A DNA stretch of 64,000 nucleotides, from the NCBI GenBank assembly GCA_900321005.1, contig ONUF01000003.1:57920-121919 (forward strand), in the 5' to 3' direction. Below are positions 1 through 64,000 of the stretch, piece by piece (the first letter of the stretch is position 1; every line of letters begins with the position of its first letter). Both the position numbers and the translations under genes were made by a program. Under the pieces are notes generated by a model. The model had not been told where the DNA came from and did no database searches. It saw only the letters and a list, made by a program, of their open reading frames with translations. The DNA comes from an uncultured Bacteroidales bacterium (GTDB lineage Bacteria; Bacteroidota; Bacteroidia; Bacteroidales; Paludibacteraceae).

Positions 1-609
1 TGTCCGGTGGTCAAGAAACTCCAGGACCGTATTCGCGCGTGCTACGAGACCCACCGCAACGACGAGTCTCTCCCACCGCAGATCATCATCTACGGCCAAC
101 CCGGACATGCCGAAGTGATCGGGCTCCAAGGCCAGACGAACAACACCGCCATCGTCATCGAATCTGTTGATCAACTCGACCGCATCGACTTCTCCCGCCC
201 CATCTATCTCTTCTCGCAAACCACCAAATCCGTCGAAGGCTTCCAAGCCCTCGTCGAAGCAATTAAATCAACAATCATAAATCATCAATCATCAATTGTA
301 CCGGAGGTACATGACACGATTTGCAGAAGCGTAGCGAATAGAGTGAAAGAGTTGCAAGCCTTCGCCCGCGCCAACGACCTCGTCATCTTCGTCGGAGGAA
401 CCAAGTCCTCCAACGCCCGCGTACTATATAAAAATTGTGTTGAGGTCAACCCCAACACAATCTTCATTTCCTCTCCGGATGAACTCACTCATTCACTCAT
501 TCACTCATTCACTCATTCATTCGCCGACATAAAAGTCGGCATCTGCGGAGCTACCAGCACGCCGCAATGGCTTATGGAGCAGGTTAGCGAACGCTTGTCA
601 GCTTTTTGA
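1..609 (+). CDS. ispH: 4-hydroxy-3-methylbut-2-enyl diphosphate reductase (IspH/LytB), 3' part
   Basis: This is the C-terminal part of IspH, the [4Fe-4S] enzyme that makes IPP and DMAPP in the last step of the MEP isoprenoid pathway. The frame is open to the left edge and the first residues read CPVVKKLQ, matching the family's iron-sulfur cysteine motif, so the start lies outside the window. Also visible are VHDTICRSVANRVKEL with a second cluster cysteine, then FVGGTKSSN and GICGATSTP, which carries the third cysteine and substrate-contact residues. Two stretches look foreign to the family: a run rich in Asn/Gln/Ser just before VHDTIC (bases about 262-300), and a Thr-His-Ser/Ile-His-Ser run before ADIKVGICG (bases about 484-522). 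Both come from short imperfect repeats and keep the frame. The 3' end overlaps the convergent glucanotransferase gene by 26 bases. Confidence 0.93.
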   Translation, partial: CPVVKKLQDRIRACYETHRNDESLPPQIIIYGQPGHAEVIGLQGQTNNTAIVIESVDQLDRIDFSRPIYLFSQTTKSVEGFQALVEAIKSTIINHQSSIVPEVHDTICRSVANRVKELQAFARANDLVIFVGGTKSSNARVLYKNCVEVNPNTIFISSPDELTHSLIHSFTHSFADIKVGICGATSTPQWLMEQVSERLSAF

Positions 610-3187
610 TCTTCGCGTTCAGATTCTTACACTTCATCAGTTCTTCCAACTTCAGATGCATGCGGTAATTCCAGAAATGCCGCGGGTTAGCCGGTACATT
701 GATACGATCGGCAAACTGGTCTTTCAGGCGTACGTCGCCGTCGATAGCGAGCCAATCCTGCAACGGCAGAATGGTCCACATCGCCGGACTGTACATATGC
801 TGATTGATGATGAACTCCGCGATCTCGGGCGTCATCTCTTTCGGTGCGTCGCCCCACCAACCCATCTGCTCGTTGTAGAAGCGCTGTGTCACTGCACGGT
901 CTTCTTCCCACCAAGCGCGGAGCGGATTCATATCGTGCGTACCGGTCGTGCAGACACTCTGATACGGTGCGTCAGCCGGGTGAGCGAACTTAACCGTCGG
1001 ATCTTTCGGCATGCGCTGGATCTCCAGACTCAGAATCTGCAACTCATGCATCACATCGGGCACACATGCCGGAACCATGCCTAAGTCCTCGCCGCAGCAC
1101 AACATGTGCGTAGCACCGATCAGCGTCGGCAACTTACGCATCGCCGAGTCGCGCCAGAACTGCGTATGACGGCGGAAGAAATAGTCGTTATAGATGCGCA
1201 TCAATACCTCTTTCTGATCCGAATACAACTCGTTGAACGAGTGACTCTGATAGATCGAGATACGCGGGTGCAACCATCCCGGACGGCGCTGGTCTTCTAC
1301 CATCAGCACTTCGCAATGCAGGTAAATCAGGCCATTGCAAATATTCTTCACCGCCTCAGCACTCAGACCCGAAGCCTTCAGTTGTTTCTCGTCGCCTAAC
1401 AGTCGATCCGCCCATTCCTGCACTTTCAGCTGGGTGTCAAACTCCGGTTTGAACCAATAGACATAGCCGTCGTGCGTGTTCAGCGCGTGCGCCTTCGCCC
1501 ATTCGGTGTCGAAACCTAACACATCGCCCAAGAAATTTGAGCGGATATACGGTTTCGTCATACGGTCCCAATCAAGGCATATTCCCTGTGCGCAGAGGTC
1601 ATCATAACTATACGGCAGCGCCGGAACGAAATGTCCGCATAGTCCCCATACGTCCTGTTTGCGCATTTGCCAGATACGGAAGAATCCGAGGATATGATCG
1701 ACGCGGTATGCATCGAAATAATCTTGCATCTTCTGGAACCGTTTCTGCCACCAGCCGAAGTTATCCTCCGCCATCTTATCCCAGTTATAGGTCGGGAAGC
1801 CCCAATTCTGACCACTGATAGAGAAGTCATCGGGCGGAGCACCTGCACTCGCATCCAGATTGAAGAGCTCCGGATAAACAGCCGCATCTACAGAGTCCGG
1901 ACTGATTCCGATAGGTATATCGCCCTTCATCGCCACGCCAATCGAGTGTGCGTATGCCACAGCATCCGACAATTGTTTGTCGGCGTGGAACTGCAGGAAC
2001 TTATAGAAATCTTTCGGTTGTTTGTCGCGCTTTGCGAGGAACGCAGCATACGGCTCGAGCCAACTGTCGTTCTTCTTTATAAACGCCTTGTATTCCTCGC
2101 TACTGAACAACGCCTCTTTGTCTTGCTTGTACAGCGCCTTGAAGAACACCATCTTCGCGTCATACACGTTCTGATAATCGGCGAAGGTCAATGCATCGAA
2201 CGCCGCCTTCTGCGCATCGTATTTCTTCTTCTGCGCCGGTGTCAGGCGTCCCATCTTCTCGATATTGATATAGATTGGGTGCAACGCGAATACCGAAACG
2301 GCATTGTACGGATAGCTGTCTAAGTTATTGTGACGCAGGGTCGTATCATTGATCGGCAGTGTCTGAATCATCTGCTGACCCGTCGAGGCTGCCCAATCGG
2401 CCAGTTTCTTCAGGTCCTGGAACTCACCGATACCGAAGCCTTCGTCGCTACGCAGCGAGAACACCGGCACAGCTACGCCTGCTCCCTTCCAACGCGGTTG
2501 GGTGCGACGGAATCCACGATCGTTCTGATAAATGACTTGACCTTTTTCCACACCCCAGATCTGGCGGTTCTCGCCCCATTCGGTATCCACTACCGCACCG
2601 CTCTTGAGGTCATATACCACGTATTTGTATTCAACTATATTCTGCCCTTTCACATCGATGTCAGCGCGCCAGAGCGGGAACTCCGCATCGCTCATCACCA
2701 ACTTGCCGGCGGGATCCCAGTTGCCCAACGCATCGCAGTTACCGATGATCGCTACACCTTGCGTCGGCAGGATTTGCGGCAGGTCGATCGAGAAACGGAT
2801 ACTGCCCTTCGGAGCTTTCGGCTTCGCCGGACTCAGACGATGGAACAGCGCCTTCACGAAAGCCGTGGTATAGAAACTGTCCTCATACGTGCTGGCTTGC
2901 CATGCGTCGCGAACGACGATGCGTTTGTCGCTTGCTTTCAGCGTCAGCGTACGCGGTTCTCCGGCCTCGAAGATATACTGTCCCTCACCTACGCGAATCG
3001 CATACTTGTACTGTATGCTGCCTGCGAAATCACTGATGGGCACGTTCGCCTGCCAGAAATCCGTCCCCTGGCATGTCAATACCAGCGGATCTTTTCTGGT
3101 CCATCCCAAAATCGACTCTTGCGTCTCAATCACGCAAAGACTCTGCCCGAACTCGGCACGATAATGAATCTGAAAATTAATGTTCAT
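584..3187 (-). CDS. malQ: 4-alpha-glucanotransferase (GH77) with two starch-binding domains
   Basis: The protein has 867 residues. It is an amylomaltase/disproportionating enzyme that transfers alpha-1,4-glucan segments in maltodextrin and glycogen metabolism, probably in the cytoplasm since no signal peptide is seen. Two CBM20-like domains come first (about residues 1-95 and 128-225, with GNCDALGNWDP in the second). The GH77 barrel follows from about 240: SLRSDEGFGIGEF, DSYPYNAVSVFALHP, GDIPIGISPDS, the nucleophile region YRVDHILGFFRIW near 495-507, EDLGMVP near 700 and TGTHDMNPLRAWW near 755. Length and domain order match the Bacteroidales DPE2-like enzymes (about 890 residues). A Bacteroidota promoter lies at 3250-3280. 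The gene ends inside the 3' end of ispH on the other strand. Confidence 0.95.
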   Translation of the reverse strand: MNINFQIHYRAEFGQSLCVIETQESILGWTRKDPLVLTCQGTDFWQANVPISDFAGSIQYKYAIRVGEGQYIFEAGEPRTLTLKASDKRIVVRDAWQASTYEDSFYTTAFVKALFHRLSPAKPKAPKGSIRFSIDLPQILPTQGVAIIGNCDALGNWDPAGKLVMSDAEFPLWRADIDVKGQNIVEYKYVVYDLKSGAVVDTEWGENRQIWGVEKGQVIYQNDRGFRRTQPRWKGAGVAVPVFSLRSDEGFGIGEFQDLKKLADWAASTGQQMIQTLPINDTTLRHNNLDSYPYNAVSVFALHPIYINIEKMGRLTPAQKKKYDAQKAAFDALTFADYQNVYDAKMVFFKALYKQDKEALFSSEEYKAFIKKNDSWLEPYAAFLAKRDKQPKDFYKFLQFHADKQLSDAVAYAHSIGVAMKGDIPIGISPDSVDAAVYPELFNLDASAGAPPDDFSISGQNWGFPTYNWDKMAEDNFGWWQKRFQKMQDYFDAYRVDHILGFFRIWQMRKQDVWGLCGHFVPALPYSYDDLCAQGICLDWDRMTKPYIRSNFLGDVLGFDTEWAKAHALNTHDGYVYWFKPEFDTQLKVQEWADRLLGDEKQLKASGLSAEAVKNICNGLIYLHCEVLMVEDQRRPGWLHPRISIYQSHSFNELYSDQKEVLMRIYNDYFFRRHTQFWRDSAMRKLPTLIGATHMLCCGEDLGMVPACVPDVMHELQILSLEIQRMPKDPTVKFAHPADAPYQSVCTTGTHDMNPLRAWWEEDRAVTQRFYNEQMGWWGDAPKEMTPEIAEFIINQHMYSPAMWTILPLQDWLAIDGDVRLKDQFADRINVPANPRHFWNYRMHLKLEELMKCKNLNAKIKKLTSVR

Positions 3188-3249
3188 GATATTGTGTTTT
3201 TATTAAGTATCTTCGTTATTCCGATATACCGCTATACCGAAATTCGCTA

Positions 3250-3280
3250 CAAAAGTACAAAAAAATTTGCATTCATGCAA
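3250..3280 (-). promoter_or_regulatory. Bacteroidota promoter of the glucanotransferase gene
   Basis: On the minus strand TTGC (3277-3280) is followed after 19 bases by TACTTTTG (3250-3257), the -33/-7 layout of Bacteroidota housekeeping promoters. It leaves a leader of about 55 bases before the start at 3187. Confidence 0.7.
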
Positions 3281-3284
3281 GTTT

Positions 3285-4199
3285 TTATCGTTTTTTGCTT
3301 AAAAAAAGTCCTACTACGCATGGTAGCAAGGTATTTATGCCCCACAGAACCACACCCGCCAAGGCGGCATTTACCGTTCCGAACACCACGATTGCCCACG
3401 CCCCGCGAACTCCCGCTTCCGCTACCGGGACATTCGGAGTCACGGTCACTAAGAGATAATAAATGAATAAAAAACTGATTACTGATGGCTGAATACTGAT
3501 AGCCCCCAACGCGTATAGCACGAGTGCCAACTGCACGCACCAGCACGCCAACCGTACCAAACTCTGTCCGATACTAATCACTATCAGCTTACGCGACACA
3601 TCCGCATAGCGTTTGAGCACACGCGGCGCAAGAACCAAAGCAAGGATGAGAAGCACAAGCACTGCGCCGACAAAATAGATATACTCATTCTCCAATTGCC
3701 AATTTCCAATCTCCAATGATAGTGCGATCATTCCTGTCGCTACTATCGCCACTGTCATCGTCGCACTTCCCACTGCACCCATACTCAACACCTTCGGCCA
3801 TATTCCACCATTTTCACCATTTGCACCATTTTCACCATTCATTAACACCCCTCTCGCCGGGTATTCTCCCAATCGCCAAGGCGTTATCAGTCCCGCCAAT
3901 TTCGAGTAATACACCTGCCGTTGTGCATCATTGAGCGTAAGCGGCTCATTAAGCGAGCCTTGCTCGCGGCTCATTTCATCATTCCACAAAGTGCGCCATC
4001 TCCACGCTTCCAGCGCCATATTCACCGGCATCAGCGCTATGCATACGACGATAGCAATCCACTGCGTCCAGCCCATGCTCCGCAGGCATTCGCCCAGCGC
4101 CGCATAGTCCTCGTACGTCGCGAGTTTCCATACCAACCACCCGCACGCCGCCAGCGCAATAACCCATTCGATAATATATATCAACCGCCTTTTATCCAT
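3285..4199 (-). CDS. Lysylphosphatidylglycerol synthase TM-like (flippase-like) membrane protein
   Basis: This is a 304-residue polytopic membrane protein with about seven hydrophobic segments. The EAWRWRTLW motif after the second segment is typical of the UPF0104/YbhN flippase-like family related to the MprF membrane domain. Family members are thought to move or bind lipids in the inner membrane; the exact substrate here is unknown. Three repeat-like stretches break the usual sequence: Asn-Gly-Glu/Asn-Gly-Ala repeats (bases about 3803-3840), Asn-Trp-Gln-Leu (3688-3718) and a Ser-Val-Ile-Ser run (3475-3502). The gene shares a 35-base divergent promoter region with the beta-barrel gene on the right. 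Confidence 0.75.
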   Translation of the reverse strand: MDKRRLIYIIEWVIALAACGWLVWKLATYEDYAALGECLRSMGWTQWIAIVVCIALMPVNMALEAWRWRTLWNDEMSREQGSLNEPLTLNDAQRQVYYSKLAGLITPWRLGEYPARGVLMNGENGANGENGGIWPKVLSMGAVGSATMTVAIVATGMIALSLEIGNWQLENEYIYFVGAVLVLLILALVLAPRVLKRYADVSRKLIVISIGQSLVRLACWCVQLALVLYALGAISIQPSVISFLFIYYLLVTVTPNVPVAEAGVRGAWAIVVFGTVNAALAGVVLWGINTLLPCVVGLFLSKKR

Positions 4200-4209
4200 A
4201 AATTCGCTA

Positions 4210-4240
4210 CAAAATTACAACATTTTTTGCACACTTGCAA
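4210..4240 (-). promoter_or_regulatory. Leftward half of a divergent promoter
   Basis: Minus-strand TTGC (4237-4240) and TAATTTTG (4210-4217) with a 19-base spacer sit just upstream of the start at 4199. The region is shared with the rightward promoter at 4226-4257. Confidence 0.7.
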
Positions 4241-4257
4241 ATTTTTTACTACTTTTG
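4226..4257 (+). promoter_or_regulatory. Rightward half of a divergent promoter
   Basis: TTTG (4226-4229), a 20-base spacer and TACTTTTG (4250-4257) precede the beta-barrel gene start at 4289. This placement argues against the ORF-maximal start at 4235, which would lie upstream of the transcription start. Confidence 0.7.
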
Positions 4258-4288
4258 CAGAGTGAAAAACGAAGTTAATCGTACCTTT

Positions 4289-6295
4289 ATGGTTAAGAAA
4301 AGAAGATTTCTACTCATCGGTATTCTATTGTGGGGGCTTGGGGCGTTCCCTCTAAACCCTAATTCTCTAATCCCTCACTCCTTAAATCTCGACGACATCG
4401 TCCTCGACATCTATAATGCCGTCACCGAACTCGGCGAAATCGATTATGAACAACTACAATCGGACCTCTACACCCTTCATGAATCGCCTATCGACCTGAA
4501 CCACACCTCCGAAGAGGAACTCTCCCAACTCCATTTCCTCTCGCCCCGCCAGATTGACGACATCCTTCTTTATGCCGACAAACATCCCTTCGAATCGCTT
4601 TACGAACTTCGCATGATCCAGAGCCTCGCCGATTATGAGATCCGCGACCTCCTGCCCTTTGTCATGATCACAAATGACAAATGGCAAATTACACATCACA
4701 CATTAAACATAAAAGATGTTTTTCATGATGCTAAGCATGAAATTCTTACTCGTGTCGATGCCCGCAATATCGAAGCCTTCGAAGGCACCGATCCCATGTA
4801 CGTCCAGACGCGCTATCGCTTTGATTATCAGCGCCGTGTGATCTTCGGTCTTCAACTTCGCCGACCCGCCGGAGGCGATGCGCAAAGTCTTCAATACGGC
4901 GCCTACCTCCAACTCCGCGACATCGGACATCTTCATACGCTCGTTGCCGGTAATTTCCAAGCCTCTTTCGGGCAAGGTCTTGTACTCGCGCCCGTTTTTC
5001 GTTCCGGCAAATCGGCTTACGTCACTTCTGTTGGACAGACCACCGAAGGACTCCGCTATTACTCTTCCGTAGATGGCGAAGGACTCCACGGCGCAGGAGC
5101 GACCTTGCGTTGGGAATGGAACAAATCCACCCGCCTGGATGTCAGTGCTTTATACAGCCTCAAGCGCGCGAATGACTCCACTTGGCATCATCTCGTCGGC
5201 GCGAATGTCACCGTCCGACACAAGCGCTTACAGGTCCAACTGACGGCTATCGAAAATATCTGGTCCGACAGCATTCATCCTTACCGCAATGCGGCGTATA
5301 ACCGCCACTATTTCCGCGGCTACAATCAAGCCGTCCTTGGCGCCTCCGCCCGTTACAACCACGGCTGGTTCGATGCCTTCGCCGAAGTAGCCGCTGCGCA
5401 GAACAACGAACAATCACCAATCAGCAATAATCAATCATCAATAACAAAATCCCATTGGGGTTTTGGAACTATTATAGGTTCCAGATTTTACCCCACAGAT
5501 GGGATTTCGTTAATAGCCCTCTACCGCTATTACTCGCCCTATTTCGACAATGCCCTCGGTTATGCGTTTTCCGAGACTTCGCGTCTGGGCGATGAGAACG
5601 GAGGCTATCTGGGTTTCGAGATCTCGCGCCTCAAGAACTGGCGCTTCTGGGGTTACGGCGACCTTTTCTATTTCTCCGGACCCAAATACGGCATTCCGCA
5701 ATACCCTTCCCTCGGCTACGATGCCCTCTTTGAGATGCAATATCATTCACCTATCATAAATCAACAATCATCAATCAACAATCACAAATGGCAACTTGCC
5801 TTTCGCGCCCGAGCGAAAAAGAAAGGTGCCAATTCCACCTACTCCTCCCGCGCCTGGTTCGATTGCCAATATAACGGCTGGTCTTTCCGCACAAACATCG
5901 ACGCCAACTTGGTTAATCAATCATCAATTAGCAATAATCAATTACCCATCACCTACGGTGTCTCTGTTTTTCAAGACCTTGCCTATAATTTTCAAATGGC
6001 AAATGGCAAATCGCAAATACCATTGGAGTTACGCCTCCGCCTCCAATTCTTCGATGCCCAAGACTGGGACAACCGCATCTATTGCTACGAGTACGACGTC
6101 CTCTATGCTTATTCCATCCCCGCAGTGTATGGTCTCGGCGGCCGCACTTTCCTCTGCCTTCGCTGGCAGATTCTCCCGCAGTTGACGCTCTATTTCCGTG
6201 CTTCGGAGACCCTCTATGCAAAGTCATGGGCGGCCTCACACAGCCGCCCACAAACCCGCACGGACCTTCATCTCCTTCTCCGTGCTACTTTCTAA
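4289..6295 (+). CDS. Helix-hairpin-helix protein with outer-membrane beta-barrel-like region
   Basis: This protein has 668 residues from the chosen ATG, which follows the promoter and begins MVKKRRFLLIGILLWGLGAF, a signal peptide. After a repeat-derived Asn/Ser/Leu stretch comes a ComEA-like helix-hairpin-helix region: DLNHTSEEELSQLHFLSP and then FESLYELRMIQ. The rest alternates aromatic and polar residues as in an outer-membrane barrel. The family (HhH plus barrel, about 680 residues) is common and uncharacterised in Bacteroidales; a role in DNA uptake has been suggested only from the HhH domain. At least six short imperfect repeats interrupt the coding sequence in frame (near 4354, 4672, 5408, 5747, 5913 and 5994), giving runs such as NNQSSI and NKWQITHHT-like text. 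They look like extra loops. Confidence 0.7.
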   Translation: MVKKRRFLLIGILLWGLGAFPLNPNSLIPHSLNLDDIVLDIYNAVTELGEIDYEQLQSDLYTLHESPIDLNHTSEEELSQLHFLSPRQIDDILLYADKHPFESLYELRMIQSLADYEIRDLLPFVMITNDKWQITHHTLNIKDVFHDAKHEILTRVDARNIEAFEGTDPMYVQTRYRFDYQRRVIFGLQLRRPAGGDAQSLQYGAYLQLRDIGHLHTLVAGNFQASFGQGLVLAPVFRSGKSAYVTSVGQTTEGLRYYSSVDGEGLHGAGATLRWEWNKSTRLDVSALYSLKRANDSTWHHLVGANVTVRHKRLQVQLTAIENIWSDSIHPYRNAAYNRHYFRGYNQAVLGASARYNHGWFDAFAEVAAAQNNEQSPISNNQSSITKSHWGFGTIIGSRFYPTDGISLIALYRYYSPYFDNALGYAFSETSRLGDENGGYLGFEISRLKNWRFWGYGDLFYFSGPKYGIPQYPSLGYDALFEMQYHSPIINQQSSINNHKWQLAFRARAKKKGANSTYSSRAWFDCQYNGWSFRTNIDANLVNQSSISNNQLPITYGVSVFQDLAYNFQMANGKSQIPLELRLRLQFFDAQDWDNRIYCYEYDVLYAYSIPAVYGLGGRTFLCLRWQILPQLTLYFRASETLYAKSWAASHSRPQTRTDLHLLLRATF

Positions 6296-6303
6296 TTGCG
6301 CGC

Positions 6304-8880
6304 TTATTCTACTTTTGCGCCGGTGATCGAATAGGTCTCGCCGTTGCGCAGAATGAGAACCTGTCCGTTGCGAACAATCTTCTGCGCCTTCACCTCTGCA
6401 TTCACGTCCTCTATACCCTCCGAGTTCACAAACTTGCGGATATATACATACACATATACCGCGCCGGAAGTATTCGACTTATAGGGCTTAATCGCCTTGT
6501 TGCCGGCATGGTATTTGAACATCGCATTGGCGTTGCCTACGTTCTGCACGTAGATACCTTTGTTGCCATCTGCTACGAACTGCCATGTCAGGTTCTTGGT
6601 CGAAGTCGTATTCTCCAAATACAGATCGTTGTTGTTCTCCGCCAGCACTTTGTCCGAACCTACCGGTTGCAGCGTAAAACCGCTCTTGTTCTTTAGCGTA
6701 CCGATGACGAGACGCAACGCGTTATCGGCGTAGGCCTCCGTCTCTGTGACAGTGATATCCTCCAGCAGCACGGATAGTTTCTTGCCGTCTTGTGCACCGG
6801 CAATCACCGGAACGCTCTGGAGCGCCAGAATAATCGTATCTTTTGCTGCAATCTCCGAAGCGTCCGTCACTTTTGCGAATGTCTTGGCGGCCATCACATG
6901 AACCGTTATCTGAGCGCTCTTGTCGGAGATAGTAGCCGTGATAACAGCATCGCCGAGAGCTACGGAATGTACCTTCCCTGCTTCGTCCACCGTCGCTACT
7001 TCCGGATTGCTCGATTCGTAACTGATAGTGTACTCGCTGGCTGCCTGTGCCGGATCAACCGTCGGATTCAACTGCAGCGACATACCCAGCATCAGGTCAG
7101 CCTCAGCCGGCAGACTGATACTGTTTACTGCCACGGGCACCACATGTACGGCGCAACTCTTCACCACCTCGCCGATGGTAGCGGTGATCTCCGTGTCGCC
7201 CAGTCCCATAGCGGTGATAACGCCCTTGCTGCTCACTTTCGCGATTGACGCGTCCTTACTTGCCCATGTAGCCGTTGCACTCGCATAATCCGGTACAAAA
7301 GCGGTGATGCTCAGCGTCTCCGTACCTCCTACGTTCAGCGTCACGTCGCTCTTGGAGAGCGTAAAGTCCGTGATCGTCGGCTTCTCGATGGTCAGCGTCA
7401 CGCTGGCGCTTACGCTCGGCACGCGCACCGACGTAGCCGTTACGGTTATGGTACCCGTCACGTGCTTTGCCGTCAGTTTGCCGGTCTCGTCCACCGTTCC
7501 CTGGTAGGTGTGATCCACGGCCCATGTCAGCGATTTGTCCGCTGCGTCGTTCGGCGTATAGACCACGAACGGAGCCAGGTCTATCGTCTGACCTTGATCA
7601 ATCGTCGCAGGCGCACCTACGAAGGCGATGTTCGTCAGTTTGACGGTCGTCGGGATGAGGTTAATACTGATGGCTTTCGATCCCTCCATCGGATCTTTCT
7701 TTGCGTCCATCGTCAGGTATGCCAAGCGTGCATCTACGCTGCCTGTCTGGCTGCCGTTGCCTTTATAGCTCACGGTCACGGTTCCGCTCGTGCGGTCGCC
7801 GCTGTCCGCTACGTCAAACAGATTCGCATCGGTGCCTTCGATGTCCCAGATGATATCATCCTCCAGATGTTCCGCGGTATAATTGACCGTCACTTCTGCC
7901 GTCTCGCCGAGTTCTACGTCGCCGAAGATCACATCTTCCACCTCCAGTTTCGCCTCTACGTCATGCGCCGCGCCGGCTTTCTTATAGAGTTGAATCGTGC
8001 TCCCTTGCGGATTCTTGTAGGGTTTGAAACGGCCCGCATTGAACTCCACCGCAAAACTCTGCTCGTCGTCCGGCCGTGAAACGACCGCCGCGCCGTTACT
8101 GATACTTACGCCCCAGCTGGCCAATATGGCCCCCGCTTGCGTGTCTGCATAGGTGAATGCGCCCTTGCCGGTAATGTCCAGATGCAGACGCTGGTCGGTG
8201 TCGACATTGAAGAACTGCCAATTGCCGCTGTATTTCTTTGCGCGGAAGAACTGCGCCTCTTCCGGAATGTCTGCCGTACCCGCACTCGCGTCGATGGATA
8301 CGTTCTCCGTAACTTCCGGCAGATACGTCTCGAATAACGGACCGCCTACGGAAAGGGATGCCTCGCTTACGAAGACGATGGTGTCGCCGTCTTTGAGCTC
8401 GGAGGTGCTGTTGATACGTTTGAACGGCGTCGTCTGAGCGACATCCGCTTCGTCGGTAACGGTGATGGTGATATTTACATACTTATGAACCTCGTTCCAA
8501 CCGGTGTCGTAGGAGTATAGGTGCAACTTACCGGTGTATGTTCCCGCGGCTTTTACGCTATAGCCGATAGAGAACTCGCAACTGGTCACCATCTTGGCGC
8601 CGTAACCCAGAGACACATAATCCGGATCCCCTACATAGAACCCGTTCGGATTGGTCTCGTCGTCTAACACCCCATCGCTGATTTCCGCATACATGGTTGC
8701 TCCTTCGCTGGTCAGACCGCTCCATGTCACGGTTATCGTTTGAGATCCGTACATGGGCAACGCCTGTCCTTTGATACTTACTGTTCCGAAATCGACCACT
8801 GCCGGTTGGACATTGATACTTGCCGCCCAACTCATCACGCTGCTCATCGCCAGCGCCGCTAATAAGAAAATTTTCTTCAT
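6304..8880 (-). CDS. Secreted Ig-like (Big_2) domain protein with C-terminal tail
   Basis: This protein has 858 residues, starting at MKKIFLLAALAMSSVMSWA, a clear signal peptide. A longer frame to 9021 exists, but its extra residues are translated hairpin repeats (KREGLKNEREVHN-like) and I reject them as coding. The order is: an N-terminal beta-sandwich region; a module opening STSELKDGDTIVFVSE; Ig-like segments, including three Big_2-type repeats with the VDETGKLTA, KVSSKGVITA and VDEAGKVHS signatures (about residues 440-660); a second ASEIAAKDTIILAL module; and a C-terminal tail IVRNGQVLILRNGETYSIT. That tail recurs in two other secreted proteins of this window and may be an export or anchoring signal. 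It is probably a surface or secreted adhesin-like protein; the ligand is unknown. Confidence 0.8.
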   Translation of the reverse strand: MKKIFLLAALAMSSVMSWAASINVQPAVVDFGTVSIKGQALPMYGSQTITVTWSGLTSEGATMYAEISDGVLDDETNPNGFYVGDPDYVSLGYGAKMVTSCEFSIGYSVKAAGTYTGKLHLYSYDTGWNEVHKYVNITITVTDEADVAQTTPFKRINSTSELKDGDTIVFVSEASLSVGGPLFETYLPEVTENVSIDASAGTADIPEEAQFFRAKKYSGNWQFFNVDTDQRLHLDITGKGAFTYADTQAGAILASWGVSISNGAAVVSRPDDEQSFAVEFNAGRFKPYKNPQGSTIQLYKKAGAAHDVEAKLEVEDVIFGDVELGETAEVTVNYTAEHLEDDIIWDIEGTDANLFDVADSGDRTSGTVTVSYKGNGSQTGSVDARLAYLTMDAKKDPMEGSKAISINLIPTTVKLTNIAFVGAPATIDQGQTIDLAPFVVYTPNDAADKSLTWAVDHTYQGTVDETGKLTAKHVTGTITVTATSVRVPSVSASVTLTIEKPTITDFTLSKSDVTLNVGGTETLSITAFVPDYASATATWASKDASIAKVSSKGVITAMGLGDTEITATIGEVVKSCAVHVVPVAVNSISLPAEADLMLGMSLQLNPTVDPAQAASEYTISYESSNPEVATVDEAGKVHSVALGDAVITATISDKSAQITVHVMAAKTFAKVTDASEIAAKDTIILALQSVPVIAGAQDGKKLSVLLEDITVTETEAYADNALRLVIGTLKNKSGFTLQPVGSDKVLAENNNDLYLENTTSTKNLTWQFVADGNKGIYVQNVGNANAMFKYHAGNKAIKPYKSNTSGAVYVYVYIRKFVNSEGIEDVNAEVKAQKIVRNGQVLILRNGETYSITGAKVE

Positions 8881-8905
8881 ATTGTTTATTTGTTCATTTA
8901 TTGTG

Positions 8906-9083
8906 TTGTGCACCTCGGTCTCATTCTTGAGCCCCTCTCTTTTGTGCACCTCGGGCGTATTTTTACGACCGCCCCTATTGTGCACCTCGCGCTCATTCTT
9001 GAGACCCTCTCTTTTGTGCACCTCGGGCGTATTTTTACGGCCGCCCTATTGTGCACCTCGCGCTCATTTTTGAGCGCGTTTCT
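8906..9083 (-). repeat. REP-like hairpin array, left block (5 units)
   Basis: Five units begin at TTGTGCAC (plus strand) at 8906, 8942, 8978, 9014 and 9049, giving a 35-36 base period. Each has GTGCAC followed by a 7-base stem, a TTTT or TTCT loop and the matching arm, for example GCGCTCA-TTTT-TGAGCGC. The last unit contains the stop codon of the transposase gene (9064-9066). The block fills the gap between the transposase and the Ig-like protein. Confidence 0.9.
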
Positions 9084-10263
9084 CTCCCCTCGCTATCTCC
9101 TCTGCTATCGCGTTTAGCGCCAAGAACCGGTATCGCTGCGAGGTATGCGGTATCTCCCCTGCTTTTGCTACTACCGCCGCCTCTATCTCTCCTCGCTCGA
9201 ATTGCTCTTCGCTCGGTTCTACCAACAGTAGCCGCCCTTTTGCGCAAGCCTCAAAGTACACCCCGCTCGGTTTGTAATAGTTGTATTGCGGGCTATCTGG
9301 TTTCGGGAAGCCCTCAGCTAGCAAGATGATGAGCAGATAGCCGGCCTCTCGCAGGGCTCTGCAGATGGTTTTCTCTCCCGGCGAAACCGCCGCGCTGATA
9401 TATACCGTCCCATTAGCCGCCTCAGCCAAGCAAGCCTCTCTCTTTGCCGCTATCTCCTCTTCCGTCATTGTACGCGAGCATTGTAGGACTTCTCTTTGCG
9501 GATTTTTCGCGAGAAATATGTTTCCGAGTGTCGTATAGGTGCCGTCTCCTATTTGCGTCTGCTGCTTTATCTTGAACAACTCCGGATTTGCCCGTTTCAT
9601 CGCCAGCCTCCGCGGATTGTCCTTGACGTAGTCAATCATAACTTGTAGGCTCGCCTCTTTGTGTAGTATCCGTTCATGATAGTGCGCCTCGTCTTTCTCC
9701 CAAATACTTCCCATGCGCGTAAAAATACGCTCAAATTGCACAAGATATAGTCTATTGTGCACCCCGGTCTCACTTTTGAGACCGTCTCTATTGTGCACCT
9801 TGGTCGCATTTTTGAGACCGTCTCTATTGTGCACCTCGCGCTCATTTTTGAGCGCGTTTTCTTCGACGCTCATCCGCCTATATTCTTTTGTACAGGCCGA
9901 TTTGAGACCTCGGATAACATGCCCGATACTTCGTGGCATTGGCTCCAATACTTGTATTACCACATGAATATGGTCGGGCATCATCTGCACTGCAATTATC
10001 TTTAGGGAATAGTCCTTTGGCGCGTAGTATTGCGGCAATCCTTGTATAGTACCCAACACATAGCGTCCAAAACTATTCAGACTAATCGAAGCTTCTTCCG
10101 GTTTCTCTCCGACCAACTCTCCCAATAGCGGAAAACGCTCGGCTATCACCAGTGTGAAATGGTATATTCCGCGACCACGATAGTCCCAATTCTTCAATCG
10201 ATGATGACGCGTATGGTCTATCTCATAACGCATTCCATCTGATGTCCTCTGCCCTTTTGCCAT
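9064..10263 (-). CDS. REP-associated tyrosine transposase (RAYT, IS200-like TnpA) with C-terminal extension
   Basis: This protein has 399 residues, starting MAKGQRTSDG; the ORF-maximal start at 10365 reads through hairpin repeats. RAYTs are HUH/Y1 single-strand endonucleases that move REP hairpins. Seen here are the HUH motif MPDHIHVVIQV (HIH near residues 98-100) and the helix DYVKDNPRRL with the likely catalytic Tyr near 211. The YRGRGIYHFTLV opening is like the family's first strand. Residues about 134-169 are three translated repeat units of exactly 12 codons (KNATKVHNRDGL-like). After about residue 255 comes a 140-residue extension (SPGEKTICRALREAGY, then YFEACAKGRLLLVEP) that is not part of the minimal RAYT; it has alpha/beta character and its function is unknown. 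The gene is flanked on both sides by repeat units on the same strand. Confidence 0.85.
   Translation of the reverse strand: MAKGQRTSDGMRYEIDHTRHHRLKNWDYRGRGIYHFTLVIAERFPLLGELVGEKPEEASISLNSFGRYVLGTIQGLPQYYAPKDYSLKIIAVQMMPDHIHVVIQVLEPMPRSIGHVIRGLKSACTKEYRRMSVEENALKNEREVHNRDGLKNATKVHNRDGLKSETGVHNRLYLVQFERIFTRMGSIWEKDEAHYHERILHKEASLQVMIDYVKDNPRRLAMKRANPELFKIKQQTQIGDGTYTTLGNIFLAKNPQREVLQCSRTMTEEEIAAKREACLAEAANGTVYISAAVSPGEKTICRALREAGYLLIILLAEGFPKPDSPQYNYYKPSGVYFEACAKGRLLLVEPSEEQFERGEIEAAVVAKAGEIPHTSQRYRFLALNAIAEEIARGEKRAQK
9755..9862 (-). repeat. REP-like hairpin units inside the transposase gene (3 units)
   Basis: Units start at 9755, 9791 and 9827, spaced exactly 36 bases, so the reading frame is kept. 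Stems are GGTCTCA/TGAGACC, an imperfect GGTCGCA/TGAGACC and GCGCTCA/TGAGCGC. Confidence 0.9.
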
Positions 10264-10286
10264 TTTCAGGATTAGTCTTATTCCTA

Positions 10287-10800
10287 TTGTGCACCTCGGT
10301 CTCATTCTTGAGACCCTCTCTTTTGTGCACCTCGGTCGTATTCTTGCGACCGCCCTATTGTGCACCTCGGTCGTATTTTTACGGCCGCCCTATTGTGCAT
10401 CCTTGCCGCATTCTTGCGACCGCCCTATTGTGCATCTTTGTCGCATTCTTGCGACCGCCCTATTGTGCATCTCGGGCGCATTTTTGCGACAACTTTCTCT
10501 CCTCCGCGCTACGTTTTATTGTGCACCTCGGTCGTATTTTTACGACCGCCCTATTGTGCATCTTTGTCGCATTCTTGCGACCGCCCTATTGTGCATCCTC
10601 GGTCGTATTTTTGCGACCGTCTCTATTGTGCACCTCGGGCGCATTTTTGCGACCGCCCTATTGTGCACCTCGGGCGCATTTTTGCGACCGCCCTATTGTG
10701 CATCCTCGGGCGCATTTTTGCGACCGTCTCTATTGTGCACCTCGGGCGCATTCTTGCGACCGCCCTATTGTGCATCCTTGTCGCATTCTTGCGGCAACCT
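10287..10800 (-). repeat. REP-like hairpin array, main block (14 units)
   Basis: Units start with TTGTGCA(C/T) at 10287, 10323, 10358, 10393, 10428, 10463, 10519, 10554, 10589, 10626, 10661, 10696, 10733 and 10768. Spacing is mostly 35, sometimes 36 or 37, with one 56-base gap around 10490-10515. Stems differ but stay largely paired: GGTCTCA/TGAGACC, GGTCGTA/TACGACC, TGTCGCA/TGCGACC. This fills the 535 bases between the transposase start and the next gene. Confidence 0.92.
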
Positions 10801-11167
10801 ACGCGCGCTTTCTTTTAAGGAACGCGCGGACGCATACATACGCGAGCGCAAGTAACGCCAACGGCCATCCCGCATCGCCAAGCGGCGTAGCCCACGGATC
10901 ACCGGTATCGCCCCACTCATCATCCTCCCAATCGCCTTTCTTCGCGCGAGAAGGTCCGCTCGCCGCATTAGCGGGTGTATATGTTCCCGGAATACTTCCC
11001 GTTACGTACGTTCCCTGCACTGCCGCGGAAGGTAATTGCGAACCCGAACCAGCCATGATAGAGGTGGATTGCATTTGTGCTTGCGGCTCTTGGGCGAGCG
11101 CCTGAGCACTGATGCTCAGTACGCTCATCAAACCCATTACGATCAATAAATATCTCAATGTCTTCAT
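10799..11167 (-). CDS. Small exported protein with C-terminal sorting-like tail
   Basis: This is a 122-residue protein of unknown family. Residues 1-25 are a signal peptide (LLIVMGLMSVLSISAQALA). A low-complexity Ser/Gly/Pro linker follows, then an acidic patch (KKGDWEDDEWGD). The end has three parts: TPLGDAGW, a hydrophobic segment of about 15 residues, and a basic end KRKRA. That layout resembles sorting tails that are cut after export, but the motif is not LPXTG or PEP. It sits 42 bases downstream of the giant InlB-repeat protein on the same strand and is probably co-transcribed, so it may act with it at the cell surface. The last codons run into the first hairpin unit. Confidence 0.6.
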   Translation of the reverse strand: MKTLRYLLIVMGLMSVLSISAQALAQEPQAQMQSTSIMAGSGSQLPSAAVQGTYVTGSIPGTYTPANAASGPSRAKKGDWEDDEWGDTGDPWATPLGDAGWPLALLALAYVCVRAFLKRKRA

Positions 11168-11209
11168 AACTTTAATCTCCTTTAAACATTACACATTCAA
11201 CATTAAACA

Positions 11210-14200
11210 TTATTTATTGATCTCCTTAACTTGTTTGCCCGTTGCGTCGTAGATCTTTCCGCCGCGGAGGATATACATCTTGTCGCGGTAGATAAACTTA
11301 TACGGTCGTTCCGGATCTCCGCTCACATCGCCTATGCCTGTTGCCGAGTTATCTTTCTCTTTGATCCGCAAGCCTATCGAGAAGCGGTTCTCAATCAATC
11401 CTGTCTCATCCAACTCTACCGTGTAATCATCGGTTAACAGGTTGGTATTCAGACCCAGTACGGCGTCATACAGGATTACATATTCCAGACGGTCGATATC
11501 GGAATTGTCATCCAGGCTGAAGATATACTCGCCAGCATTCGGAGCATAGAACTCTACAGGAATCAGTTCTTCCGTTTCAGCCGGTGTCATCGTGTTACCT
11601 ACCAGATAATGTCCGTCCGCTACGGTGTAAACCTTCAGGTAAGTCAATGCCTCACGGTTCTCGAAGATGTTCTGGTCCTCGCCGAACTTATAGCCGGCTG
11701 TTGCGTTCTCGTCCACGGTCAGTCCTGCTTGAGCAAATGCCTCTCCGTGCGTCAGGTTGATGTCCGCATAGATCGGTTGTGCTTTTGTTGCCTGCGCCAG
11801 CAGGTGACGCGGAGCGGATGCACGCTTCGACTTGTCGAATGTTACCGAACCGTTCGCACTCGCTTGGATGAAGAAGTTCTTGAATGGCTCAAATACCGCT
11901 TGAGCAGAGTTCGCACGATATTGCGGGAACTCGGTGTACCATTCATTAGGCATCGTCACGTATGCATTGGTCGTACTCTCCCATTCGTATTTGCCGTCCC
12001 ACGGATCGGTGTCTGTTTTCACGAGCGATCCGACAGTGAAGTCCGCAGCCCAACCTTCGTCTGCACCGTTATACGAAAGCGTTGCCATGTACGGGTTGGC
12101 GATTAAGTTCCATCCCTTGTCGTTGTCCGGGGTCTTGTCTCCGCCTTCATGAGCTGAGATGCTTACTGCAGACTTGACTACTTCGCCGCTACCGTCTGCC
12201 CAACCGCTTACGCTGCTGAATGGGAAGCGGATGACTGCGAACGGCTGGCCTTTCGGACGCTTGCCTTGCATCACATATCCCTCGCCGGCATGCAGTACGC
12301 GTTCCGTGGACGTGATATGTTTCCATCCCTTTCCGGTGGAAGCGCGTTGCTCGCCGTCATATTCCATGATCATGAACTGTGCATCCAGTGTACCATTGAT
12401 AGGTGCGCTCGTCTCGGTATTCAGCGAGTTCGCGAAGTTCACGGTGGACAGTGTTACATCGAATGGAACGCTCAGTGCGTACGAGTGAGCGGTATTCACA
12501 TACATATCGAGGTTTGCTCCCGCTGTACTGCTGAAGTTTTTGTCTAACTTCAGGTGAGGTACGCTTTGTGCCAAATCGCTCTTGTGGTCAATACCTTTGA
12601 TACCGCCGCGCAACTCTAAATAACGGACACTTAGATTATTGTTGGCCGCGTTCACAAGGGTTGCACCCGGATAGATATATAAGTTCTGGAACTTGCATGC
12701 TCCGCTGGCGATAGCATCTGTGGTCAGCGTCTTGCCGTCCAGTACCACTACGTCATAATCTTTTGTGGCGGCACTCAAGGTTGCAAACGGCTCGCTGTCT
12801 TTCGTACTCTTGTTCGCATTTACGATGATAGGAATGGTCGTTGTCGCGTAGGTAGGCGTGCCGCTGATGGTCAACTTCAGTGTCAGCAGTTTGCCGTACT
12901 GGCTGGTCAGGTCAGGCAGTACAACTTCGTACAGACCGTAACCGCCGGTGGAGTGACGGGTATAGGTAGTGCTTGTCTCACTGCCGGTACCAATCTTGTA
13001 ACTTACAGCCGTAATCTGGTTATCTGCCGGAACAGAGAATACCAGTCCGTTCGCTTTCCACTCACGCGGGATAATAGTGATCACCTCACGCTCGGTGAGC
13101 GGGAAGAAATGAATCTCGTTCGTCTCGTAAGTGCTGTTGCTTGCCCAAACCAACTTGCCGGCATGAGCGCCGCTTGACGGACGGTACAGATTCAGATAGT
13201 TAGTGCTATACATCGATTTCAACGTATAAGCCTCACGATCTTCGGTCTCTATAATCCACTCGTATGATGCCGGTGTCTCAGCAGTACTTCCGATAGCGGT
13301 GATAGTCGCCCAGTTACGGATGTGGTTATTGGAGTTGGATGCCCATAAACCGGCGTTACTATTGCCTGCAAAACGAACTTTGTCACCATTCGCCGCATAC
13401 TCGTCCGTGCCGCCGTTAACCGTTTGTACCGGCCACATCTTGTAACCTACCGTTGCAGGTCCGTAAGCAATCTTAGCGCTCTCGTCCACATCAATCAGCA
13501 CCGGTTCAAACACACCTTCTGCAGCCATATTTGCCGGTAGCGCATACCAATTGCCTGCTACCTTAGCTGCAATCACGAAGTTCTCCTTCACGGTGCGCAA
13601 CTCAGCCGTTACTTCGGCATCCTCGGCACCTGTGTAACTTGCCGTAATAGTTGCAGATGTCCAAGTGTCAGTATTACTGCTCGGTTTGTAGTGGACATAA
13701 ATAGATGTCGGAGTAACAATACCACTGGCATTGGCTACCACGGTAACACTCGGCTTCGGCTGGTTAGCTGCCGCCATTGCGAATGAAGAATTTGCCGAAG
13801 TAGAGAAATAGACATCGCTGTTGTTCGAAGTGATAGTAATCTCTCCTGTGCTCGGTGTCAAGGTGTGACCGGAAACAGTCAGTACATTGGTATTACGTAC
13901 TGCTCCGTTTTGAGAAGCCGTCACTACTACCGTTCCCTTCAAATCAATCTCAGGTATAGTCGATGGATTAGATGAGAATACACGGTTCGTACAACTACCC
14001 AAATAGACGCGGTGGTACAATTCGGGATTTGTCGTCACATTAGTACGGCGGTAGTTCATGAACGTTGCACTCGTGCCATTTCCATTAGCAATCAATTGAC
14101 CATAACTGGTTCCGACATGGTAGGCATCGAACTGGTTTCCGTTTATAGTAAGCGTCCATTCAGCGCCTGTAGCACTCGCCTGTTGTTTCAAGTCATCATC

Positions 14201-17200
14201 TTCAATACCGTATAGATACATATTGGTGGTATTATCGTATATTGTCCAGTTCCCGTTCTCCAGTTTGGTAAACGTAAAGGTAGTAGCTGCGGAACACAAC
14301 GTGGAACTATTGTAACGTTTGTGACTTTCGTATGATGCCGCATATACGCGTTGTGCAGCACCATATCCATCATCGCTGCCTTCATCCAAGAAGTAGATAT
14401 AGTAGTCACCACCATTAATCTCATCAAATGGCTCGTTATCCTCAAAGCGTGTGAATACTGGATACATATCTACATCGGCAGAAGAAATCGTTAATGCGTT
14501 TCCTCCGGTACTATATATACCGGAAGCTGCCGGAGCAGTTGTACTCTCTTCATAATCAGCCGTACGCCAACCTAAGAATGTCCAGCCGTCAAACGTCGCC
14601 GTCGGGAAAGTGCTTACCACGGTGGCATCCGCCAAGTCTTTGTATGTCGCTTCTGGATGACCTTCAGCCCAGTTGATGGTCGTTCCGTTGTCATGGAAGG
14701 TAATATCGAACTCATCCGCACAACTCATTGTACGATAATAATACTGACCTTCTGCTGCAACGAATGCAATATCGGTATAGCCACTGGTATTGTATGCCTT
14801 GAAGCCTGTTCCACTGCTATATTGCAGATAGTGACCAGACCCCACACCAAGTACATGCCATAGACTACTGTTCTTGGCCATTGTCCAATAATATGGAGTT
14901 GCAGCATCATTCAAAGCCAAACCGGTTGACGAGCCCGAATATTTCAGATATTTGCCATCGGCTTGCTGAATCGTGTATTTGCCGCCGTCGGCTGATGTGT
15001 ACTTGATATAGAATACGGCCGCTCCGGCTGCATCCGTCTCCGGTAACTTGCTGTTATTGCAAGCACCCGCATAAACGGTGCTACCGTTTGTAATCTTATA
15101 CGCTCCGCTCATTCCGGCTACAAATGCATCCGATGTGCTTGTCTTACGATAAATCGCATAGAGCGTCTTGTCAGCCGTCGGAGTATAAGTGCTTGTACCC
15201 GAAGCTATTTCTATGGTCGGAAGCATCGACATCGGAGCAATAGCTGTCTCGCTCCATCCTACGAATGCCCATTCGGCACTACACGGACTTGTTGCACTCG
15301 GAACAGCAATAGCAGCTCCTTCGGATGCCTGCGTTACAGGAGTTGTCACTCCTTGATTATTAAAGGTCACCGTATATACGCGCTCGTATCGTGCGTATAA
15401 TGTAATAGGTGTCTCGCCTACGCAGGTAATCACTTCGCCCGCATCGTACGTTGTTCCGCTTCCGTTAGCGTTCGTCGCCCAATGAGTAAACTTATAACCT
15501 TCAAGAGTCGGCTCGGTTGAACAAATGGTATATTCATTATCGTGATCCTCCCATCTGTAGTCAGTAACACCCGTGCAAGTCGTAGTCGAACCGGGGAAGG
15601 TTGTCGCGTTTGCATCGTATGTCAAATCAAACTCCTCAACGACACAAGGACAATCATCCAACGTGTAACCATACACTGCGGGAGGACCATAAGAAGCAGT
15701 GATACCTGATATTTGGTACTGATAACCGCTTGTATTCACGATGTAGCCTCCCGTTGTTCCACCACTACTTATTGTAATTGTTGTCGGACCGGACGAGGAT
15801 GCGGCAGTAGTAGCCGAAGCCACGTCACTTCCTGCCGCTGCTGTTCGATATGCTATAGAACGAGCAGAGGAATTTGAGTTGTGACTTATTGTTATAGAGT
15901 TATATTCTCCTCCTACAACAGGAAGTTGTATCCAAACGCCACTGGCATTCGTGACCTGAATTATAGTTTTATTTCCATTTGTTTGCTGTCCCGTTGTTGT
16001 CCAAACGCTTCCGTCAGTAGCGGTCACGCTATGTGAGGTCCCATAAGGAATATTTTCTGTACCACTCACATTTTCTGTATAAAGTCGTGAGATATCACTA
16101 CTCGTCAACTCGACCGTTCCACTTGCACCTGCACCGGTCTTGGAATAAACCGCATAATAGACCTTATCGCTTGTAATAGCACCTGAAGTTGCGCCACCTG
16201 CTATATAGCTTGGCGTAACATCCCATCTACCACTTCCGTTCGGAGCTGCCTCTGTCCAACCCAAGAAGGTCCAACACCATTTAGAATCCGACTTGCCGGT
16301 AATAGTTGGCATCGTGAACGATTGACCGTCAAGTACATGATTTCCTGCAGGACCACCGGTGATAGAACCTCCGTCTGTCGGAACATTAAACGTCAAGTTA
16401 CGCCAGTTAGCCGTCCATTGTGCATATAGGGTTACATCCGAAGATGGCATTGTGAACGTGCCACCGGCATTATAACGGGTGCCTGTACCACCTTCTTCAG
16501 TATCCCAACCTGCAAAGATATAACCACTTCTGGTCGGTTCGGTTGTACAAATGGTAAATGTCTGACCTGCAACACCAATCTCGGAACCTCCACAGACTAT
16601 CGTTCCTCCCTTTCTATTATACGTTACCGTAAAATTCTGTGCCCAATGAGCCCAAATAGTAGTGTTCCCGGTTACAGTATAGCTGTCTCCTGCGTCACCT
16701 CTCTTATCACCACCGCTGGATGCTGACCACCAACCTAAGAACGTGTAACCGTCACGGGCATCAGGTGTCGGAAGAGTCGTTGACGTACCATCGCAAGAAG
16801 TCGTGAACGAAGCCGGGGTTCCGGATCCACCATTATAGTTGAAATTAACCGTTCTGGCATCTCCAAACGGCCGGAATTCAATAGCAGAAGAAGTTACCGT
16901 ACACGTACTACTATACGAAACGACCTTATAGTGGTATGTGTTACATTTTGTTAATCCGCTGATACTTCCTGAATTGGTTGCACTGGTGCTGATATTGTCC
17001 TTTACTACCGCATTACCATTATCCACATCAATTACTTGGAACTTGGTAATACCGGCTGTAGAGGCAGGTAAAGTCCAGCCCAATGTCACGGAAGTATTGG
17101 TCATCGAGTTAACCACCACATCCGTTACCGGTTGCAGCGAGCAGCATTGTGTTGTATAATCCACAAATCCTGCATCCTGCTTGTAAATCTTTAAACGAAT

Positions 17201-20200
17201 ATTTCCGTTATTTGGCGAATTGTTTGTATAGAACTGCCAGGTATTGCTCCAATATTCCAGATACGAATTCGAGTTTTTCTTAATGTAGAAATAATTAGCA
17301 GACACAGCATCCACAATGCTCATTGCATTACCGTATGCTGTATATCCTAAATCAGCACATAAAATTTCAGCATAGTTATTGCCCTTATGCAATTTCCAAC
17401 TTGTAGAAGAAGCCTCTAATGTCCATTGGTTTGTACTTGCACTAACAGTAATCTTGCCTGCTGTCTCCGAAGGAGCAGCACCACCCTTATGGTCAGCACT
17501 GGTACCAAAGATTTGTCCACCGGATTGCTCTGCAACAATAGCAATGACATCTCCATCCGCTAACTGTGACAAACTGGTCACACGGCTGAAAGTCGTGCTC
17601 ATTCCACCCGTATTCGCAAATACCGCGTAGTAGTTTACATCACTGGCACCCATCGTTCCGCCGGGAGACATGCTTGTTATCATGCCTGCGGGCGCGTCTG
17701 TCGCGTGCGAATAAGAGGAATTAGTAGTCCAACCTACAAAGTGATCACGGTTACCGCAATACTCCTCTATTTCGGACGCTGTCTCTGTCGTCTGGTCCGG
17801 AATAGCCGCACCTTCGCGCACATCTGTCTCTTGAATCTTCGTCCCGCTTGCCCAGTATGTCACTTTGTGCGTTGGAATAGCTTCAAAGTTAATACGTACC
17901 GTACAATCCGTACTCGGCGTTACGGTAAACGTATTGTCTCCATTGTTAACCACAGTTGCTGTTCCGACTGTTACGGTATAACCGCCTGCACCACTGACTA
18001 CACGATAACCATCAACCGGCGAAGCCGTAATCGTCATATTTGTAGTAGTGCTCTGCGAAGCCGGAGATACAGTACCATGACTGACATTGCTGCTCGTCGC
18101 AGTTACCGTGAATGACTCCGGCGTTACGCTACCGTTTACAGCAACTTTTACTGCGTCAGCATTTGTGCTCGTCACACTCAATCCACTCGCCTGCTCAACA
18201 TTATAAGTACCCACTGCCAATCCTGCTACCAATCGAATATATAGAGTAGTAGAAGCTACAGTTCCGTCTGTCGGACTGAGATTAATAGCACTCGTGCTGA
18301 AACTGCTATTGTCCGTTGAAATCGCATAATTGCTCGGAGGTGTAATAGTAATATTTCCTTGCAAGTTTGTTCCGCTTACTGTAAATGACTGACTTGCACT
18401 CGGACCATGATTGTGTTCATACGTAAACTCACTGAAACTTGAGGTTAACGTAACAAACGGATCGGTCGATTTCTGTACGTAGAACGAGAACGTCTGGCCC
18501 GCTATATTGGTACCGATGGTATGACCAACTCCATACTCATATCTTCTCCAATCCGTGGATTGATAGACACCAATAAGTGCGTCACGATAAGTGTTGCGTA
18601 TATAACCATCAGCATCTCCATCATTGACTATAACGAAATCATTCTCTGCACTAGTTCCTACACGAACACCATTGTTCGACGATGTACAATACAACCATAC
18701 CGTATTATCTGACTGCTTTTTTATCTTAAAGCTTCCATCTCCAGCTTTGACAATATTCCACAACATATTGGAGGCTGTTGCACTTTCTACAGATAAAGCC
18801 GCGCCTGCTTCTCGAATATAATCCGTAACATTTATTGCTGACGGAGGATTTGTTGTCCCGTTGTTATTACTCATAGCATACTTCGTGCCATTGTCTCCAA
18901 CAATAATCACTTTATCTTTCGGACCAATCTCTCCAAACGATGTCAATACATATCTGTTCGGATCAACAATCACGTTGAAGGTAATATTGACTACCACATC
19001 ATCTGCATCCGTCGAACTCAACGTCAAGGTAGCCGTCTTGGTGGTTACTGCGTTATAGGCTCCTGTATAAGTGATAGTTATTGATCCGCTCGCCGAACCA
19101 CTTGTTTGTGTGATGCTTGCGGGTGAAATGGTGAAATCAGACGCATTGGTCCCACCTTTTACAGCCGTAATATTGGCTTTCAGGTTAGTACCCGTCACGC
19201 TAACACTTGTCGTGCTCGGAGCTACTCCAACAGAAGTACTCCAACTGACAGGACTCGGATCCGCCTCTATCAACGGCTTAAATACATGTCCGGTAACGGC
19301 CACGTTTTGTGTGGTAGCACCGGTGCTCTCAAATGTGACATTTGAACTACCATAGGTATTAACAGCTCTATCTGCTTTCAAACGCACTTTGACTGTCGTC
19401 ACATCCGGCTCTCCGCCTGTCTGGGTCACAGTTCTGCTGTCGCCATATGTACTACCTCCATCTGTACTCACCTCAAAATTCGTCGGAGCAGTAATAGTAA
19501 TACTTGCTGTCAGGTTACTACCACCCAAAGTAATATTCTGCGCCGCACTTGGTCCTTGACCAACAATATAATCCAGATTGGTTATGCTCGCAGGACTAAC
19601 AGTTATACTCGGATCACTCGGCGGCGTACACAACGTACGATAATTAGTGTAATTCACAGCCGACCATTGAGCAGTCATGGTCACGTTGGCAGCAGGCATA
19701 CTGAAGGTTTGCCCTGCTGTTTTAGCACCAACACCATTATCTCCTGACCAACCGGTGAAATTAAAGCCACTTTTTGCCAAACTCCCCGTATTGCCTAATA
19801 CAGTAACCGTTGCTCCAGAAGCATAACTATTTCCATCTACCGGCACAGAACCGCTGGTCGCACCACCGTCTGCATAAGTAACAGTAAAAGTGGATGACGC
19901 TTTTTTGAATATAAATATTGGAAGCTGAGCAGTGGCGTTTGCAGAAGTATAACACGCAAAAATATGGCTGCTATTATTATATCTCATTACATTACGGGTG
20001 TTACTTCCTTGCGCGACAAAGGAACCTTCTCCTGTAGTGGTATTTATAGTAACTGCCCATTCGCCATTACTATTATTCGACGCTTGTGTTTTCAAATAGT
20101 TACCACTGCTAGAAGCGGCATATAAATAACCAGGACAACCAGTTCCGGAACCATTATTAGAGTAAAATGTCCAATTATCACCAGACTTTCCTACCGTAAA

Positions 20201-20464
20201 TACATCTACGGTATTCCCGGGATCAGATATTTTATCATTGGAAATAGTTACAGCAATAGCAGTTCTGTTGTTGTTGTTCTGTTGTGTTCCAAGTGCATAT
20301 GAATTAGCAATGTTTACCAATAATACTTCATCTCCAATAGATAGATTACTGATGTTTTTCACTAACTCATAATCTACTCCCCACGCATTACTTACCGTCA
20401 AAACGGCTACAAGCGCCATTACTACGCGTTTCGCGAAATTCTTTATTGTATTTGTAGTTTTCAT
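11210..20464 (-). CDS. Giant secreted InlB B-repeat (Listeria-Bacteroides repeat) protein
   Basis: The protein has about 3084 residues from MKTTNTIKNF, whose signal peptide ends near VSNAWG; the upstream in-frame ATG at 20488 adds only eight residues. The sequence is a chain of beta-rich modules. There are at least eight InlB B-type repeats, such as VTYNRKGGTI...SGYIFAGW and TLYAQW, each ending in an AxW motif. There are also repeated ISNLSIGDEVLLV / SLSQLADGDVIAIV modules, fibronectin-like segments (VVNSMTNTSVTLGWTLP) and Ig-like beta-sandwich repeats. The last 25 residues (DKMYILRGGKIYDATGKQ) match the tails of two other secreted proteins here. It is probably exported to the surface; the target is unknown. 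It is followed by the small exported protein and preceded by a related 895-residue protein. Confidence 0.85.
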   Translation of the reverse strand: MKTTNTIKNFAKRVVMALVAVLTVSNAWGVDYELVKNISNLSIGDEVLLVNIANSYALGTQQNNNNRTAIAVTISNDKISDPGNTVDVFTVGKSGDNWTFYSNNGSGTGCPGYLYAASSSGNYLKTQASNNSNGEWAVTINTTTGEGSFVAQGSNTRNVMRYNNSSHIFACYTSANATAQLPIFIFKKASSTFTVTYADGGATSGSVPVDGNSYASGATVTVLGNTGSLAKSGFNFTGWSGDNGVGAKTAGQTFSMPAANVTMTAQWSAVNYTNYRTLCTPPSDPSITVSPASITNLDYIVGQGPSAAQNITLGGSNLTASITITAPTNFEVSTDGGSTYGDSRTVTQTGGEPDVTTVKVRLKADRAVNTYGSSNVTFESTGATTQNVAVTGHVFKPLIEADPSPVSWSTSVGVAPSTTSVSVTGTNLKANITAVKGGTNASDFTISPASITQTSGSASGSITITYTGAYNAVTTKTATLTLSSTDADDVVVNITFNVIVDPNRYVLTSFGEIGPKDKVIIVGDNGTKYAMSNNNGTTNPPSAINVTDYIREAGAALSVESATASNMLWNIVKAGDGSFKIKKQSDNTVWLYCTSSNNGVRVGTSAENDFVIVNDGDADGYIRNTYRDALIGVYQSTDWRRYEYGVGHTIGTNIAGQTFSFYVQKSTDPFVTLTSSFSEFTYEHNHGPSASQSFTVSGTNLQGNITITPPSNYAISTDNSSFSTSAINLSPTDGTVASTTLYIRLVAGLAVGTYNVEQASGLSVTSTNADAVKVAVNGSVTPESFTVTATSSNVSHGTVSPASQSTTTNMTITASPVDGYRVVSGAGGYTVTVGTATVVNNGDNTFTVTPSTDCTVRINFEAIPTHKVTYWASGTKIQETDVREGAAIPDQTTETASEIEEYCGNRDHFVGWTTNSSYSHATDAPAGMITSMSPGGTMGASDVNYYAVFANTGGMSTTFSRVTSLSQLADGDVIAIVAEQSGGQIFGTSADHKGGAAPSETAGKITVSASTNQWTLEASSTSWKLHKGNNYAEILCADLGYTAYGNAMSIVDAVSANYFYIKKNSNSYLEYWSNTWQFYTNNSPNNGNIRLKIYKQDAGFVDYTTQCCSLQPVTDVVVNSMTNTSVTLGWTLPASTAGITKFQVIDVDNGNAVVKDNISTSATNSGSISGLTKCNTYHYKVVSYSSTCTVTSSAIEFRPFGDARTVNFNYNGGSGTPASFTTSCDGTSTTLPTPDARDGYTFLGWWSASSGGDKRGDAGDSYTVTGNTTIWAHWAQNFTVTYNRKGGTIVCGGSEIGVAGQTFTICTTEPTRSGYIFAGWDTEEGGTGTRYNAGGTFTMPSSDVTLYAQWTANWRNLTFNVPTDGGSITGGPAGNHVLDGQSFTMPTITGKSDSKWCWTFLGWTEAAPNGSGRWDVTPSYIAGGATSGAITSDKVYYAVYSKTGAGASGTVELTSSDISRLYTENVSGTENIPYGTSHSVTATDGSVWTTTGQQTNGNKTIIQVTNASGVWIQLPVVGGEYNSITISHNSNSSARSIAYRTAAAGSDVASATTAASSSGPTTITISSGGTTGGYIVNTSGYQYQISGITASYGPPAVYGYTLDDCPCVVEEFDLTYDANATTFPGSTTTCTGVTDYRWEDHDNEYTICSTEPTLEGYKFTHWATNANGSGTTYDAGEVITCVGETPITLYARYERVYTVTFNNQGVTTPVTQASEGAAIAVPSATSPCSAEWAFVGWSETAIAPMSMLPTIEIASGTSTYTPTADKTLYAIYRKTSTSDAFVAGMSGAYKITNGSTVYAGACNNSKLPETDAAGAAVFYIKYTSADGGKYTIQQADGKYLKYSGSSTGLALNDAATPYYWTMAKNSSLWHVLGVGSGHYLQYSSGTGFKAYNTSGYTDIAFVAAEGQYYYRTMSCADEFDITFHDNGTTINWAEGHPEATYKDLADATVVSTFPTATFDGWTFLGWRTADYEESTTAPAASGIYSTGGNALTISSADVDMYPVFTRFEDNEPFDEINGGDYYIYFLDEGSDDGYGAAQRVYAASYESHKRYNSSTLCSAATTFTFTKLENGNWTIYDNTTNMYLYGIEDDDLKQQASATGAEWTLTINGNQFDAYHVGTSYGQLIANGNGTSATFMNYRRTNVTTNPELYHRVYLGSCTNRVFSSNPSTIPEIDLKGTVVVTASQNGAVRNTNVLTVSGHTLTPSTGEITITSNNSDVYFSTSANSSFAMAAANQPKPSVTVVANASGIVTPTSIYVHYKPSSNTDTWTSATITASYTGAEDAEVTAELRTVKENFVIAAKVAGNWYALPANMAAEGVFEPVLIDVDESAKIAYGPATVGYKMWPVQTVNGGTDEYAANGDKVRFAGNSNAGLWASNSNNHIRNWATITAIGSTAETPASYEWIIETEDREAYTLKSMYSTNYLNLYRPSSGAHAGKLVWASNSTYETNEIHFFPLTEREVITIIPREWKANGLVFSVPADNQITAVSYKIGTGSETSTTYTRHSTGGYGLYEVVLPDLTSQYGKLLTLKLTISGTPTYATTTIPIIVNANKSTKDSEPFATLSAATKDYDVVVLDGKTLTTDAIASGACKFQNLYIYPGATLVNAANNNLSVRYLELRGGIKGIDHKSDLAQSVPHLKLDKNFSSTAGANLDMYVNTAHSYALSVPFDVTLSTVNFANSLNTETSAPINGTLDAQFMIMEYDGEQRASTGKGWKHITSTERVLHAGEGYVMQGKRPKGQPFAVIRFPFSSVSGWADGSGEVVKSAVSISAHEGGDKTPDNDKGWNLIANPYMATLSYNGADEGWAADFTVGSLVKTDTDPWDGKYEWESTTNAYVTMPNEWYTEFPQYRANSAQAVFEPFKNFFIQASANGSVTFDKSKRASAPRHLLAQATKAQPIYADINLTHGEAFAQAGLTVDENATAGYKFGEDQNIFENREALTYLKVYTVADGHYLVGNTMTPAETEELIPVEFYAPNAGEYIFSLDDNSDIDRLEYVILYDAVLGLNTNLLTDDYTVELDETGLIENRFSIGLRIKEKDNSATGIGDVSGDPERPYKFIYRDKMYILRGGKIYDATGKQVKEINK

Positions 20465-20513
20465 AATAAATCTCCTTTCAATTTTCATGTTTCAATTTTC
20501 AATTCGATTATTA

Positions 20514-23201
20514 TCATTCTTCATTCGCAAATACTGCGTAGAATGTTATATTTCCTATGCTTTTTATATCCGGCGAATCTCCGACAGTCTTGAACAAATC
20601 ATCATAATATGATGTTGTCTTGGATTCAGCACCGGCATTCTTTCGGCTCCAGCCGGCAAAGATGTCACCGCAATAGGAAGCCGGATCAGGAGTCGGAACA
20701 GATGCCACCTTGCTTCCCGAAGAGTTATACGTTACGGTTTGTGTCGAATACACATTCGTCAGACCGTTTACGCTCCATGTTACCGTACAGGTCCATTTGG
20801 CATACAGAGTAATATTACCCGCATGTTTCCAATTCCTACTTGCATCGGTATAGCCGCTTACACTGGCAATAACGTTTCCACTTGCATCAATAATCTGCGT
20901 GCCGCCGCCATTCTTAGCGGTAAAGTAACCGGCAAATGTCCAACCTGTCTTAGTCGGTTTGGTAATCGCACTCGTCAGATTTGAGTTGGAGTTATAAGTC
21001 GCTGTAATGCTTGCCGTGCCAGCCGTAGTAGGTGTCAGGTCTTTATCCAGCGTTATCGTATAATTATTCGCCGAACAAACCACACTAATTGTTGATGTTC
21101 CTGTCGTATTTGCTGCATAAGTCACAGTCTGCGAATTACTACCGCCTCCCGAAATCGACGGAGCCGCACTTGCACCTGACTGAGTAACCACCGGCGTACC
21201 ATAACCCGCGGTTGGCGTTATAGTCACCGTCGCTGTTACACCATCACACGAGGCTTGTGCACCGTTTGGGCTTACTGTAAACGTACAGTTGGTTCCTGTC
21301 CCATTTGCCGGTTGAATAGTTACGGAATTGGCACAAGATTCTACAAACGTACCCGTCACAGTTGCGTTTGCTGTTCCCATTGTAAACGTGGTCGGATTAG
21401 TACTCGTAGAGGACAAAGATGCATTTGCTCCTGTTACCGACCACGATGAGAAACTATAGCCGGAACCGGCTGTTGCAGAGATACTTACTGTTCGTCCTTC
21501 CACAACTGTCTGACTTGTCGGTGTTACAGAACATCCGGCATCACCGCCACTCTTGCTGACTGTCAAAGTATGAGTCGGGAGAGTAAAATAATTACCGGTT
21601 ACTGCAACCCAATCACTCTTGTTGTCTGCGGCACATACACTACGTGCCCAAACATAATAGTTCGTACCGGCAGATAAACCAGACGCATCCAGATTAACGG
21701 GACTACTTGTCTGATCCGAAACCACCGTATAACTCCCACTAGGCGAAGCGGCTGGTTTAGTGCTACTCGTAGAATAGCACACATCAACTTTCCCCGCAGC
21801 CGAAGTCCAGTTGATCGGCATCTTCTGAGTGCCTCGATTAAACGACCCTTTTGTTAGAGCAGTCGGCGTTGCACATACAGCGGCGCAAGTTGGATACGAA
21901 TAATAGTAGGTTACGTCTGCCTCAATACGCTTATACAATTTCGCCGCAGTACCATTAGATGTGGTGTAATTTCGGAAGTCAGTAGTACCATTAGCTCTGA
22001 TGTAACGAGTAGTTTGCCCTTGGAATTGTATGCCCGTCGAAGTGTATTTCCATTTATAGTTGTTGTCGCTGGGGGTACTCGCACTAAAAGATAGCGTAGC
22101 ACTACCCGAGGAACCTCCAATATATTTATTATCAGGGCCTTTGATTGTTAAATTAGAGCCATTAATAGCAATAGTATACTCTTTTGAAGTCGCTTCGGTA
22201 GTTCCTGGAGTAAAACTAGCACCGGATTTCCCGTCGCCCGCCATCGTGTATGAACCCGTGGAAATTAAATATTGACCAGCAGTAATAGTCCCACCCAATG
22301 CAACGAGTTCATATTTACTAAATCCGGAGCCTCCAGATTTGGTATATACAGGATAGAGCGTCACATTTGACGTTGGATAATATTTGCCCGTGGTTAATGT
22401 AACTGTACTCAACACTGTTGTGCTTGTCGTTGATGTGGATTGTGATGTGCTCCATCCTTGAAATGCCCATCCGTCACAAGGAGTAGACATTACAGGAGGT
22501 GTTACACCAGCACCGGCAGATGCTTCTTTGATTGCCTCTGTACTGCCATCCGTTTTTGTAAAGGTTACGGTACAAGCGGAAGCAGGAGCAGTTTCGTAAG
22601 TGATTTCAACGCTTGACCAATATGCTGCATTTGAACCACGCGTAATTTTAAAGTAGGTGTTATTACCACTTACATCAATATTACAAGACCCGCTAAAGCT
22701 ATTTTCATTTGTAGTAGGCTGAGCTGTTGTGCCATAATAAACTTTTGTGCTCCTAGCCGTTCCTGTGTGAGTAATAGTGATGTTCGTAATCTTTCCAGGC
22801 ATAGCAGTACTATTGTACAATACTCCGGTAGATGCCTTCACTTGAATATTATCACTATTTTTCATTAAATCTGTGTGTGTAAAAGTAACTCCACCAACAG
22901 TTGCGGTAGCTCCCGATGAGTATGAGCCTGTCAACCCTAAGTTACTTTGGGTAAGCGTAATTGTACTTGTTGCTCCCCACACATTTCCGCTGCCGATGGT
23001 GAAAAGCATTACGAGCATTGCGGCACATCTCACTACCGAATGCAGTTTTCCACTTGGTTGCCAGCAGGTCCCAAAGGGTGCTGAATGGGTGCTCAATGGC
23101 TGCTCAATGGTTGCTTCACCCGAGATCACTCCAACCTTCTTTCTCTGTGAGTCCAATCCCCGCCTCCACAGAGCTTTCAAATAAGTAATTAACTTTTTCA
23201 T
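20514..23201 (-). CDS. Secreted InlB B-repeat / fibronectin-like protein without the usual tail
   Basis: This protein has 895 residues and is related to its 3084-residue neighbour 49 bases downstream. The N-terminus is unusual: about 55 polar residues, partly from a short repeat (bases 23068-23105, giving TIEQPLSTHSAPFG), precede the hydrophobic core MLVMLFTIGSGNVWG. The start could be later, near the core methionine, or the export signal may be long. Then come a beta-sandwich (GSYSSGATATVGGVTFTH), an InlB repeat, an ITAGQYLISTGSYTM module, a fibronectin-like domain (LSAGTNYYVWARSVCA) and further InlB repeats (KTGWTFAGYF, ITLYAKW). It ends NITFYAVFANEE, directly after a repeat, with no C-terminal tail of the type seen in the neighbours. 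Confidence 0.75.
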   Translation of the reverse strand: MKKLITYLKALWRRGLDSQRKKVGVISGEATIEQPLSTHSAPFGTCWQPSGKLHSVVRCAAMLVMLFTIGSGNVWGATSTITLTQSNLGLTGSYSSGATATVGGVTFTHTDLMKNSDNIQVKASTGVLYNSTAMPGKITNITITHTGTARSTKVYYGTTAQPTTNENSFSGSCNIDVSGNNTYFKITRGSNAAYWSSVEITYETAPASACTVTFTKTDGSTEAIKEASAGAGVTPPVMSTPCDGWAFQGWSTSQSTSTTSTTVLSTVTLTTGKYYPTSNVTLYPVYTKSGGSGFSKYELVALGGTITAGQYLISTGSYTMAGDGKSGASFTPGTTEATSKEYTIAINGSNLTIKGPDNKYIGGSSGSATLSFSASTPSDNNYKWKYTSTGIQFQGQTTRYIRANGTTDFRNYTTSNGTAAKLYKRIEADVTYYYSYPTCAAVCATPTALTKGSFNRGTQKMPINWTSAAGKVDVCYSTSSTKPAASPSGSYTVVSDQTSSPVNLDASGLSAGTNYYVWARSVCAADNKSDWVAVTGNYFTLPTHTLTVSKSGGDAGCSVTPTSQTVVEGRTVSISATAGSGYSFSSWSVTGANASLSSTSTNPTTFTMGTANATVTGTFVESCANSVTIQPANGTGTNCTFTVSPNGAQASCDGVTATVTITPTAGYGTPVVTQSGASAAPSISGGGSNSQTVTYAANTTGTSTISVVCSANNYTITLDKDLTPTTAGTASITATYNSNSNLTSAITKPTKTGWTFAGYFTAKNGGGTQIIDASGNVIASVSGYTDASRNWKHAGNITLYAKWTCTVTWSVNGLTNVYSTQTVTYNSSGSKVASVPTPDPASYCGDIFAGWSRKNAGAESKTTSYYDDLFKTVGDSPDIKSIGNITFYAVFANEE

Positions 23202-23736
23202 AATGTATTTGGTTTTTATATTTATATTCTTATCCTCATATTCATTCGGAACGATTATTTCTTATCCTCAATTCTTCGGAACGATTATTGTTCCAATACT
23301 CCTTATTTATCCACACACGCGTGTGCGTGTGGTTATATTTTGTGAGTACAGGGCAACCCAATAGCCTATACCCGTTTTTTTTATGTTGACATAATGAAAT
23401 AACTAAATATTGAAATAACAAACTTGGCAAAGTTGACAAAGTGGCAAACTTTACTTGGTCCTTTTTCCAGTCCAGCTTGTTCCTTTTTTTCTCAGCTTGT
23501 TCCTTTTTTCAACTACTTTTTTAGTTTATTTCAGTATGTCAAAGATCTTTCAACCATTGTTTTCAGTGCCTGGTGTAGCACTATCTTTGAGTGTGTTTCG
23601 AATTGTATTTCGTTATTTATGATTGTGTACGCACACACGCCTTTGCGCCCATGCGTGTGGAATGGTGTACACGCACAGAAAACGGCAACTCCGTTTAATA
23701 GTGGAATTACCGTTTGTAAGTATTATACGGTGTTGA
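23202..23736. other. Intergenic region with direct and inverted repeats
   Basis: No gene is seen in 535 bases. It holds a doubled TTCGGAACGATTATT segment (about 23240-23290) and a GT/CA-rich near-palindrome CCACACACGCGTGTGCGTGTGG-like (about 23320-23342). It also holds the left copy of a long direct repeat (about 23345-23573, then 23624-23720) whose partner is at about 33420-33730. Two AGCTTGTTCCTTTTTT motifs lie at 23473-23510. Confidence 0.7.
23680..23715 (-). terminator. Terminator hairpin after the first toxin gene
   Basis: Read on the minus strand, AAACGGTAATTCC pairs with GGAGTTGCCGTTT; all 13 positions pair if two G-U wobbles are counted, and a T-rich stretch follows. It lies 20 bases past the toxin stop. 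The same hairpin is kept at 33692-33726 after the second ParE toxin. Confidence 0.7.
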
Positions 23737-24039
23737 TTAATAAATCACCATGTTTTGAGGTATGATACGCAGAATATTAACTATATCTCCCTCAATACTA
23801 TAAAGAATCGCCATTCTTTTGAAATTCAATCTCCTCATGTCACATCCATATTGGTATGACAATTCAGGAACAACAGGAAAATAATCGGCCCCATTTGCCA
23901 ACCACTGCATCTTCATGTTCAACTCCTCAACATATCGCTTGGCTGTTATGGGCGCTTGATACGAGAACTCGATGGCATCGCGGAGCTCATGAAGATCATT
24001 CTCTGCCTCTTCTGTGACAAAAATCTCAAACCGCGCCAT
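23737..24039 (-). CDS. ParE/RelE-family toxin
   Basis: This 100-residue protein is of the RelE/ParE fold. FVTEEAENDLHELRDAIEF is the opening helix, and MRRLNFKRMAILYSIEGDIVNILRI gives the closing beta-strands. Such toxins act on gyrase (ParE) or on ribosome-bound mRNA (RelE); the sequence does not tell me which. The start codon overlaps the stop of the 58-residue antitoxin (TAATG). A hairpin terminator follows. The toxin at 33750-34052 is a diverged paralogue with the same ending (VIPQSMI-like against IIPQNMV). Confidence 0.8.
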   Translation of the reverse strand: MARFEIFVTEEAENDLHELRDAIEFSYQAPITAKRYVEELNMKMQWLANGADYFPVVPELSYQYGCDMRRLNFKRMAILYSIEGDIVNILRIIPQNMVIY

Positions 24040-24215
24040 TAGTGAGCCTCTCTAATGTCATTCAACCCGTAATGATGCCCCAAATCTTGGCACAAATCTT
24101 CGTAAACTTCCGTCCAAGGACGCTTCGGTTTATTTCGCCAATCCGGATCGATTAAGGTTTGTCCAACCAATTGCTCGTCCAATGCGAACATGCTTTCCTT
24201 TTTAACTGCTTCCAT
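24039..24215 (-). CDS. Antitoxin of the first ParE/RelE pair
   Basis: This is a 58-residue protein too short for most ORF calls. It begins MEAVKKESMFALDEQLVG and ends YGLNDIREAH; its stop overlaps the toxin start by one base. The ending YGLNDIREA is shared with the antitoxin at 34052-34204, while the N-terminal parts differ. It lies first in the operon, just after a Bacteroidota -7 box at 24253-24260. No DNA-binding domain is evident in so short a protein. Confidence 0.75.
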   Translation of the reverse strand: MEAVKKESMFALDEQLVGQTLIDPDWRNKPKRPWTEVYEDLCQDLGHHYGLNDIREAH

Positions 24216-24238
24216 ATATCGTTACTTTGTGTGTCGTT

Positions 24239-24260
24239 TACCTTTGACGCTGCAAAGGTA
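24239..24260 (-). promoter_or_regulatory. Promoter -7 box within an inverted repeat, first toxin-antitoxin operon
   Basis: TACCTTTG, a 6-base loop and CAAAGGTA form a perfect inverted repeat, so each strand carries TACCTTTG. The leftward copy (24253-24260) fits the antitoxin start at 24215. Such a palindrome at the transcription start could also be an operator. Confidence 0.6.
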
Positions 24261-24617
24261 CAACAAAAATTTGGAATATACAAGACTTTTACTGGAAAAA
24301 TCAAATTTATTTCAATTTTTTACGCAGAAAGGCTTGTCATTCGCACAAACGTGCGACTGTACCTTCGGAGGATTCCTTATTCATAAGGGCGTGCCGAAGT
24401 ACATTAAAATTTCGATATACGCAAGCATTTGGAGAAAAATCTTCTGATTTCTCTTCTTTTTACGGTAAATCCACTATGTCAAAGATCAATTATCCAAAGT
24501 TTTAAGTGTTAGGATTGAACACTACATTTTCATTGTATATTGTATTTTATATTATTTACTATTTATAATGTACGCACATACGCGCTCGCATGCGCGAAAC
24601 TTATGTGCTGCTTAAAT
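24261..24617. other. Intergenic region with repeat copies
   Basis: No gene is seen in 357 bases. An inverted repeat GTACCTTCGG / CCGAAGTAC spans about 24358-24403 inside roughly 150 bases that are absent from the matching locus near 34265, so this may be a small insertion. Bases 24415-24487 repeat almost exactly at 34266-34335. Confidence 0.6.
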
Positions 24618-25664
24618 TTAATTTATATCCTCCTCATCTCGCCTTTCCTGTTCTTCGTCTACATTAATGAATAAGATGAATTTAGGAACTCCATTCACAT
24701 CTTCATCAAACCTGATTTCCCTTCTATATCCATCCTCTCCATCTCTATTTTCCCTTTCTAAATGGCGGCGACGTATCTGTTCCTGTTCCTCCCAAAGCGG
24801 CATCGACTCTTGCGCAAATCTCTCAAAATCCGCCACCTCGCCATTCTTATTCCATCGTGAAATAATCGCATTTACAAATTCTATCGCCAATTGCCCACAT
24901 AAGGGAGAACCTATTTGGAATTTTAATAAAGCCCTCTCAAATAAGTTAGAGTTCAATGACGAGACAAGATCCAAATGTCCTATACAACAGAGAGGGCATT
25001 CATACCATAACGGATCACACCTCCAGCACCAAACTGGTCGACGGAGAGTTGTGCTATATTTTGTATGAATAGTATCAAAATAACAGATTCTTTCTCCACT
25101 GTCAATGGCAATTTTTGATATGTTATGTGGCTTTAATAATTGAGTTATTTCATAAGCCATCTCAATATTTCGGTTTTTCTTATAAAATACGCCATAGGAT
25201 GTAATCGAATCAGAACATGCATCTGAAAGGATGTTGGGAGGCAATCCTATGTTCTTGGGATCAATAATCGGACAATCTTTTAACAAACGATACTGAGTAC
25301 CATCCATATGGAACTTGAAAAATTCTTCTCCGCTTGTGGAGCAGATCAGGCCTTGTTTACTATCTCCAAACTTTGCTAATTTAGCTTGCAGAAAATTGAT
25401 TTTCATAGCCGACCTCTTTGGAGAATAAGTAATCAGCAGCAAATCAGATATCTCACATTGAATGGTCTTGTTAAGTCTTCCGACAAGATGCTTATGAGTC
25501 TCTATGAGATGGCTATGAGGATTATTATTTAAATAGTACAACATGGCACGAAAATAATCCACCTCCTGTGTTGCAGGGGCATTCTGGTATAACTGCTGTA
25601 ATGCTTCTTGCAGGCTTTTTGCACCAGCAATATACTGCTTAAGTTTTTGTTCGGATAGTTCCAT
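24618..25664 (-). CDS. Unknown protein with zinc-ribbon-like cysteines, last gene of a four-gene operon
   Basis: This is a 348-residue protein I do not recognise. A helical start leads to CEISDLLLITYSPKR and INFLQAKLAKF (about residues 70-102); the acidic residues followed by a Gln-x-Lys are compatible with a PD-(D/E)XK nuclease core, but this is weak. CWRCDPLWYECPLCC near 210-225 has two CxxC pairs, as in a zinc ribbon. The C-terminus is highly charged (Arg/Glu/Asp). The start lies 24 bases after the stop of the HD dNTPase, and the two are surely co-transcribed. The neighbourhood of toxin-antitoxin pairs and RhuM fragments suggests a defence or stress role; this is inference. Confidence 0.6.
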   Translation of the reverse strand: MELSEQKLKQYIAGAKSLQEALQQLYQNAPATQEVDYFRAMLYYLNNNPHSHLIETHKHLVGRLNKTIQCEISDLLLITYSPKRSAMKINFLQAKLAKFGDSKQGLICSTSGEEFFKFHMDGTQYRLLKDCPIIDPKNIGLPPNILSDACSDSITSYGVFYKKNRNIEMAYEITQLLKPHNISKIAIDSGERICYFDTIHTKYSTTLRRPVWCWRCDPLWYECPLCCIGHLDLVSSLNSNLFERALLKFQIGSPLCGQLAIEFVNAIISRWNKNGEVADFERFAQESMPLWEEQEQIRRRHLERENRDGEDGYRREIRFDEDVNGVPKFILFINVDEEQERRDEEDIN

Positions 25665-25688
25665 ATGTTTCTTGCTTGATAATATTTG

Positions 25689-27113
25689 TTAAACTATATC
25701 ACCAGAAATCAATTCTTTATACATGCGCAGCGCATATGAGTCAGTCATGCCTGATATGAAATCATTGATTAATAAAAATTTTCCATAACCACTTTGGGGA
25801 AGTACTTTCCCTGTGTTTCCAAGTTGCACATATTTGAATCCATTGGAGATTAATAGGTAAGGACGATATGCCTTGCACTTAGTATTCAGTTCTGTCTCAG
25901 TAATAATAAGATTTGGGTCACATATAGATTGGGCGAATAATTCTAATAAGTCCTTGATGATTCTTCCTCCAAGAATCTCATGTTTAATTACTCGTCTATC
26001 GTTGAAGTTGCGTGTCGCTATCTCTTTTGTCGCCTCTCTTAGAATTCCTGATTGTGAACTTTCCAAAATGGGTGCATTATTATACTGATTTTTTACTATG
26101 TCAGGAAAATGATCAACAAAATAGGTGGCGCAATCAGATACCATCTTATCTTGTATTTTTAATCTAAGTAATTGGACAAACACATCTTGCCTTCCATCTT
26201 TATATGTGTCAAATTGAGATAACATTTGGCTTAATTGATGCGTTTTGAATGCATCGCAAATATCCTCAATTGTTAGAGCTTTCATATTGAAGCCATCCTC
26301 TATGTCGCTAACAGAGTATGCTATGTCATCAGCCGCTTCTAGTAAATAGGTCAATGGATGACGTTGCTCTTGTGAAAGCCCTAATGTCTCATTTAGTTTT
26401 ATGTATTCTTTCTTTTCTGCTTCAAAATAACCAAATTTCGAAAGGCTTAAGTCGTCATTTTGATTTTTGCGTCCCTGTCTTGAATTCTTCGGATACTTTA
26501 TCATTGTCGAAATAACGGGCTTTGTTAAATGTAATGATAAAGTGTGCTTTGCAGATGCTAGTTTTGTTACGACACGTAAGCCTTGTACATTACCGTCAAA
26601 GTTGTATAAGTCACATTTTTCTTTTGCATTAAGTGTGTTGAACACTTTTCGAATATCGTCAGTCGTAGGTCGAGAAGCTATATCACGGTAGAAAGCTTGT
26701 ATACTTTGTTCTCCAAAATGTCCAAAGGGAGTGTTACCAATATCGTGAATTAAGCCCGCCACTTTTAGAATGCATGGAATAGCATGAGCCAAATACGCTT
26801 CCTTACTTATCAGATTCTGATTGAACAACAGTTTTTCTACCTGCATTCCAAGCGCATGACCAAAAAAAGACACTTCCAAAGAATGAGTTAACCGAGTTCT
26901 CACAAAATCGCTTGCCTCAAGGGGATACACCTGTGCTTTGTCCTGTAACCTTCTAAAAGCAGGAGACACAATCACTCGCAGATAGTCCTCATCATAAATT
27001 GTCTGTGCATTTTGCAAAGAGAAATCCTTGTTGCGCTCCTGTGGCCCAAAACGCACGGGAGTTACCATTTTGTCAAATGCATCTCTAATGTTTTGCTTTT
27101 CTTGCTCTGTCAT
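25689..27113 (-). CDS. dGTPase-like deoxynucleotide triphosphohydrolase (HD domain)
   Basis: This protein has 474 residues from MTEQEKQNIRDAF; the upstream ATG at 27179 lies inside the preceding gene. Family members cleave dNTPs to deoxynucleoside and triphosphate. Seen here: SPAFRRLQDKAQVYPL, RTRLTHSLEVS (first His of the HD site), GLIHDIGNTPFGHFGE (His-Asp pair plus HFGE) and YLLEAADDIAYSVSDIEDG (last Asp). All metal ligands appear intact. Housekeeping dGTPases exist in this phylum, and dGTPases that starve phages of nucleotides are also known. The operon with three accessory proteins favours the second role but does not prove it. Confidence 0.85.
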   Translation of the reverse strand: MTEQEKQNIRDAFDKMVTPVRFGPQERNKDFSLQNAQTIYDEDYLRVIVSPAFRRLQDKAQVYPLEASDFVRTRLTHSLEVSFFGHALGMQVEKLLFNQNLISKEAYLAHAIPCILKVAGLIHDIGNTPFGHFGEQSIQAFYRDIASRPTTDDIRKVFNTLNAKEKCDLYNFDGNVQGLRVVTKLASAKHTLSLHLTKPVISTMIKYPKNSRQGRKNQNDDLSLSKFGYFEAEKKEYIKLNETLGLSQEQRHPLTYLLEAADDIAYSVSDIEDGFNMKALTIEDICDAFKTHQLSQMLSQFDTYKDGRQDVFVQLLRLKIQDKMVSDCATYFVDHFPDIVKNQYNNAPILESSQSGILREATKEIATRNFNDRRVIKHEILGGRIIKDLLELFAQSICDPNLIITETELNTKCKAYRPYLLISNGFKYVQLGNTGKVLPQSGYGKFLLINDFISGMTDSYALRMYKELISGDIV

Positions 27114-27126
27114 GGTATGTGTACAA

Positions 27127-27750
27127 TTAAATATTTTTATTATAAACTTTATTAAGGAGTTGCCTATATTCCTTATCAAACTCTATAAGCGTTTTATACA
27201 TGCATATCGAAGTATAAACAGGTTCTTGCTTTACATCTATAAGCACTTCTTTTACGACCAGCTGATCTATTAAGCATTCTATAGTTGGTTTATAAAGAAT
27301 TTCCCCCTCCCAATATTTGGCAATCCATGCCTGATGTGAACTCTCTGGGACCCGCATAAGTAATTCAACTATTCCCATATCCCCAATATGAGCTCCTTCT
27401 TGAGTTGCTAACTTTTTCGTGTCAAGTGATACAATGTATAAGTAACCACCATGTTGTTTTAAAAAGTAGTATGCGTCCGATAATTGCTTAAATGCAAATG
27501 TTGCCTGATCTCTTGATGGCTTATTGGGATATTTCTCCTTTCGGTATTCTTCTAGTGCTTCTTCAATCTTTTTTTGTTGGGGCTTCAAAGAAGACTGATA
27601 GTTGTTAGGGGTAATAGTGTCTCCAATATTATATTTCTCTGAGGCAACATGAAAGAATAGTTGGCAATAGAAGTTCACTTCTTTTGACTTCTCATCCTGT
27701 TCTTTTATCATATCTTCGTAAGTGTGTATTATATTTGCCATATTGACCAT
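27127..27750 (-). CDS. DUF2441-like protein (possible ADP-ribosyltransferase fold)
   Basis: This is a 207-residue protein. The pattern FFHVASEKYNIGDTI, then KIEEALEEYRKEKYPNKPSR, then GGYLYIVSLDTKKL and WIAKYWEGE resembles DUF2441-type proteins, which are predicted to have an ADP-ribosyltransferase-like fold (Tyr/His strand, Ser-Arg, and the late YW-G motif). The catalytic glutamate of true transferases is not certain here. It lies 5 bases after the NTPase gene and 13 bases before the dNTPase start. The function is unknown. MANIIHTY three residues on is an alternative start. Confidence 0.5.
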   Translation of the reverse strand: MVNMANIIHTYEDMIKEQDEKSKEVNFYCQLFFHVASEKYNIGDTITPNNYQSSLKPQQKKIEEALEEYRKEKYPNKPSRDQATFAFKQLSDAYYFLKQHGGYLYIVSLDTKKLATQEGAHIGDMGIVELLMRVPESSHQAWIAKYWEGEILYKPTIECLIDQLVVKEVLIDVKQEPVYTSICMYKTLIEFDKEYRQLLNKVYNKNI

Positions 27751-27755
27751 ATGTA

Positions 27756-28478
27756 TTATTTTAGGAAGTCATTTATTTGTCCCTCAAACTCTCTGTATTT
27801 ATCTGAATAATATACAGGAGGGCACTTCTTCATAATAGCAAAAATGCAATTTCGCAATTTGTCATTTGTTATATCAAATGTTAGTGTTTTGTCATCCATG
27901 TTCGTTTCGCATCCGGGAATGCTTGACAACTCTCGACAAAGAGAACTCATTGTTGCCATGTCGTCATGATCCACAGGAAGAAACAAAGTTACTTCGTTGT
28001 TTAATTTATTGATTACCGCCTGATATACTTCTTCTGATATTTTCCTCGCATCATTGATACGTTTGTCTTTATTTGATGGTTGGTAATATGTTTTTTCCTT
28101 CCAATTACTTATGTATAGACCATATTTAGTCCTTAATTCCCACTTTACGGAATTTTCGCGATTTCGCTTTCTTGAACAGCATACAACATAGTCAACTTTG
28201 GCATCTTTGATGGCCCATTGAATTTCTTTCTTGAATACGAATAGTTTATCTGCTTGGCTTAATACAGCAATTTTTCGTCCTTCAACCTCTATGACTGCTC
28301 TGAAATCTGGGAGAAACTCATTGATTTTATCTATGACTTCATCATATGTCCAGCGCTGTTTGTTGTCGCAATGGAATTCCTTCTCCTCGCCCATGCCCTT
28401 TAACAAATTATACACAAGCCAAGCCGTGTGCGTTTTTCCTGCATTTTGAAATCCTGATATCACAAATATAGTCCTCAT
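27756..28478 (-). CDS. P-loop NTPase, first gene of the four-gene operon
   Basis: This is a 240-residue protein opening with a strand and Walker A, MRTIFVISGFQNAGKTHTAW. A likely Walker B or switch segment is VDYVVCCSRKRN, with lysines and arginines following. The rest is mixed alpha/beta and matches no family I can name. It could be a small kinase or a GTPase/ATPase that senses or signals to the downstream genes. A repeated leader element (GTGCCGGGCAC core) ends about 6 bases upstream of the start. It heads the operon NTPase, DUF2441-like, HD dNTPase, zinc-ribbon protein. Confidence 0.6.
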   Translation of the reverse strand: MRTIFVISGFQNAGKTHTAWLVYNLLKGMGEEKEFHCDNKQRWTYDEVIDKINEFLPDFRAVIEVEGRKIAVLSQADKLFVFKKEIQWAIKDAKVDYVVCCSRKRNRENSVKWELRTKYGLYISNWKEKTYYQPSNKDKRINDARKISEEVYQAVINKLNNEVTLFLPVDHDDMATMSSLCRELSSIPGCETNMDDKTLTFDITNDKLRNCIFAIMKKCPPVYYSDKYREFEGQINDFLK

Positions 28479-28484
28479 AATCTT

Positions 28485-28512
28485 TTACCCTCATCCGTGC
28501 CGGGCACAACTT
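28485..28512 (-). repeat. Leader repeat with GTGCCGGGCAC core
   Basis: One of five copies in the island (others at about 28940-28958, 29371-29400, 30681-30711 and 34381-34410). On the minus strand it reads TTGTGCCCGGCACGGATGAG, with a GTGC/GCAC stem and a GGATGAGGG purine run that may serve as ribosome binding site. Three of the five copies lie directly before gene starts. Confidence 0.55.
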
Positions 28513-28527
28513 TTTTGATATTAGTTT

Positions 28528-28926
28528 CTACAATAGTTTCTTTAGCTCCTCAATATGCGTGGCGCTCATCTTGGTGAAGGCAAAGAGCCGTTTGCCCGCA
28601 TCTTTTAATGATGCTCCGATGAGATAAATCGTTTGGTTGTCAATAATCATAAACCGATCATGCACGCGGTTCGTTTGATGGAGAGATAAGTTTCCGTATT
28701 GGCTGTTAAACTTGTCTGATTGAGTTAGTTCCTGCTCTTTATAAACATTACCTATATGCAGAGTGATGTTCTGTGGAGTAGTGTCGAACAATTGTGCCAT
28801 CTGCTTTTGGCTCAACCAAACCGTTTCTTCGGCGAGTTGCACATCCAAACGAACCGCGTTATCCGCGCTTCGGTATATAACTACAGATTCGTTTGTTTGA
28901 CCATATGTTTGCATCTCTTCTGCCAT
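28528..28926 (-). pseudogene. RhuM N-terminus joined to an ORF6N-type C-terminus (chimeric remnant)
   Basis: This is a 132-residue frame starting MAEEMQTYGQTNESVV. Residues 1-65 (ETVWLSQKQMAQLFDTTPQN) match the start of RhuM-family proteins, normally about 330 residues. The last 50 residues (VHDRFMIIDNQTIYLIGASL, then KRLFAF) match the C-terminal end of ORF6N-domain proteins of this phylum, which has a phospholipase-D-like HDRF motif. The middle of both families is missing, so this is most likely a recombination remnant; a small functional chimera is possible. The first 195 bases recur nearly identically at 30480-30673. Confidence 0.65.
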
Positions 28927-28956
28927 ATTCTTATTCCTCTTCCCTTCCGGGCACAA

Positions 28957-29435
28957 CTGTTATTTTGTTTTCTATTTTTTGTTACAATTAATATCCTTCC
29001 TTTCCCTCTTCCGTTTCACTTCCACTTCAATTTCATTTTCGGTCCATTTTCGGTCCATTTTCGGTCCAATCACGTATCCTGCACCACCTTATATATACTA
29101 TGTATATATCCCGTGATTTTCACTCTTTCATCCTTTCAATCCTTCATCCTGATATTCTTTTACTTGTTCCTTACTTGTATTGTACTTGCATTTTTTACTT
29201 AGTCCCTTCCACTCCAGCCTGTATCTTTTTTATCAATTCACCGCTATAGCCTGTATTAATTTTCTTATGGCCTGTATTAATTATGTTTGGTTCAACTCTC
29301 AGCCTGTATTATTTTTGCTTGTATTTCTTCCTAAAAAAGCTACAGGCTTGTTTCCTTTTAGCTTGGTCCCTTTTACCCTTATCCGTGTCGGGCACAACTT
29401 TAAATGTTTATCTTGTTATTAGATTTTACAATCTG
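28957..29435. other. Repeat-rich intergenic region
   Basis: No gene is seen. It contains three tandem copies of CGGTCCATTTT (about 29040-29067) and the left copy of a roughly 100-base direct repeat (about 29070-29172; partner 34500-34600). It also holds several AGCCTGTAT(C/T) motifs (29217, 29250, 29270, 29301) and a GTGTCGGGCAC leader repeat at 29371-29400. Confidence 0.65.
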
Positions 29436-29726
29436 TTATTTCATTGCAATACGGCGGCGTTGAAGAGCCGTTAATACACTATCTGCTGCCACAGGGTTTA
29501 GGCCCCGGAAAGTAGTGCGCGCCTTTAGATCCTCCAGAGGCATAGAGAGCAATAATTTGGCAATACACTCATCTGCGAAAGAGTTACTCACTACATTAAC
29601 GCCATCAAAATCCAGCACTACTCGCTCGTCTCCATTTAATAACGGCAACAATTCCTCTCGTGCCTGCTTACCCAGCGGCCGAGTTCCCAGATTTTCTCCA
29701 AAACGTTTAAATTCAAATGTTACCAT
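29436..29726 (-). CDS. STAS-like (DUF4325) protein
   Basis: This is a 96-residue protein. The VVLDFDGVNVVSNSFADECI segment is the strand-helix core of the DUF4325 STAS-like family, distantly related to anti-sigma-factor antagonists. Its start overlaps the end of the ATPase gene by 7 bases. ATPase plus STAS-like pairs recur in bacterial accessory regions and are thought to work as a switch, by analogy with SpoIIAB/SpoIIAA. No sigma factor is nearby. Confidence 0.75.
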   Translation of the reverse strand: MVTFEFKRFGENLGTRPLGKQAREELLPLLNGDERVVLDFDGVNVVSNSFADECIAKLLLSMPLEDLKARTTFRGLNPVAADSVLTALQRRRIAMK

Positions 29727-30370
29727 AGTTGCTCTAATTCTGTATCGTTCAAAAATAATTCATTATATTGTGTTGCACAATCCGTGCGATTAGCCACCAC
29801 CTCCTTGGGGTCGATTTCTTTATTGGTCGTAATCTCCATAAACACGACTGTACCCTGCCAGAGAGGAGCTTCCTCAATCGAAAATGCATCGTTTCTATAG
29901 ACTAATTTATGTGTGCCGGAATATATTTCAAATCGGACTCCGGCATCGCGGGCCAGCAAAGACGTCGAATACAAACCAAATCCCATTCCTTTTCCGTCTG
30001 TCACCGAATCCTGAATGCATTTTGTCAAAGCTTCGGCCTCAGAAATCGCAGCATACTCCTCGTTTTCGGCAAGCGACTCTTTGACACCTTTCCCATCGTC
30101 AGCCACCAAAAAATCCAAGAGATGTTTTTCAGCATTATAATTTGTAATTACCGTTCCAAGTTCTTTTCCCGAATGAGTAAGTACATTATCCAGCACTTCA
30201 TAAAAGCAATAACTCATCGCCTGCAAGACAGTCGTTTCGATATCAATATGTTGCGTTAAAACACCCACAATACGATGATATACGTCGTATATATTCTTTG
30301 CATCAAAGACATCTATCGTGATAGTCTCTGTTTTCGGAAAGAATTGTTTTAACAATGATGCTACATCCAT
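29720..30370 (-). CDS. GHKL-type ATP-binding protein, partner of the STAS-like protein
   Basis: This is a 216-residue protein with the three boxes of a histidine-kinase-like ATPase: YEVLDNVLTHSGK (N box, near residues 59-71), FLVADDGKGV (G1, near 92-101) and GMGFGLYSTSLLARDAG (G2, near 128-144). There is no phospho-acceptor His domain, so it is not a full sensor kinase; it is more like an anti-sigma-factor kinase. It is translationally coupled to the STAS-like gene. An RhuM fragment lies just upstream. Confidence 0.75.
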   Translation of the reverse strand: MDVASLLKQFFPKTETITIDVFDAKNIYDVYHRIVGVLTQHIDIETTVLQAMSYCFYEVLDNVLTHSGKELGTVITNYNAEKHLLDFLVADDGKGVKESLAENEEYAAISEAEALTKCIQDSVTDGKGMGFGLYSTSLLARDAGVRFEIYSGTHKLVYRNDAFSIEEAPLWQGTVVFMEITTNKEIDPKEVVANRTDCATQYNELFLNDTELEQLW

Positions 30371-30373
30371 ATT

Positions 30374-30673
30374 TTAATATTTTATTTGCCTTCGTTCGAC
30401 ACTGCCGAACGACTTTATGTTCTTCTCTTTAATTTGAACTATTAAGGATTTCTTACAAGTTGCTGATTGAGTTAGTTCCTGCTCTTTATAAACATTACCT
30501 ATATATAGAGTGATGTTCTGTGGAGTAGTGTCGAACAATTGTGCCATCTGCTGCTGCGTCAGCCATACCGTTTCTTCGGCGAGTTGCACATCCAACCGAA
30601 CCGCGTTATCCGCGCTTTGGTATATAACTACAGATTCGTTTGTTTGACCATATGTTTGCATCTCTTCTGCCAT
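30374..30673 (-). pseudogene. RhuM family N-terminal fragment, second copy
   Basis: Residues 1-66 (MAEEMQTYGQTNESVVIYQS and on to the helix-turn-helix-like QMAQLFDTTPQN) are nearly the same as in the copy at 28528-28926. After ELTQS the frame runs into unrelated sequence and stops. Bases 30434-30502 recur at 35763-35830, so the break carries its flank with it. Confidence 0.7.
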
Positions 30674-31159
30674 CTTCTATCTTTCCCCTCATCCCTGCCG
30701 GGCGCAACTATTATTTATTGTTTGTATTTTTATTCATTTAGCATTCATTTCCGCGATCATCTCGCGACCATCCTGAACGTCACAGTAGGATGCTTAGTCC
30801 CTTTTTTACTTAGTCCTTTTCACTCCAGCTTGTATTGTGCTTGTATTGTACTTGTATTGTTTACTTAGTCCCTTTCACTCCAGCCTGTATCTTTTTTATC
30901 AATTCACCGCTATAGCCTGTATTAATTTTCTTATAGCCTGTATTAATTTTACTTGATTCAACTCTCAGCCTGTATTATTTTTTTGTCGTGACACTCTGGC
31001 ACTCTGGCACTCTTTTGTAATTTGCTCTGACAAAGTGGCAAAGTTGGCAAAGTTCACTTAGTCCTTTTCTCTTGTTCCTTTTTTCTTGAATGATGTAAAT
31101 AAAAAGCAAGACACGAGATTTCTCTCATGTCCGGCAAAAATAGAAAAATGTGTTAGAAA
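30674..31159. other. Repeat-rich intergenic region
   Basis: No gene is seen in 486 bases. It has a CTGCCGGGCGCAAC leader repeat (30690-30708) and tandem CTTGTATTGTAC units (about 30830-30860). AGCCTGTAT(C/T) motifs lie at about 30886, 30914, 30937 and 30967. A CTTAGTCC / CTTGTTCC pair near 31055-31085 matches motifs elsewhere in the island. Confidence 0.6.
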
Positions 31160-31465
31160 TTACAAACGCACAATAGTGGGAGGTTGTTGGCGGGTATCCC
31201 ACATATCAACAATATATACTGTTTCATTCTCAACACGATATAGCATTATGCTTAATCCGTTGATGACCGTATATTTGTACCTATGCTTATCGTCCGACAA
31301 GTTCAACTCCTCAGAACCGATACCCGGATCTGCCGCCAAGAGTTTTTTCGTTCTTTTGTACTCTGCGCGAAAATCCAGCAACGCCTTCTCTCCGAACTTA
31401 CGCAATATATAATCCGTTATTTTGTTGCGATTATACCTGGCTCGTTCTGAAATTTTGACATTCAT
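31160..31465 (-). CDS. RelE/ParE-family toxin, second system
   Basis: This is a 101-residue toxin. Its features are the opening ERARYNRNKITDYILRKFGE, the middle IGSEELNLSDDKHRYKYTVINGL and the final strand IYIVDMW-like segment (VYIVDMWDTRQ), usual for ParE-type toxins. The start overlaps the antitoxin end by 4 bases (ATGA). It is not closely related to the two paralogous toxins at 23737 and 33750. Confidence 0.8.
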   Translation of the reverse strand: MNVKISERARYNRNKITDYILRKFGEKALLDFRAEYKRTKKLLAADPGIGSEELNLSDDKHRYKYTVINGLSIMLYRVENETVYIVDMWDTRQQPPTIVRL

Positions 31466-31728
31466 ACTGCGACACTCAACTCGTTTTTCAGATACTCATC
31501 AAACATTCGGTCATCTTCCTCATCGGAATATACCTTGCCGCGAGCAATCTGCTCTTCGGCTTCACGTACTTCTGCACGCAGCTCTTCCCATGTGTATCGA
31601 TGAAGCTCCTCCTCTGCTGGAGCGTGACCCACGTGAGCCAGAATGTCCCTGACAAGCCTTTTCTGATCTACAATTGGCAGTGTAAATGCCAAATCTAGCA
31701 CATTTGAATACGTTTGTTCTTGCAACAT
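31462..31728 (-). CDS. Antitoxin of the second ParE/RelE system
   Basis: This is an 88-residue, strongly acidic protein (EEELHRYTWEELRAEVREAE, then DEEDDRMFDEYL). It precedes the toxin with a 4-base overlap, the usual antitoxin-first order. The acidic C-terminal helices probably wrap the toxin. A promoter with an inverted repeat lies at 31751-31774. Confidence 0.78.
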   Translation of the reverse strand: MLQEQTYSNVLDLAFTLPIVDQKRLVRDILAHVGHAPAEEELHRYTWEELRAEVREAEEQIARGKVYSDEEDDRMFDEYLKNELSVAV

Positions 31729-31750
31729 ATATGTCAGTTATTTATTGTCG

Positions 31751-31774
31751 TTTTGCGTTTGCGACGCAAAAGTA
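31751..31774 (-). promoter_or_regulatory. Promoter -7 box within an inverted repeat, second toxin-antitoxin operon
   Basis: TTTTGCGT, a 5-base loop and ACGCAAAA form a perfect 8-base inverted repeat; TACTTTTG on the minus strand spans 31767-31774. It could be both the start site and an operator for the antitoxin. Confidence 0.6.
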
Positions 31775-32310
31775 CTGCTTTTTTCTGACATATGCAAATC
31801 TTTCGGCACTTTTTTTCGTTTTTTGCCTTCTTTTTCTTTATTTACATCATTTCAAAGATCTTTCACTTTTTACGGAAGCATAACCTCTATCAAATTCATA
31901 AGTGCTTGATAGTAACACTATAGGGCGGGAGCAGGCTGGCAAAAGCCGACGCTTATCAACACCACCTTCAACTTCCTGCACAAACTACGGCAACGAGAGA
32001 TACTCCCTTGACAGCGCCCTGCCCGCCACCACAAAAACCAGTGAGTTTTTTTACTACCATCATATTGTTATAGATGTTAAAGAGTGCAACTGCAATCATA
32101 AAGAGATTCTTCATAACATGTCCTCCGTCTTTTAAATATTTTACAATGTTTAACTTCAGGGAGACCTTCGTTGTACCCGCAGTTTCGTTTCTGCTGATTA
32201 GTTGACTGTTGTTTATTATCAATGTTCACTCTGCTTATTATTTAAAGTGCTCAGCTGCCGCACTATTCCTTATTTACTTGTTTTATCGCCGGCGCACGCA
32301 TGCGGGAGTA
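31775..32310. other. Gene-free stretch with a GC-richer relic
   Basis: I see no supported gene. Bases 31918-32040 are richer in GC than their surroundings and have a GGGCGGGAGC / GCCCTGCCCGCC pairing, so they may be a relic of a gene or element. A TTTCAAAGATCTTTC motif (31850) belongs to a family with copies near 23537, 24478, 33600 and 34326. Confidence 0.4.
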
Positions 32311-32598
32311 TCATATTTTTACTTTTTGACTGTTAGTTCTATTTGCTGCAAGCCATTCCCAGACAGAAGATGGCATGTACCCCCAATATGGATGCGAATC
32401 ATCATCAAGATCCAAGACCATTATTCTTTTTTGTTCAATAGCAAGAGCATCATATAATTCTTGCGCGGTTCCTCCGTATTTTACGAATATCAAACCAGAA
32501 TTAATAGGGAAAATCTCTCCTAAAGCAACTAGTTTTGCTTCTATCTCGGATTTGGAAACCTGATTGGTGTCGTAATAGACTATCTTAACTTGATTCAT
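32311..32598 (-). CDS. SinR/Cas2-like small protein
   Basis: This is a 95-residue protein from ATG at 32598, two bases after the stop of the membrane protein gene. The pattern VKIVYYDTNQVSKSEIEAKL, GLIFVKYGGTAQELYDAL, RIMVLDLDDDSHPYWGYMPS, then WEWL resembles the SinR/Cas2-like ferredoxin-fold family: first strand with YD, a helix, a strand, TA-x-ELYD, and a closing WL. Cas2 itself is nearby nowhere. The pair with a two-helix membrane protein suggests a small effector or sensor module. The family call is moderate. Confidence 0.45.
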   Translation of the reverse strand: MNQVKIVYYDTNQVSKSEIEAKLVALGEIFPINSGLIFVKYGGTAQELYDALAIEQKRIMVLDLDDDSHPYWGYMPSSVWEWLAANRTNSQKVKI

Positions 32599-32600
32599 AA

Positions 32601-33353
32601 CTAGCAAATTTTAATGGTTACTTCATTTTTCATTTCCATTAATCGTCCTCTCCATTGTCCAGTCCACTCAAGATTAACTTCAAATGCTTTGATTATCTTA
32701 TCGCTCGTTTGAAGAATATATTTAATATTCCAAACACCTGTGCGAGCATGTTGCAACTCAAGATTATGACCTAATATTTCCAAATGCAATGGCGTTCGTT
32801 CATTATTCTCTGGTGTCCCTAATTCCGTTTCTGGAATAATGCTTAGTATAGTCGTAGACAATGACTGGCGTTCTAACAACGAGTTTTTGGCCTCACCACA
32901 AATAGGAACCTTTAGATAAGAGAGTGCCCGAGGCATAATGCTTCTTTGCCGTCCAGTCTTATTAGCTTTATAAGAAATATCCGTTATTCTCAGTTCGCAT
33001 TTTTTTATAGGTTTCATACCTATATTTTTAAGTAACAAATCACAATGATATTTCTCTACAGTTACATCCGGGGCATCTTCGTTAACGACGTCTTCCTTAA
33101 AAGTGTCTTCGTCAATACACACCTCTACTTCCTCGGAGTACAGATAACTCTTTATACGATTCCCGAACAAAGCTAAAATTACGGTGTAGAATGTTGCAAA
33201 ACTGCCAAATACTGAAGCCGAATAATATGTCAAGAGCGGGCGGTCAACAATTTCTTGTTGAAGGCCCCATGTCCAAATTAGAATGATGGGAATGCACATT
33301 ACCACGAAAAGTAGTAATACTACTCCACCGATTGTGAACTTCTTTTTTCTCAT
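32601..33353 (-). CDS. Two-helix membrane protein with soluble beta-rich domain
   Basis: This is a 250-residue protein of unknown family. Two transmembrane segments lie at about residues 7-30 (GGVVLLLFVVMCIPIILIW) and 44-64. They are followed by a roughly 180-residue domain rich in beta-strand (YHCDLLLKNIGMKPIKKCEL, TGVWNIKYILQTSDK). It is translationally adjacent to the SinR-like gene. 2TM proteins with cytoplasmic domains are frequent effectors in bacterial conflict systems, but this one matches none I can name. Confidence 0.55.
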   Translation of the reverse strand: MRKKKFTIGGVVLLLFVVMCIPIILIWTWGLQQEIVDRPLLTYYSASVFGSFATFYTVILALFGNRIKSYLYSEEVEVCIDEDTFKEDVVNEDAPDVTVEKYHCDLLLKNIGMKPIKKCELRITDISYKANKTGRQRSIMPRALSYLKVPICGEAKNSLLERQSLSTTILSIIPETELGTPENNERTPLHLEILGHNLELQHARTGVWNIKYILQTSDKIIKAFEVNLEWTGQWRGRLMEMKNEVTIKIC

Positions 33354-33749
33354 TGTATTTTGTATTATAATTATTACTCCTTATTTTTCGCGCACGCACG
33401 TGTGTGCTTCTTTGTGAGCATAGGGAACTCCAATCCCCTATACCCGTTTTTTTATGTTGACATAATGAAATAACTAAATATTGAAATGACAAACTTGGCA
33501 AAGTTGACAAACTTTACTTGGTCCTTTTTCCAGTCCATCTTGTTCCTTTTTTTCTCAGCTTGTTCCTTTTTTCAACTACTTTTTTAGTTTATTTCAGTAT
33601 GTCAAAGATCTTTCAACCATTGTTTTCAGTGCCTGGTTGTACGCACACACGCCTTTGCGCCCATGCGCGTGGAATGGTGTACACGCACAAAAAACGGCAA
33701 CTCCGTCTATAGTGGAATTACCGTTTTATAATTATATAAGGTGTTGGGG
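33354..33749. other. Intergenic region, right copy of the long direct repeat
   Basis: No gene is seen. It has a CGCACGCACGTGTGTG GT/CA-rich palindrome (about 33391-33408), then sequence nearly identical to 23345-23573 and 23624-23720. The copy lacks about 50 bases present on the left (between 23573 and 23624). Confidence 0.75.
33692..33726 (-). terminator. Terminator hairpin after the third toxin gene
   Basis: Same stem as at 23680-23715: minus-strand AAACGGTAATTCC against GGAGTTGCCGTTT, followed by TTTT. Confidence 0.7.
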
Positions 33750-34052
33750 TTACAGGATAATCATACTTTGAGGTATAACACGATGGATATAAACAATGTC
33801 TCCTTCAACAGTATAAAGAATAGCCATCTTTTTGCCAAATGTCACATTACGCATCAACTGACCATATTTGATGGACAACTCAACATCCACGCCAGGAAGT
33901 TCTGCGTATTGTTCTATCCAATCTAAGTGCTTTTCCAGAATCTCGAACTGCCTGCGAGCCGTTAGAGGAGCCGCACATTTCTTATGAATGAACTCCTTTA
34001 ACTGAGCTATATCAGAATAGGCTTTTGATTTAAATCGAATGGTATAACGCAT
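33750..34052 (-). CDS. ParE/RelE-family toxin, third system
   Basis: This is a 100-residue toxin, a paralogue of the one at 23737-24039. Seen here are FKSKAYSDIAQLKEFIHKK, MRNVTFGKKMAILYTVEGDI and the ending VIPQSMIIL. Its start abuts the antitoxin stop. The flanks on both sides are repeated around the first system. Confidence 0.82.
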   Translation of the reverse strand: MRYTIRFKSKAYSDIAQLKEFIHKKCAAPLTARRQFEILEKHLDWIEQYAELPGVDVELSIKYGQLMRNVTFGKKMAILYTVEGDIVYIHRVIPQSMIIL

Positions 34053-34204
34053 CAGCGTGCCTCCCTAATATCATTCAAACCATACGCTTGACCAAGTTGT
34101 TTTGCCAATTCATCCATAAACTCCTCACGTGTGTAATACACTTCGTTTTCGCAGTTACTCATTATTGGCTGACTGCCACTTTCCCTAACAGGTGTCGCTA
34201 GCAT
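34052..34204 (-). CDS. Antitoxin of the third ParE/RelE system
   Basis: This is a 50-residue protein from ATG at 34204 (MLATPVRESGSQPIMSNCEN). The longer frame to 34273 crosses the promoter at 34243-34250 and is rejected. It ends QAYGLNDIREAR, sharing the last residues with the first system's antitoxin, while the N-terminal half is different. This suggests that the toxin-binding end is kept and the other end varies. Confidence 0.7.
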   Translation of the reverse strand: MLATPVRESGSQPIMSNCENEVYYTREEFMDELAKQLGQAYGLNDIREAR

Positions 34205-34230
34205 ATTTCTCAAATATTTAATTGTTTTAA

Positions 34231-34250
34231 CCTTTGCGACCGCAAAGGTA
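34231..34250 (-). promoter_or_regulatory. Promoter -7 box within an inverted repeat, third toxin-antitoxin operon
   Basis: CCTTTGCG and CGCAAAGG form an 8-base inverted repeat with a 2-base loop; minus-strand TACCTTTG spans 34243-34250. Confidence 0.6.
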
Positions 34251-34269
34251 CAACAAAAATTTGACATAC

Positions 34270-34769
34270 GCAAGCATTTGGAGAAAAATCTTCTGATTTC
34301 TCTTCTTTTTACGGTAAATCCACTATGTCAAAGATCTTTTCGTTCCCGTTTTAAGTACCGAACGATAGTACTATATCTTCTTTCCCCTCATCTGTGTCGA
34401 GCACAACTATTATTTTGTTTTCGTTACAATTAATATACTTCCGTTTTGATTTCGTTTTCGGTCCATTTTAGGATCAATGTAGGACCATTGTAGGACCTAT
34501 CGCGTATCCTGCACCACCTTATATATACTATGTATATATCCCGTGATTTTCACTCTTTCATCCTTTCAATCCTTCATCCTGATATTCTTTTACTTGTTCC
34601 TCTTTTTTACTCAGCCTGTTCCTTTTTTCAACTCTTTCCCCACACTTTCACTCTCCCCGCATAGCCTGTTCCTTTTTTGACCCGCTCACTCTGCCCAACA
34701 TTCCCTCTCCCCGCACAGCCTGTTCCTTTTTTCATTTCATCTCCCCTCATTCTCTAACTCACTCATTCA
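34270..34769. other. Repeat-rich intergenic region
   Basis: No gene is seen. It carries the right copies of two repeats (34266-34335 and 34440-34600), a leader repeat (34381-34410), GGACC-containing tandem units (about 34465-34500) and five AGCCTGTTCCTTTTTT-type motifs between 34594 and 34800. Confidence 0.65.
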
Positions 34770-35060
34770 CTAACTCCCTTGTATAGCCTGTTCCTTTTTT
34801 GAAAGTTCCTCCAAATACTCTAAACCATCTGCCGTCAATCGGTACGTCTGTTCCGGTATACTTGGGTGCCAGGGGCATTGCATGGTTACCAATCCTCTCG
34901 CTCTGGCCGGCTTCATGTAGTTGTCATAGAAGTTTCTCCGCGATTCTTGTCTCAATCCCAAAGCCGCCATCAACTCACGTCTCGGATGTACTCCTTTCCC
35001 CATTACCATCACCAATCTCTGCACCCTCTCCTCTATTTTAACTTTCGTATTCATTCTCAA
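34770..35060 (-). CDS. Orphan winged-helix protein or fragment (Fic C-terminal-like)
   Basis: This is a 96-residue frame. RRELMAALGLRQESRRNFYD, then YMKPARARGLVTMQ and QTYRLTADGLEYL resemble the winged-helix domain found at the C-terminus of Fic-family and AlbA-type proteins. Nothing of the catalytic part is present, so it may be a remnant or a small stand-alone regulator. Its last residues KKEQAIQGS are encoded by a copy of the AGCCTGTTCCTTTTTT intergenic motif. Confidence 0.45.
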   Translation of the reverse strand: MRMNTKVKIEERVQRLVMVMGKGVHPRRELMAALGLRQESRRNFYDNYMKPARARGLVTMQCPWHPSIPEQTYRLTADGLEYLEELSKKEQAIQGS

Positions 35061-36100
35061 GCCTGTTCCTTTTTTTGCTTTACTTGTTCCTTTTGGGACT
35101 TAGCTTGTTCCTTTTCGGACTAAGCTCGTGTCTGTTTCCAACTCAACTTCGAGGTTCTTACCTTCCAATCGTTAGTTATTAGTTAGATATTCGTTCGTTA
35201 TTCGTTAGATATTCAGCTACCCACAGACTACCGTCACCAACCCCATTCAACGCAAAAATTGGCTTTGCACTTTTTGCACTTTCTGCACTTTTTGCAAAAA
35301 ATGTCGTGTCGCTTTGTCGCTTTGTCGCTTTCTATTTTTTGTGCGTGAGACTGTTGAAACTTTGAGACTTTCGCACATATCTCTCTCATTTACAAGCTCT
35401 TACAAAGTCTCATCAAAGTTTCAAAGTTCCATCTTTTTTCTTCTTTTCAATAGCGACATAGCGACATTATTTTTGTTCTTTTATCCAGCCTATTCCTTTT
35501 TTATATACCTTGTGTCTTTTTTTCTCCAACTTTTCCTCAAAAAAGACACAACCCCTGTTTTCTTGTCCTACCTTTGTCGGTACTATTGTTTTGTGATTGT
35601 TCTAATTGTACTTTTCTTAGGTTCTTCTCGGAACATGGTCCCGTGATGGTCCTGTTCTATATAGTATAATCTATGCTATTTGACATGTCCTGTACTTTGT
35701 ATTTGTACTTCAATTATCTTTCTCGGTCTTGTGCCGCTCATCTCCCGCTCGTCCTCCTTCATTTTGAACTATTAAGGATTTCTTACAAGTTGCTGATTGA
35801 GTTAGTTCCTGCTCTTTATAAACATTACCTCAGTCCGGATTCTAATCTTCCGTATAGATCCCCACATCAATCCCTTTTACATGTAATATGTCCGACTTTG
35901 CCTTTGCCATATTTTTTGTATTTCAATTTATTCGATTTTGTATATGTTCAGAATTGTTCTATATTGGGTCCTTTTCGGGACATGGTCCCGTGATGCTCCC
36001 GTTTTATGTTCTTTCTTTCCAATTGCGAGGGTTATTTTCCTATAGATTCCTATTGATTTTTATGTTATAAAACATATTTATGTATTAAAATACATATGCG
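35061..36100. other. Gene-free, repeat-laden stretch
   Basis: I see no supported gene in 1 kb. It has short tandem repeats (TTCGTTAGATATTC near 35168-35215, TTTTTGCAC near 35265-35298, GTCGCTTT near 35303-35332), a third RhuM remnant (35763-35830) and a doubled ACATGGTCCCGTGATG element (35633 and 35979). The plus-strand frames across it lack coding character. Confidence 0.55.
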
Positions 36101-36103
36101 GCA

Positions 36104-36135
36104 CAAAATTACAACAAATTTTTCATTTGTGCAAA
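36104..36135 (-). promoter_or_regulatory. Orphan leftward promoter
   Basis: Minus-strand TTTG (36132-36135), a 20-base spacer and TAATTTTG (36104-36111) fit the promoter consensus as well as those of known genes, but no leftward gene starts within 1 kb. Confidence 0.5.
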
Positions 36136-36273
36136 TAAATTGAATAAAAAATACGAAAATTGTGATTTTTGCAAAATCGCGTTTGCAATGACGTGAAATA
36201 ATCACCGTGACACGTGCTTTTCGTCATTTATTCCACAAAAAATTCAACAAATGTGGAAAAAATGACACATTTA

Positions 36274-36316
36274 TTTGCATATATCATTTTTTTGTAGTAT
36301 CTTTGCAACCGCAAAG
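36274..36316 (+). promoter_or_regulatory. Promoter of rmlA
   Basis: TTTG (36274-36277), 20 bases, then TATCTTTG (36298-36305). The start site lies in an inverted repeat CTTTGC-AACC-GCAAAG (36302-36316). The ATG follows at 36328. Confidence 0.75.
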
Positions 36317-36327
36317 ATTTTTGAATT

Positions 36328-37209
36328 ATGAAAGGAATCATTTTAGCCGGGGGAAGCGCAACGCGTCTGTACCCCTTAAGTAAAGCAATCAGCAAACAAA
36401 TCATGCCGGTTTACGACAAACCCATGATCTATTATCCGTTGTCGGCTCTTATGTTAGCGGGTATCCGCGAAGTGCTGATCATCAGTACGCCGCGTGACCT
36501 GCCGATGTTCGAAGAACTGCTCGGCGACGGAAGCCGAATCGGCATGAAGCTGAGTTATAAAGTGCAATTGGTGCCCAACGGCCTGGCGCAAGCCTTCGTG
36601 TTAGGCCGCGAGTTCCTGAACGGCAAGCCGGGATGTTTAATCTTAGGCGATAACATGTTCTACGGCCAGCATTTCGGCTCTATGCTTCGCGAAGCCGTTG
36701 AGTCGGCGCAGAAAGGCGGCGCAGTAATCTTCGGATATGAAGTCGCTGACCCGCGTGCGTATGGCGTAGTCGAGTTTGAGCCGATAGCCGAGACTCATGA
36801 ACTACGGGTGAAGAGCCTCGAGGAGAAGCCGGCAGAGCCGAAGAGCAACTATGCCGTGCCCGGTCTGTATTTCTACGACGCGAGCGTATGCGAGAAAGCA
36901 ACGAACCTGAAACCGAGTGCGCGCGGCGAATATGAGATCACCGATCTCAACAAACTCTATCTGAACGAAGGCACGCTGAAGGTGAAGCTCTTCAGCCGCG
37001 GATTCGCTTGGCTCGACACCGGTAACTGCGACAGCTTGCTCGAAGCCGGCAACTTCATCGCTACCATCCAGAACCGCCAGGGTTTCTACGTAAGTTGTAT
37101 CGAAGAGATTGCATGGCGCAACGGCTGGATCAGCACGGAGCAACTGGCCGCGCTCGGCAAAGAGATGAAAACCAATTACGGACGATACCTCGAAAGACTC
37201 GCAAAATGA
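36328..37209 (+). CDS. rmlA: Glucose-1-phosphate thymidylyltransferase
   Basis: This 293-residue enzyme (RfbA/RmlA) makes dTDP-glucose from glucose-1-phosphate and dTTP, the first step to dTDP-rhamnose for surface polysaccharide. Diagnostic motifs: GIILAGGSATRLYPLSKAIS (nucleotide-binding loop), KQIMPVYDKPMIYYPLS, LILGDNMFYGQ and GEYEITDLNKLYL, plus AWLDTGNCDSL near the end. The length is normal for the family (about 290). The stop overlaps the start of the hybrid sensor gene by 4 bases. No other rhamnose genes are adjacent. Confidence 0.96.
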   Translation: MKGIILAGGSATRLYPLSKAISKQIMPVYDKPMIYYPLSALMLAGIREVLIISTPRDLPMFEELLGDGSRIGMKLSYKVQLVPNGLAQAFVLGREFLNGKPGCLILGDNMFYGQHFGSMLREAVESAQKGGAVIFGYEVADPRAYGVVEFEPIAETHELRVKSLEEKPAEPKSNYAVPGLYFYDASVCEKATNLKPSARGEYEITDLNKLYLNEGTLKVKLFSRGFAWLDTGNCDSLLEAGNFIATIQNRQGFYVSCIEEIAWRNGWISTEQLAALGKEMKTNYGRYLERLAK

Positions 37210-40200
37210 AACGTTTTCTTTTAACACTCGGATTGATGGCGCAAGTCCTTGTTACGACTGCGCACGAGCACTATGTGATTCAGCACTATTCCATCAAAGA
37301 TGGATTGAGTCAGAACACCGTGATGGCAATCCTGCAGGACAAGCAGGGCTTTATGTGGTTCGGAACCTGGGACGGCCTGAACCGCTTCGACGGTTATACC
37401 TTCGAGGTGTTCAAAGCCAAGAACAACGACGTCGAGGCCCGCGTGAACAACCGCGTGGATCTGATCTACGAAGATGAGCACGAGCAGATATGGTGGGCCA
37501 CATACGACGGCCATTTCTACCGCCTGGACGCTTCGCGTCTCGTGACGACCGAACAGCCTTTTGACAGTCTGCCGGAAGGGATGATGGTCAAGATGAGCGA
37601 GCGCGACAAGAAGACGAAAGTGGACTCGCACGGCGTGATTTGGCAAGCCGACGATACCTATGGTATCCAGCGCTACCGTTTCGGACAATGGAAACGCTTC
37701 ACGCCCCCGTTGGACAGCCGTTACGCGGGACGCCTGCGCGAACATTTCTTTACGCTCGAAGACGCGCAGGGGCGCACGTGGGTAAACCCGACCGGTGGCG
37801 GATGGAGTTATTACGACTTCGAGAAAGACGAGTTAGTCTATCCGATACAAGGCCTGACGAACATGATTCACACGGCGTACGTGGACCGCGACGGTCAGAT
37901 GTGGATCTCGTCCTACGACGGTGGTGTGGATTGCGTGAACATGGATCCCACGCCGTACTTGCTGCATGACCTGCGTCATTCGGAGCGGGACAACGGCGAG
38001 GTGCGTGCTTTCGCACGAAAGAAAAACGGCGAAGTGCTGACATTCGTCAAATCCGAAACGAATGTCTATTGCGCCTTAGAGACCTCTCACGGTATGCTCT
38101 ATGGTACCAAAGGCTCGGGTCTGATAAAGGTGAAAGGTGACAGGATTCCTACCAGCCACCCCGATATCTATGATATCGAAGAAGGCCGCGACGGAACGCT
38201 TTATATCGCTACCTACGGCGGCGGCGTCAATATCATCAGTTGGAATGAAGAGAAGAACAACTGGGACGAGCCGATCGTCGTAGGACCAGGAATGAAAGTG
38301 CGCGATATCGAGATCGTGGACAATACCCTCTGGTGTGGCACGACAACCGGTATCTTACGCATCAACCTCGACAAACGCGAGAGTCAGGTCATTCCGAGTT
38401 ACGACATCCGCGCCATCTACTACAGCCATGACAAACTGTGGTTGGGTTCGTTCGGCGGTGGCTTGTTAGTCATGGATCCAAAACAACCTCGCGCAGAGAT
38501 TCAGCGCGTAGAGACCTTCCACGATATCATACTCAGTATGACCGGCGACATCGAGAACCTCTGGTTCTGCTCGGAGAGCGACATTGCACAACTGAACCTC
38601 AAGACCGGCGAACTTCATTATTACGATGCCTTGGACGGAGAGAGCAACACCTATTTCACAGAGGCGGAGGCGCTACGCACACCTACCGGCAAGTTGCTCT
38701 TCGGTTATTCGAACGGTTACTGCGAATTCGATCCGTCTCTTATCCATCGCTCGACATCCGTGCCTCCGTTGCGTATCACCCGAATAGAAGCGCAAGACCA
38801 GGAGCTGACGGGTGACACGATCACTATTGCCAACGGCAGTAACATTACCATCGAATACGCGGCAATGGAGTACGTGGGCGCCGACAAGATTGTCTATACC
38901 TATAAAATGGACGGCATCGATGCCGACTGGACTCATGCGAAAGACGTGCGCCGTGTGACCTATAACAACCTGCGCTACGGCACGTACGCCTTCCATGTGC
39001 GCTCCACCAACCGCGAGTGCGGCGATGTGGACAACGAGAAGACACTGCTCATCATCGTCGAGCGCCCGTGGTGGTTGACATGGTGGGCATTCCTGCTCTA
39101 CGCAATCGCCATCATTGGCTTGATCAGTCTAATCGTTTATATCTTCAACACCTATAACGAGTTACGCCAGAAAGTGAAAGTGGAGCAACAGGTGACGGAC
39201 ATTAAGTTGCGCTTCTTCACCAATATCAGCCATGAACTTCGCACACCGCTCACACTCATAGTAGCGCCGGTAGAGAACATCTTACAGACAGAACGTATCA
39301 GCCAGAGTGTACGCAGCCAATTGGAAATTGTACAGAGCAACAGCCAGCGCATGCTGCGCATGGTGAACCAGCTATTAGAGTTCCGCAAGGTGCAAAACCA
39401 GAAGATGAAACTGAAAGTGCGCAAGACGCTGCTCAGCGAGTTAGTCAACGAGACCTGCGCGAACTTCCAGAAAGAGGCGTACGACAAGCATATCCATTTC
39501 GAGATTGAGAACAATGCCGCCGACTCCACCGTCTGGGTTGATCGCGGACGCATGGACACCATCCTTTGGAACCTGCTCAGTAACGCATTTAAGTTCACGC
39601 CTGCCGGCAAGAACATCCGCGTGGTGATTGACTCCAAACCGGGATTTGTCACGCTCGCTGTGCAAGACGAAGGCATCGGTATCGCGCCGGAGAAACGCAG
39701 CGTGCTCTTTGAGCGCTTCTCCAGCAACAACGAGTTGAATAACTCCAACACCACCGGTACGGGTATCGGACTCAACCTCACCAAAGAGTTAGTGGACTTG
39801 CACCACGGACATATCGAGGTAGATAGCGAAGTGGGCAAAGGCACAACGGTAACCATCCTGCTGCACACCGGTAAGGAACATTTCGACCAAGACGTAGAAT
39901 TCATTGAAGGCGAAGAACTGCCGATCGTCGATCATCCGACGGAGTCGTCGTTTGAGAACAAACTGGAGCAATTGGCGCAAGAGCCGCAAGACAACCGCCG
40001 TACCATCCTCGTCGTTGATGATAGTCAGGACATGCAGCAGTTCCTCGTCGGTATCTTCAACCGCGATTATAACGTAGAAGCAGCATCTGACGGCGCAGAG
40101 GCCGAAGAGATTATTCGCACGAAGCACATCGACGTCGTGGTAACCGACCTGATGATGCCGAATGTGGACGGACTGGAACTGACGCAGTTCATCAAGAAGA

Positions 40201-40763
40201 ACCCCGACACGGACTATATCCCCGTGATCCTGCTGACAGCCAAAACGGCTATCGAGAGCCGCTTGCAGGCGCTGCAATTCGGCGCGGACGACTATGTCAC
40301 CAAGCCCTTCGAACCGGAGTACCTGCGCGCGCGCGTTCAAAATATACTCGCGCAACGCACGCACCTGGAGCAGAGTTACCGCCAGCGCCTGATGCGTCTG
40401 GAACCCCAGAAAACGGAAGAACCCGTTCCCGGCGACGCGTTCCTGGCGAAACTGCTGGACGTAATGGACAAGCAGATGGACAATAACACACTGACGGTTG
40501 ATGAACTGGTAGAAGAGATGAACATGGGCCGCACCGTCTTCTTCAACAAACTGAAGAACCTCACGGGCTTAAGTCCGGTGGAGTTCATCCGTGAGATGCG
40601 TATCAAACGCGCGGCACAACTGCTCGAAGACCGCAAATACAACATCACCGAAGTGACGTACATGGTAGGTATGAATGACAGCCGCTATTTCTCCAAGTGC
40701 TTCAAGAATACCTACGGTGTCACGCCGAGCGAATACCGCAAACAGCGATTAGGGAAAGAGTGA
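37206..40763 (+). CDS. Hybrid two-component system sensor-regulator (HTCS)
   Basis: This protein has 1185 residues from the ATG that overlaps the rmlA stop; the signal peptide is MKRFLLTLGLMAQVLVTTAH. A periplasmic region of two-bladed-propeller repeats (DGLSQNTVMAILQDKQGFMW and GLNRFDGYTF) ends in a Y_Y_Y domain, and one transmembrane segment lies near residue 630. Then come HisKA (FFTNISHELRTPLTLIV, phospho-His near 676), HATPase (NLLSNAFKFTPAG, VQDEGIGIAPE), a receiver (ILVVDDSQDMQQF, VVTDLMMPNVDG with Asp near 981) and AraC-type HTH (residues about 1095-1183). HTCSs sense glycans and switch on utilisation genes, but no SusCD pair or glycosidase lies beside it. Confidence 0.95.
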   Translation: MKRFLLTLGLMAQVLVTTAHEHYVIQHYSIKDGLSQNTVMAILQDKQGFMWFGTWDGLNRFDGYTFEVFKAKNNDVEARVNNRVDLIYEDEHEQIWWATYDGHFYRLDASRLVTTEQPFDSLPEGMMVKMSERDKKTKVDSHGVIWQADDTYGIQRYRFGQWKRFTPPLDSRYAGRLREHFFTLEDAQGRTWVNPTGGGWSYYDFEKDELVYPIQGLTNMIHTAYVDRDGQMWISSYDGGVDCVNMDPTPYLLHDLRHSERDNGEVRAFARKKNGEVLTFVKSETNVYCALETSHGMLYGTKGSGLIKVKGDRIPTSHPDIYDIEEGRDGTLYIATYGGGVNIISWNEEKNNWDEPIVVGPGMKVRDIEIVDNTLWCGTTTGILRINLDKRESQVIPSYDIRAIYYSHDKLWLGSFGGGLLVMDPKQPRAEIQRVETFHDIILSMTGDIENLWFCSESDIAQLNLKTGELHYYDALDGESNTYFTEAEALRTPTGKLLFGYSNGYCEFDPSLIHRSTSVPPLRITRIEAQDQELTGDTITIANGSNITIEYAAMEYVGADKIVYTYKMDGIDADWTHAKDVRRVTYNNLRYGTYAFHVRSTNRECGDVDNEKTLLIIVERPWWLTWWAFLLYAIAIIGLISLIVYIFNTYNELRQKVKVEQQVTDIKLRFFTNISHELRTPLTLIVAPVENILQTERISQSVRSQLEIVQSNSQRMLRMVNQLLEFRKVQNQKMKLKVRKTLLSELVNETCANFQKEAYDKHIHFEIENNAADSTVWVDRGRMDTILWNLLSNAFKFTPAGKNIRVVIDSKPGFVTLAVQDEGIGIAPEKRSVLFERFSSNNELNNSNTTGTGIGLNLTKELVDLHHGHIEVDSEVGKGTTVTILLHTGKEHFDQDVEFIEGEELPIVDHPTESSFENKLEQLAQEPQDNRRTILVVDDSQDMQQFLVGIFNRDYNVEAASDGAEAEEIIRTKHIDVVVTDLMMPNVDGLELTQFIKKNPDTDYIPVILLTAKTAIESRLQALQFGADDYVTKPFEPEYLRARVQNILAQRTHLEQSYRQRLMRLEPQKTEEPVPGDAFLAKLLDVMDKQMDNNTLTVDELVEEMNMGRTVFFNKLKNLTGLSPVEFIREMRIKRAAQLLEDRKYNITEVTYMVGMNDSRYFSKCFKNTYGVTPSEYRKQRLGKE

Positions 40764-40775
40764 GTGAATGAGGGA

Positions 40776-41294
40776 ATGAGGGAACGGTTGTTCATAGGAG
40801 TAATGGCGTTGCTGATGGTGGGTTGTAGTCCGCAAGCGCCGCAGCGTCCGAGTCGACGAATGGGTCAGGCGCCGCAAGCCGACAGTGCGCAGTTAGCACT
40901 GCTCGCCCTCAACCAGCAACTGACCGAAACGGCCGACGAAGCCCTCTATCGCCTGGCGCAAGCGCAAGACGAACCCTACGCACTATACGAGAACGGGACA
41001 TGGGTACTCTTACGGGACACCGGCGATGCGGCGCAAGGTCCCATTCGCGAAGGCGAAGAATGCACCGTACACATGCGGATATACAGCCTCGAAGGACGCC
41101 TGTACAGTGATATCGAACAGACGGCACATGCCGGCAAGTATGAGTTTCCCGCCGCGGTGGACGCCAATATCGGCGAGTGGAACCACGGTACGAAGGCGAA
41201 ACTGCTGGCTCCCTGGTACGCCGCCTACGGCATCAAAGGAACGGATGTTATTCCGCCCTACGAAAATGTAATTATAGAAATCGAACTGAAATAA
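40776..41294 (+). CDS. FKBP-like lipoprotein
   Basis: This protein has 172 residues from ATG 40776 (a GTG at 40764 is possible). RERLFIGVMALLMVGCSPQ is a lipoprotein signal with lipobox ending at Cys. The C-terminal half, GEECTVHMRIYSLEGRLYSD, then YGIKGTDVIPPYENVIIEIEL, follows the FKBP-type peptidyl-prolyl isomerase layout, but several active-site aromatics are hard to place. Bases 40761-40785 between the sensor stop and this gene are a GAGTGAATGAGGGAATGA-type repeat. It is followed immediately by a second lipoprotein; both may assist envelope protein folding. Confidence 0.6.
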   Translation: MRERLFIGVMALLMVGCSPQAPQRPSRRMGQAPQADSAQLALLALNQQLTETADEALYRLAQAQDEPYALYENGTWVLLRDTGDAAQGPIREGEECTVHMRIYSLEGRLYSDIEQTAHAGKYEFPAAVDANIGEWNHGTKAKLLAPWYAAYGIKGTDVIPPYENVIIEIELK

Positions 41295-41897
41295 ATGAAA
41301 CGAGTTATTATTTGTCTATTGATCGGATTACCGATTCTCTTCAACAGTTGCACGGGTAACACCTACTCTGCCCTGCGCAAACAAGAGGACCGACTGATCG
41401 CCAACTACCTCAGTCGGAACGCCATCAATGTGCTTACCGCAGAACCCGCTATCGATTATGTGTGGGGAGAGAAGGACTACTATAAGGTGCCCGGTTATGA
41501 CAACCTCTATTTCCATCTTATCTCTCGCGGTGACTCCATTCGCCTCGATACCATCAGTGCCACAAAGGTGGACACGGTTGACATGACGATCGTGCTCAAC
41601 GATGTGATCATCGCGCGCTACAAGAAATTCGGACTGACCGAGTACGCCGACACCCTCAGTTACTGGACGACACTCGACCAGGCACACCCGTACGAGTTCT
41701 TCTATGGAAGAACGAGCGGAACGGCCTCCGGTTATACGCAGATTTGCGAGGCGATCGGATGGCACGAAGCGGTACGACTGATGAAATACCCGGAGTCGAT
41801 GTGTCAGATCATCGTACCCAGCAAACAAGGTTTCGACAGCGACCAGACATCCGTCACGCCGTACGTCTATATATTGCATATTAAAGTAAAAAACTGA
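41295..41897 (+). CDS. DUF4827 lipoprotein
   Basis: This 200-residue lipoprotein has the signal MKRVIICLLIGLPILFNSC. The rest (LRKQEDRLIANYLSRNAINV, SWTTLDQ-like YWTTLDQAHPYEFFYGRTSG, IGWHEAVRLMKYPESMCQII, PYVYILHIKV) fits the DUF4827/FKBP-like family that sits beside glmM in Bacteroidales. The ATG directly follows the previous stop, and glmM starts 1 base after its stop, so the three are co-transcribed. The function is unknown. Confidence 0.75.
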   Translation: MKRVIICLLIGLPILFNSCTGNTYSALRKQEDRLIANYLSRNAINVLTAEPAIDYVWGEKDYYKVPGYDNLYFHLISRGDSIRLDTISATKVDTVDMTIVLNDVIIARYKKFGLTEYADTLSYWTTLDQAHPYEFFYGRTSGTASGYTQICEAIGWHEAVRLMKYPESMCQIIVPSKQGFDSDQTSVTPYVYILHIKVKN

Positions 41898-41898
41898 T

Positions 41899-43266
41899 AT
41901 GAGTTTAGTCAAATCTATTTCCGGTATCCGCGGCACGATAGGCGGCCGTGTAGGCGAAGGTCTTAACCCCGTGGATATCGTTCGTTTTACGGCGGCGTAC
42001 GCAACACAATGCCGTGCGGCACTGCCGAACAACAACACTATCGTCGTGGGCCGCGATGCCCGCTTGAGCGGACAGATGGTAGAGCAGATTGTCTGCGGCA
42101 CACTCATGGGCATGGGCTATGATGTTGTCAATATCGGCCTGGCAACCACACCTACCACCGAGTTGGCCGTCACCGGCGAGAAAGCGGCCGGAGGCATCAT
42201 CCTCACGGCCAGTCATAACCCCAAACAGTGGAACGCGCTGAAACTGCTCAACGAGCAAGGAGAGTTTCTTAACGATGCAGAAGGCAAAGAAGTGCTGGCG
42301 ATTGCCGAGCGCGAAGATTTCAGCTTTGCCGAAGTGGACAACCTTGGTCACATGACGACCAAGGACTACCTGCCCTACCATGTGGAGCAAGTGCTAAAAC
42401 TGACACTGGTGGACGTAGAGGCCATCCGCAAGCGCAACTTCACCGTAGCGATCGATTGCGTCAACTCCGTAGGCGGACTCGCTATTCCGGCTATCCTGAA
42501 AGCCGTCGGCGTAAAAAACATCATCGAACTGAACTGCACGCCCAACGGCCGTTTCCCGCATAACCCAGAACCCCTGCCGCAACACCTGACCGAGATCAGC
42601 GACCTGCTCAAGAGCGGTAAAGCCGATGTGGGTTTTGTCGTTGATCCGGATGTCGATCGCTTGGCCATCATCTGTGAGAACGGCGAGATGTTCGGCGAAG
42701 AATATACGCTCGTGAGCGTAGCCGATTATATCCTGCGCCACACGCCGGGAAACACCGTGAGCAACATGAGTTCGACCCGCGCGCTGAGCGATGTGACGCA
42801 TGCGCATGGAGGCGAATACAGCGCGAGTGCGGTAGGCGAAGTGAATGTAGTAGCAGAGATGAAACGTGTCCATGCCGTCATCGGCGGCGAAGGCAACGGC
42901 GGTGTGATCTACCCCGAGTGCCATTACGGCCGTGATGCGCTCGTAGGTATCGCACTCTTCCTGAGTCATCTGGCGCATCTCGACATGAAAGTGAGTGAAC
43001 TCCGTCGCTCCCTGCCCGACTACTGCATCAGCAAGAACCGTATCGACCTGACGCCCGACACCGATGTGGATGCTATTCTCGCGCGCGTCAAAGACCTATA
43101 CAAAAACGAGCGTGTGAACGACCGCGACGGCGTGAAGATCGACTTCGCGGACGGTTGGGTTCACTTGCGTAAGTCCAATACCGAACCCATCATCCGCGTC
43201 TATTCGGAAGCCGCAACGATGGAGGCCGCCAATGCGCTGGCACAAAAAGTGATGGCTGTGATATGA
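41899..43266 (+). CDS. glmM: Phosphoglucosamine mutase
   Basis: This 455-residue enzyme of the alpha-D-phosphohexomutase family converts glucosamine-6-phosphate to glucosamine-1-phosphate for peptidoglycan and lipid A. Visible are the catalytic phosphoserine loop ILTASHNPKQWNAL (Ser near 105), the metal loop DPDVDRLAI, the sugar loop GEGNGGVIYP and the phosphate-binding RKSNTEPIIRVYSE. A phosphomannomutase role cannot be excluded from sequence alone. The last codon overlaps the surE start by 4 bases. The location next to surE and lpxB supports an envelope role. Confidence 0.9.
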   Translation: MSLVKSISGIRGTIGGRVGEGLNPVDIVRFTAAYATQCRAALPNNNTIVVGRDARLSGQMVEQIVCGTLMGMGYDVVNIGLATTPTTELAVTGEKAAGGIILTASHNPKQWNALKLLNEQGEFLNDAEGKEVLAIAEREDFSFAEVDNLGHMTTKDYLPYHVEQVLKLTLVDVEAIRKRNFTVAIDCVNSVGGLAIPAILKAVGVKNIIELNCTPNGRFPHNPEPLPQHLTEISDLLKSGKADVGFVVDPDVDRLAIICENGEMFGEEYTLVSVADYILRHTPGNTVSNMSSTRALSDVTHAHGGEYSASAVGEVNVVAEMKRVHAVIGGEGNGGVIYPECHYGRDALVGIALFLSHLAHLDMKVSELRRSLPDYCISKNRIDLTPDTDVDAILARVKDLYKNERVNDRDGVKIDFADGWVHLRKSNTEPIIRVYSEAATMEAANALAQKVMAVI

Positions 43267-44009
43267 ATATAGTAGTGGTAAACGATGACGGATGGGGAAC
43301 GGCAGGCATCCGCTTGCTGGCCAAAGAGATGACGAAACTCGGCAAGGTGTTCGTCATAGCGCCTGATGGTCCGCGTAGCGGTTTCGGGGCCTGCATCAGC
43401 GTGACGAACGCCATCTATCTGAAGCGGGTCGAAGAGCATGATCTCAACGGCGCCGAAGTGTTCGTCACCAACGGCACACCCGCCGACTGTATCAAGTTAG
43501 CCAAAGAGGTGGTTCTCAAAGACCAACCGATAGACCTCGTCGTTTCCGGCATCAATCATGGTAGCAATGCCGCTATCAACGTCATCTATTCCGGTACAAT
43601 GGGTGCGTGCCTCGTGGCGGCAGAGAAAGGTATTCCGGCTATCGGATGGTCCATCAACAGTCATCTGCTGGACACCGACCTGCATTGGCTCCAACCCTTT
43701 CTGGCGGACATCACGCAACACCTGCTCGAAGAAGGCATCGCGCCCGGCACATGCTATAACATCAACGCGCCGCTGGGCGAGATAGAAGGTATCCGCTGGA
43801 CACGCCAATGCCGCGGACACTGGGCCAATGAGTTGGTGGAAGCAACCGACGAACCGCAGCGTGAAGGGATTATGAGTGCATGGCGATTGGCGGGAGAGTT
43901 CGTGAACGATGAACCCCTGGCGCAGGACACGGATATTTGGGCGATGGGCCATCAGTTATTGGCTATCACGCCTATCTCGATTGACTTGACGGATTATGGA
44001 TCGCTTTGA
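43263..44009 (+). CDS. surE: 5'/3'-nucleotidase SurE
   Basis: This 248-residue metal-dependent nucleoside monophosphate phosphatase shows MNIVVVNDDGWGTAGI, with the paired Asp metal ligands, then APDGPRSGFGACISV, VTNGTPADCI and VSGINHGSNAAINVIYSGT, all diagnostic. It overlaps glmM by 4 bases and the next small membrane protein gene by 14 bases. Confidence 0.95.
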   Translation: MNIVVVNDDGWGTAGIRLLAKEMTKLGKVFVIAPDGPRSGFGACISVTNAIYLKRVEEHDLNGAEVFVTNGTPADCIKLAKEVVLKDQPIDLVVSGINHGSNAAINVIYSGTMGACLVAAEKGIPAIGWSINSHLLDTDLHWLQPFLADITQHLLEEGIAPGTCYNINAPLGEIEGIRWTRQCRGHWANELVEATDEPQREGIMSAWRLAGEFVNDEPLAQDTDIWAMGHQLLAITPISIDLTDYGSL

Positions 44010-44274
44010 CAGATACTGGATCGGCATCCTCGTCGGTTTTCTTATTCCGGCGGCTTTCGGATTGACATATATCGAGGTGATGAACCTCTGGTACCCGCTG
44101 CAGACCTTGCAGTTCCAAGCCGGTGGCGTACTGAGCAAACTGCTGCTGGTGAGTGTCTTTCCGGACCTGGCGCTGATCTTCGTCTTCTACACGACGGATA
44201 CCTGGCGCCTGGCCAAAGGCGTCTTGTGCGGAGCGATGCCGTATATCCTGGCATCCCTTATCGTTTCGATGTGA
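43996..44274 (+). CDS. Small conserved membrane protein
   Basis: This 92-residue protein has two or three hydrophobic segments (WIGILVGFLIPAAFGL, LLLVSVFPDLALIFVFY, GAMPYILASLIVSM). It is conserved between surE and lpxB in Bacteroidales as far as I recall; the function is unknown. The gene starts inside surE and ends 17 bases into the convergent lpxB. Confidence 0.65.
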   Translation: MDRFDRYWIGILVGFLIPAAFGLTYIEVMNLWYPLQTLQFQAGGVLSKLLLVSVFPDLALIFVFYTTDTWRLAKGVLCGAMPYILASLIVSM

Positions 44275-45382
44275 TAATCTGTGCGGCGGTAGCCGCAGCG
44301 GGCTGAGTGCCCAGAAGTGCAGAGAGGTGTTCGTACTCGACGAGCATCTCTTTTGTATAGGCTTCGTCGGTCAACAGACCTTGCAACTCGGCGGTCACTT
44401 TCTCGGTTGTGAAATCCTCGCCTAACAGCTCGCGGATCACCTCTTTGCCGCAGATGATATTGACCAGCGTGAAGTACGGGATAGAGAACATCAGCGGTTG
44501 AATCCACGGGCGAATCCATCGCACGATGCCGGAGCACGCCAGATGATATACCGCCACTTGCGGCGTACCGAGCAAAGCTGTCTCAAGTGTCGCTGTACCG
44601 GAATTGACCACCGCCGCTTTCGCTTGCCGTACCGCCTCGTAGGTCTCGCGCGTCAGCGTCTCGCCTTCGCGCATACATGCGCGATAAATCGCTTCGTCAA
44701 TACCCGGCGCGGCACATACCACTATCCGGTAGTCTGGGAATCTGCGCGCAGCCTCCAGCATCTTCGGCAGACAATGCCGAATCTCACTCTCGCGGCTTCC
44801 GGGCAAGATAGCGATCGTCGGAGGATTCGGAGAACTCTGATTATTCGGAGTATTCGGATTATTCTGAGTATTCAGAGCTACCTGCTCCGCGGTGGGGTTG
44901 CCCACATATGTGCAGCGGTACCCGTACTTGGCATAGAAAGCCGGCTCGAAGGGGAAGATGCCCAACACTTCGTCGCATAACTGCGCGATGCGGTGGATAC
45001 GGCGGCGCTTCCATGCCCATACTTTCGGCGGGATATAATAGTAAATCTTCGTAGTCGGCAGATGCTTTTTGCAGAACGCGGCTATTCGAAGGTTGAAGGA
45101 CGGATAGTCCACCAATATAAGTGCGTCGGGTTTTTCCTGCAATAACGCCTCCTCGGCGATGCGGAAATTCCTTCGTATCTGCCCCATGTTCGCCAGCACA
45201 GCCGCAAAACCCATGAAGGCCATATGACGGATATCCTGATAGAGACGGCACTCGGCAGTAGCCATTTGGCTACCACCGAGTCCTACGAATTGCGTTTGGG
45301 GGTCACGCTGCTTGATCTGCGTCATCAGCACCGCTGCGTGCATGTCCCCTGACGCCTCTCCCGCTATCAGGAAATACTTCAT
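44258..45382 (-). CDS. lpxB: Lipid-A-disaccharide synthase
   Basis: This 374-residue GT19 enzyme joins UDP-2,3-diacylglucosamine and lipid X in lipid A synthesis at the inner membrane. Visible are MKYFLIAGEASGDMHAA, the HMAFMGFAAVL segment, DYPSFNLRIA, YYIPPKVWAWKRRR, FPFEPAFY and the C-terminal SGTATLETALLGTPQVAVYH. Between VGNPTAEQVAL and TIAILPGSRESEI an Asn/Pro/Ser run of about 18 residues comes from a TATTCGGA-type repeat at bases 44822-44878; this loop is not usual in LpxB. The next gene upstream, the M16 peptidase, ends 6 bases before this start. Confidence 0.95.
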   Translation of the reverse strand: MKYFLIAGEASGDMHAAVLMTQIKQRDPQTQFVGLGGSQMATAECRLYQDIRHMAFMGFAAVLANMGQIRRNFRIAEEALLQEKPDALILVDYPSFNLRIAAFCKKHLPTTKIYYYIPPKVWAWKRRRIHRIAQLCDEVLGIFPFEPAFYAKYGYRCTYVGNPTAEQVALNTQNNPNTPNNQSSPNPPTIAILPGSRESEIRHCLPKMLEAARRFPDYRIVVCAAPGIDEAIYRACMREGETLTRETYEAVRQAKAAVVNSGTATLETALLGTPQVAVYHLACSGIVRWIRPWIQPLMFSIPYFTLVNIICGKEVIRELLGEDFTTEKVTAELQGLLTDEAYTKEMLVEYEHLSALLGTQPAAATAAQIITSKR

Positions 45383-45388
45383 CCGTTA

Positions 45389-48193
45389 TCAGTTCTCCGG
45401 GAACATTACTACCTCGAACACATTACCGGCATCAACCAGCTTGCGCAAGGTCTGCTGAACGCTTTCGTCCGTGATAGCTTCTACCGCCGGCTTATAATCG
45501 CGCACATAGTTCAGACCGTACATGTAGTACTGGTAAATGATGTTACGCCACCAGCCGTTCTTCTCCAGGTCTTCCTGATAATCCTTGAGCATCGACTCTT
45601 TCTCTTTCTGCAGGTCGGATGCCAACGGACCGTCCTTGATGATAGTGTTCACCTCTTCGTGGATGATCTCCATCAGGCGCTCCTGTTTCTTCGGGTCAGT
45701 GTCAAACTGCATCAGCAGACCGGCACGCGGAGACGGAAGCAATACCATGTATCCGTAGGTACCTACGCCGTACGAACCGCCTTCGCGCTCACGGATGGAC
45801 TCCAGATAACGCGTGCTGAGGATACGACCGATCATCTCCATGTTCAGGTCATTGGCCAAGGTATAAGGCATGTCGTACGAGGTGTACTGGATGCGGTTGG
45901 AAGCCGTTGTGGTCTCCATCTTACGGCTGAAATAGTTCTTCTGGATACCCGGAGCAACCGTCTCGTGATGGTCAATCACTTCCTCGCGGCATTTCTTCGT
46001 CTTGAGACTTCCGAGCCACTGGCAAATCAGGTCGCGCACCTTCGGATCATTCGGGTTGATGTTTCCTACGAACACAAAGGTGAAGTCTGCCGGGTTCGCA
46101 AAACGCGCCTGATAAACCTCCATCGCCTTGTCCAACGACAGTTTATCCAGCGTCTCGAGATTCATCAGCACGGTACGCGGCGAGTGGTTCGACGCCATCA
46201 TCTGAATCGAATCCTGGAAAGCAGCTTTGGGGTTCTTGTCGCGATTAGCGAGTTGCGTGCGCAACAGTGCGAGGAGGGTCTGATAAGCCTCTTCGTCACG
46301 ACGCGGCGCAGTGAAATGCAGATAGGTCAACTGCAACATCGACTCCAGGTCTTTCACGCTCGACGAACCGTGCAGACGCTCTACGCACTCGGAGATCTCC
46401 GGACGAACGGATACCGTCTTGCCGGCCAGCGCTTTCTCCAACTGCGTTGCGTTGAAACGACCGATACCGGACATCTGAATCAGGTTCGAAGCCAGTTCTG
46501 CCGAAGGCAGATCTTCCGTCTTCACTTGTGTATAACCACCCTTCGAGAAAGCCTGCATCAGGATCTCGTCAGCCTTGAACTCCGTCGGACGGATAACGAC
46601 CTTGATGCCGTTGCTTAGCGTGAACTCGGTAAAACCGAGATCCTCGTTCTGCTTGATGGCTTTGATCTTACCCTTACGCGGCGCTTTCTTTACCAACTCG
46701 GTATCGATCTTCTCCTCTACCGGTGCTTCGATAACCAAATCAGCTTGAGCGGCCAGCGTAGCCAATACCGCTTCTTCCGACGGGATATTCACGCCTTCTT
46801 TCTCCGGACCGGAGATGGCTACGGTCGGATTCGGATGAATGAGCGCTTGTGCCATGCTGTTGACCGCCTCCAGACTGATGAGCGGCAGCGTAGCCTGAAC
46901 CATATCGTATTCCCACTGTGCGCCCGGCATCGACTCTCCGTCCTCGAAATGACGGATGCACTCGCGAGCCAGCGTGATGTTCTTACGGGTGTCGCGCTCT
47001 TTGTAATACTGCTCCATCTCATTCAGTTTCTCGCTCTTCACGCGCTCCAATTCCGCGGAAGTGAAACCGTAGCGGTGCATCTTCTCCAGTTGGAAAACGA
47101 GGTCGTTGAATGCTTCGGTCTCATGACCGTCTTTCGGTACATAGATAGCCGTGAAAGCGTCCATCTTCTTTGCCGTCTCGCCATAGTACGCATATGCACC
47201 TGCGAAAGAAGCCTTCGGATCCAGCGCCAACTCCGAGAAGCGGTTGTTGAGCATGTCGCACGCCAGGTCACGAACCATCTTGATCACATATTCCTGCGCT
47301 GTGCCTTGCAGTGCTTCGGGCAGTTGGTCGAACTTATACTCCATCGTGATACGGCTCTGCTGTGCCTCGGGATCGGTCACGATAGCCACCAGCGGTTTGT
47401 CGTTATGATTGACCGTGTATATAGGACGCTCGCCGAAGTTCACACGACGCGGCACATCTTTCCAGAGCTCTTTGATCTTCGCCTCGATAGCATCCACATC
47501 GATATCGCCGACAACGATGATCGCCTGGTTGTCCGGTCCGTACCATTTATGGTAGTAGTCGCGCAGCGCCTGATACTCGAAGTTATTGATCACCGCTGTG
47601 TCGCCGATCACGTCACGTTTCGCATACTGCGTACCCGGATACATCTTCGCGTTCAGTTCTTTCCAGATACGACGTTGCGCCGTACGACCCGTACGCCACT
47701 CCTCCAGAATGACACCGCGCTCGGCATCGATCTCTTCCGGAAGCAGTAACAGACCGCAACTCCAGTCATGCATCACGAGCAACGCACTGTCCACGATGCC
47801 TTCGCGATAGGTCGGCACGTCCGACAGACGATACACGGTCTCGTCGATAGAGGTGTAGGCGTTGATGTTACCGCCGAAGTTCACACCCACCGACTCGAAA
47901 TAGTTGATGATGCCCTTACCGGGGAAATGCTGCGTACCGTTGAACGCCATGTGCTCCAGGAAGTGCGCCAGACCGTTCTGATGATCCTCCTCGAGGATAG
48001 CACCTACCGCTTGCGCGATGTGGAACTCGCAGCGCTGTTTGGGCTGCTCGTTGTGACGGATGTAGTACGTCAAGCCGTTGTCTAACTTACCGTAGCGAAC
48101 TTCAGGGTCCACTGCCAGTTTCTCAGGCGCCTGTTGCGCCGACATCGTCATCGCTGCACACAGCAGCGCGATGTTAAGCAAGATTCTTTTCAT
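45389..48193 (-). CDS. M16 family zinc peptidase (pitrilysin type)
   Basis: This protein has 934 residues, starting [20 protein letters not shown] (signal peptide; periplasmic). The ORF-maximal start at 48274 lies inside ftsH. There are two M16 halves; the first carries the active site HFLEHMAF (HxxEH near residues 77-81) with the distal Glu in the DAERGVILEEWR segment. The second half (from about 500) lacks the motif, as is normal. It is presumably a periplasmic peptidase clearing peptides. The start lies 20 bases inside the end of ftsH. Confidence 0.9.
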   Translation of the reverse strand: MKRILLNIALLCAAMTMSAQQAPEKLAVDPEVRYGKLDNGLTYYIRHNEQPKQRCEFHIAQAVGAILEEDHQNGLAHFLEHMAFNGTQHFPGKGIINYFESVGVNFGGNINAYTSIDETVYRLSDVPTYREGIVDSALLVMHDWSCGLLLLPEEIDAERGVILEEWRTGRTAQRRIWKELNAKMYPGTQYAKRDVIGDTAVINNFEYQALRDYYHKWYGPDNQAIIVVGDIDVDAIEAKIKELWKDVPRRVNFGERPIYTVNHNDKPLVAIVTDPEAQQSRITMEYKFDQLPEALQGTAQEYVIKMVRDLACDMLNNRFSELALDPKASFAGAYAYYGETAKKMDAFTAIYVPKDGHETEAFNDLVFQLEKMHRYGFTSAELERVKSEKLNEMEQYYKERDTRKNITLARECIRHFEDGESMPGAQWEYDMVQATLPLISLEAVNSMAQALIHPNPTVAISGPEKEGVNIPSEEAVLATLAAQADLVIEAPVEEKIDTELVKKAPRKGKIKAIKQNEDLGFTEFTLSNGIKVVIRPTEFKADEILMQAFSKGGYTQVKTEDLPSAELASNLIQMSGIGRFNATQLEKALAGKTVSVRPEISECVERLHGSSSVKDLESMLQLTYLHFTAPRRDEEAYQTLLALLRTQLANRDKNPKAAFQDSIQMMASNHSPRTVLMNLETLDKLSLDKAMEVYQARFANPADFTFVFVGNINPNDPKVRDLICQWLGSLKTKKCREEVIDHHETVAPGIQKNYFSRKMETTTASNRIQYTSYDMPYTLANDLNMEMIGRILSTRYLESIREREGGSYGVGTYGYMVLLPSPRAGLLMQFDTDPKKQERLMEIIHEEVNTIIKDGPLASDLQKEKESMLKDYQEDLEKNGWWRNIIYQYYMYGLNYVRDYKPAVEAITDESVQQTLRKLVDAGNVFEVVMFPEN

Positions 48194-50204
48194 TGTTATC
48201 AGAGTTTTCTTGTTCTGTTTTCTTCTTTCGCGGAGCGCGTTTTTTCTTCGGCTCCTCTTTCGCCAACTGCGCATTGGCTTCCAGCAGTTCGTCGCCGCGG
48301 CTCTTCCACGGACGCGGACCTAAGATACGCTCTACGTCTTCGGCCGTGATCACCTCGCGGTCAATCAGCAGTTGCGCTATCTGATGATGACCTTCCGCAT
48401 GCTCGGTCAATATCTGCTTGGCACGCGCCATCTGGTCAGCGATGATTCGCTGCGTCTCTTCGTCTATCGTCTTGGCGGTATCCTCCGAATAGGGTTTGAC
48501 AAATCCGTAGTCGTACCGACCGGTCGAGTCATAGAACGACACATCCTTCAACTTGTCGCTCATGCCGTAGTACGCCACCATCGCGTACGCCTGTTTGGTG
48601 GCACGCTCCAGGTCGTTCAACGCACCCGTCGAAGTCTGCTCGAGGAAGAGCTGCTCTGCCGCACGACCGCCGAGTAACGAACACAGCTCGTCGAGGATAT
48701 GCTCTTCGTTCGTCAACTGACGCTCTTCGGGCAAGTACCACGCTGCGCCCAAAGCCATGCCGCGCGGCACGATCGTCACTTTGACGAGCGGATTGGCCCA
48801 ACGAAGCATCCAACTGATGGTCGCGTGACCCGCCTCATGGAAAGCGATGGACTTCTTCTCCTCTTCGGTCATGATCTTGTTCTTGCGCTCCAGACCACCC
48901 ACGATACGATCGACGGCATCCATGAAGTCCTGTTTGCCCACTTTCTTGCGTCCGCCGCGGGCAGCAATCAGCGCCGCCTCGTTGCATACATTCGCGATAT
49001 CAGCGCCCGAGAAGCCTGGGGTCTGTTTGCTCAAGAAATCAATGTCCACCGTTTCGTCCAGTTTCAGCGGGCGAAGATGCACGATGAAAATCTCCTTACG
49101 CTCCTGCAGATCAGGCAACTCGACATGTATCTGTCGGTCAAAACGACCGGCACGCAGCAGTGCCGCATCGAGCACATCGGCGCGGTTGGTGGCCGCCATG
49201 ATGATCACGCCGGAGTTGGTTCCGAAACCGTCCATCTCAGTCAACAACTGGTTGAGCGTACTCTCGCGCTCATCGTTGCCGCCGGTCATCACGCCCTTGC
49301 CGCGCGCCCGACCGATAGCGTCTATCTCGTCGATGAAGATGATCGCCGGCGCTTTCTCTTTCGCTTGACGGAAGAGGTCGCGCACACGGCTCGCACCGAC
49401 TCCCACGAACATCTCTACGAAGTCCGAACCGCTCATCGAGAAGAACGGCACACCGGCTTCACCGGCTACGGCTTTCGCCAACAGCGTCTTTCCCGTTCCC
49501 GGAGGACCAACGAGCAACGCGCCTTTCGGAATCTTCGCACCTATCTCCGTGTATTTCTTGGGGTTTTTCAAAAACTCCACAATCTCCTGCACCTCCTGCT
49601 TCGCGCCGTACAGACCCGCCACGTCCTTGAACGTCACTTTGTCTTTCTTGTCCTTATCGAACAACTGCGCACGAGCACGCCCCACGCCGAAGATACCACC
49701 GCCACCGGCCGCACCGCCGATACCGCGGCTCATGTAAAACAGGAAGAAGATGAGGAAGGCGAACGGCAACACATTCACCAGTATCAGATACCAGTAGTTA
49801 TGCGACTTCTCGTATTTCACATCAATTACCGCCAAGCCTTGCTCCTTGCGGTTGGCATTCACAGAATCGATGTATTTCGAGAACTCCTCGACCGAAGGAA
49901 CCTGCGCCTGCAGTTGTCCTTTCGCCCGCTCACCATCGGCTTGTCCGCCGAAGACTACGGTGTACTTGGCCGGCTTGACATTGGCGTTGAGGTTTAAGTC
50001 GTCGAATACCACGACCTTATCAATCGCGTCCGCTTCGATATATGCCGTCAACTTCGTATAACTCAATTCCTTCGTCGCACCGTTGTCTGCCCGGTCGCCG
50101 TATATCCAGTAACCCAGCACCGCAAAAGCCGCCAGGTACATCAGCATACTGATCCACCTGCGCGGACCACTCGGCTGTGGTTGATTTTTTCTATTATCTG
50201 CCAT
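48174..50204 (-). CDS. ftsH: ATP-dependent zinc metalloprotease FtsH
   Basis: This 676-residue membrane AAA+ protease removes misassembled membrane proteins and regulates LpxC-type enzymes in other bacteria. There are two transmembrane segments (near residues 17-35 and 135-155). Walker A is GPPGTGKT (about 230-237), Walker B is [11 protein letters not shown], the second region of homology is [20 protein letters not shown], and the zinc site is HEAGH (about 455-459). The lysine/glutamate-rich tail is typical. It lies 23 bases downstream of rsfS in the usual Bacteroidales order. Confidence 0.97.
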
Positions 50205-50227
50205 GTTTATACACCTTACACATTACA

Positions 50228-50593
50228 TCACAAGATTTCCGGCAACTCCGTAACCTTCCCGTCCGCCCACAAGTGCTCGATATCATAGAACGCACGGGGC
50301 TCACGCTGCATCACATGCACAAAGATTGTGCCGTAGTCCATCGCAATCCATTCCGCATTCTCCTGACCCGACACACTCAACGGGTGTATGTGCGTCTGGG
50401 TGCGAACGAAATCATCAATCTCGTCGGCAATAGCAGCCACCTGCGTGTTACTCTGACCCTCGCAGATCAGCATCATCTCCACCGGTGCCTCTTTGATTTT
50501 CCGCAAATCAATCGTCACAATTCGTTGTCCCTTACGGTTACGGATACCTTCAATAATCGTATCCAATAATTTTTTCGTACTTATTTCTTTCAT
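50228..50593 (-). CDS. rsfS: Ribosomal silencing factor RsfS
   Basis: This 121-residue protein starts at MKEISTKKLLDTIIEGIRNR; the ATG at 50593 is downstream of the promoter at 50615-50622. RsfS binds ribosomal protein uL14 and blocks subunit joining under starvation. Motifs seen: VTIDLRKIKEAPVEMMLICEG and the DYGTIFVHVMQREPRAFYDIE segment near the end, both diagnostic. It is probably co-transcribed with ftsH. Confidence 0.93.
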   Translation of the reverse strand: MKEISTKKLLDTIIEGIRNRKGQRIVTIDLRKIKEAPVEMMLICEGQSNTQVAAIADEIDDFVRTQTHIHPLSVSGQENAEWIAMDYGTIFVHVMQREPRAFYDIEHLWADGKVTELPEIL

Positions 50594-50602
50594 ATAAAAA
50601 AA

Positions 50603-50622
50603 CCTTTGCGGCTGCAAAGGTA
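50603..50622 (-). promoter_or_regulatory. Promoter -7 box within an inverted repeat, rsfS-ftsH operon
   Basis: Minus-strand TACCTTTG (50615-50622) overlaps the inverted repeat CCTTTGC-GGCT-GCAAAGG (50603-50620), which would form a hairpin near the 5' end of the transcript. Confidence 0.65.
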
Positions 50623-50649
50623 CTATAAAAATTGCATATATGCAAATTT

Positions 50650-51432
50650 TTACGCAAAAAAGAGTTTTTTTGCGTTTTTTGTGGTCTGCGCAATGATCTC
50701 TTCGGGCGTCGTCCCATAAATCTCCGCGAGACGTTGGACCACGAAGATCATCAATCGACTCTCATTGCGTTCACCCCTATGCGGAGTCGGCGCCAGATAC
50801 GGTCCGTCGGTCTCCAGCACGATGCGATCCAAAGGCACCACTTCCAGGGTCTCGAACAGTTTGCAGTTCTTGAATGTCAGCACACCGCCGATACCGAGAT
50901 ACAATCCCATATCCAGAATCTGCTTCGCCACCTCCTTACTGCCGTTGAAGCAATGCATCACTCCTCGTAGAGGATGCGCAAATCTGCAATCTGCAATCTG
51001 CAATTTTAAAATCTTTAGGGTGTCTTCCGTCGCGTCGCGGTTATGAATCATAATCGGCAGGTCTAACTCTTGCGCGAGGTCCAACTGACGTTGAAAAACC
51101 TCCCGCTGGGCCTCTTTAAAGGTGGTGTCCCAGTAATAATCCAAACCGATCTCACCAATCGCCACCAGTTCGTTCCGGTATTCCCGAATAGCCTTCTCAA
51201 TAATAGCCCATTGTTCCTGCCAGTCTTCCTTCACATCCTGCGGATGGAAACCCAAAGCAGGAAAACAATGGCCCTTATGTCTGTGACATATATCCAGGAT
51301 ACCGTCTATCGATTGAGCATTCACGCCTGGCACAATCATCGCCTCCACACCTGCTTTGCGTTGACGCGCAATCACCTCCTCGCGATCCGCCGCGTAGGCT
51401 TCTTCATCAATATGGATATGGGTGTCTATCAT
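50650..51432 (-). CDS. tatD: TatD family deoxyribonuclease
   Basis: This 260-residue TIM-barrel metal-dependent hydrolase shows MIDTHIHIDEEAY (HxH metal site), IGEIGLDYYWD, LPIMIHNRDATEDT, GVMHCFNGSKEVAK and LETDGPYLAPTPHRG. TatD enzymes are DNases or tRNA-end hydrolases. A segment LKLQIADCRFAHP comes from a GCAATCT repeat (bases 50979-51006) where other TatDs have a shorter loop. The start overlaps the queA stop by 4 bases. Confidence 0.94.
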   Translation of the reverse strand: MIDTHIHIDEEAYAADREEVIARQRKAGVEAMIVPGVNAQSIDGILDICHRHKGHCFPALGFHPQDVKEDWQEQWAIIEKAIREYRNELVAIGEIGLDYYWDTTFKEAQREVFQRQLDLAQELDLPIMIHNRDATEDTLKILKLQIADCRFAHPLRGVMHCFNGSKEVAKQILDMGLYLGIGGVLTFKNCKLFETLEVVPLDRIVLETDGPYLAPTPHRGERNESRLMIFVVQRLAEIYGTTPEEIIAQTTKNAKKLFFA

Positions 51433-52658
51433 CGTGTTAAAATACTGGAATCTCCGTAACTCAAAAAGCGAAAATCATGACTTAGGGCATAGTCGTAAAT
51501 GGTCTTCCAATCGCCATGCACAAACGCACTAACCAGCAACAACAAAGTCGATTGCGGTTGGTGAAAATTCGTAATCAACTGGTCCACCACGCGGAACTCA
51601 TAACCGGGTTTGATCATGATCTGCGTCTCGGCGTGTAATGTCTCCTGACCCGTCGCCTCCAGATAATCGACAATAGCCTGCAAGGAATCTTTTACGCTCA
51701 AAGTAAACTCCTGCTCATATGGTTCAAACTGGCCCACATGAATCTCGGTATCCCGGTATTCCGATATCTCGCTATCCCGAAGTTTCGCCCCGATAAAATA
51801 CAGACTCTCGAGCGTTCGCATACTGGTCGTTCCCACCGCTACGATATGGCCGAGTTTCGCGATGATATGCTCAATCGCCTTTTTCGGCACGGCGATGATC
51901 TCCGTGTGCATCGTGTGCTCATTTGCGTCAGCCGTCTTCACCGGCAGGAACGTACCTGCACCCACATGCAGCGTCAACTCTTCGGTCTCGATGCCTCGCG
52001 AACGGATATCGTCCAACACCCGTTCCGTAAAATGCAAACCGGCTGTAGGCGCTGCCACCGAACCCTTGATACGCGAATAGACGGTCTGGTACGTCCGCTT
52101 GTCGCTCTCTTCGGTCTTGCGGTTCAAATACGGCGGAATAGGCAACTCACCTACGGCATCCAATATCTCCGCAAAAGACACATTCTCGTTGTCCCAACTG
52201 AAATGCACCTCGTACGTGTTACCGTGTTGCTCGCCTTTGCTAACTCGAAGAGTTACCCCTAATCTCTCAACCCTCAACTCTAAACTCTCAACATTAAACT
52301 TTTTGGCATTTCCCACCATACATTTCCAGGTGCAACCGCTCGTCGAACCCAACGACAACTGGTAGTCATGCGGAGCAATCGGTTCCAGACAGAACACCTC
52401 AATTCGGGCACCACTCGACTTATGAAACTCCAGACGCGCCTGAATGACACGCGTGTTGTTATATACCAGCAGCGAATGCGGCGCGATATAATCGCCGATA
52501 TGATAGAATCGGTCCTCAATGATTTCTGATTGCTGACCACTGATTACTGACGGCTTATACACCAGCAACTTACTGTGGTCGCGTTCCGCCAGCGGGTATT
52601 TAGCAATCCGCTCGTCCGGTAGCGGGTAGTTATAATCAGCTATGTAGATGGGTTTCAT
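51429..52658 (-). CDS. queA: tRNA preQ1(34) S-adenosylmethionine ribosyltransferase-isomerase
   Basis: This 409-residue enzyme starts at MKPIYIADYNYPLPDERIA. QueA builds epoxyqueuosine on tRNA from SAM. Motifs: LLVYNNTRVIQARL, GSVAAPTAGLHFTERVLDDI, LTLHVGAGTFLPV and NFHQPQSTLLLLVSAFV. The protein is longer than usual (about 350) because of three in-frame repeat stretches: SVISGQQSEII (bases 52520-52552), NVESLELRVERLGVTLRVSK (52236-52302) and DSEISEYRDTEIH (51743-51781). They look like surface loops. The gene is flanked by tatD and the rRNA methyltransferase with overlaps on both sides. Confidence 0.95.
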   Translation of the reverse strand: MKPIYIADYNYPLPDERIAKYPLAERDHSKLLVYKPSVISGQQSEIIEDRFYHIGDYIAPHSLLVYNNTRVIQARLEFHKSSGARIEVFCLEPIAPHDYQLSLGSTSGCTWKCMVGNAKKFNVESLELRVERLGVTLRVSKGEQHGNTYEVHFSWDNENVSFAEILDAVGELPIPPYLNRKTEESDKRTYQTVYSRIKGSVAAPTAGLHFTERVLDDIRSRGIETEELTLHVGAGTFLPVKTADANEHTMHTEIIAVPKKAIEHIIAKLGHIVAVGTTSMRTLESLYFIGAKLRDSEISEYRDTEIHVGQFEPYEQEFTLSVKDSLQAIVDYLEATGQETLHAETQIMIKPGYEFRVVDQLITNFHQPQSTLLLLVSAFVHGDWKTIYDYALSHDFRFLSYGDSSILTR

Positions 52659-53850
52659 TTCTTTTTCCTGCAAACAAATCATATCTGTTGAACTGGCAAT
52701 CGAGTTCGCCGTTCAGCAAACGCATTTTCTTACTCGGTTTGAGACCGATACATTTCATCGCCGCGTCATTGGACGAGATAATCCAAGCCGTCGCGCCTGT
52801 GAAACGGTGTTTGAGTGCCGAACCAATCTTGCCGTACAATTCCTCCATGTCCTTGTTGCTCGCCAAGCGCTCACCGTACGGCGGGTTGATTATCACCAGA
52901 GCAGATGACTGATTACTGATGGCTGCCAGTTCTTCCATCCGCACTTGTCTCAGCTCCACATCTCGTCCCACACCCGCCGCCTTGACATTCTTCGTAGCCT
53001 GTTGGATGGCGAAGAAAGATGCGTCCGAACCGTAGATCTTATGCGTAAATTCCCGTTCTTGCGAGTCGTCATTATAGATGTCGGACCAAAGGTCCGCATC
53101 GAAGTCCGGCCATTTCTCGAAAGCAAACGACTTCCTAAACACACCCGGCGCGATATTGCGTGCTATCAGTGCCGCCTCGATAGGCAGCGTGCCCGAACCG
53201 CACATCGGGTCGTAGAAATCCGACTGACCTCTCCATCCCGCCAGCAGCAACATGCCTGCCGCTAAGGCTTCGTTGATCGGCGCTTCGGTATTGGCTACGC
53301 GATAACCGCGTTTATGCAGACTCTCGCCCGACGAATCCAGCGAGATCGTCACACGGTCGTTCCCCACATGCAGGTTCACGCGCAAATCCGGATTCTCCGT
53401 ACTCACGTTCGGCCGTTTGCCTGCTTTCTCTTTCCAGTAATCGACAATCGCGTCCTTCACGCGGTAGGTCACGAAAAGACTGTTGCGGAACAGCTCGCTA
53501 TACACCGTCGCATCAATCGCAAACGTCGTGTCAGCCGTCATATATCGACTCCAATCAATCGCCTTCGCGATCTCATAGACCTGATCTTCGGGCTTTTCTC
53601 TCTTCCCTTTGAGGGAAAGCCGGAGAGAGGCCTCCTTTACAGGCACCAGCACACGGATAGCGGTGCGCAGACACAGGTTTGCGCGGTACAGCAATGCCTT
53701 ATCTCCCTTAAAAGAAACGGCTCGTCTTTCGATCTGAACTTCGTCCGCGCCCAGTTCTGTTAACTCCTGTGCCAATACTTCCTCCAATCCCTTGAAGGTT
53801 TTAGCAAGCATCAAAAATGATTTTTTTTCTATTTTATTTGCGTATTCCAT
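52636..53850 (-). CDS. rlmL: THUMP domain rRNA methyltransferase (RlmL-type)
   Basis: This protein has 404 residues from ATG 53850 (MEYANKIEKKSFLML); ATG 53811 is also plausible. The ORF-maximal frame to 54048 crosses the tRNA gene and is wrong. It is a SAM-dependent guanine-N2 methyltransferase of 23S rRNA: THUMP domain (VQIERRAVSFKG, then ANLCLRTAIRVLVPV), SAM-binding DPMCGSGTLPIEAALIARNI and the catalytic VIINPPYGERL (NPPY). The end overlaps queA by 23 bases. A short SNQSSA stretch before VIINPPYGE comes from a CTGATTACTGA repeat. Confidence 0.92.
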   Translation of the reverse strand: MEYANKIEKKSFLMLAKTFKGLEEVLAQELTELGADEVQIERRAVSFKGDKALLYRANLCLRTAIRVLVPVKEASLRLSLKGKREKPEDQVYEIAKAIDWSRYMTADTTFAIDATVYSELFRNSLFVTYRVKDAIVDYWKEKAGKRPNVSTENPDLRVNLHVGNDRVTISLDSSGESLHKRGYRVANTEAPINEALAAGMLLLAGWRGQSDFYDPMCGSGTLPIEAALIARNIAPGVFRKSFAFEKWPDFDADLWSDIYNDDSQEREFTHKIYGSDASFFAIQQATKNVKAAGVGRDVELRQVRMEELAAISNQSSALVIINPPYGERLASNKDMEELYGKIGSALKHRFTGATAWIISSNDAAMKCIGLKPSKKMRLLNGELDCQFNRYDLFAGKRNETHLHS

Positions 53851-53868
53851 TTTTTTGTAGTACCTTTG
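53837..53868 (+). promoter_or_regulatory. Promoter of tRNA-Ser
   Basis: TTTG (53837-53840), 20 bases, TACCTTTG (53861-53868), 12 bases before the tRNA. It overlaps the N-terminal codons of the rRNA methyltransferase on the other strand. Confidence 0.7.
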
Positions 53869-53880
53869 CACCCGCTTTTC

Positions 53881-53965
53881 GGAAAGATGGCAGAGTGGTC
53901 TATTGCGTCGGTCTTGAAAACCGAAGTACGGAAACGTACCGGGGGTTCGAATCCCTCTCTTTCCG
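53881..53965 (+). tRNA. tRNA-Ser (UGA)
   Basis: An 85-base tRNA folds with acceptor stem GGAAAGA/TCTTTCC and discriminator G. The anticodon stem-loop is TCGGT-CTTGAAA-ACCGA with anticodon TGA, there is a long variable arm (TACGGAAACGTA) as expected for serine, and the T-loop is TTCGAAT. CCA is not encoded. Confidence 0.97.
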
Positions 53966-53969
53966 CTCG

Positions 53970-53991
53970 AGGACTTCGGGTCCTTTTTTTT
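53970..53991 (+). terminator. Terminator of tRNA-Ser
   Basis: AGGAC-TTCGG-GTCCT hairpin followed by eight T's, starting 5 bases after the tRNA. It ends at the stop codon of the convergent MBL gene. Confidence 0.8.
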
Positions 53992-54604
53992 ATCGCCGTT
54001 CAGCCCCAATAGTCGTTGCTTCTCCGTGTCCCGCGAACACTCGTACATCGCTCGGCAATGCGAATAACTGCCCCAGCGATCGGAACAACAGATCCGTGTC
54101 TCCGCCGGGCAAGTCCGTGCGACCGTAACCCATGCAAAAAAGCGTATCGCCCGACAACAAAGTCTTCTCTTCCGGCCAATACAAGCATATACTTCCAGGT
54201 GTATGCCCCGGCGTCTCCAATATCTGACAACTGATTGCTGATAACTGATCGCTCAATGCTTCCATAGGAAACGGCTTGGCTTCTGCCCGCACGCCGAATA
54301 GGTCATACTGCTCCTGCATCGCCTTCGCTAAAGGGATATCCGCCTCGTGAATCAGCACCTGGGTATGCCATTGCTCGCACGCCCACGGAGCACCCCACAG
54401 ATGATCCAGATGACCGTGCGTCGCCAGAATCTGCAATCTGCAATCTGCAATCTGCAATCTCAAATCTTCCACATATCGGTACAGCTGCTGTTGCTCATAT
54501 TGCACATAGCACGCCGGATCGACGATCAGCACATGCTGCCCGTCGTTCACCACATAGGTGTTGGTACCAAACGGCCCGAACTCAAAACATTTTATCTCCA
54601 GCAT
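53990..54604 (-). CDS. MBL-fold hydrolase (glyoxalase II-like)
   Basis: This 204-residue protein starts at MLEIKCFEFGPFGTNTYVV (or three codons earlier at 54613). The metallo-beta-lactamase motif is ATHGHLDHLWG (HxHxDH), followed by TPGHTPGSICLYW, SGDTLFCMGYGRTDL and FAGHGEAT, the four metal-binding motifs. Hydrolases of this size act on thioesters, but the substrate is unknown. Two repeat-derived stretches sit in frame: LQIADCRLQIL (54427-54465) just before the metal motif, and ALSDQLSAISCQIL (54223-54257). The start overlaps the radical SAM gene. Confidence 0.85.
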   Translation of the reverse strand: MLEIKCFEFGPFGTNTYVVNDGQHVLIVDPACYVQYEQQQLYRYVEDLRLQIADCRLQILATHGHLDHLWGAPWACEQWHTQVLIHEADIPLAKAMQEQYDLFGVRAEAKPFPMEALSDQLSAISCQILETPGHTPGSICLYWPEEKTLLSGDTLFCMGYGRTDLPGGDTDLLFRSLGQLFALPSDVRVFAGHGEATTIGAERR

Positions 54605-55572
54605 TCCTGACAAATTTTCGGTTGTTCTTCTATTGCCGCACGGCGAAAAGCCAGTGCTTTCTCGTTTCGAAACAGCTCCGCTATCGGTGCGTCTTTCACG
54701 TTCCCGTACGAATAGGCGTGCCCTTTGTCATAACAACACGGCAACACCTCGCCCGTCGTGGTCACCACAACCCCGCTCCACACGCGCAGACACCCACGAG
54801 TGCGTTTCTTTCTATGGTATAGTCCGTCCGCTCCTTTTTCGTAACGACTGTAGCGCGCGTCTGAAGGCATCAAGTCATGACCATGCTCGTAGTCATATAA
54901 CTGAGCGGTCTTCAGACTCAACCGATCCGCACCCAAAGCCTTATACTGCCGCTTTAACTCTTTCCATTCCTCTTCGTTCGTCTTCAGCCGCAGGCATTGC
55001 AACTCAATCTGACATCTGATAACTGATTGCTGATGACTGACTGCTTCTTTTAGATAACGCAGTGCCGCTTTCGCTTTCTCCACATCTCCGCCGACACGGT
55101 AGGTGCCGTAGGTCGTTTGTGTCAGTCCGTCCATCGAAACGATGATGCGGCTCAAACCGGCCTGTACCAATTCCTCCGCCAACTCGCGTGTCATCGCTTG
55201 CGCATTCGTGCTGACGATGGTATATAGTCCCGCCTCATGCGCCTCCGCGACCATCTGTGCCAAGTCTTTGTTCAGCAGCGGTTCGCCCTGGAAATAGAAC
55301 TGCATCGTGTGCGCATATTCCTTCACTTCCCCAAGCACCTTCCGAAATAAATCGAGAGACATCAGTTTGTCGGTATTCCGGGATTCCGAGATACCGGTAT
55401 CCCGCCGCCCCACAGGACAAGCGGGACATCGGAGCTGACACACCGCCGCCGGTTCGACACTCACGAACAGCGGCGCATGAGAAATACGCACCAAGCCCAT
55501 CCGGCTCAGTGCGTAATTCCAATAGCAACGGATTGCGTTACTTACACGGGATTTTGTTAATACGGCGCTCAT
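54592..55572 (-). CDS. Radical SAM/SPASM domain protein
   Basis: This 326-residue protein binds a [4Fe-4S]-SAM cluster through CQLRCPAC (spacing Cx3Cx2C, near residue 38). QFYFQGEPLLNKDL is the usual strand after the cluster. The SPASM-like end has GCLRVWSGVVV, LPCCYDKGHA and ICQECW cysteines for auxiliary clusters. The substrate is unknown. The insertions DTGISESRNTD (bases 55371-55404, right after the cluster motif) and VSHQQSVIRCQI (55009-55045) are repeat-derived. It overlaps rpiB by 35 bases. Confidence 0.85.
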   Translation of the reverse strand: MSAVLTKSRVSNAIRCYWNYALSRMGLVRISHAPLFVSVEPAAVCQLRCPACPVGRRDTGISESRNTDKLMSLDLFRKVLGEVKEYAHTMQFYFQGEPLLNKDLAQMVAEAHEAGLYTIVSTNAQAMTRELAEELVQAGLSRIIVSMDGLTQTTYGTYRVGGDVEKAKAALRYLKEAVSHQQSVIRCQIELQCLRLKTNEEEWKELKRQYKALGADRLSLKTAQLYDYEHGHDLMPSDARYSRYEKGADGLYHRKKRTRGCLRVWSGVVVTTTGEVLPCCYDKGHAYSYGNVKDAPIAELFRNEKALAFRRAAIEEQPKICQECWR

Positions 55573-55987
55573 GACGCTCGCCTTCGAAATCCGTCTGGAA
55601 GAACGTACGCACGATATCCAGCGCCTTCACCGCCGAGATGAAGTTCGCCGGCAGACCCAGTACGTTCGCATTGTTATGCGCACGCGCCAACTCCGCTAAC
55701 TTCGTGTCCCAGCACAGCGCTGCACGGATACCCTGATGCTTGTTCGCCGTCATGCAGATACCGTTACCCGTCGAGCAGATCACGATACCGAACTCATACT
55801 CACCTTTCTCTACGGCCTCAGCCAGCGGGTGTGCGAAATCGGGATAATCACAACTCTCGGTGCTGTAGCAACCGAAATCTTTCACTTTAGCGCCGTTGTC
55901 CTCCAAAAACAACTGCACTTGCTGCTTAAGCGGAAAACCAGCGTGGTCACTCGCCAACGCAATGGTCATCTCAGAAAAACTTTTCAT
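55538..55987 (-). CDS. rpiB: Ribose-5-phosphate isomerase B
   Basis: This 149-residue enzyme interconverts ribose-5-phosphate and ribulose-5-phosphate. Motifs: IALASDHAGFPLKQQV, CDYPDFAHPLAEAV, GIVICSTGNGICMTANKHQG (active-site Cys) and RAALCWDTKLAELARAHNNANVL. The N-terminal MKSFSE before MTIAL is weakly supported. Confidence 0.95.
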   Translation of the reverse strand: MKSFSEMTIALASDHAGFPLKQQVQLFLEDNGAKVKDFGCYSTESCDYPDFAHPLAEAVEKGEYEFGIVICSTGNGICMTANKHQGIRAALCWDTKLAELARAHNNANVLGLPANFISAVKALDIVRTFFQTDFEGERHERRINKIPCK

Positions 55988-56017
55988 ATCTAACGATTTA
56001 ACAGGTTAACTATTGAA

Positions 56018-56629
56018 CTAAAATACGGTCGCCAGGTTGCCGAACATCAGCTTACAAGCGATCGCCAGCACGATGATGCCGAAGAACTTACGGATGATAT
56101 AGAGCGCCGTCGCACCCAGGTATTTGGTCAACCAGTTCGTGCCGATCAGCACCAGATACAGTACCACCATACAGAGCAGCAACGAGATACAGAGATTGCC
56201 GATGCTGTACTCCGCCGTGATGGCCAGCAGCGCCGTGAATGCACCCGGACCCGCATACATCGGGAAGGCCAGCGGAACAATCGTACTCGCACTACTCAAT
56301 TCGCCTTCCAACTTATCGTTCTGGAAGATCGTGATATCCAGAATCATCTCTAGCGCCATCAGGAAGATGATGAATCCTCCGGCGATGGCGAAGTACTCTA
56401 TCTGCACGCCGAAGAGTTTCAAGATCCATTCGCCCAAGAACAGGAACGCCATCAGTATCGTCAGACTCGCGATACACACGCGACCGGCATGAATCTTAAT
56501 GCCCTTCTGCTGCATCGAGATGGTGATGGGGATGTTGCCGAACGGGTCAATGATAGCAATCAGGAAGATAAACGACGACAAGATCTGCCATATGTCAATC
56601 GGTCCGAAAAAAGTACGTAATGCCTCCAT
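56018..56629 (-). CDS. MarC family membrane protein
   Basis: This 203-residue protein starts at MEALRTFFGPIDIWQI; the longer frame crosses the promoter. It has six transmembrane segments with IDPFGNIPITISM in the first helix pair and VPLAFPMYAGPGAFTALL in the middle, both diagnostic of the MarC/YchE family. Their transport function is not established. It shares a divergent promoter with efp. Confidence 0.88.
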   Translation of the reverse strand: MEALRTFFGPIDIWQILSSFIFLIAIIDPFGNIPITISMQQKGIKIHAGRVCIASLTILMAFLFLGEWILKLFGVQIEYFAIAGGFIIFLMALEMILDITIFQNDKLEGELSSASTIVPLAFPMYAGPGAFTALLAITAEYSIGNLCISLLLCMVVLYLVLIGTNWLTKYLGATALYIIRKFFGIIVLAIACKLMFGNLATVF

Positions 56630-56658
56630 AGTATATCCTTTTTCTTCAAAATCGGCCA

Positions 56659-56689
56659 CAAAATTAGTGAAAAATTTGCATATATGCAA
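56659..56689 (-). promoter_or_regulatory. Leftward promoter of the MarC gene
   Basis: Minus-strand TTGC (56686-56689) and TAATTTTG (56659-56666), 19-base spacer; overlaps the -33 element of the efp promoter. Confidence 0.7.
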
Positions 56690-56706
56690 GAAAAGTTGTA
56701 ATTTTG
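56675..56706 (+). promoter_or_regulatory. Promoter of efp
   Basis: TTTG (56675-56678), 20 bases, TAATTTTG (56699-56706), 41 bases before the ATG at 56747. Confidence 0.72.
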
Positions 56707-56746
56707 CAGCGATTTTCTGAAAAATTGATTAAATAGAAATAGTTTT

Positions 56747-57310
56747 ATGATTAACAGCCAAGACATTAAGAACGGTGTTTGTATCCGCATGGACGGCCGT
56801 TTGTATTTCGTAATTGAGTTTCTCCACGTGAAGCCGGGTAAAGGTAACACCATCATGCGCGTGAAATTCAAAGATGTAGTGGATGGCCGTGTACTCGAGC
56901 GCCGTTTCAATATCGGTGAGAAACTCGAGGATGTACGCGTAGAGCGCCGCCCGTATCAGTTCCTGTACAAAGAGGGTGAAGATTATATCTTCATGAATAA
57001 CGAGACCTTCGAGCAAGTGCCCATCGCGCATGACCTGATCACCGGTGTGGACTTCCTCAAAGAGGGTATGAACGTAGAAGTTGTTTCCGACGCTTCGACC
57101 GACACCGTTCTCTTCGCCGAACTGCCGACCAAGGTAGAACTGACCGTCACCTATACCGAGCCGGGTCTGAAGGGTGATACCGCTACCAACACACTCAAAC
57201 CGGCAACCGTAGAGACCGGTGCTGAAGTGCGCGTGCCGCTCTTCATCAACGAGGGCGAAGTCATCCGTATCGACACCCGCGACGGTTCCTACTGCGAGCG
57301 CGTTCGCTAA
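56747..57310 (+). CDS. efp: Elongation factor P
   Basis: This 187-residue protein helps ribosomes through polyproline. It has the three OB/KOW-like domains of [20 protein letters not shown] with the modified tip residue Lys in KPGKGN, then [19 protein letters not shown], and the C-terminal [21 protein letters not shown] and [14 protein letters not shown]-like end. The length is normal. A terminator follows. Confidence 0.97.
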
Positions 57311-57332
57311 GCTGATTGCTGATCACTAAAAG

Positions 57333-57367
57333 AAAATCCGCCCCCGCAAGGCCGGATTTTCCTTTTT
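57333..57367 (+). terminator. Terminator after efp
   Basis: AAAATCCG and CGGATTTT form an 8-base stem around a 12-base loop, followed by CCTTTTT. A GCTGATTGCTGATCAC repeat lies between the stop and the hairpin. Confidence 0.8.
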
Positions 57368-57410
57368 GTATATACTGCTTTCGTAATTTTATTAACAATA
57401 GGTAGTATTT

Positions 57411-57442
57411 TTTGCATATTTGCAATTATTATACTACTTTTG
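57411..57442 (+). promoter_or_regulatory. Promoter of the AraC-family gene
   Basis: TTTG (57411-57414), 20 bases, TACTTTTG (57435-57442). The ATG follows at 57488. Confidence 0.72.
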
Positions 57443-57487
57443 CAGTCGAATTAGTAACAAAAGGTACAAAACAAATATTTTAGCAAT

Positions 57488-58348
57488 ATGGAAAATCCAT
57501 TTGAAGCTTTTATCCGCCGGGCAGACCGGGACGGCATTGCTATCGATCGTGAGGTACACGGTTGGACCCAATTGAATAATGATGTAGTGCTTCCGCATAT
57601 CATCCTCATCATGACCATTAAAGGTAGTGCGCGCGCCATGTGCGACTTGGTGGAGGTCTCCTCGAACAAGCCCAACGACCTGTTCGTCATCATGCCCGGG
57701 CACGTCATGCGCCCGCTCGAGCACTCTGAGGATTATACGTTCGCACGCGTCGTGATCTCACCGAATATTTTCGAAGACCTGCGCTTCTCGCTCTTCAGCC
57801 ACGACTATGATAAGTTCCACCACTCGCCGCTCTATACCCTTACCGACGATCAGCGGGCTATCCTTCGTTCGCTCGTAGAGCAGATTGACCGGGTGTTGTC
57901 GTATTCGCCCAACGAGATGCCGCATCGCAAGCAAATGTTGGTGTCCCTCCTCGCCGTTAGTTATGAGTACCTCAACCTCTTCCGCCGCGAACAGGACAAA
58001 CGATGGAAAGCGAGTCGTCATAATAACCTCTTTAACCGGTTCTGCGACCTCGTAGTCGCGCATTACCGCGAGTCCCGCGAGGTGCAGTTCTACGCCGAGA
58101 AACTGCATCTGACGCCGAAATACTTCTCGAAAATCATTCGCGACGTGACCGACGGACTCTCGCCGGCCGATTGGATTGAACAATATATCGTGGCCCAGGC
58201 GCAGCAACTGCTCAAGAATAATCCGGCTATGACCGTTCAGGAAGTAGCGTATATGGTGGGCTTCAACGAACCCGCATCCTTCTGCCGCTATTACAAGCGT
58301 GTCACGGGTACCACCGCCAAGCAATACCGTCAGAGAGGTGCAGTATAA
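57488..58348 (+). CDS. AraC family transcriptional regulator
   Basis: This 286-residue protein has an N-terminal cupin-like sensing domain (about 1-165; GHVMRPLEHSEDYTFARVVI) and a C-terminal double helix-turn-helix: VQFYAEKLHLTPKYFSKIIR and VQEVAYMVGFNEPASFCRYY, then TAKQYR. The ligand and target are unknown. It is followed after 9 bases by the YqeY-like gene, which may be co-transcribed. Confidence 0.88.
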   Translation: MENPFEAFIRRADRDGIAIDREVHGWTQLNNDVVLPHIILIMTIKGSARAMCDLVEVSSNKPNDLFVIMPGHVMRPLEHSEDYTFARVVISPNIFEDLRFSLFSHDYDKFHHSPLYTLTDDQRAILRSLVEQIDRVLSYSPNEMPHRKQMLVSLLAVSYEYLNLFRREQDKRWKASRHNNLFNRFCDLVVAHYRESREVQFYAEKLHLTPKYFSKIIRDVTDGLSPADWIEQYIVAQAQQLLKNNPAMTVQEVAYMVGFNEPASFCRYYKRVTGTTAKQYRQRGAV

Positions 58349-58357
58349 TTATAGCAT

Positions 58358-58804
58358 ATGAAAAACGAGATTAATGCCTTGATCATGGAGGCAATGAAAA
58401 ACCATGATTCCGTACGCACAGAATCCCTGCGCGCCATCAAAAGTGCGTTCCTCAATTGGCAAACCAGCAAAGAGAACGCCGGTAAAGAACTGACCGAAGC
58501 GGACGAGATCCAAATCATCAAAAAGATGGTTAAGCAACGCCAGGAGTCTGTGGAGCAATTCATCGCTGCCAAGCGTCAGGAGTTAGCGGATGCAGAACAG
58601 GCACAGATCAACGTATTAGAGACCTTCCTGCCCAAAGCAGCCAGCGAAGAAGACATCGTCCGTGCTTTCAACGCCGCCAAAGAAGCAAACGGCTGGGAGG
58701 CTGAGAAGAAGAACATGGGCCTCTTCGTCAAAGCCATTAAAGCCGCCCTGCCTAACGCCGACGGCAAGCTCGTCGCTCAAGTCGTCCAAAGCCAGTTGGC
58801 ATGA
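58358..58804 (+). CDS. GatB/YqeY domain protein
   Basis: This 148-residue stand-alone YqeY protein resembles the tail domain of GatB. Motifs: RTESLRAIKSAFLNWQ, EIQIIKKMVKQRQESVEQF and LGxxMKAIK-like NMGLFVKAIKAALPNADGKLV. The family probably binds tRNA or assists amidotransferases; the exact role is unknown. Confidence 0.88.
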   Translation: MKNEINALIMEAMKNHDSVRTESLRAIKSAFLNWQTSKENAGKELTEADEIQIIKKMVKQRQESVEQFIAAKRQELADAEQAQINVLETFLPKAASEEDIVRAFNAAKEANGWEAEKKNMGLFVKAIKAALPNADGKLVAQVVQSQLA

Positions 58805-59059
58805 TCACTATGCAAACCATCAAATTGAAGGCACATCCGAAAGGTTGTGTCTTTTTTTTGCACCTTCAAGATGGACAAAATGGCAGATAGTGGACAATTT
58901 GTCACGAAAGATGGACATATTGGCAGAGATTTTGGGGTTGGCACATAATTTGCCACTATTAGGGTGAAAACGCAATTACGCATACTACGCCAACAACGTA
59001 AACTACGCAAGCTACGTTAAACAATGTTTAACTAAATTTGGAGGACAAAATTATGAATT
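58805..59059. other. Intergenic region before hsp20
   Basis: No gene is seen in 255 bases. There are spaced GATGGACA words (58870-58925), a TACGC-rich imperfect repeat (58968-59020) and a GTTAAACAATGTTTAAC palindrome (59016-59032) about 28 bases before the hsp20 start. No CIRCE-like heat-shock operator is evident. Confidence 0.45.
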
Positions 59060-59506
59060 ATGAAACCTGCAATCTATCGTAGAAACAGTTGGCTGCCGAC
59101 AAACGGATGGTTCCCCACCGTATTCGACGAGTTTTTGAACAATGACATGCTGAACACCGCCAGCAATGTGGCGCCTTCGGTCAACGTCAAAGAGACCGCT
59201 AACAGTTACACCGTTGAGTTAGCTGCTCCGGGTGTTAAGAAAGAGTACTGCCGAGTACATGTCGATGAAGACCACAACCTGTGTGTTGCCATCGAGAATA
59301 AGTTCGAGCACAAGGAAGAAGACAAACATGAGCACTATCTGAGACGCGAGTTTGCTTACACGAACTTCGAGCAGAAGTACACCTTGCCGGACAATGTGGA
59401 CGAGGCAAAGATCGCCGCTAAGGTCGAAGATGGTATCTTAACGATTGAGTTGCCGAAGATCAAGCGCGAAGAAGGCAAGACTGGTAGGCAAATAGCCATC
59501 TCATAA
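59060..59506 (+). CDS. Hsp20/alpha-crystallin small heat-shock protein
   Basis: This 148-residue small heat-shock chaperone holds unfolded proteins. The alpha-crystallin domain spans about 40-145: VNVKETANSYTVELAAPGVK, then the late motif AKVEDGILTIELPK. The start MKPAIYRRNSWLPTNGWFP is typical of Bacteroidales Hsp20. GGAGG at 59040-59045 is a good ribosome binding site. The last 12 codons and the terminator recur downstream of the glycosyltransferase at 62425-62511. Confidence 0.95.
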   Translation: MKPAIYRRNSWLPTNGWFPTVFDEFLNNDMLNTASNVAPSVNVKETANSYTVELAAPGVKKEYCRVHVDEDHNLCVAIENKFEHKEEDKHEHYLRREFAYTNFEQKYTLPDNVDEAKIAAKVEDGILTIELPKIKREEGKTGRQIAIS

Positions 59507-59526
59507 CAAAGCATGTATCCATGCAG

Positions 59527-59553
59527 AGCACTCCTAAGCGAGTGCTTTTTTTA
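59527..59553 (+). terminator. Terminator after hsp20
   Basis: AGCACTC and GAGTGCT pair around a 6-base loop, followed by seven T's. Confidence 0.85.
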
Positions 59554-59583
59554 TGCCTGTACGGCAACAAAAGTTAGATTTTC

Positions 59584-59615
59584 CTTGCATATGTCAGATT
59601 TTTGTAGTACCTTTG
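59584..59615 (+). promoter_or_regulatory. Promoter of the secreted OB-fold protein gene
   Basis: CTTG (59584-59587), 20 bases, TACCTTTG (59608-59615), in a leader of about 75 bases before the ATG at 59694. Confidence 0.7.
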
Positions 59616-59693
59616 CGCGAGAATTTGGGAAATAATCGTGCCTACTTTAGGCTAAGAAAATCGCGCAGAAAGAACGAGAAACACCAAAAAACC

Positions 59694-61091
59694 ATGAAAA
59701 AGATACTTACTTTATTTTTGGCCGTAATGGCCGGAGTGGCGACCGTAAAGGCCGAGATGGCACCGATCTATTACGAGGGCTTCAGCCGCTGTTTTGACGA
59801 AGAAGACGAGAACTACGGCTATACCGGCGGAAACGACAACCAATGGGGCGGAGACATCGCGAAAGCCGTCGTCATCTACCAGGATGCGCCCGAGTGGACT
59901 TTTACTTATTGTAATGCCGCTTTCCAATGCCTCAAGGTCGGCACATCGGCCAAACAAGGCTCAGCCACGACGCCCTTCATCGCGTGCGAAGGAGAAGCGG
60001 TCCTCTCTTTCCGCGTCGCGCCCTGGGAAGGCGATTCGCTCTTCTATGTCGCTATCCAAGGTGGACTAACCACCGACTCCTGCGTCTTCGAACTCAAGCA
60101 ACATCGCTGGAGAACGGTCACCATCCATATCTCGGATATCACAAGCGGCATCCGTCTCACTTTCTCTTCTACCAACAAACACCGTTTCTTCCTGGATGAT
60201 GTCTGTGTACGTCCGGCTGACCCGACGGTCGGCGCTATTCGTACCCTCGAAGGCAGTTCCGTCGATTTCGGATATGTAGGCAAGAACTACTCGGCGATGC
60301 AACGCGTGCTGCATGTCGAGGGAGCGAACCTGACGGGTAATATCTCCGCTACGCTCGCGAATGGAGAAACCGATCTTTTCCAACTCAGTACGGCTTCCTT
60401 ACCGGCCACGGGAGGTGAACTCACCGTCACTTGTCTGCCCGGAGCTTCGGCTGGCGATATGCATGGATGCTATCTCTACCTGCGCGGCAAAGACAACAAG
60501 ACCCAGAAACAGGTCGAGAAACGCATCACCCTCCAACTCGAAGTGGGTACGCTCCATCTGCAGGGAGCGGGAACCAAACCCGATCCATATACCTGTGCGG
60601 ATGTCATCCTCTTGGCGGCGAACGAAGGAACGGTCTGGACGAAGACCTATTATTGGGTTACAGGCTATGTCATCGGTGGCGTGAAGCGGTATCAGGACAT
60701 GTACGACGGCATCTCTTATACCGACACGCTCTCGCTCGTCCTGGCCGCTAAGCCCGACGAGACGAATGAAGCCAAGTATGTCACCGTGGAGATCCGCGGC
60801 AACGCGCGCTTTGCGCTTAATGTACTGGGAAATCCCGAACTGATCGGTCAGCAGATTAAGGTACAAGGACTGCTGCTCAACAACAACGCCAACCCCTATT
60901 ACCTGGGCAAACCGGGTGTGCAGGACGTCCGTTCGGACGCGCAGTACGAGCGCCCCGCGAAGGAACTGCAGGACCTTGATCAAATCACCAATGACCAATC
61001 ACCAATTACCAATAAGGTCCTCCGCAACGGCCAACTCCTCATCCTCCGCGGCAACCACACCTACTCCCTCACCGGACAATTGATGAAATAA
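59694..61091 (+). CDS. Secreted protein with OB-fold-like domain and C-terminal tail
   Basis: This protein has 465 residues, starting MKKILTLFLAVMAGVATVKA (signal peptide). The first 160 residues form a jelly-roll-like domain (YEGFSRCFDEEDE, DDVCVRPAD); an Ig-like stretch follows (GSSVDFGYVGKNYSAMQRVL). Then comes an OB-fold domain of the DUF5689/DUF6359 kind (TYYWVTGYVIGGVKRYQD, IKVQGLLLNNNANPYYLGKP). The tail VLRNGQLLILRGNHTYSLTG matches the ends of the other two secreted proteins here. A CAATCACCAAT-type repeat (60981-61016) codes the linker before the tail. The function is unknown; probably cell surface or secreted. Confidence 0.75.
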   Translation: MKKILTLFLAVMAGVATVKAEMAPIYYEGFSRCFDEEDENYGYTGGNDNQWGGDIAKAVVIYQDAPEWTFTYCNAAFQCLKVGTSAKQGSATTPFIACEGEAVLSFRVAPWEGDSLFYVAIQGGLTTDSCVFELKQHRWRTVTIHISDITSGIRLTFSSTNKHRFFLDDVCVRPADPTVGAIRTLEGSSVDFGYVGKNYSAMQRVLHVEGANLTGNISATLANGETDLFQLSTASLPATGGELTVTCLPGASAGDMHGCYLYLRGKDNKTQKQVEKRITLQLEVGTLHLQGAGTKPDPYTCADVILLAANEGTVWTKTYYWVTGYVIGGVKRYQDMYDGISYTDTLSLVLAAKPDETNEAKYVTVEIRGNARFALNVLGNPELIGQQIKVQGLLLNNNANPYYLGKPGVQDVRSDAQYERPAKELQDLDQITNDQSPITNKVLRNGQLLILRGNHTYSLTGQLMK

Positions 61092-61194
61092 CGACAATCC
61101 AACCAACCCCTACAGACACAGCCAATAGGTTGTGTCTTTTTTTGAACCTCTAAACACTAAACTCTAAACACTAAACAAAAAATCTCTGATTTTT

Positions 61195-61243
61195 CTTGCA
61201 TATGTCAAAAAAAATTAGTACCTTTGCACGCTGAATGCGTGCA
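61195..61243 (+). promoter_or_regulatory. Promoter of the glycosyltransferase gene
   Basis: CTTG (61195-61198), 20 bases, TACCTTTG (61219-61226), then an inverted repeat GCACGC-TGAAT-GCGTGC (61227-61243) at the expected transcript start. Confidence 0.7.
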
Positions 61244-61277
61244 GACAACAAAAGAAATAATTATACCATTTAATACG

Positions 61278-62423
61278 ATGAAAATCCTATTAGTAATTGA
61301 CACGTACGATACCAATAATAATGGTACCAGTATTTCTGCGCAGCGCTTTGCGGGCGTGTTGCGCAAGCATGGGCATGAGGTCAAAATCCTAACTACCGGC
61401 AAACCTGCGTCGGATAAATTTGCACTCAAGGAGTTCAAAGTGCCTGTTTTCAACGACCTCATCCACTCCCACGGATTCCAGTTCGCAAAGGTCGATCTCG
61501 ACATCATCCGCGAGGCGGTGCAGTGGGCGGATGTGGTGCATTGCATGATGCCTTTTGCCCTAGAGACGGCTACCAAACTGATTGCCGACGAGTTGCATAA
61601 ACCTTCTACGGCCGCTTTCCATATCCAACCGGAGAATATCACTTCGTCGGCCGGAATGGGTAAGGCCAAGCTGCTGAATGATAGGCTCTATCATACCTTT
61701 AAGTTCCTGCTGTACCAGCATTTTAATCATATCCATGTTCCCTCGCAGTTCATGGCCGATGAGTTGATTAAACGCGGATATAAAGCCCAGATTCATGTCA
61801 TCAGCAATGGTATAGACCCGGATTTTATTGCTGCGGGAGAGAAGAAGATGGAACATCAGCCGCAACGCGATTTCCGCGACGACGGATTAATCAATATCCT
61901 GATGGTCGGACGATTGTCCAAGGAAAAACGCCAGGATGTCATAATCAACGCCGTGCCGCTATCCAAGTATGCCGATCGGATACAGTTGATTTTTGCCGGC
62001 AAAGGTCCTAAATACCGCTCGTACGTCAAGTTAGGCCAGCAATTGAAGAACCCACCGCAGTTCGTCTTTTTGCCCAAACCGGAATTGATTGACCTCTTGC
62101 TGCGTACGGATTTATACATCCATGCCTCGGATATGGAGAGCGAAGCTATCTCGTGTATCGAGGCTTTCGCCACGGGATTAGTGCCTATTATTGCTAATAG
62201 TGAGGAGTCAGCTACGCCGCAGTTTGCTTTGGATGGTCGTAGTTTGTTTGCTCCCGGTCGTCCAAAAGACCTGGCGCGCAGTATCGATTATTGGTTGGAC
62301 CATCCTCAGGAAAAGACGAAGATGGAGCGCGAATACGTTACGTTCGCCAAACGCTATGATATCGACGAGTCTGTCCGCCAATGCGAGCAAATGTTCCAAG
62401 CCGCTATCGATGAGAATAAATAG
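61278..62423 (+). CDS. Family 4 glycosyltransferase
   Basis: This is a 381-residue GT-B glycosyltransferase, from ATG 61278 after the promoter. MKILLVIDTYDTNNNGTSIS is the N-terminal Rossmann start; PSQFMADELIKRGYKAQIHV and ISNGID mark the domain junction; ILMVGRLSKEKRQDVIINAV opens the C-terminal domain; ESEAISCIEAFATGLVPIIA is the nucleotide-sugar-binding EX7E motif. It may act in glycolipid or surface polysaccharide synthesis; donor and acceptor are unknown. A relic of an hsp20 3' end follows directly. Confidence 0.88.
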   Translation: MKILLVIDTYDTNNNGTSISAQRFAGVLRKHGHEVKILTTGKPASDKFALKEFKVPVFNDLIHSHGFQFAKVDLDIIREAVQWADVVHCMMPFALETATKLIADELHKPSTAAFHIQPENITSSAGMGKAKLLNDRLYHTFKFLLYQHFNHIHVPSQFMADELIKRGYKAQIHVISNGIDPDFIAAGEKKMEHQPQRDFRDDGLINILMVGRLSKEKRQDVIINAVPLSKYADRIQLIFAGKGPKYRSYVKLGQQLKNPPQFVFLPKPELIDLLLRTDLYIHASDMESEAISCIEAFATGLVPIIANSEESATPQFALDGRSLFAPGRPKDLARSIDYWLDHPQEKTKMEREYVTFAKRYDIDESVRQCEQMFQAAIDENK

Positions 62424-62424
62424 A

Positions 62425-62511
62425 AGAAGGCAAGACCGAACGCCAAATCGCCATCTCATAACAAAGCATGTATCCATGCAAGAGCACTCCTAACCGAGTG
62501 CTTTTTTTTAT
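62425..62511 (+). pseudogene. Relic of an hsp20 3' end with its terminator
   Basis: Bases 62425-62463 encode EEGKTERQIAIS and a stop, matching the end of Hsp20 (EEGKTGRQIAIS), followed by the same CATGTATCCATGC spacer and an AGCACTC/GAGTGCT terminator (62483-62511). Only the tail of the gene is left; it now ends the glycosyltransferase transcript. Confidence 0.85.
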
Positions 62512-62523
62512 GCCCTAATTAGA

Positions 62524-64000
62524 TTATCGCCGTTGTGATGTCCTCGGCTTCGGCGAGATTGAGTTTCTGACGGACTTGGGTCTTGCGCTGGTAGATGGTT
62601 TGGAGACTTTGACGAGTGAGCATGTTGATCTCCTTGGTGGAGAATTCAACAGACAACAGAGTTGCAATTCTTTCTCGTTCAAGACCGGGTGTGCCGGATC
62701 ATTGGAATGGTTAGCGGCTCCATATTTCCGCACAAGCCGTGTATAGAAGCCATCATAAACCAAATCGATGGTTTGGTAAATGCTTGACCAGTCGATAAGG
62801 GCATTGGCGGTTTCCTCGTTCAAGGCCATGAGACGCGCAAGCAGTTGTTGGTTGGCTTCGGTGGGTGTTCCGGCAATCGTTTTGATGACACCCAATTGCT
62901 GCAACATCAGTTTGCGCACATCCCCATCCGCAGGTTGTTTCTCGAAGTGCTCGGAAGCACCGGAAGCCATCATGTTACGCAGGGTTTCAATCTCCTCTTC
63001 TTTCTCCAAAAGCAACCGTTGACGGCGGCGGTACAGATAGACGGACAGCAGGCACAAGCCCAATACTACGCCGACAAGTCCAATAATGAGTACCGTTTGC
63101 CGTTGCTTTGCTAACTTCTGTCGCAACACTTGTTCGCGCAAGTCACTCATAGAACGCTCTTTGGCTTCTGCCACGCGGTAACGGATATAATCATTTTCCT
63201 GCCATTGGTTGTTATATGTGGCTAAAGGCATCATCTGATAGTTGCCGTGCAGCGCATAGTTCAGCACTTGCCGGTGAGCCAGCAAACCGGCTTCGGCGGA
63301 TGGGGAAGAGATTGTTTCCTTGTAGGTTTCAAATAGTTCTTCCGCTTCACGCATATAGCGGTCAGAACGCTGTTTGTCGCCCTTATTGAGCCACAAACGC
63401 GACAAAGAATAAAGGCTTTCCACCAATAGCCAACTCTCCCCCTTCCGATAGATAGCAGCCAGTTCCTCGTGCATGTGTATCGCGCGGTCGGTTTGCCCGA
63501 TTTCACCTAACAGGTCGGCATAATTCCGACGTACCACATTGACAACAAACGCGGAATCCGAAGTATGTGCAATCGCTTTTTCAAAGCTCTCCTCCATTTT
63601 GCCGTATTCACCCAAATAGAAATACGTAATTGCCATGCCGTTATAGACACGCACTACCTCGTCCAGATGGATTGCTTTTTCGTCACCGAGGCGGATGAGG
63701 GCTTCCGTGTAATCGCGCACGTGCTTATAATCATAATCACGCATGGCAAGTTCGGCAGATATACGCAGCAAAATCACTTCCCAGATATGTTCACCTTTCT
63801 TTTCTGCTATCTCCTCGGCATATCGCTGCTGACGTTGCAACACTTGTTGCGCCTTTTCTTTATCATCATTCCACCACCAATAGAAAGCCTCCTCCATGCC
63901 CGCTTTCATCATATAATCCTCGTACGCTCCGTCTTGCAGCCACCTGTCGCGGAAATACTGCGCCGCCCAACAGATCATGGAGTCTTCGGATAGCGATTGC
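62524..64000 (-). pseudogene. TPR-type regulator with transmembrane segment, frameshifted HTH, 5' end outside window
   Basis: This is a Bacteroidota sensor-regulator of the TPR plus LuxR-like type. The frame is open to the right edge (QSLSEDSMICWAAQ), so the start and signal peptide are missing. Tetratricopeptide-like helices (VYNGMAITYFYLGEYGKMEESF) run to about residue 265 of the visible part. A membrane segment TVLIIGLVGVVLGLCLLSVYL and a coiled coil follow. The C-terminal HTH begins VLNEKELQLCCLL but then leaves frame. In the other frame VEFSTKEINMLTRQSLQTIY and QRKTQVRQKLNLAEAEDI continue the expected domain. The break near 62645-62660 fits loss of 7 bases of a TTGTCTG direct repeat. It is inactive, phase-variable or a sequencing error. 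Confidence 0.75.

Follow-up and report, generated by a model that had tools for sequence, protein, structure and literature searches.

A RAYT-like gene with a predicted DprA-like tail and hairpin repeats within and around it in an uncultured Bacteroidales bacterium

The window, by which we mean the whole 64,000-nucleotide stretch of DNA analysed here, contains a minus-strand gene for a protein resembling the REP-associated tyrosine transposases (RAYTs), accompanied by short hairpin repeats that lie on both sides of the gene and within it (Table 1). An open frame with a GTG start reaches 10365; the start codon is likely to be the ATG at 10263, giving a protein of 399 aa, and the 14 upstream units therefore lie outside the gene and the three direct units inside it.

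Table 1. Features of the RAYT-like gene and its hairpin units (positions in the window).
Feature	Position	Strand	Remarks
Downstream array, 5 units	8906..9079	+	Last unit (9049-9079) overlaps the stop codon of the RAYT-like gene
RAYT-like HUH/Tyr protein with predicted DprA-like tail, 399 aa	9064..10263	-	Y1_Tnp match; AF2 model
Predicted DprA-like C-terminal domain, residues 233-395	9079..9567	-	AF2 pLDDT 92.2 modelled alone; Foldseek
Catalytic-Tyr helix YVKDNPRR, residues 212-219	9607..9630	-	Y212, N216, P217, R219 invariant in alignment of 78
HUH-Tyr linker, residues 141-195	9679..9843	-	Predicted disordered; mostly encoded by hairpin units
Decayed inverted unit, GTGCA + hairpin, one stem mismatch	9714..9743	-	Place of the clade's second hairpin
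In-gene hairpin unit 1	9755..9785	+	T-rich loop on + strand
In-gene hairpin unit 2	9791..9821	+	
In-gene hairpin unit 3	9827..9857	+	
HUH motif MPDHIH, residues 95-100	9964..9981	-	M95, P96, H98, H100 invariant in alignment of 78
Upstream array, 14 units	10287..10798	+	Minus-strand RNA of 10264-10800 folds with z -7.63

The protein scores 24.3 bits against Y1_Tnp, for which the cut-off is 23, and 38.9 bits against the NCBIfam model REP_Tyr_transpos, below the curated cut-off of 80. It has the HUH motif and the catalytic Tyr with Y---NP that characterize RAYT (TnpAREP, or class 2 TnpAY1) proteins. H98, H100, Y212, N216 and P217 are invariant in a further alignment of 52, and D97 and D215 are nearly invariant in the alignment of 78. 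A preliminary description of this DNA had proposed that a Bacteroidota genome here encodes a RAYT-type HUH/Tyr protein accompanied by hairpins, and had named a broken HUH/Tyr site as evidence against it; H98, H100 and Y212 are present and the site is intact on alignment. The protein is unlike those of IS200/IS605, which are short, have Y---Q and occur in many near-identical copies, whereas this longer Y---NP protein is the single Y1_Tnp match in its own, incomplete genome. Family members are 312-448 aa long (51 relatives). The AF2 model of the whole protein has a mean pLDDT of 82.8, falling to 40-60 in 10-residue blocks of the linker. HUH-Tyr spacing is 117 residues here and 92 and 94 in the nearest kin (L115 and L117, respectively), and the linker looks to hold two extra 36-base units, in frame. 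A phage or plasmid origin was rejected, as no confirmed relative of the protein was found in viral contigs, phages or plasmids.

A pattern scan of the window finds 22 copies of TTGTGCAYC with starts from 8906 to 10768, comprising five at 8906-9049, three in-gene copies at 9755, 9791 and 9827, and 14 at 10287-10768; within blocks the start-to-start spacing is 35-37 bases with a single exception of 56. Each array unit consists of GTGCAY, a few bases, and a 7-8 bp stem closed by a 4-base T-rich loop. The 29-base unit pattern, allowing up to three mismatches, has 18 matches in the window and none in 100 shuffles. The stems also covary: among the 22 units (19 distinct), 88.2% of cells are paired and 13 have double changes versus 4.7 in shuffles, and the covariation score of 0.308 (0.145 shuffled) is reached by none of 500 shuffles. 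The 22 units of 35-37 bases (5+3+14) reported in the preliminary description are thus borne out, but they form three blocks rather than the continuous tandem array described there, the upper one being interrupted at about 10494-10518. Its three in-gene units are likewise confirmed as direct units; it missed the fourth, inverted and decayed unit at 9714-9743, which together with the direct units gives a REPIN-type inverted pair inside the gene. A known RNA element was rejected, the sole Rfam match in the window at gathering scores being a tRNA.

The array looks to be local to its own genome, where a unit-model search finds just three copies outside it. Both nearest kin have in-gene hairpins, with a single TTGTGCAY-type site in 7.1 kb around L117 (full flanks) and none at L115 (480 bases upstream only); this suggests that the in-gene hairpins came first and that the array expanded locally and late. 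The earlier suggestion that the locus is a birthplace of the element is, as it was stated, unsupported, these kin having in-gene hairpins and one flanking site or none.

Hairpins inside the gene, by contrast with the array, are widespread in the family. A perfect hairpin with a stem of at least 7 is present in the HUH-Tyr linker of 96 of 118 genes, a set that includes the window, was chosen for length (at least 300 aa) and had identical cores removed but near copies retained; relatives with broken frames or fewer than 300 aa (e.g. L055, L057, L058, L063 and L093) are absent from it under those names. When the same proteins are recoded synonymously, a mean of 6.9 and a maximum of 13 of the 118 genes have a linker hairpin, and codon shuffling gives 4.1; for stems of at least 8, 60 genes are observed versus a mean of 1.7 and a maximum of 5 after recoding. 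Hairpin density is 8.09 per kb in the linker, 0.64 before it and 0.47 after it. HUH-Tyr spacing ranges from 65 to 186 residues; the 22 genes lacking a perfect hairpin of this size include the three with the shortest spacing (65-67), and all seven genes with a spacing of 69 (three of them near copies) have one. By comparison, a linker hairpin is present in only three of 25 same-order loci that match the RAYT profile at similar spacing (30 loci, five of them unparsable).

These hairpins have several further features. First, loop class follows the protein tree, requiring 11 changes versus 37.5 when shuffled, on a quick tree built without a mixture model and carrying a long-branch warning. Second, inspection by eye shows clade-specific recurring sequences beside the stem (GTGCAY, CGTYNATT and GGTYCTGCT), which are putative guides, and GT[AG]G is found at the foot of none of 142 linker hairpins. 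Third, of 128 rows, which enter at least three loci twice (L063 = L122, L058 = L115, L057 = L127), 25 have hairpin-bearing tandem arrays, and the array periods are multiples of three in all eight in-gene rows versus 10 of 24 flank arrays. Finally, RTGCA-bearing loop-4 hairpins are present in both orientations in eight of the 27 genes that have such hairpins.

In the window's clade a second in-gene hairpin precedes a Trp codon, 24 residues from the Tyr in 37 of 37 anchored genes; it is shifted in L118, which was left out of the alignment (36 of 37 used). With the alignment anchored on the Trp codon rather than picked by folding, 93.0% of cells are paired among the 36 sequences (34 distinct), and double-change cells number 26, compared with 5.9 after shuffling and no more than 8 after sliding the alignment. 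Kinship of the sequences inflates these cell counts, however, and only four pairs have a double change, a figure that 77 of 500 shuffles also reach and that is therefore no excess. The paired changes couple a synonymous site with one that alters the amino acid.

Outside the genes, hairpins are densest in the adjoining 250 bases of either flank, at 2.6 and 2.27 per kb, versus 0.18-0.84 farther away. A matching hairpin, defined by the same loop length and at least five of six inner stem bases, lies within 600 bases of 30 of the 96 hairpin-bearing genes, where 500 permutations give a mean of 4.2 and a maximum of 12; 53 of the 80 such genes with full flanks have no match nearby, so these genes do not as a rule have a cognate hairpin in their flanks. 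Profile matches to the protein family occur in 131 of 178 genus genomes, with up to 10 per genome. The preliminary description had held that a unit equally common in genomes without the transposase would count against the association. Unit model R2 (stricter filters, at most 40 candidates scored per genome; own genome excluded) matches 63 of 130 genus genomes with the family (mean 1.29) and 6 of 47 without (mean 0.23); the unit is thus commoner alongside the family but also occurs where no relative was detected, and the R2 matches may include in-gene copies, so that the difference is partly built in.

In genomes G110 and G193, near-identical hairpin copies are scattered over several sites that are not at the gene; those picked up in the loci read, by a scan for perfect hairpins behind a strict guide, are single or in the same orientation. 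In nine G110 loci, picked by unit-model match, 11 copies lie clear of open frames of 100 aa, and 10 of these have the stem CGGTGGCA. The G110 RAYT, listed with one TGA in the matched stretch, has the in-gene hairpin CGGTGGCG with CGTGCA adjoining, and CGTGCA also stands beside the dispersed copies. Some genomes with no detected relative nevertheless keep many hairpins, G081 having 20 copies of CCGAATNNNATTCGG; therefore either the gene was overlooked there or such hairpins are able to persist or spread in the family's absence.

For the C-terminal tail, some 160 residues long, the predicted fold resembles that of DprA, a handler of single-stranded DNA. When Foldseek is run with the tail alone, the 14 highest of 501 matches are all chains from the DprA family, representing four proteins (prob 0.95-1.00, E 1.5e-3 at best, TM by query 0.43-0.51); with the whole model, ShosA (8zva) has E 2.9e-4 and E. 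coli TnpAREP (4er8) ranks 34. Homology to DprA at the sequence level was rejected: hhalign of the tail against DprA is not significant (prob 0.7% and 1.9%, E 0.085 and 0.026), a search of solved sequences with the tail profile recovers no DprA, Pfam has no match on the tail, DNA_processg_A (PF02481) included, and the SGxAxGID motif of DprA is absent when the tails are set against the DprA alignment. We therefore claim a resemblance of fold alone, shared in the model with the DprA family including ShosA. Among the 118 genes, themselves chosen for length of at least 300 aa, a median of 183 and a minimum of 100 residues follow the Tyr. A known defence protein was also rejected as an identity for the tail, PADLOC matches among 76 tails being confined to two families, one in 2 tails (best E 0.019) and the other in 1 (best E 0.0092). 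The window's own genome encodes a separate PF02481 protein. The domain does not appear in the preliminary description, and a literature search lying mostly outside subscription papers found no pairing of DprA with 'REP-associated tyrosine transposase' or 'HUH endonuclease'.

On balance we favor reading the locus as REPtron-like and its protein as one of a distinct RAYT family found in Bacteroidales genomes, with a hairpin that is kept in the gene and amplified locally by the gene's own protein. The HUH/Tyr domain would most likely recognize its cognate hairpin as single-stranded DNA, cut near it, and then spread or amplify it; the E. coli TnpAREP REPtron (4ER8) shares the HUH/Tyr core and cuts a single-stranded hairpin beside a guide (PMC8266576). 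The gene would carry its own hairpin, or in many members of the window's clade an inverted pair, in the disordered HUH-Tyr loop, with selection on DNA or RNA holding the hairpin folded while the encoded peptide is free to vary. This in-gene copy would be the stable, inherited source from which flanking arrays and dispersed singles, with faster turnover, derive; in the window's genome the unit would have been amplified in tandem, apparently including the two additional linker units. The tail, if it folds as modelled, would probably bind the single-stranded product, shield it, or recruit RecA. Weighing against this reading are the family genes that have no perfect linker hairpin, the scarcity of the unit beyond the array in the window's own genome, the majority of genes with full flanks but no matching hairpin in them, and hairpin-rich genomes such as G081 in which no relative was detected.

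An account close to that of Quentin et al. (2018) for TnpAY1 subclass 2.4 (PMC6006769) is that REPs hop at random and survive only in a tolerant HUH-Tyr loop, the in-frame hairpins being functionless. It draws on the predicted disorder of the linker and its wide range of spacing, the frame kept by in-gene array periods, the REPs described in flexible loops of other genes (PMC6006769, PMC3733652), and the hairpin-free genes of shortest spacing, which are expected if insertion brings the hairpins. We nonetheless consider it unlikely, given that all seven genes at a spacing of 69 bear a hairpin, that the second hairpin has a fixed site before the Trp with paired changes linking synonymous and amino-acid sites, and that hairpins are so scarce in same-order RAYT-profile loci of similar spacing. 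The hairpins might instead act in mRNA, through attenuation, stability or binding of the protein to its own message, rather than in DNA mobility. Mobility is, though, the easiest explanation of the scattered copies in G110 and G193, and a matching flank copy is absent in many relatives; a role in mRNA is therefore improbable even with 14 units just upstream of the gene, a region that folds as RNA far better than 100 shuffles, and with the crowding of hairpins on both sides. Least probable by a wide measure is that template switching perfected imperfect palindromes without selection while slippage built the arrays: recurrent hairpin-bearing tandem arrays agree with this, but alone it accounts for neither the restriction to the linker, nor the clustering of loop length by clade, nor the conserved sequence beside the stem.

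A bolder extension of the favored REPtron-like reading, which we put forward tentatively and think somewhat unlikely, is a single-strand transposase that marks itself: every protein lineage would have to retain its own hairpin, flanking and dispersed REPs would be seeded from the gene, and the fused DprA-like domain would pass the single-stranded product to host recombination. With the recognition hairpin kept in coding sequence, gene and substrate would therefore be inherited and changed together, and REP spread in these Bacteroidales would be a coupled cut-and-recombine process. How REPs originate, pair with transposases and spread is an open question in the field, and the predicted DprA-like tail, should it prove real, would tie a RAYT concretely to the handling of single-stranded DNA. 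The many divergent enzyme-hairpin pairs in one genus are natural matched sets for work on recognition and co-evolution.

TnpAY1 subclasses 2.4 and 2.6, which reportedly equal RAYT groups 4 and 5 of Bertels 2017, are among the closest known systems. In-frame REPs inside RAYT genes, between HUH and Tyr, are already described for subclass 2.4 of Cyanobacteria and Bacteroidetes (Quentin et al. 2018, PMC6006769), and the locus is a variant of this published kind. As characterized there, however, subclass 2.4 has NH[IFV]H, YIxNNP, a median length of 194 aa, no tail domain and GT[AG]G-footed REPs (PMC6006769), whereas the window's family has MPDH and Y..DNPRR (Y..MNPQR in the loop-3 clade), with D97 and D215 nearly invariant, a predicted DprA-like tail and no GT[AG]G. 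New here are the predicted DprA-like tail with REP-like hairpins, the lack of a GT[AG]G guide and the covariation of the in-gene hairpin. The RAYT association with REP-like hairpins is present in the window array and in the linkers of most family genes, but with matching flanks in 30 of 96 it does not extend to every member. GTAG is reported to be crucial for E. coli TnpAREP (PMC8266576); the clade-specific flanks seen here are putative guides. Rickettsia palindromic elements are also in-frame palindromic repeats within coding sequences, though of various genes (PMC3733652) and not, as here, the gene of the presumed mobilizing protein. Subclass 2.6 resembles the window's family in being a Y1 protein of Bacteroidetes with atypical flanking hairpins and, like subclass 3, no GT[AG]G, but has a median length of 179 aa and YIH[QN]NP (PMC6006769). 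Loci of the same order with a YIH[QN]NP-type Tyr motif have mostly flanking hairpins and only rarely in-gene ones.

A repeat of GTGCAC followed by a hairpin was described preliminarily as lying around and inside a RAYT gene in 22 copies (5, then 3 in the gene, then 14), and a search for the unit, read here as TTGTGCAYC plus hairpin, confirms all of them. Units within a block are 35–37 bases apart, with a single exception of 56. A 29-base unit pattern allowing up to three mismatches matches the window 18 times, whereas 100 shuffled versions yield no match. Across the 22 units the seven columns of TTGTGCA do not vary. In their stems 88.2% of cells are paired and 13 show double changes (4.7 when shuffled); the covariation score is 0.308, compared with 0.145 shuffled and at most 0.142 with the partners slid. 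In the source genome (2.12 Mb in 54 contigs, 78% complete) a covariance model finds 25 copies, the remaining three being one each on contigs C14, C35 and C27; those on C14 and C35 are both outside open frames of at least 100 aa. The window has other repeats: about 130 bases are nearly duplicated some 5.4 kb apart, with few long open frames between, and GCCTGTTCCTTTTT forms a further short repeat family.

Features of the window, in order of position
Feature	Position	Strand	Remark
Big_2 protein side	6304-8880	minus	array neighbour
Unit block of 5	8906-9079		copies of TTGTGCAYC plus hairpin
RAYT-like gene	9064-10263	minus	most likely start ATG 10263, giving 399 aa
Inverted unit	9714-9743		one mismatch; inside the gene
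Unit block of 3	9755-9857		copies of TTGTGCAYC plus hairpin
Unit block of 14	10287-10798		copies of TTGTGCAYC plus hairpin
Short open frame, then a very large one	10799-20488	minus	array neighbour; large frame 3,092 aa, repetitive by eye
GCCTGTTCCTTTTT matches	23475-23508, 33558, 34614-34799, 35061, 35488	plus	nine matches with at most one mismatch; 0.03 expected
Near-duplicate segments	29030-29170, 34460-34600		

The window protein scores 24.3 bits against Pfam Y1_Tnp, barely over the cut-off, and 38.9 bits against NCBIfam REP_Tyr_transpos, far under the cut-off of 80. Its HUH/Tyr site, taken to be intact when the gene was first called a RAYT, is indeed so: the protein has H98, H100 and Y212, and none of them varies in an alignment of 78. 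It is the one Y1_Tnp match in its 78% complete genome. Used as a query, it has matches in 32 of 61 genomes and in 128 of the 178 genomes of the genus set, where a family profile has matches in 131, with at most 10 per genome. The best 80 of 192 relatives in named genomes are all from Bacteroidales MAGs (labelled Paludibacteraceae, Bacteroidaceae, Prevotella/Prevotellaceae, Salinivirgaceae or just Bacteroidales), many with ruminant gut samples named in their titles; no relative was confirmed among the viral contigs, phages and plasmids searched.

The finding is real; what lies at its centre is a hairpin kept inside the gene, not the array. Among 118 family genes (131 complete frames, window included, once identical cores are removed), perfect hairpins with stems of at least 7 and loops of 3–8 occur between HUH and Tyr in 96 (137 hairpins, 8.09/kb), before HUH in 20 (0.64/kb) and after Tyr in 23 (0.47/kb). 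Codon shuffling leaves a linker hairpin in 4.1 genes and synonymous recoding of the same proteins in a mean of 6.9 (maximum 13); for stems of at least 8, the figures are 60 genes observed and a mean of 1.7 (maximum 5) under recoding. Since synonymous recoding so rarely yields these hairpins, the fold does not simply follow from the amino-acid sequence. Loop lengths of 3, 4, 5 and 6 follow the protein tree, with 11 changes against 37.5 shuffled and none of 200 shuffles as low, on a quick tree with long-branch warnings and 95 of 118 rows labelled. Recurring sequences beside the stems, read by eye, vary with the class (GTGCAY; CGTYNATT on both sides; GGTYCTGCT). With linker limits slightly wider than in the 118-gene scan, 37 of the 76 loop-4 linker hairpins have RTGCA no more than 10 bases away, and none of 142 linker hairpins has GT[AG]G at its foot. 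The reading frame through the hairpins of one loop-3 stem family changes from gene to gene, an argument against selection acting on the peptide alone.

The window's clade has a second in-gene hairpin, inverted, directly before a conserved Trp that is 24 residues from the Tyr in all 37 genes cut by the Trp codon, not by folding. In the 36 aligned for covariation (34 distinct; locus L118, with its hairpin shifted, is excluded), 93.0% of cells are paired, the score is 0.299 against 0.116, and there are 26 double changes against 5.9 shuffled and at most 8 when slid, cell counts that are inflated by the relatedness of the sequences. Four pairs have a double change, a number that does not exceed the shuffles (77 of 500 reach it), and the signal therefore rests on the cell count. 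One stem pair (CG 28, UA 5, UG 1, broken 0) couples the third position of an Arg codon (two genes have Cys instead) with the first position of a later codon, mostly Ala or Thr.

The in-gene hairpins might instead be tolerated insertions. No perfect linker hairpin with a stem of at least 7 is present in 22 of the 118 genes, and these include the three with the shortest HUH–Tyr spacing; the genes with a spacing of 69 have one in 7 of 7, and the RAYT gene of genome G110 has one TGA within its matched stretch. As to dispersal in pairs, a scan for perfect hairpins behind a strict guide shows single or like-oriented copies at the G110 and G193 loci read. Taken together, these observations weigh slightly toward tolerated insertion, which we still regard as unlikely, and slightly against the best explanation, in which the enzyme would recognise and spread the hairpin that its gene carries; that explanation is reasonably probable, its mechanism being drawn from anatomy and comparison.

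Similar hairpins also occur outside the genes. A like hairpin lies within 600 bases in 30 of 96 genes (permuted mean 4.2, maximum 12), and there is none nearby in 53 of the 80 genes with full flanks. Of 128 rows, among which at least three loci are entered twice, 25 have tandem arrays bearing hairpins in or near the gene; the period is divisible by 3 for all 8 in-gene arrays and for 10 of 24 in flanks. Loci L106, L153, L154, L161 and L172 have tandem hairpin arrays of their own with quite different sequences, that of L172 crossing the gene boundary. Outside open frames of 100 aa, nine G110 loci selected by unit-model match contain 11 hairpin copies; ten have the stem CGGTGGCA, nine of these preceded by CGTGCAC, and one has CGGCTGCA, while the RAYT gene of that genome contains CGGTGGCG adjoining CGTGCA on the same strand. 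The CCGAATNNNATTCGG pattern occurs 705 times in the 178 genomes and its reversed control twice, with 4.73 copies in the 130 genomes with the family and 1.89 in the 47 without, counts that may take in in-gene copies; CCGAAT copies are present in 23 of the 47 genomes without a detected relative, as many as 20 in G081. The window unit was proposed to go with the transposase, and it is commoner with the family (1.29 against 0.23 in the same genomes), although in-gene copies may again be counted.

The unexpected part of the finding is the DprA-like tail, a C-terminal domain of about 160 residues after the Tyr motif. AF2 models the whole protein with a pLDDT of 82.8 (low at residues 141–195) and the tail alone with 92.2. 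For the whole model, the top Foldseek match in the PDB is ShosA (E 2.9e-4), followed by IS200/IS605 transposases, with other DprA chains at E of at least 1e-2. The tail alone gives 501 matches, the first 14 of which are DprA-family chains from four proteins (ShosA and those of H. pylori, S. pneumoniae and R. palustris; probability 0.95–1.00, E 1.5e-3 to 5.9e-2, TM by query 0.43–0.51). Sequence comparison does not confirm this predicted likeness: the tail has no match in Pfam, hhalign gives probabilities of 0.7% and 1.9% against DprA, and the tail profile does not find DprA among solved sequences. The genome also encodes a separate PF02481 protein at another locus.

Searching the order with the REP_Tyr_transpos profile gave 30 comparison loci, of which 25 were parsed. 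Their frames are of 165–232 aa in 22 and longer in three; most have hairpins adjacent to the gene, and a linker hairpin is present in 3 of the 25, within limits slightly wider than in the 118-gene scan. We found no earlier description of the window family in the literature searched, coverage of which is incomplete. Quentin et al. (2018; PMC6006769) report in-frame REPs between HuH and Y for subclass 2.4, and describe other subclasses as lacking REPs and carrying a large C-terminal domain. The window family resembles subclass 2.4 in its in-frame hairpins between HUH and Tyr, which it combines with a large tail, but differs from it in motifs, length, tail and the missing GT[AG]G.
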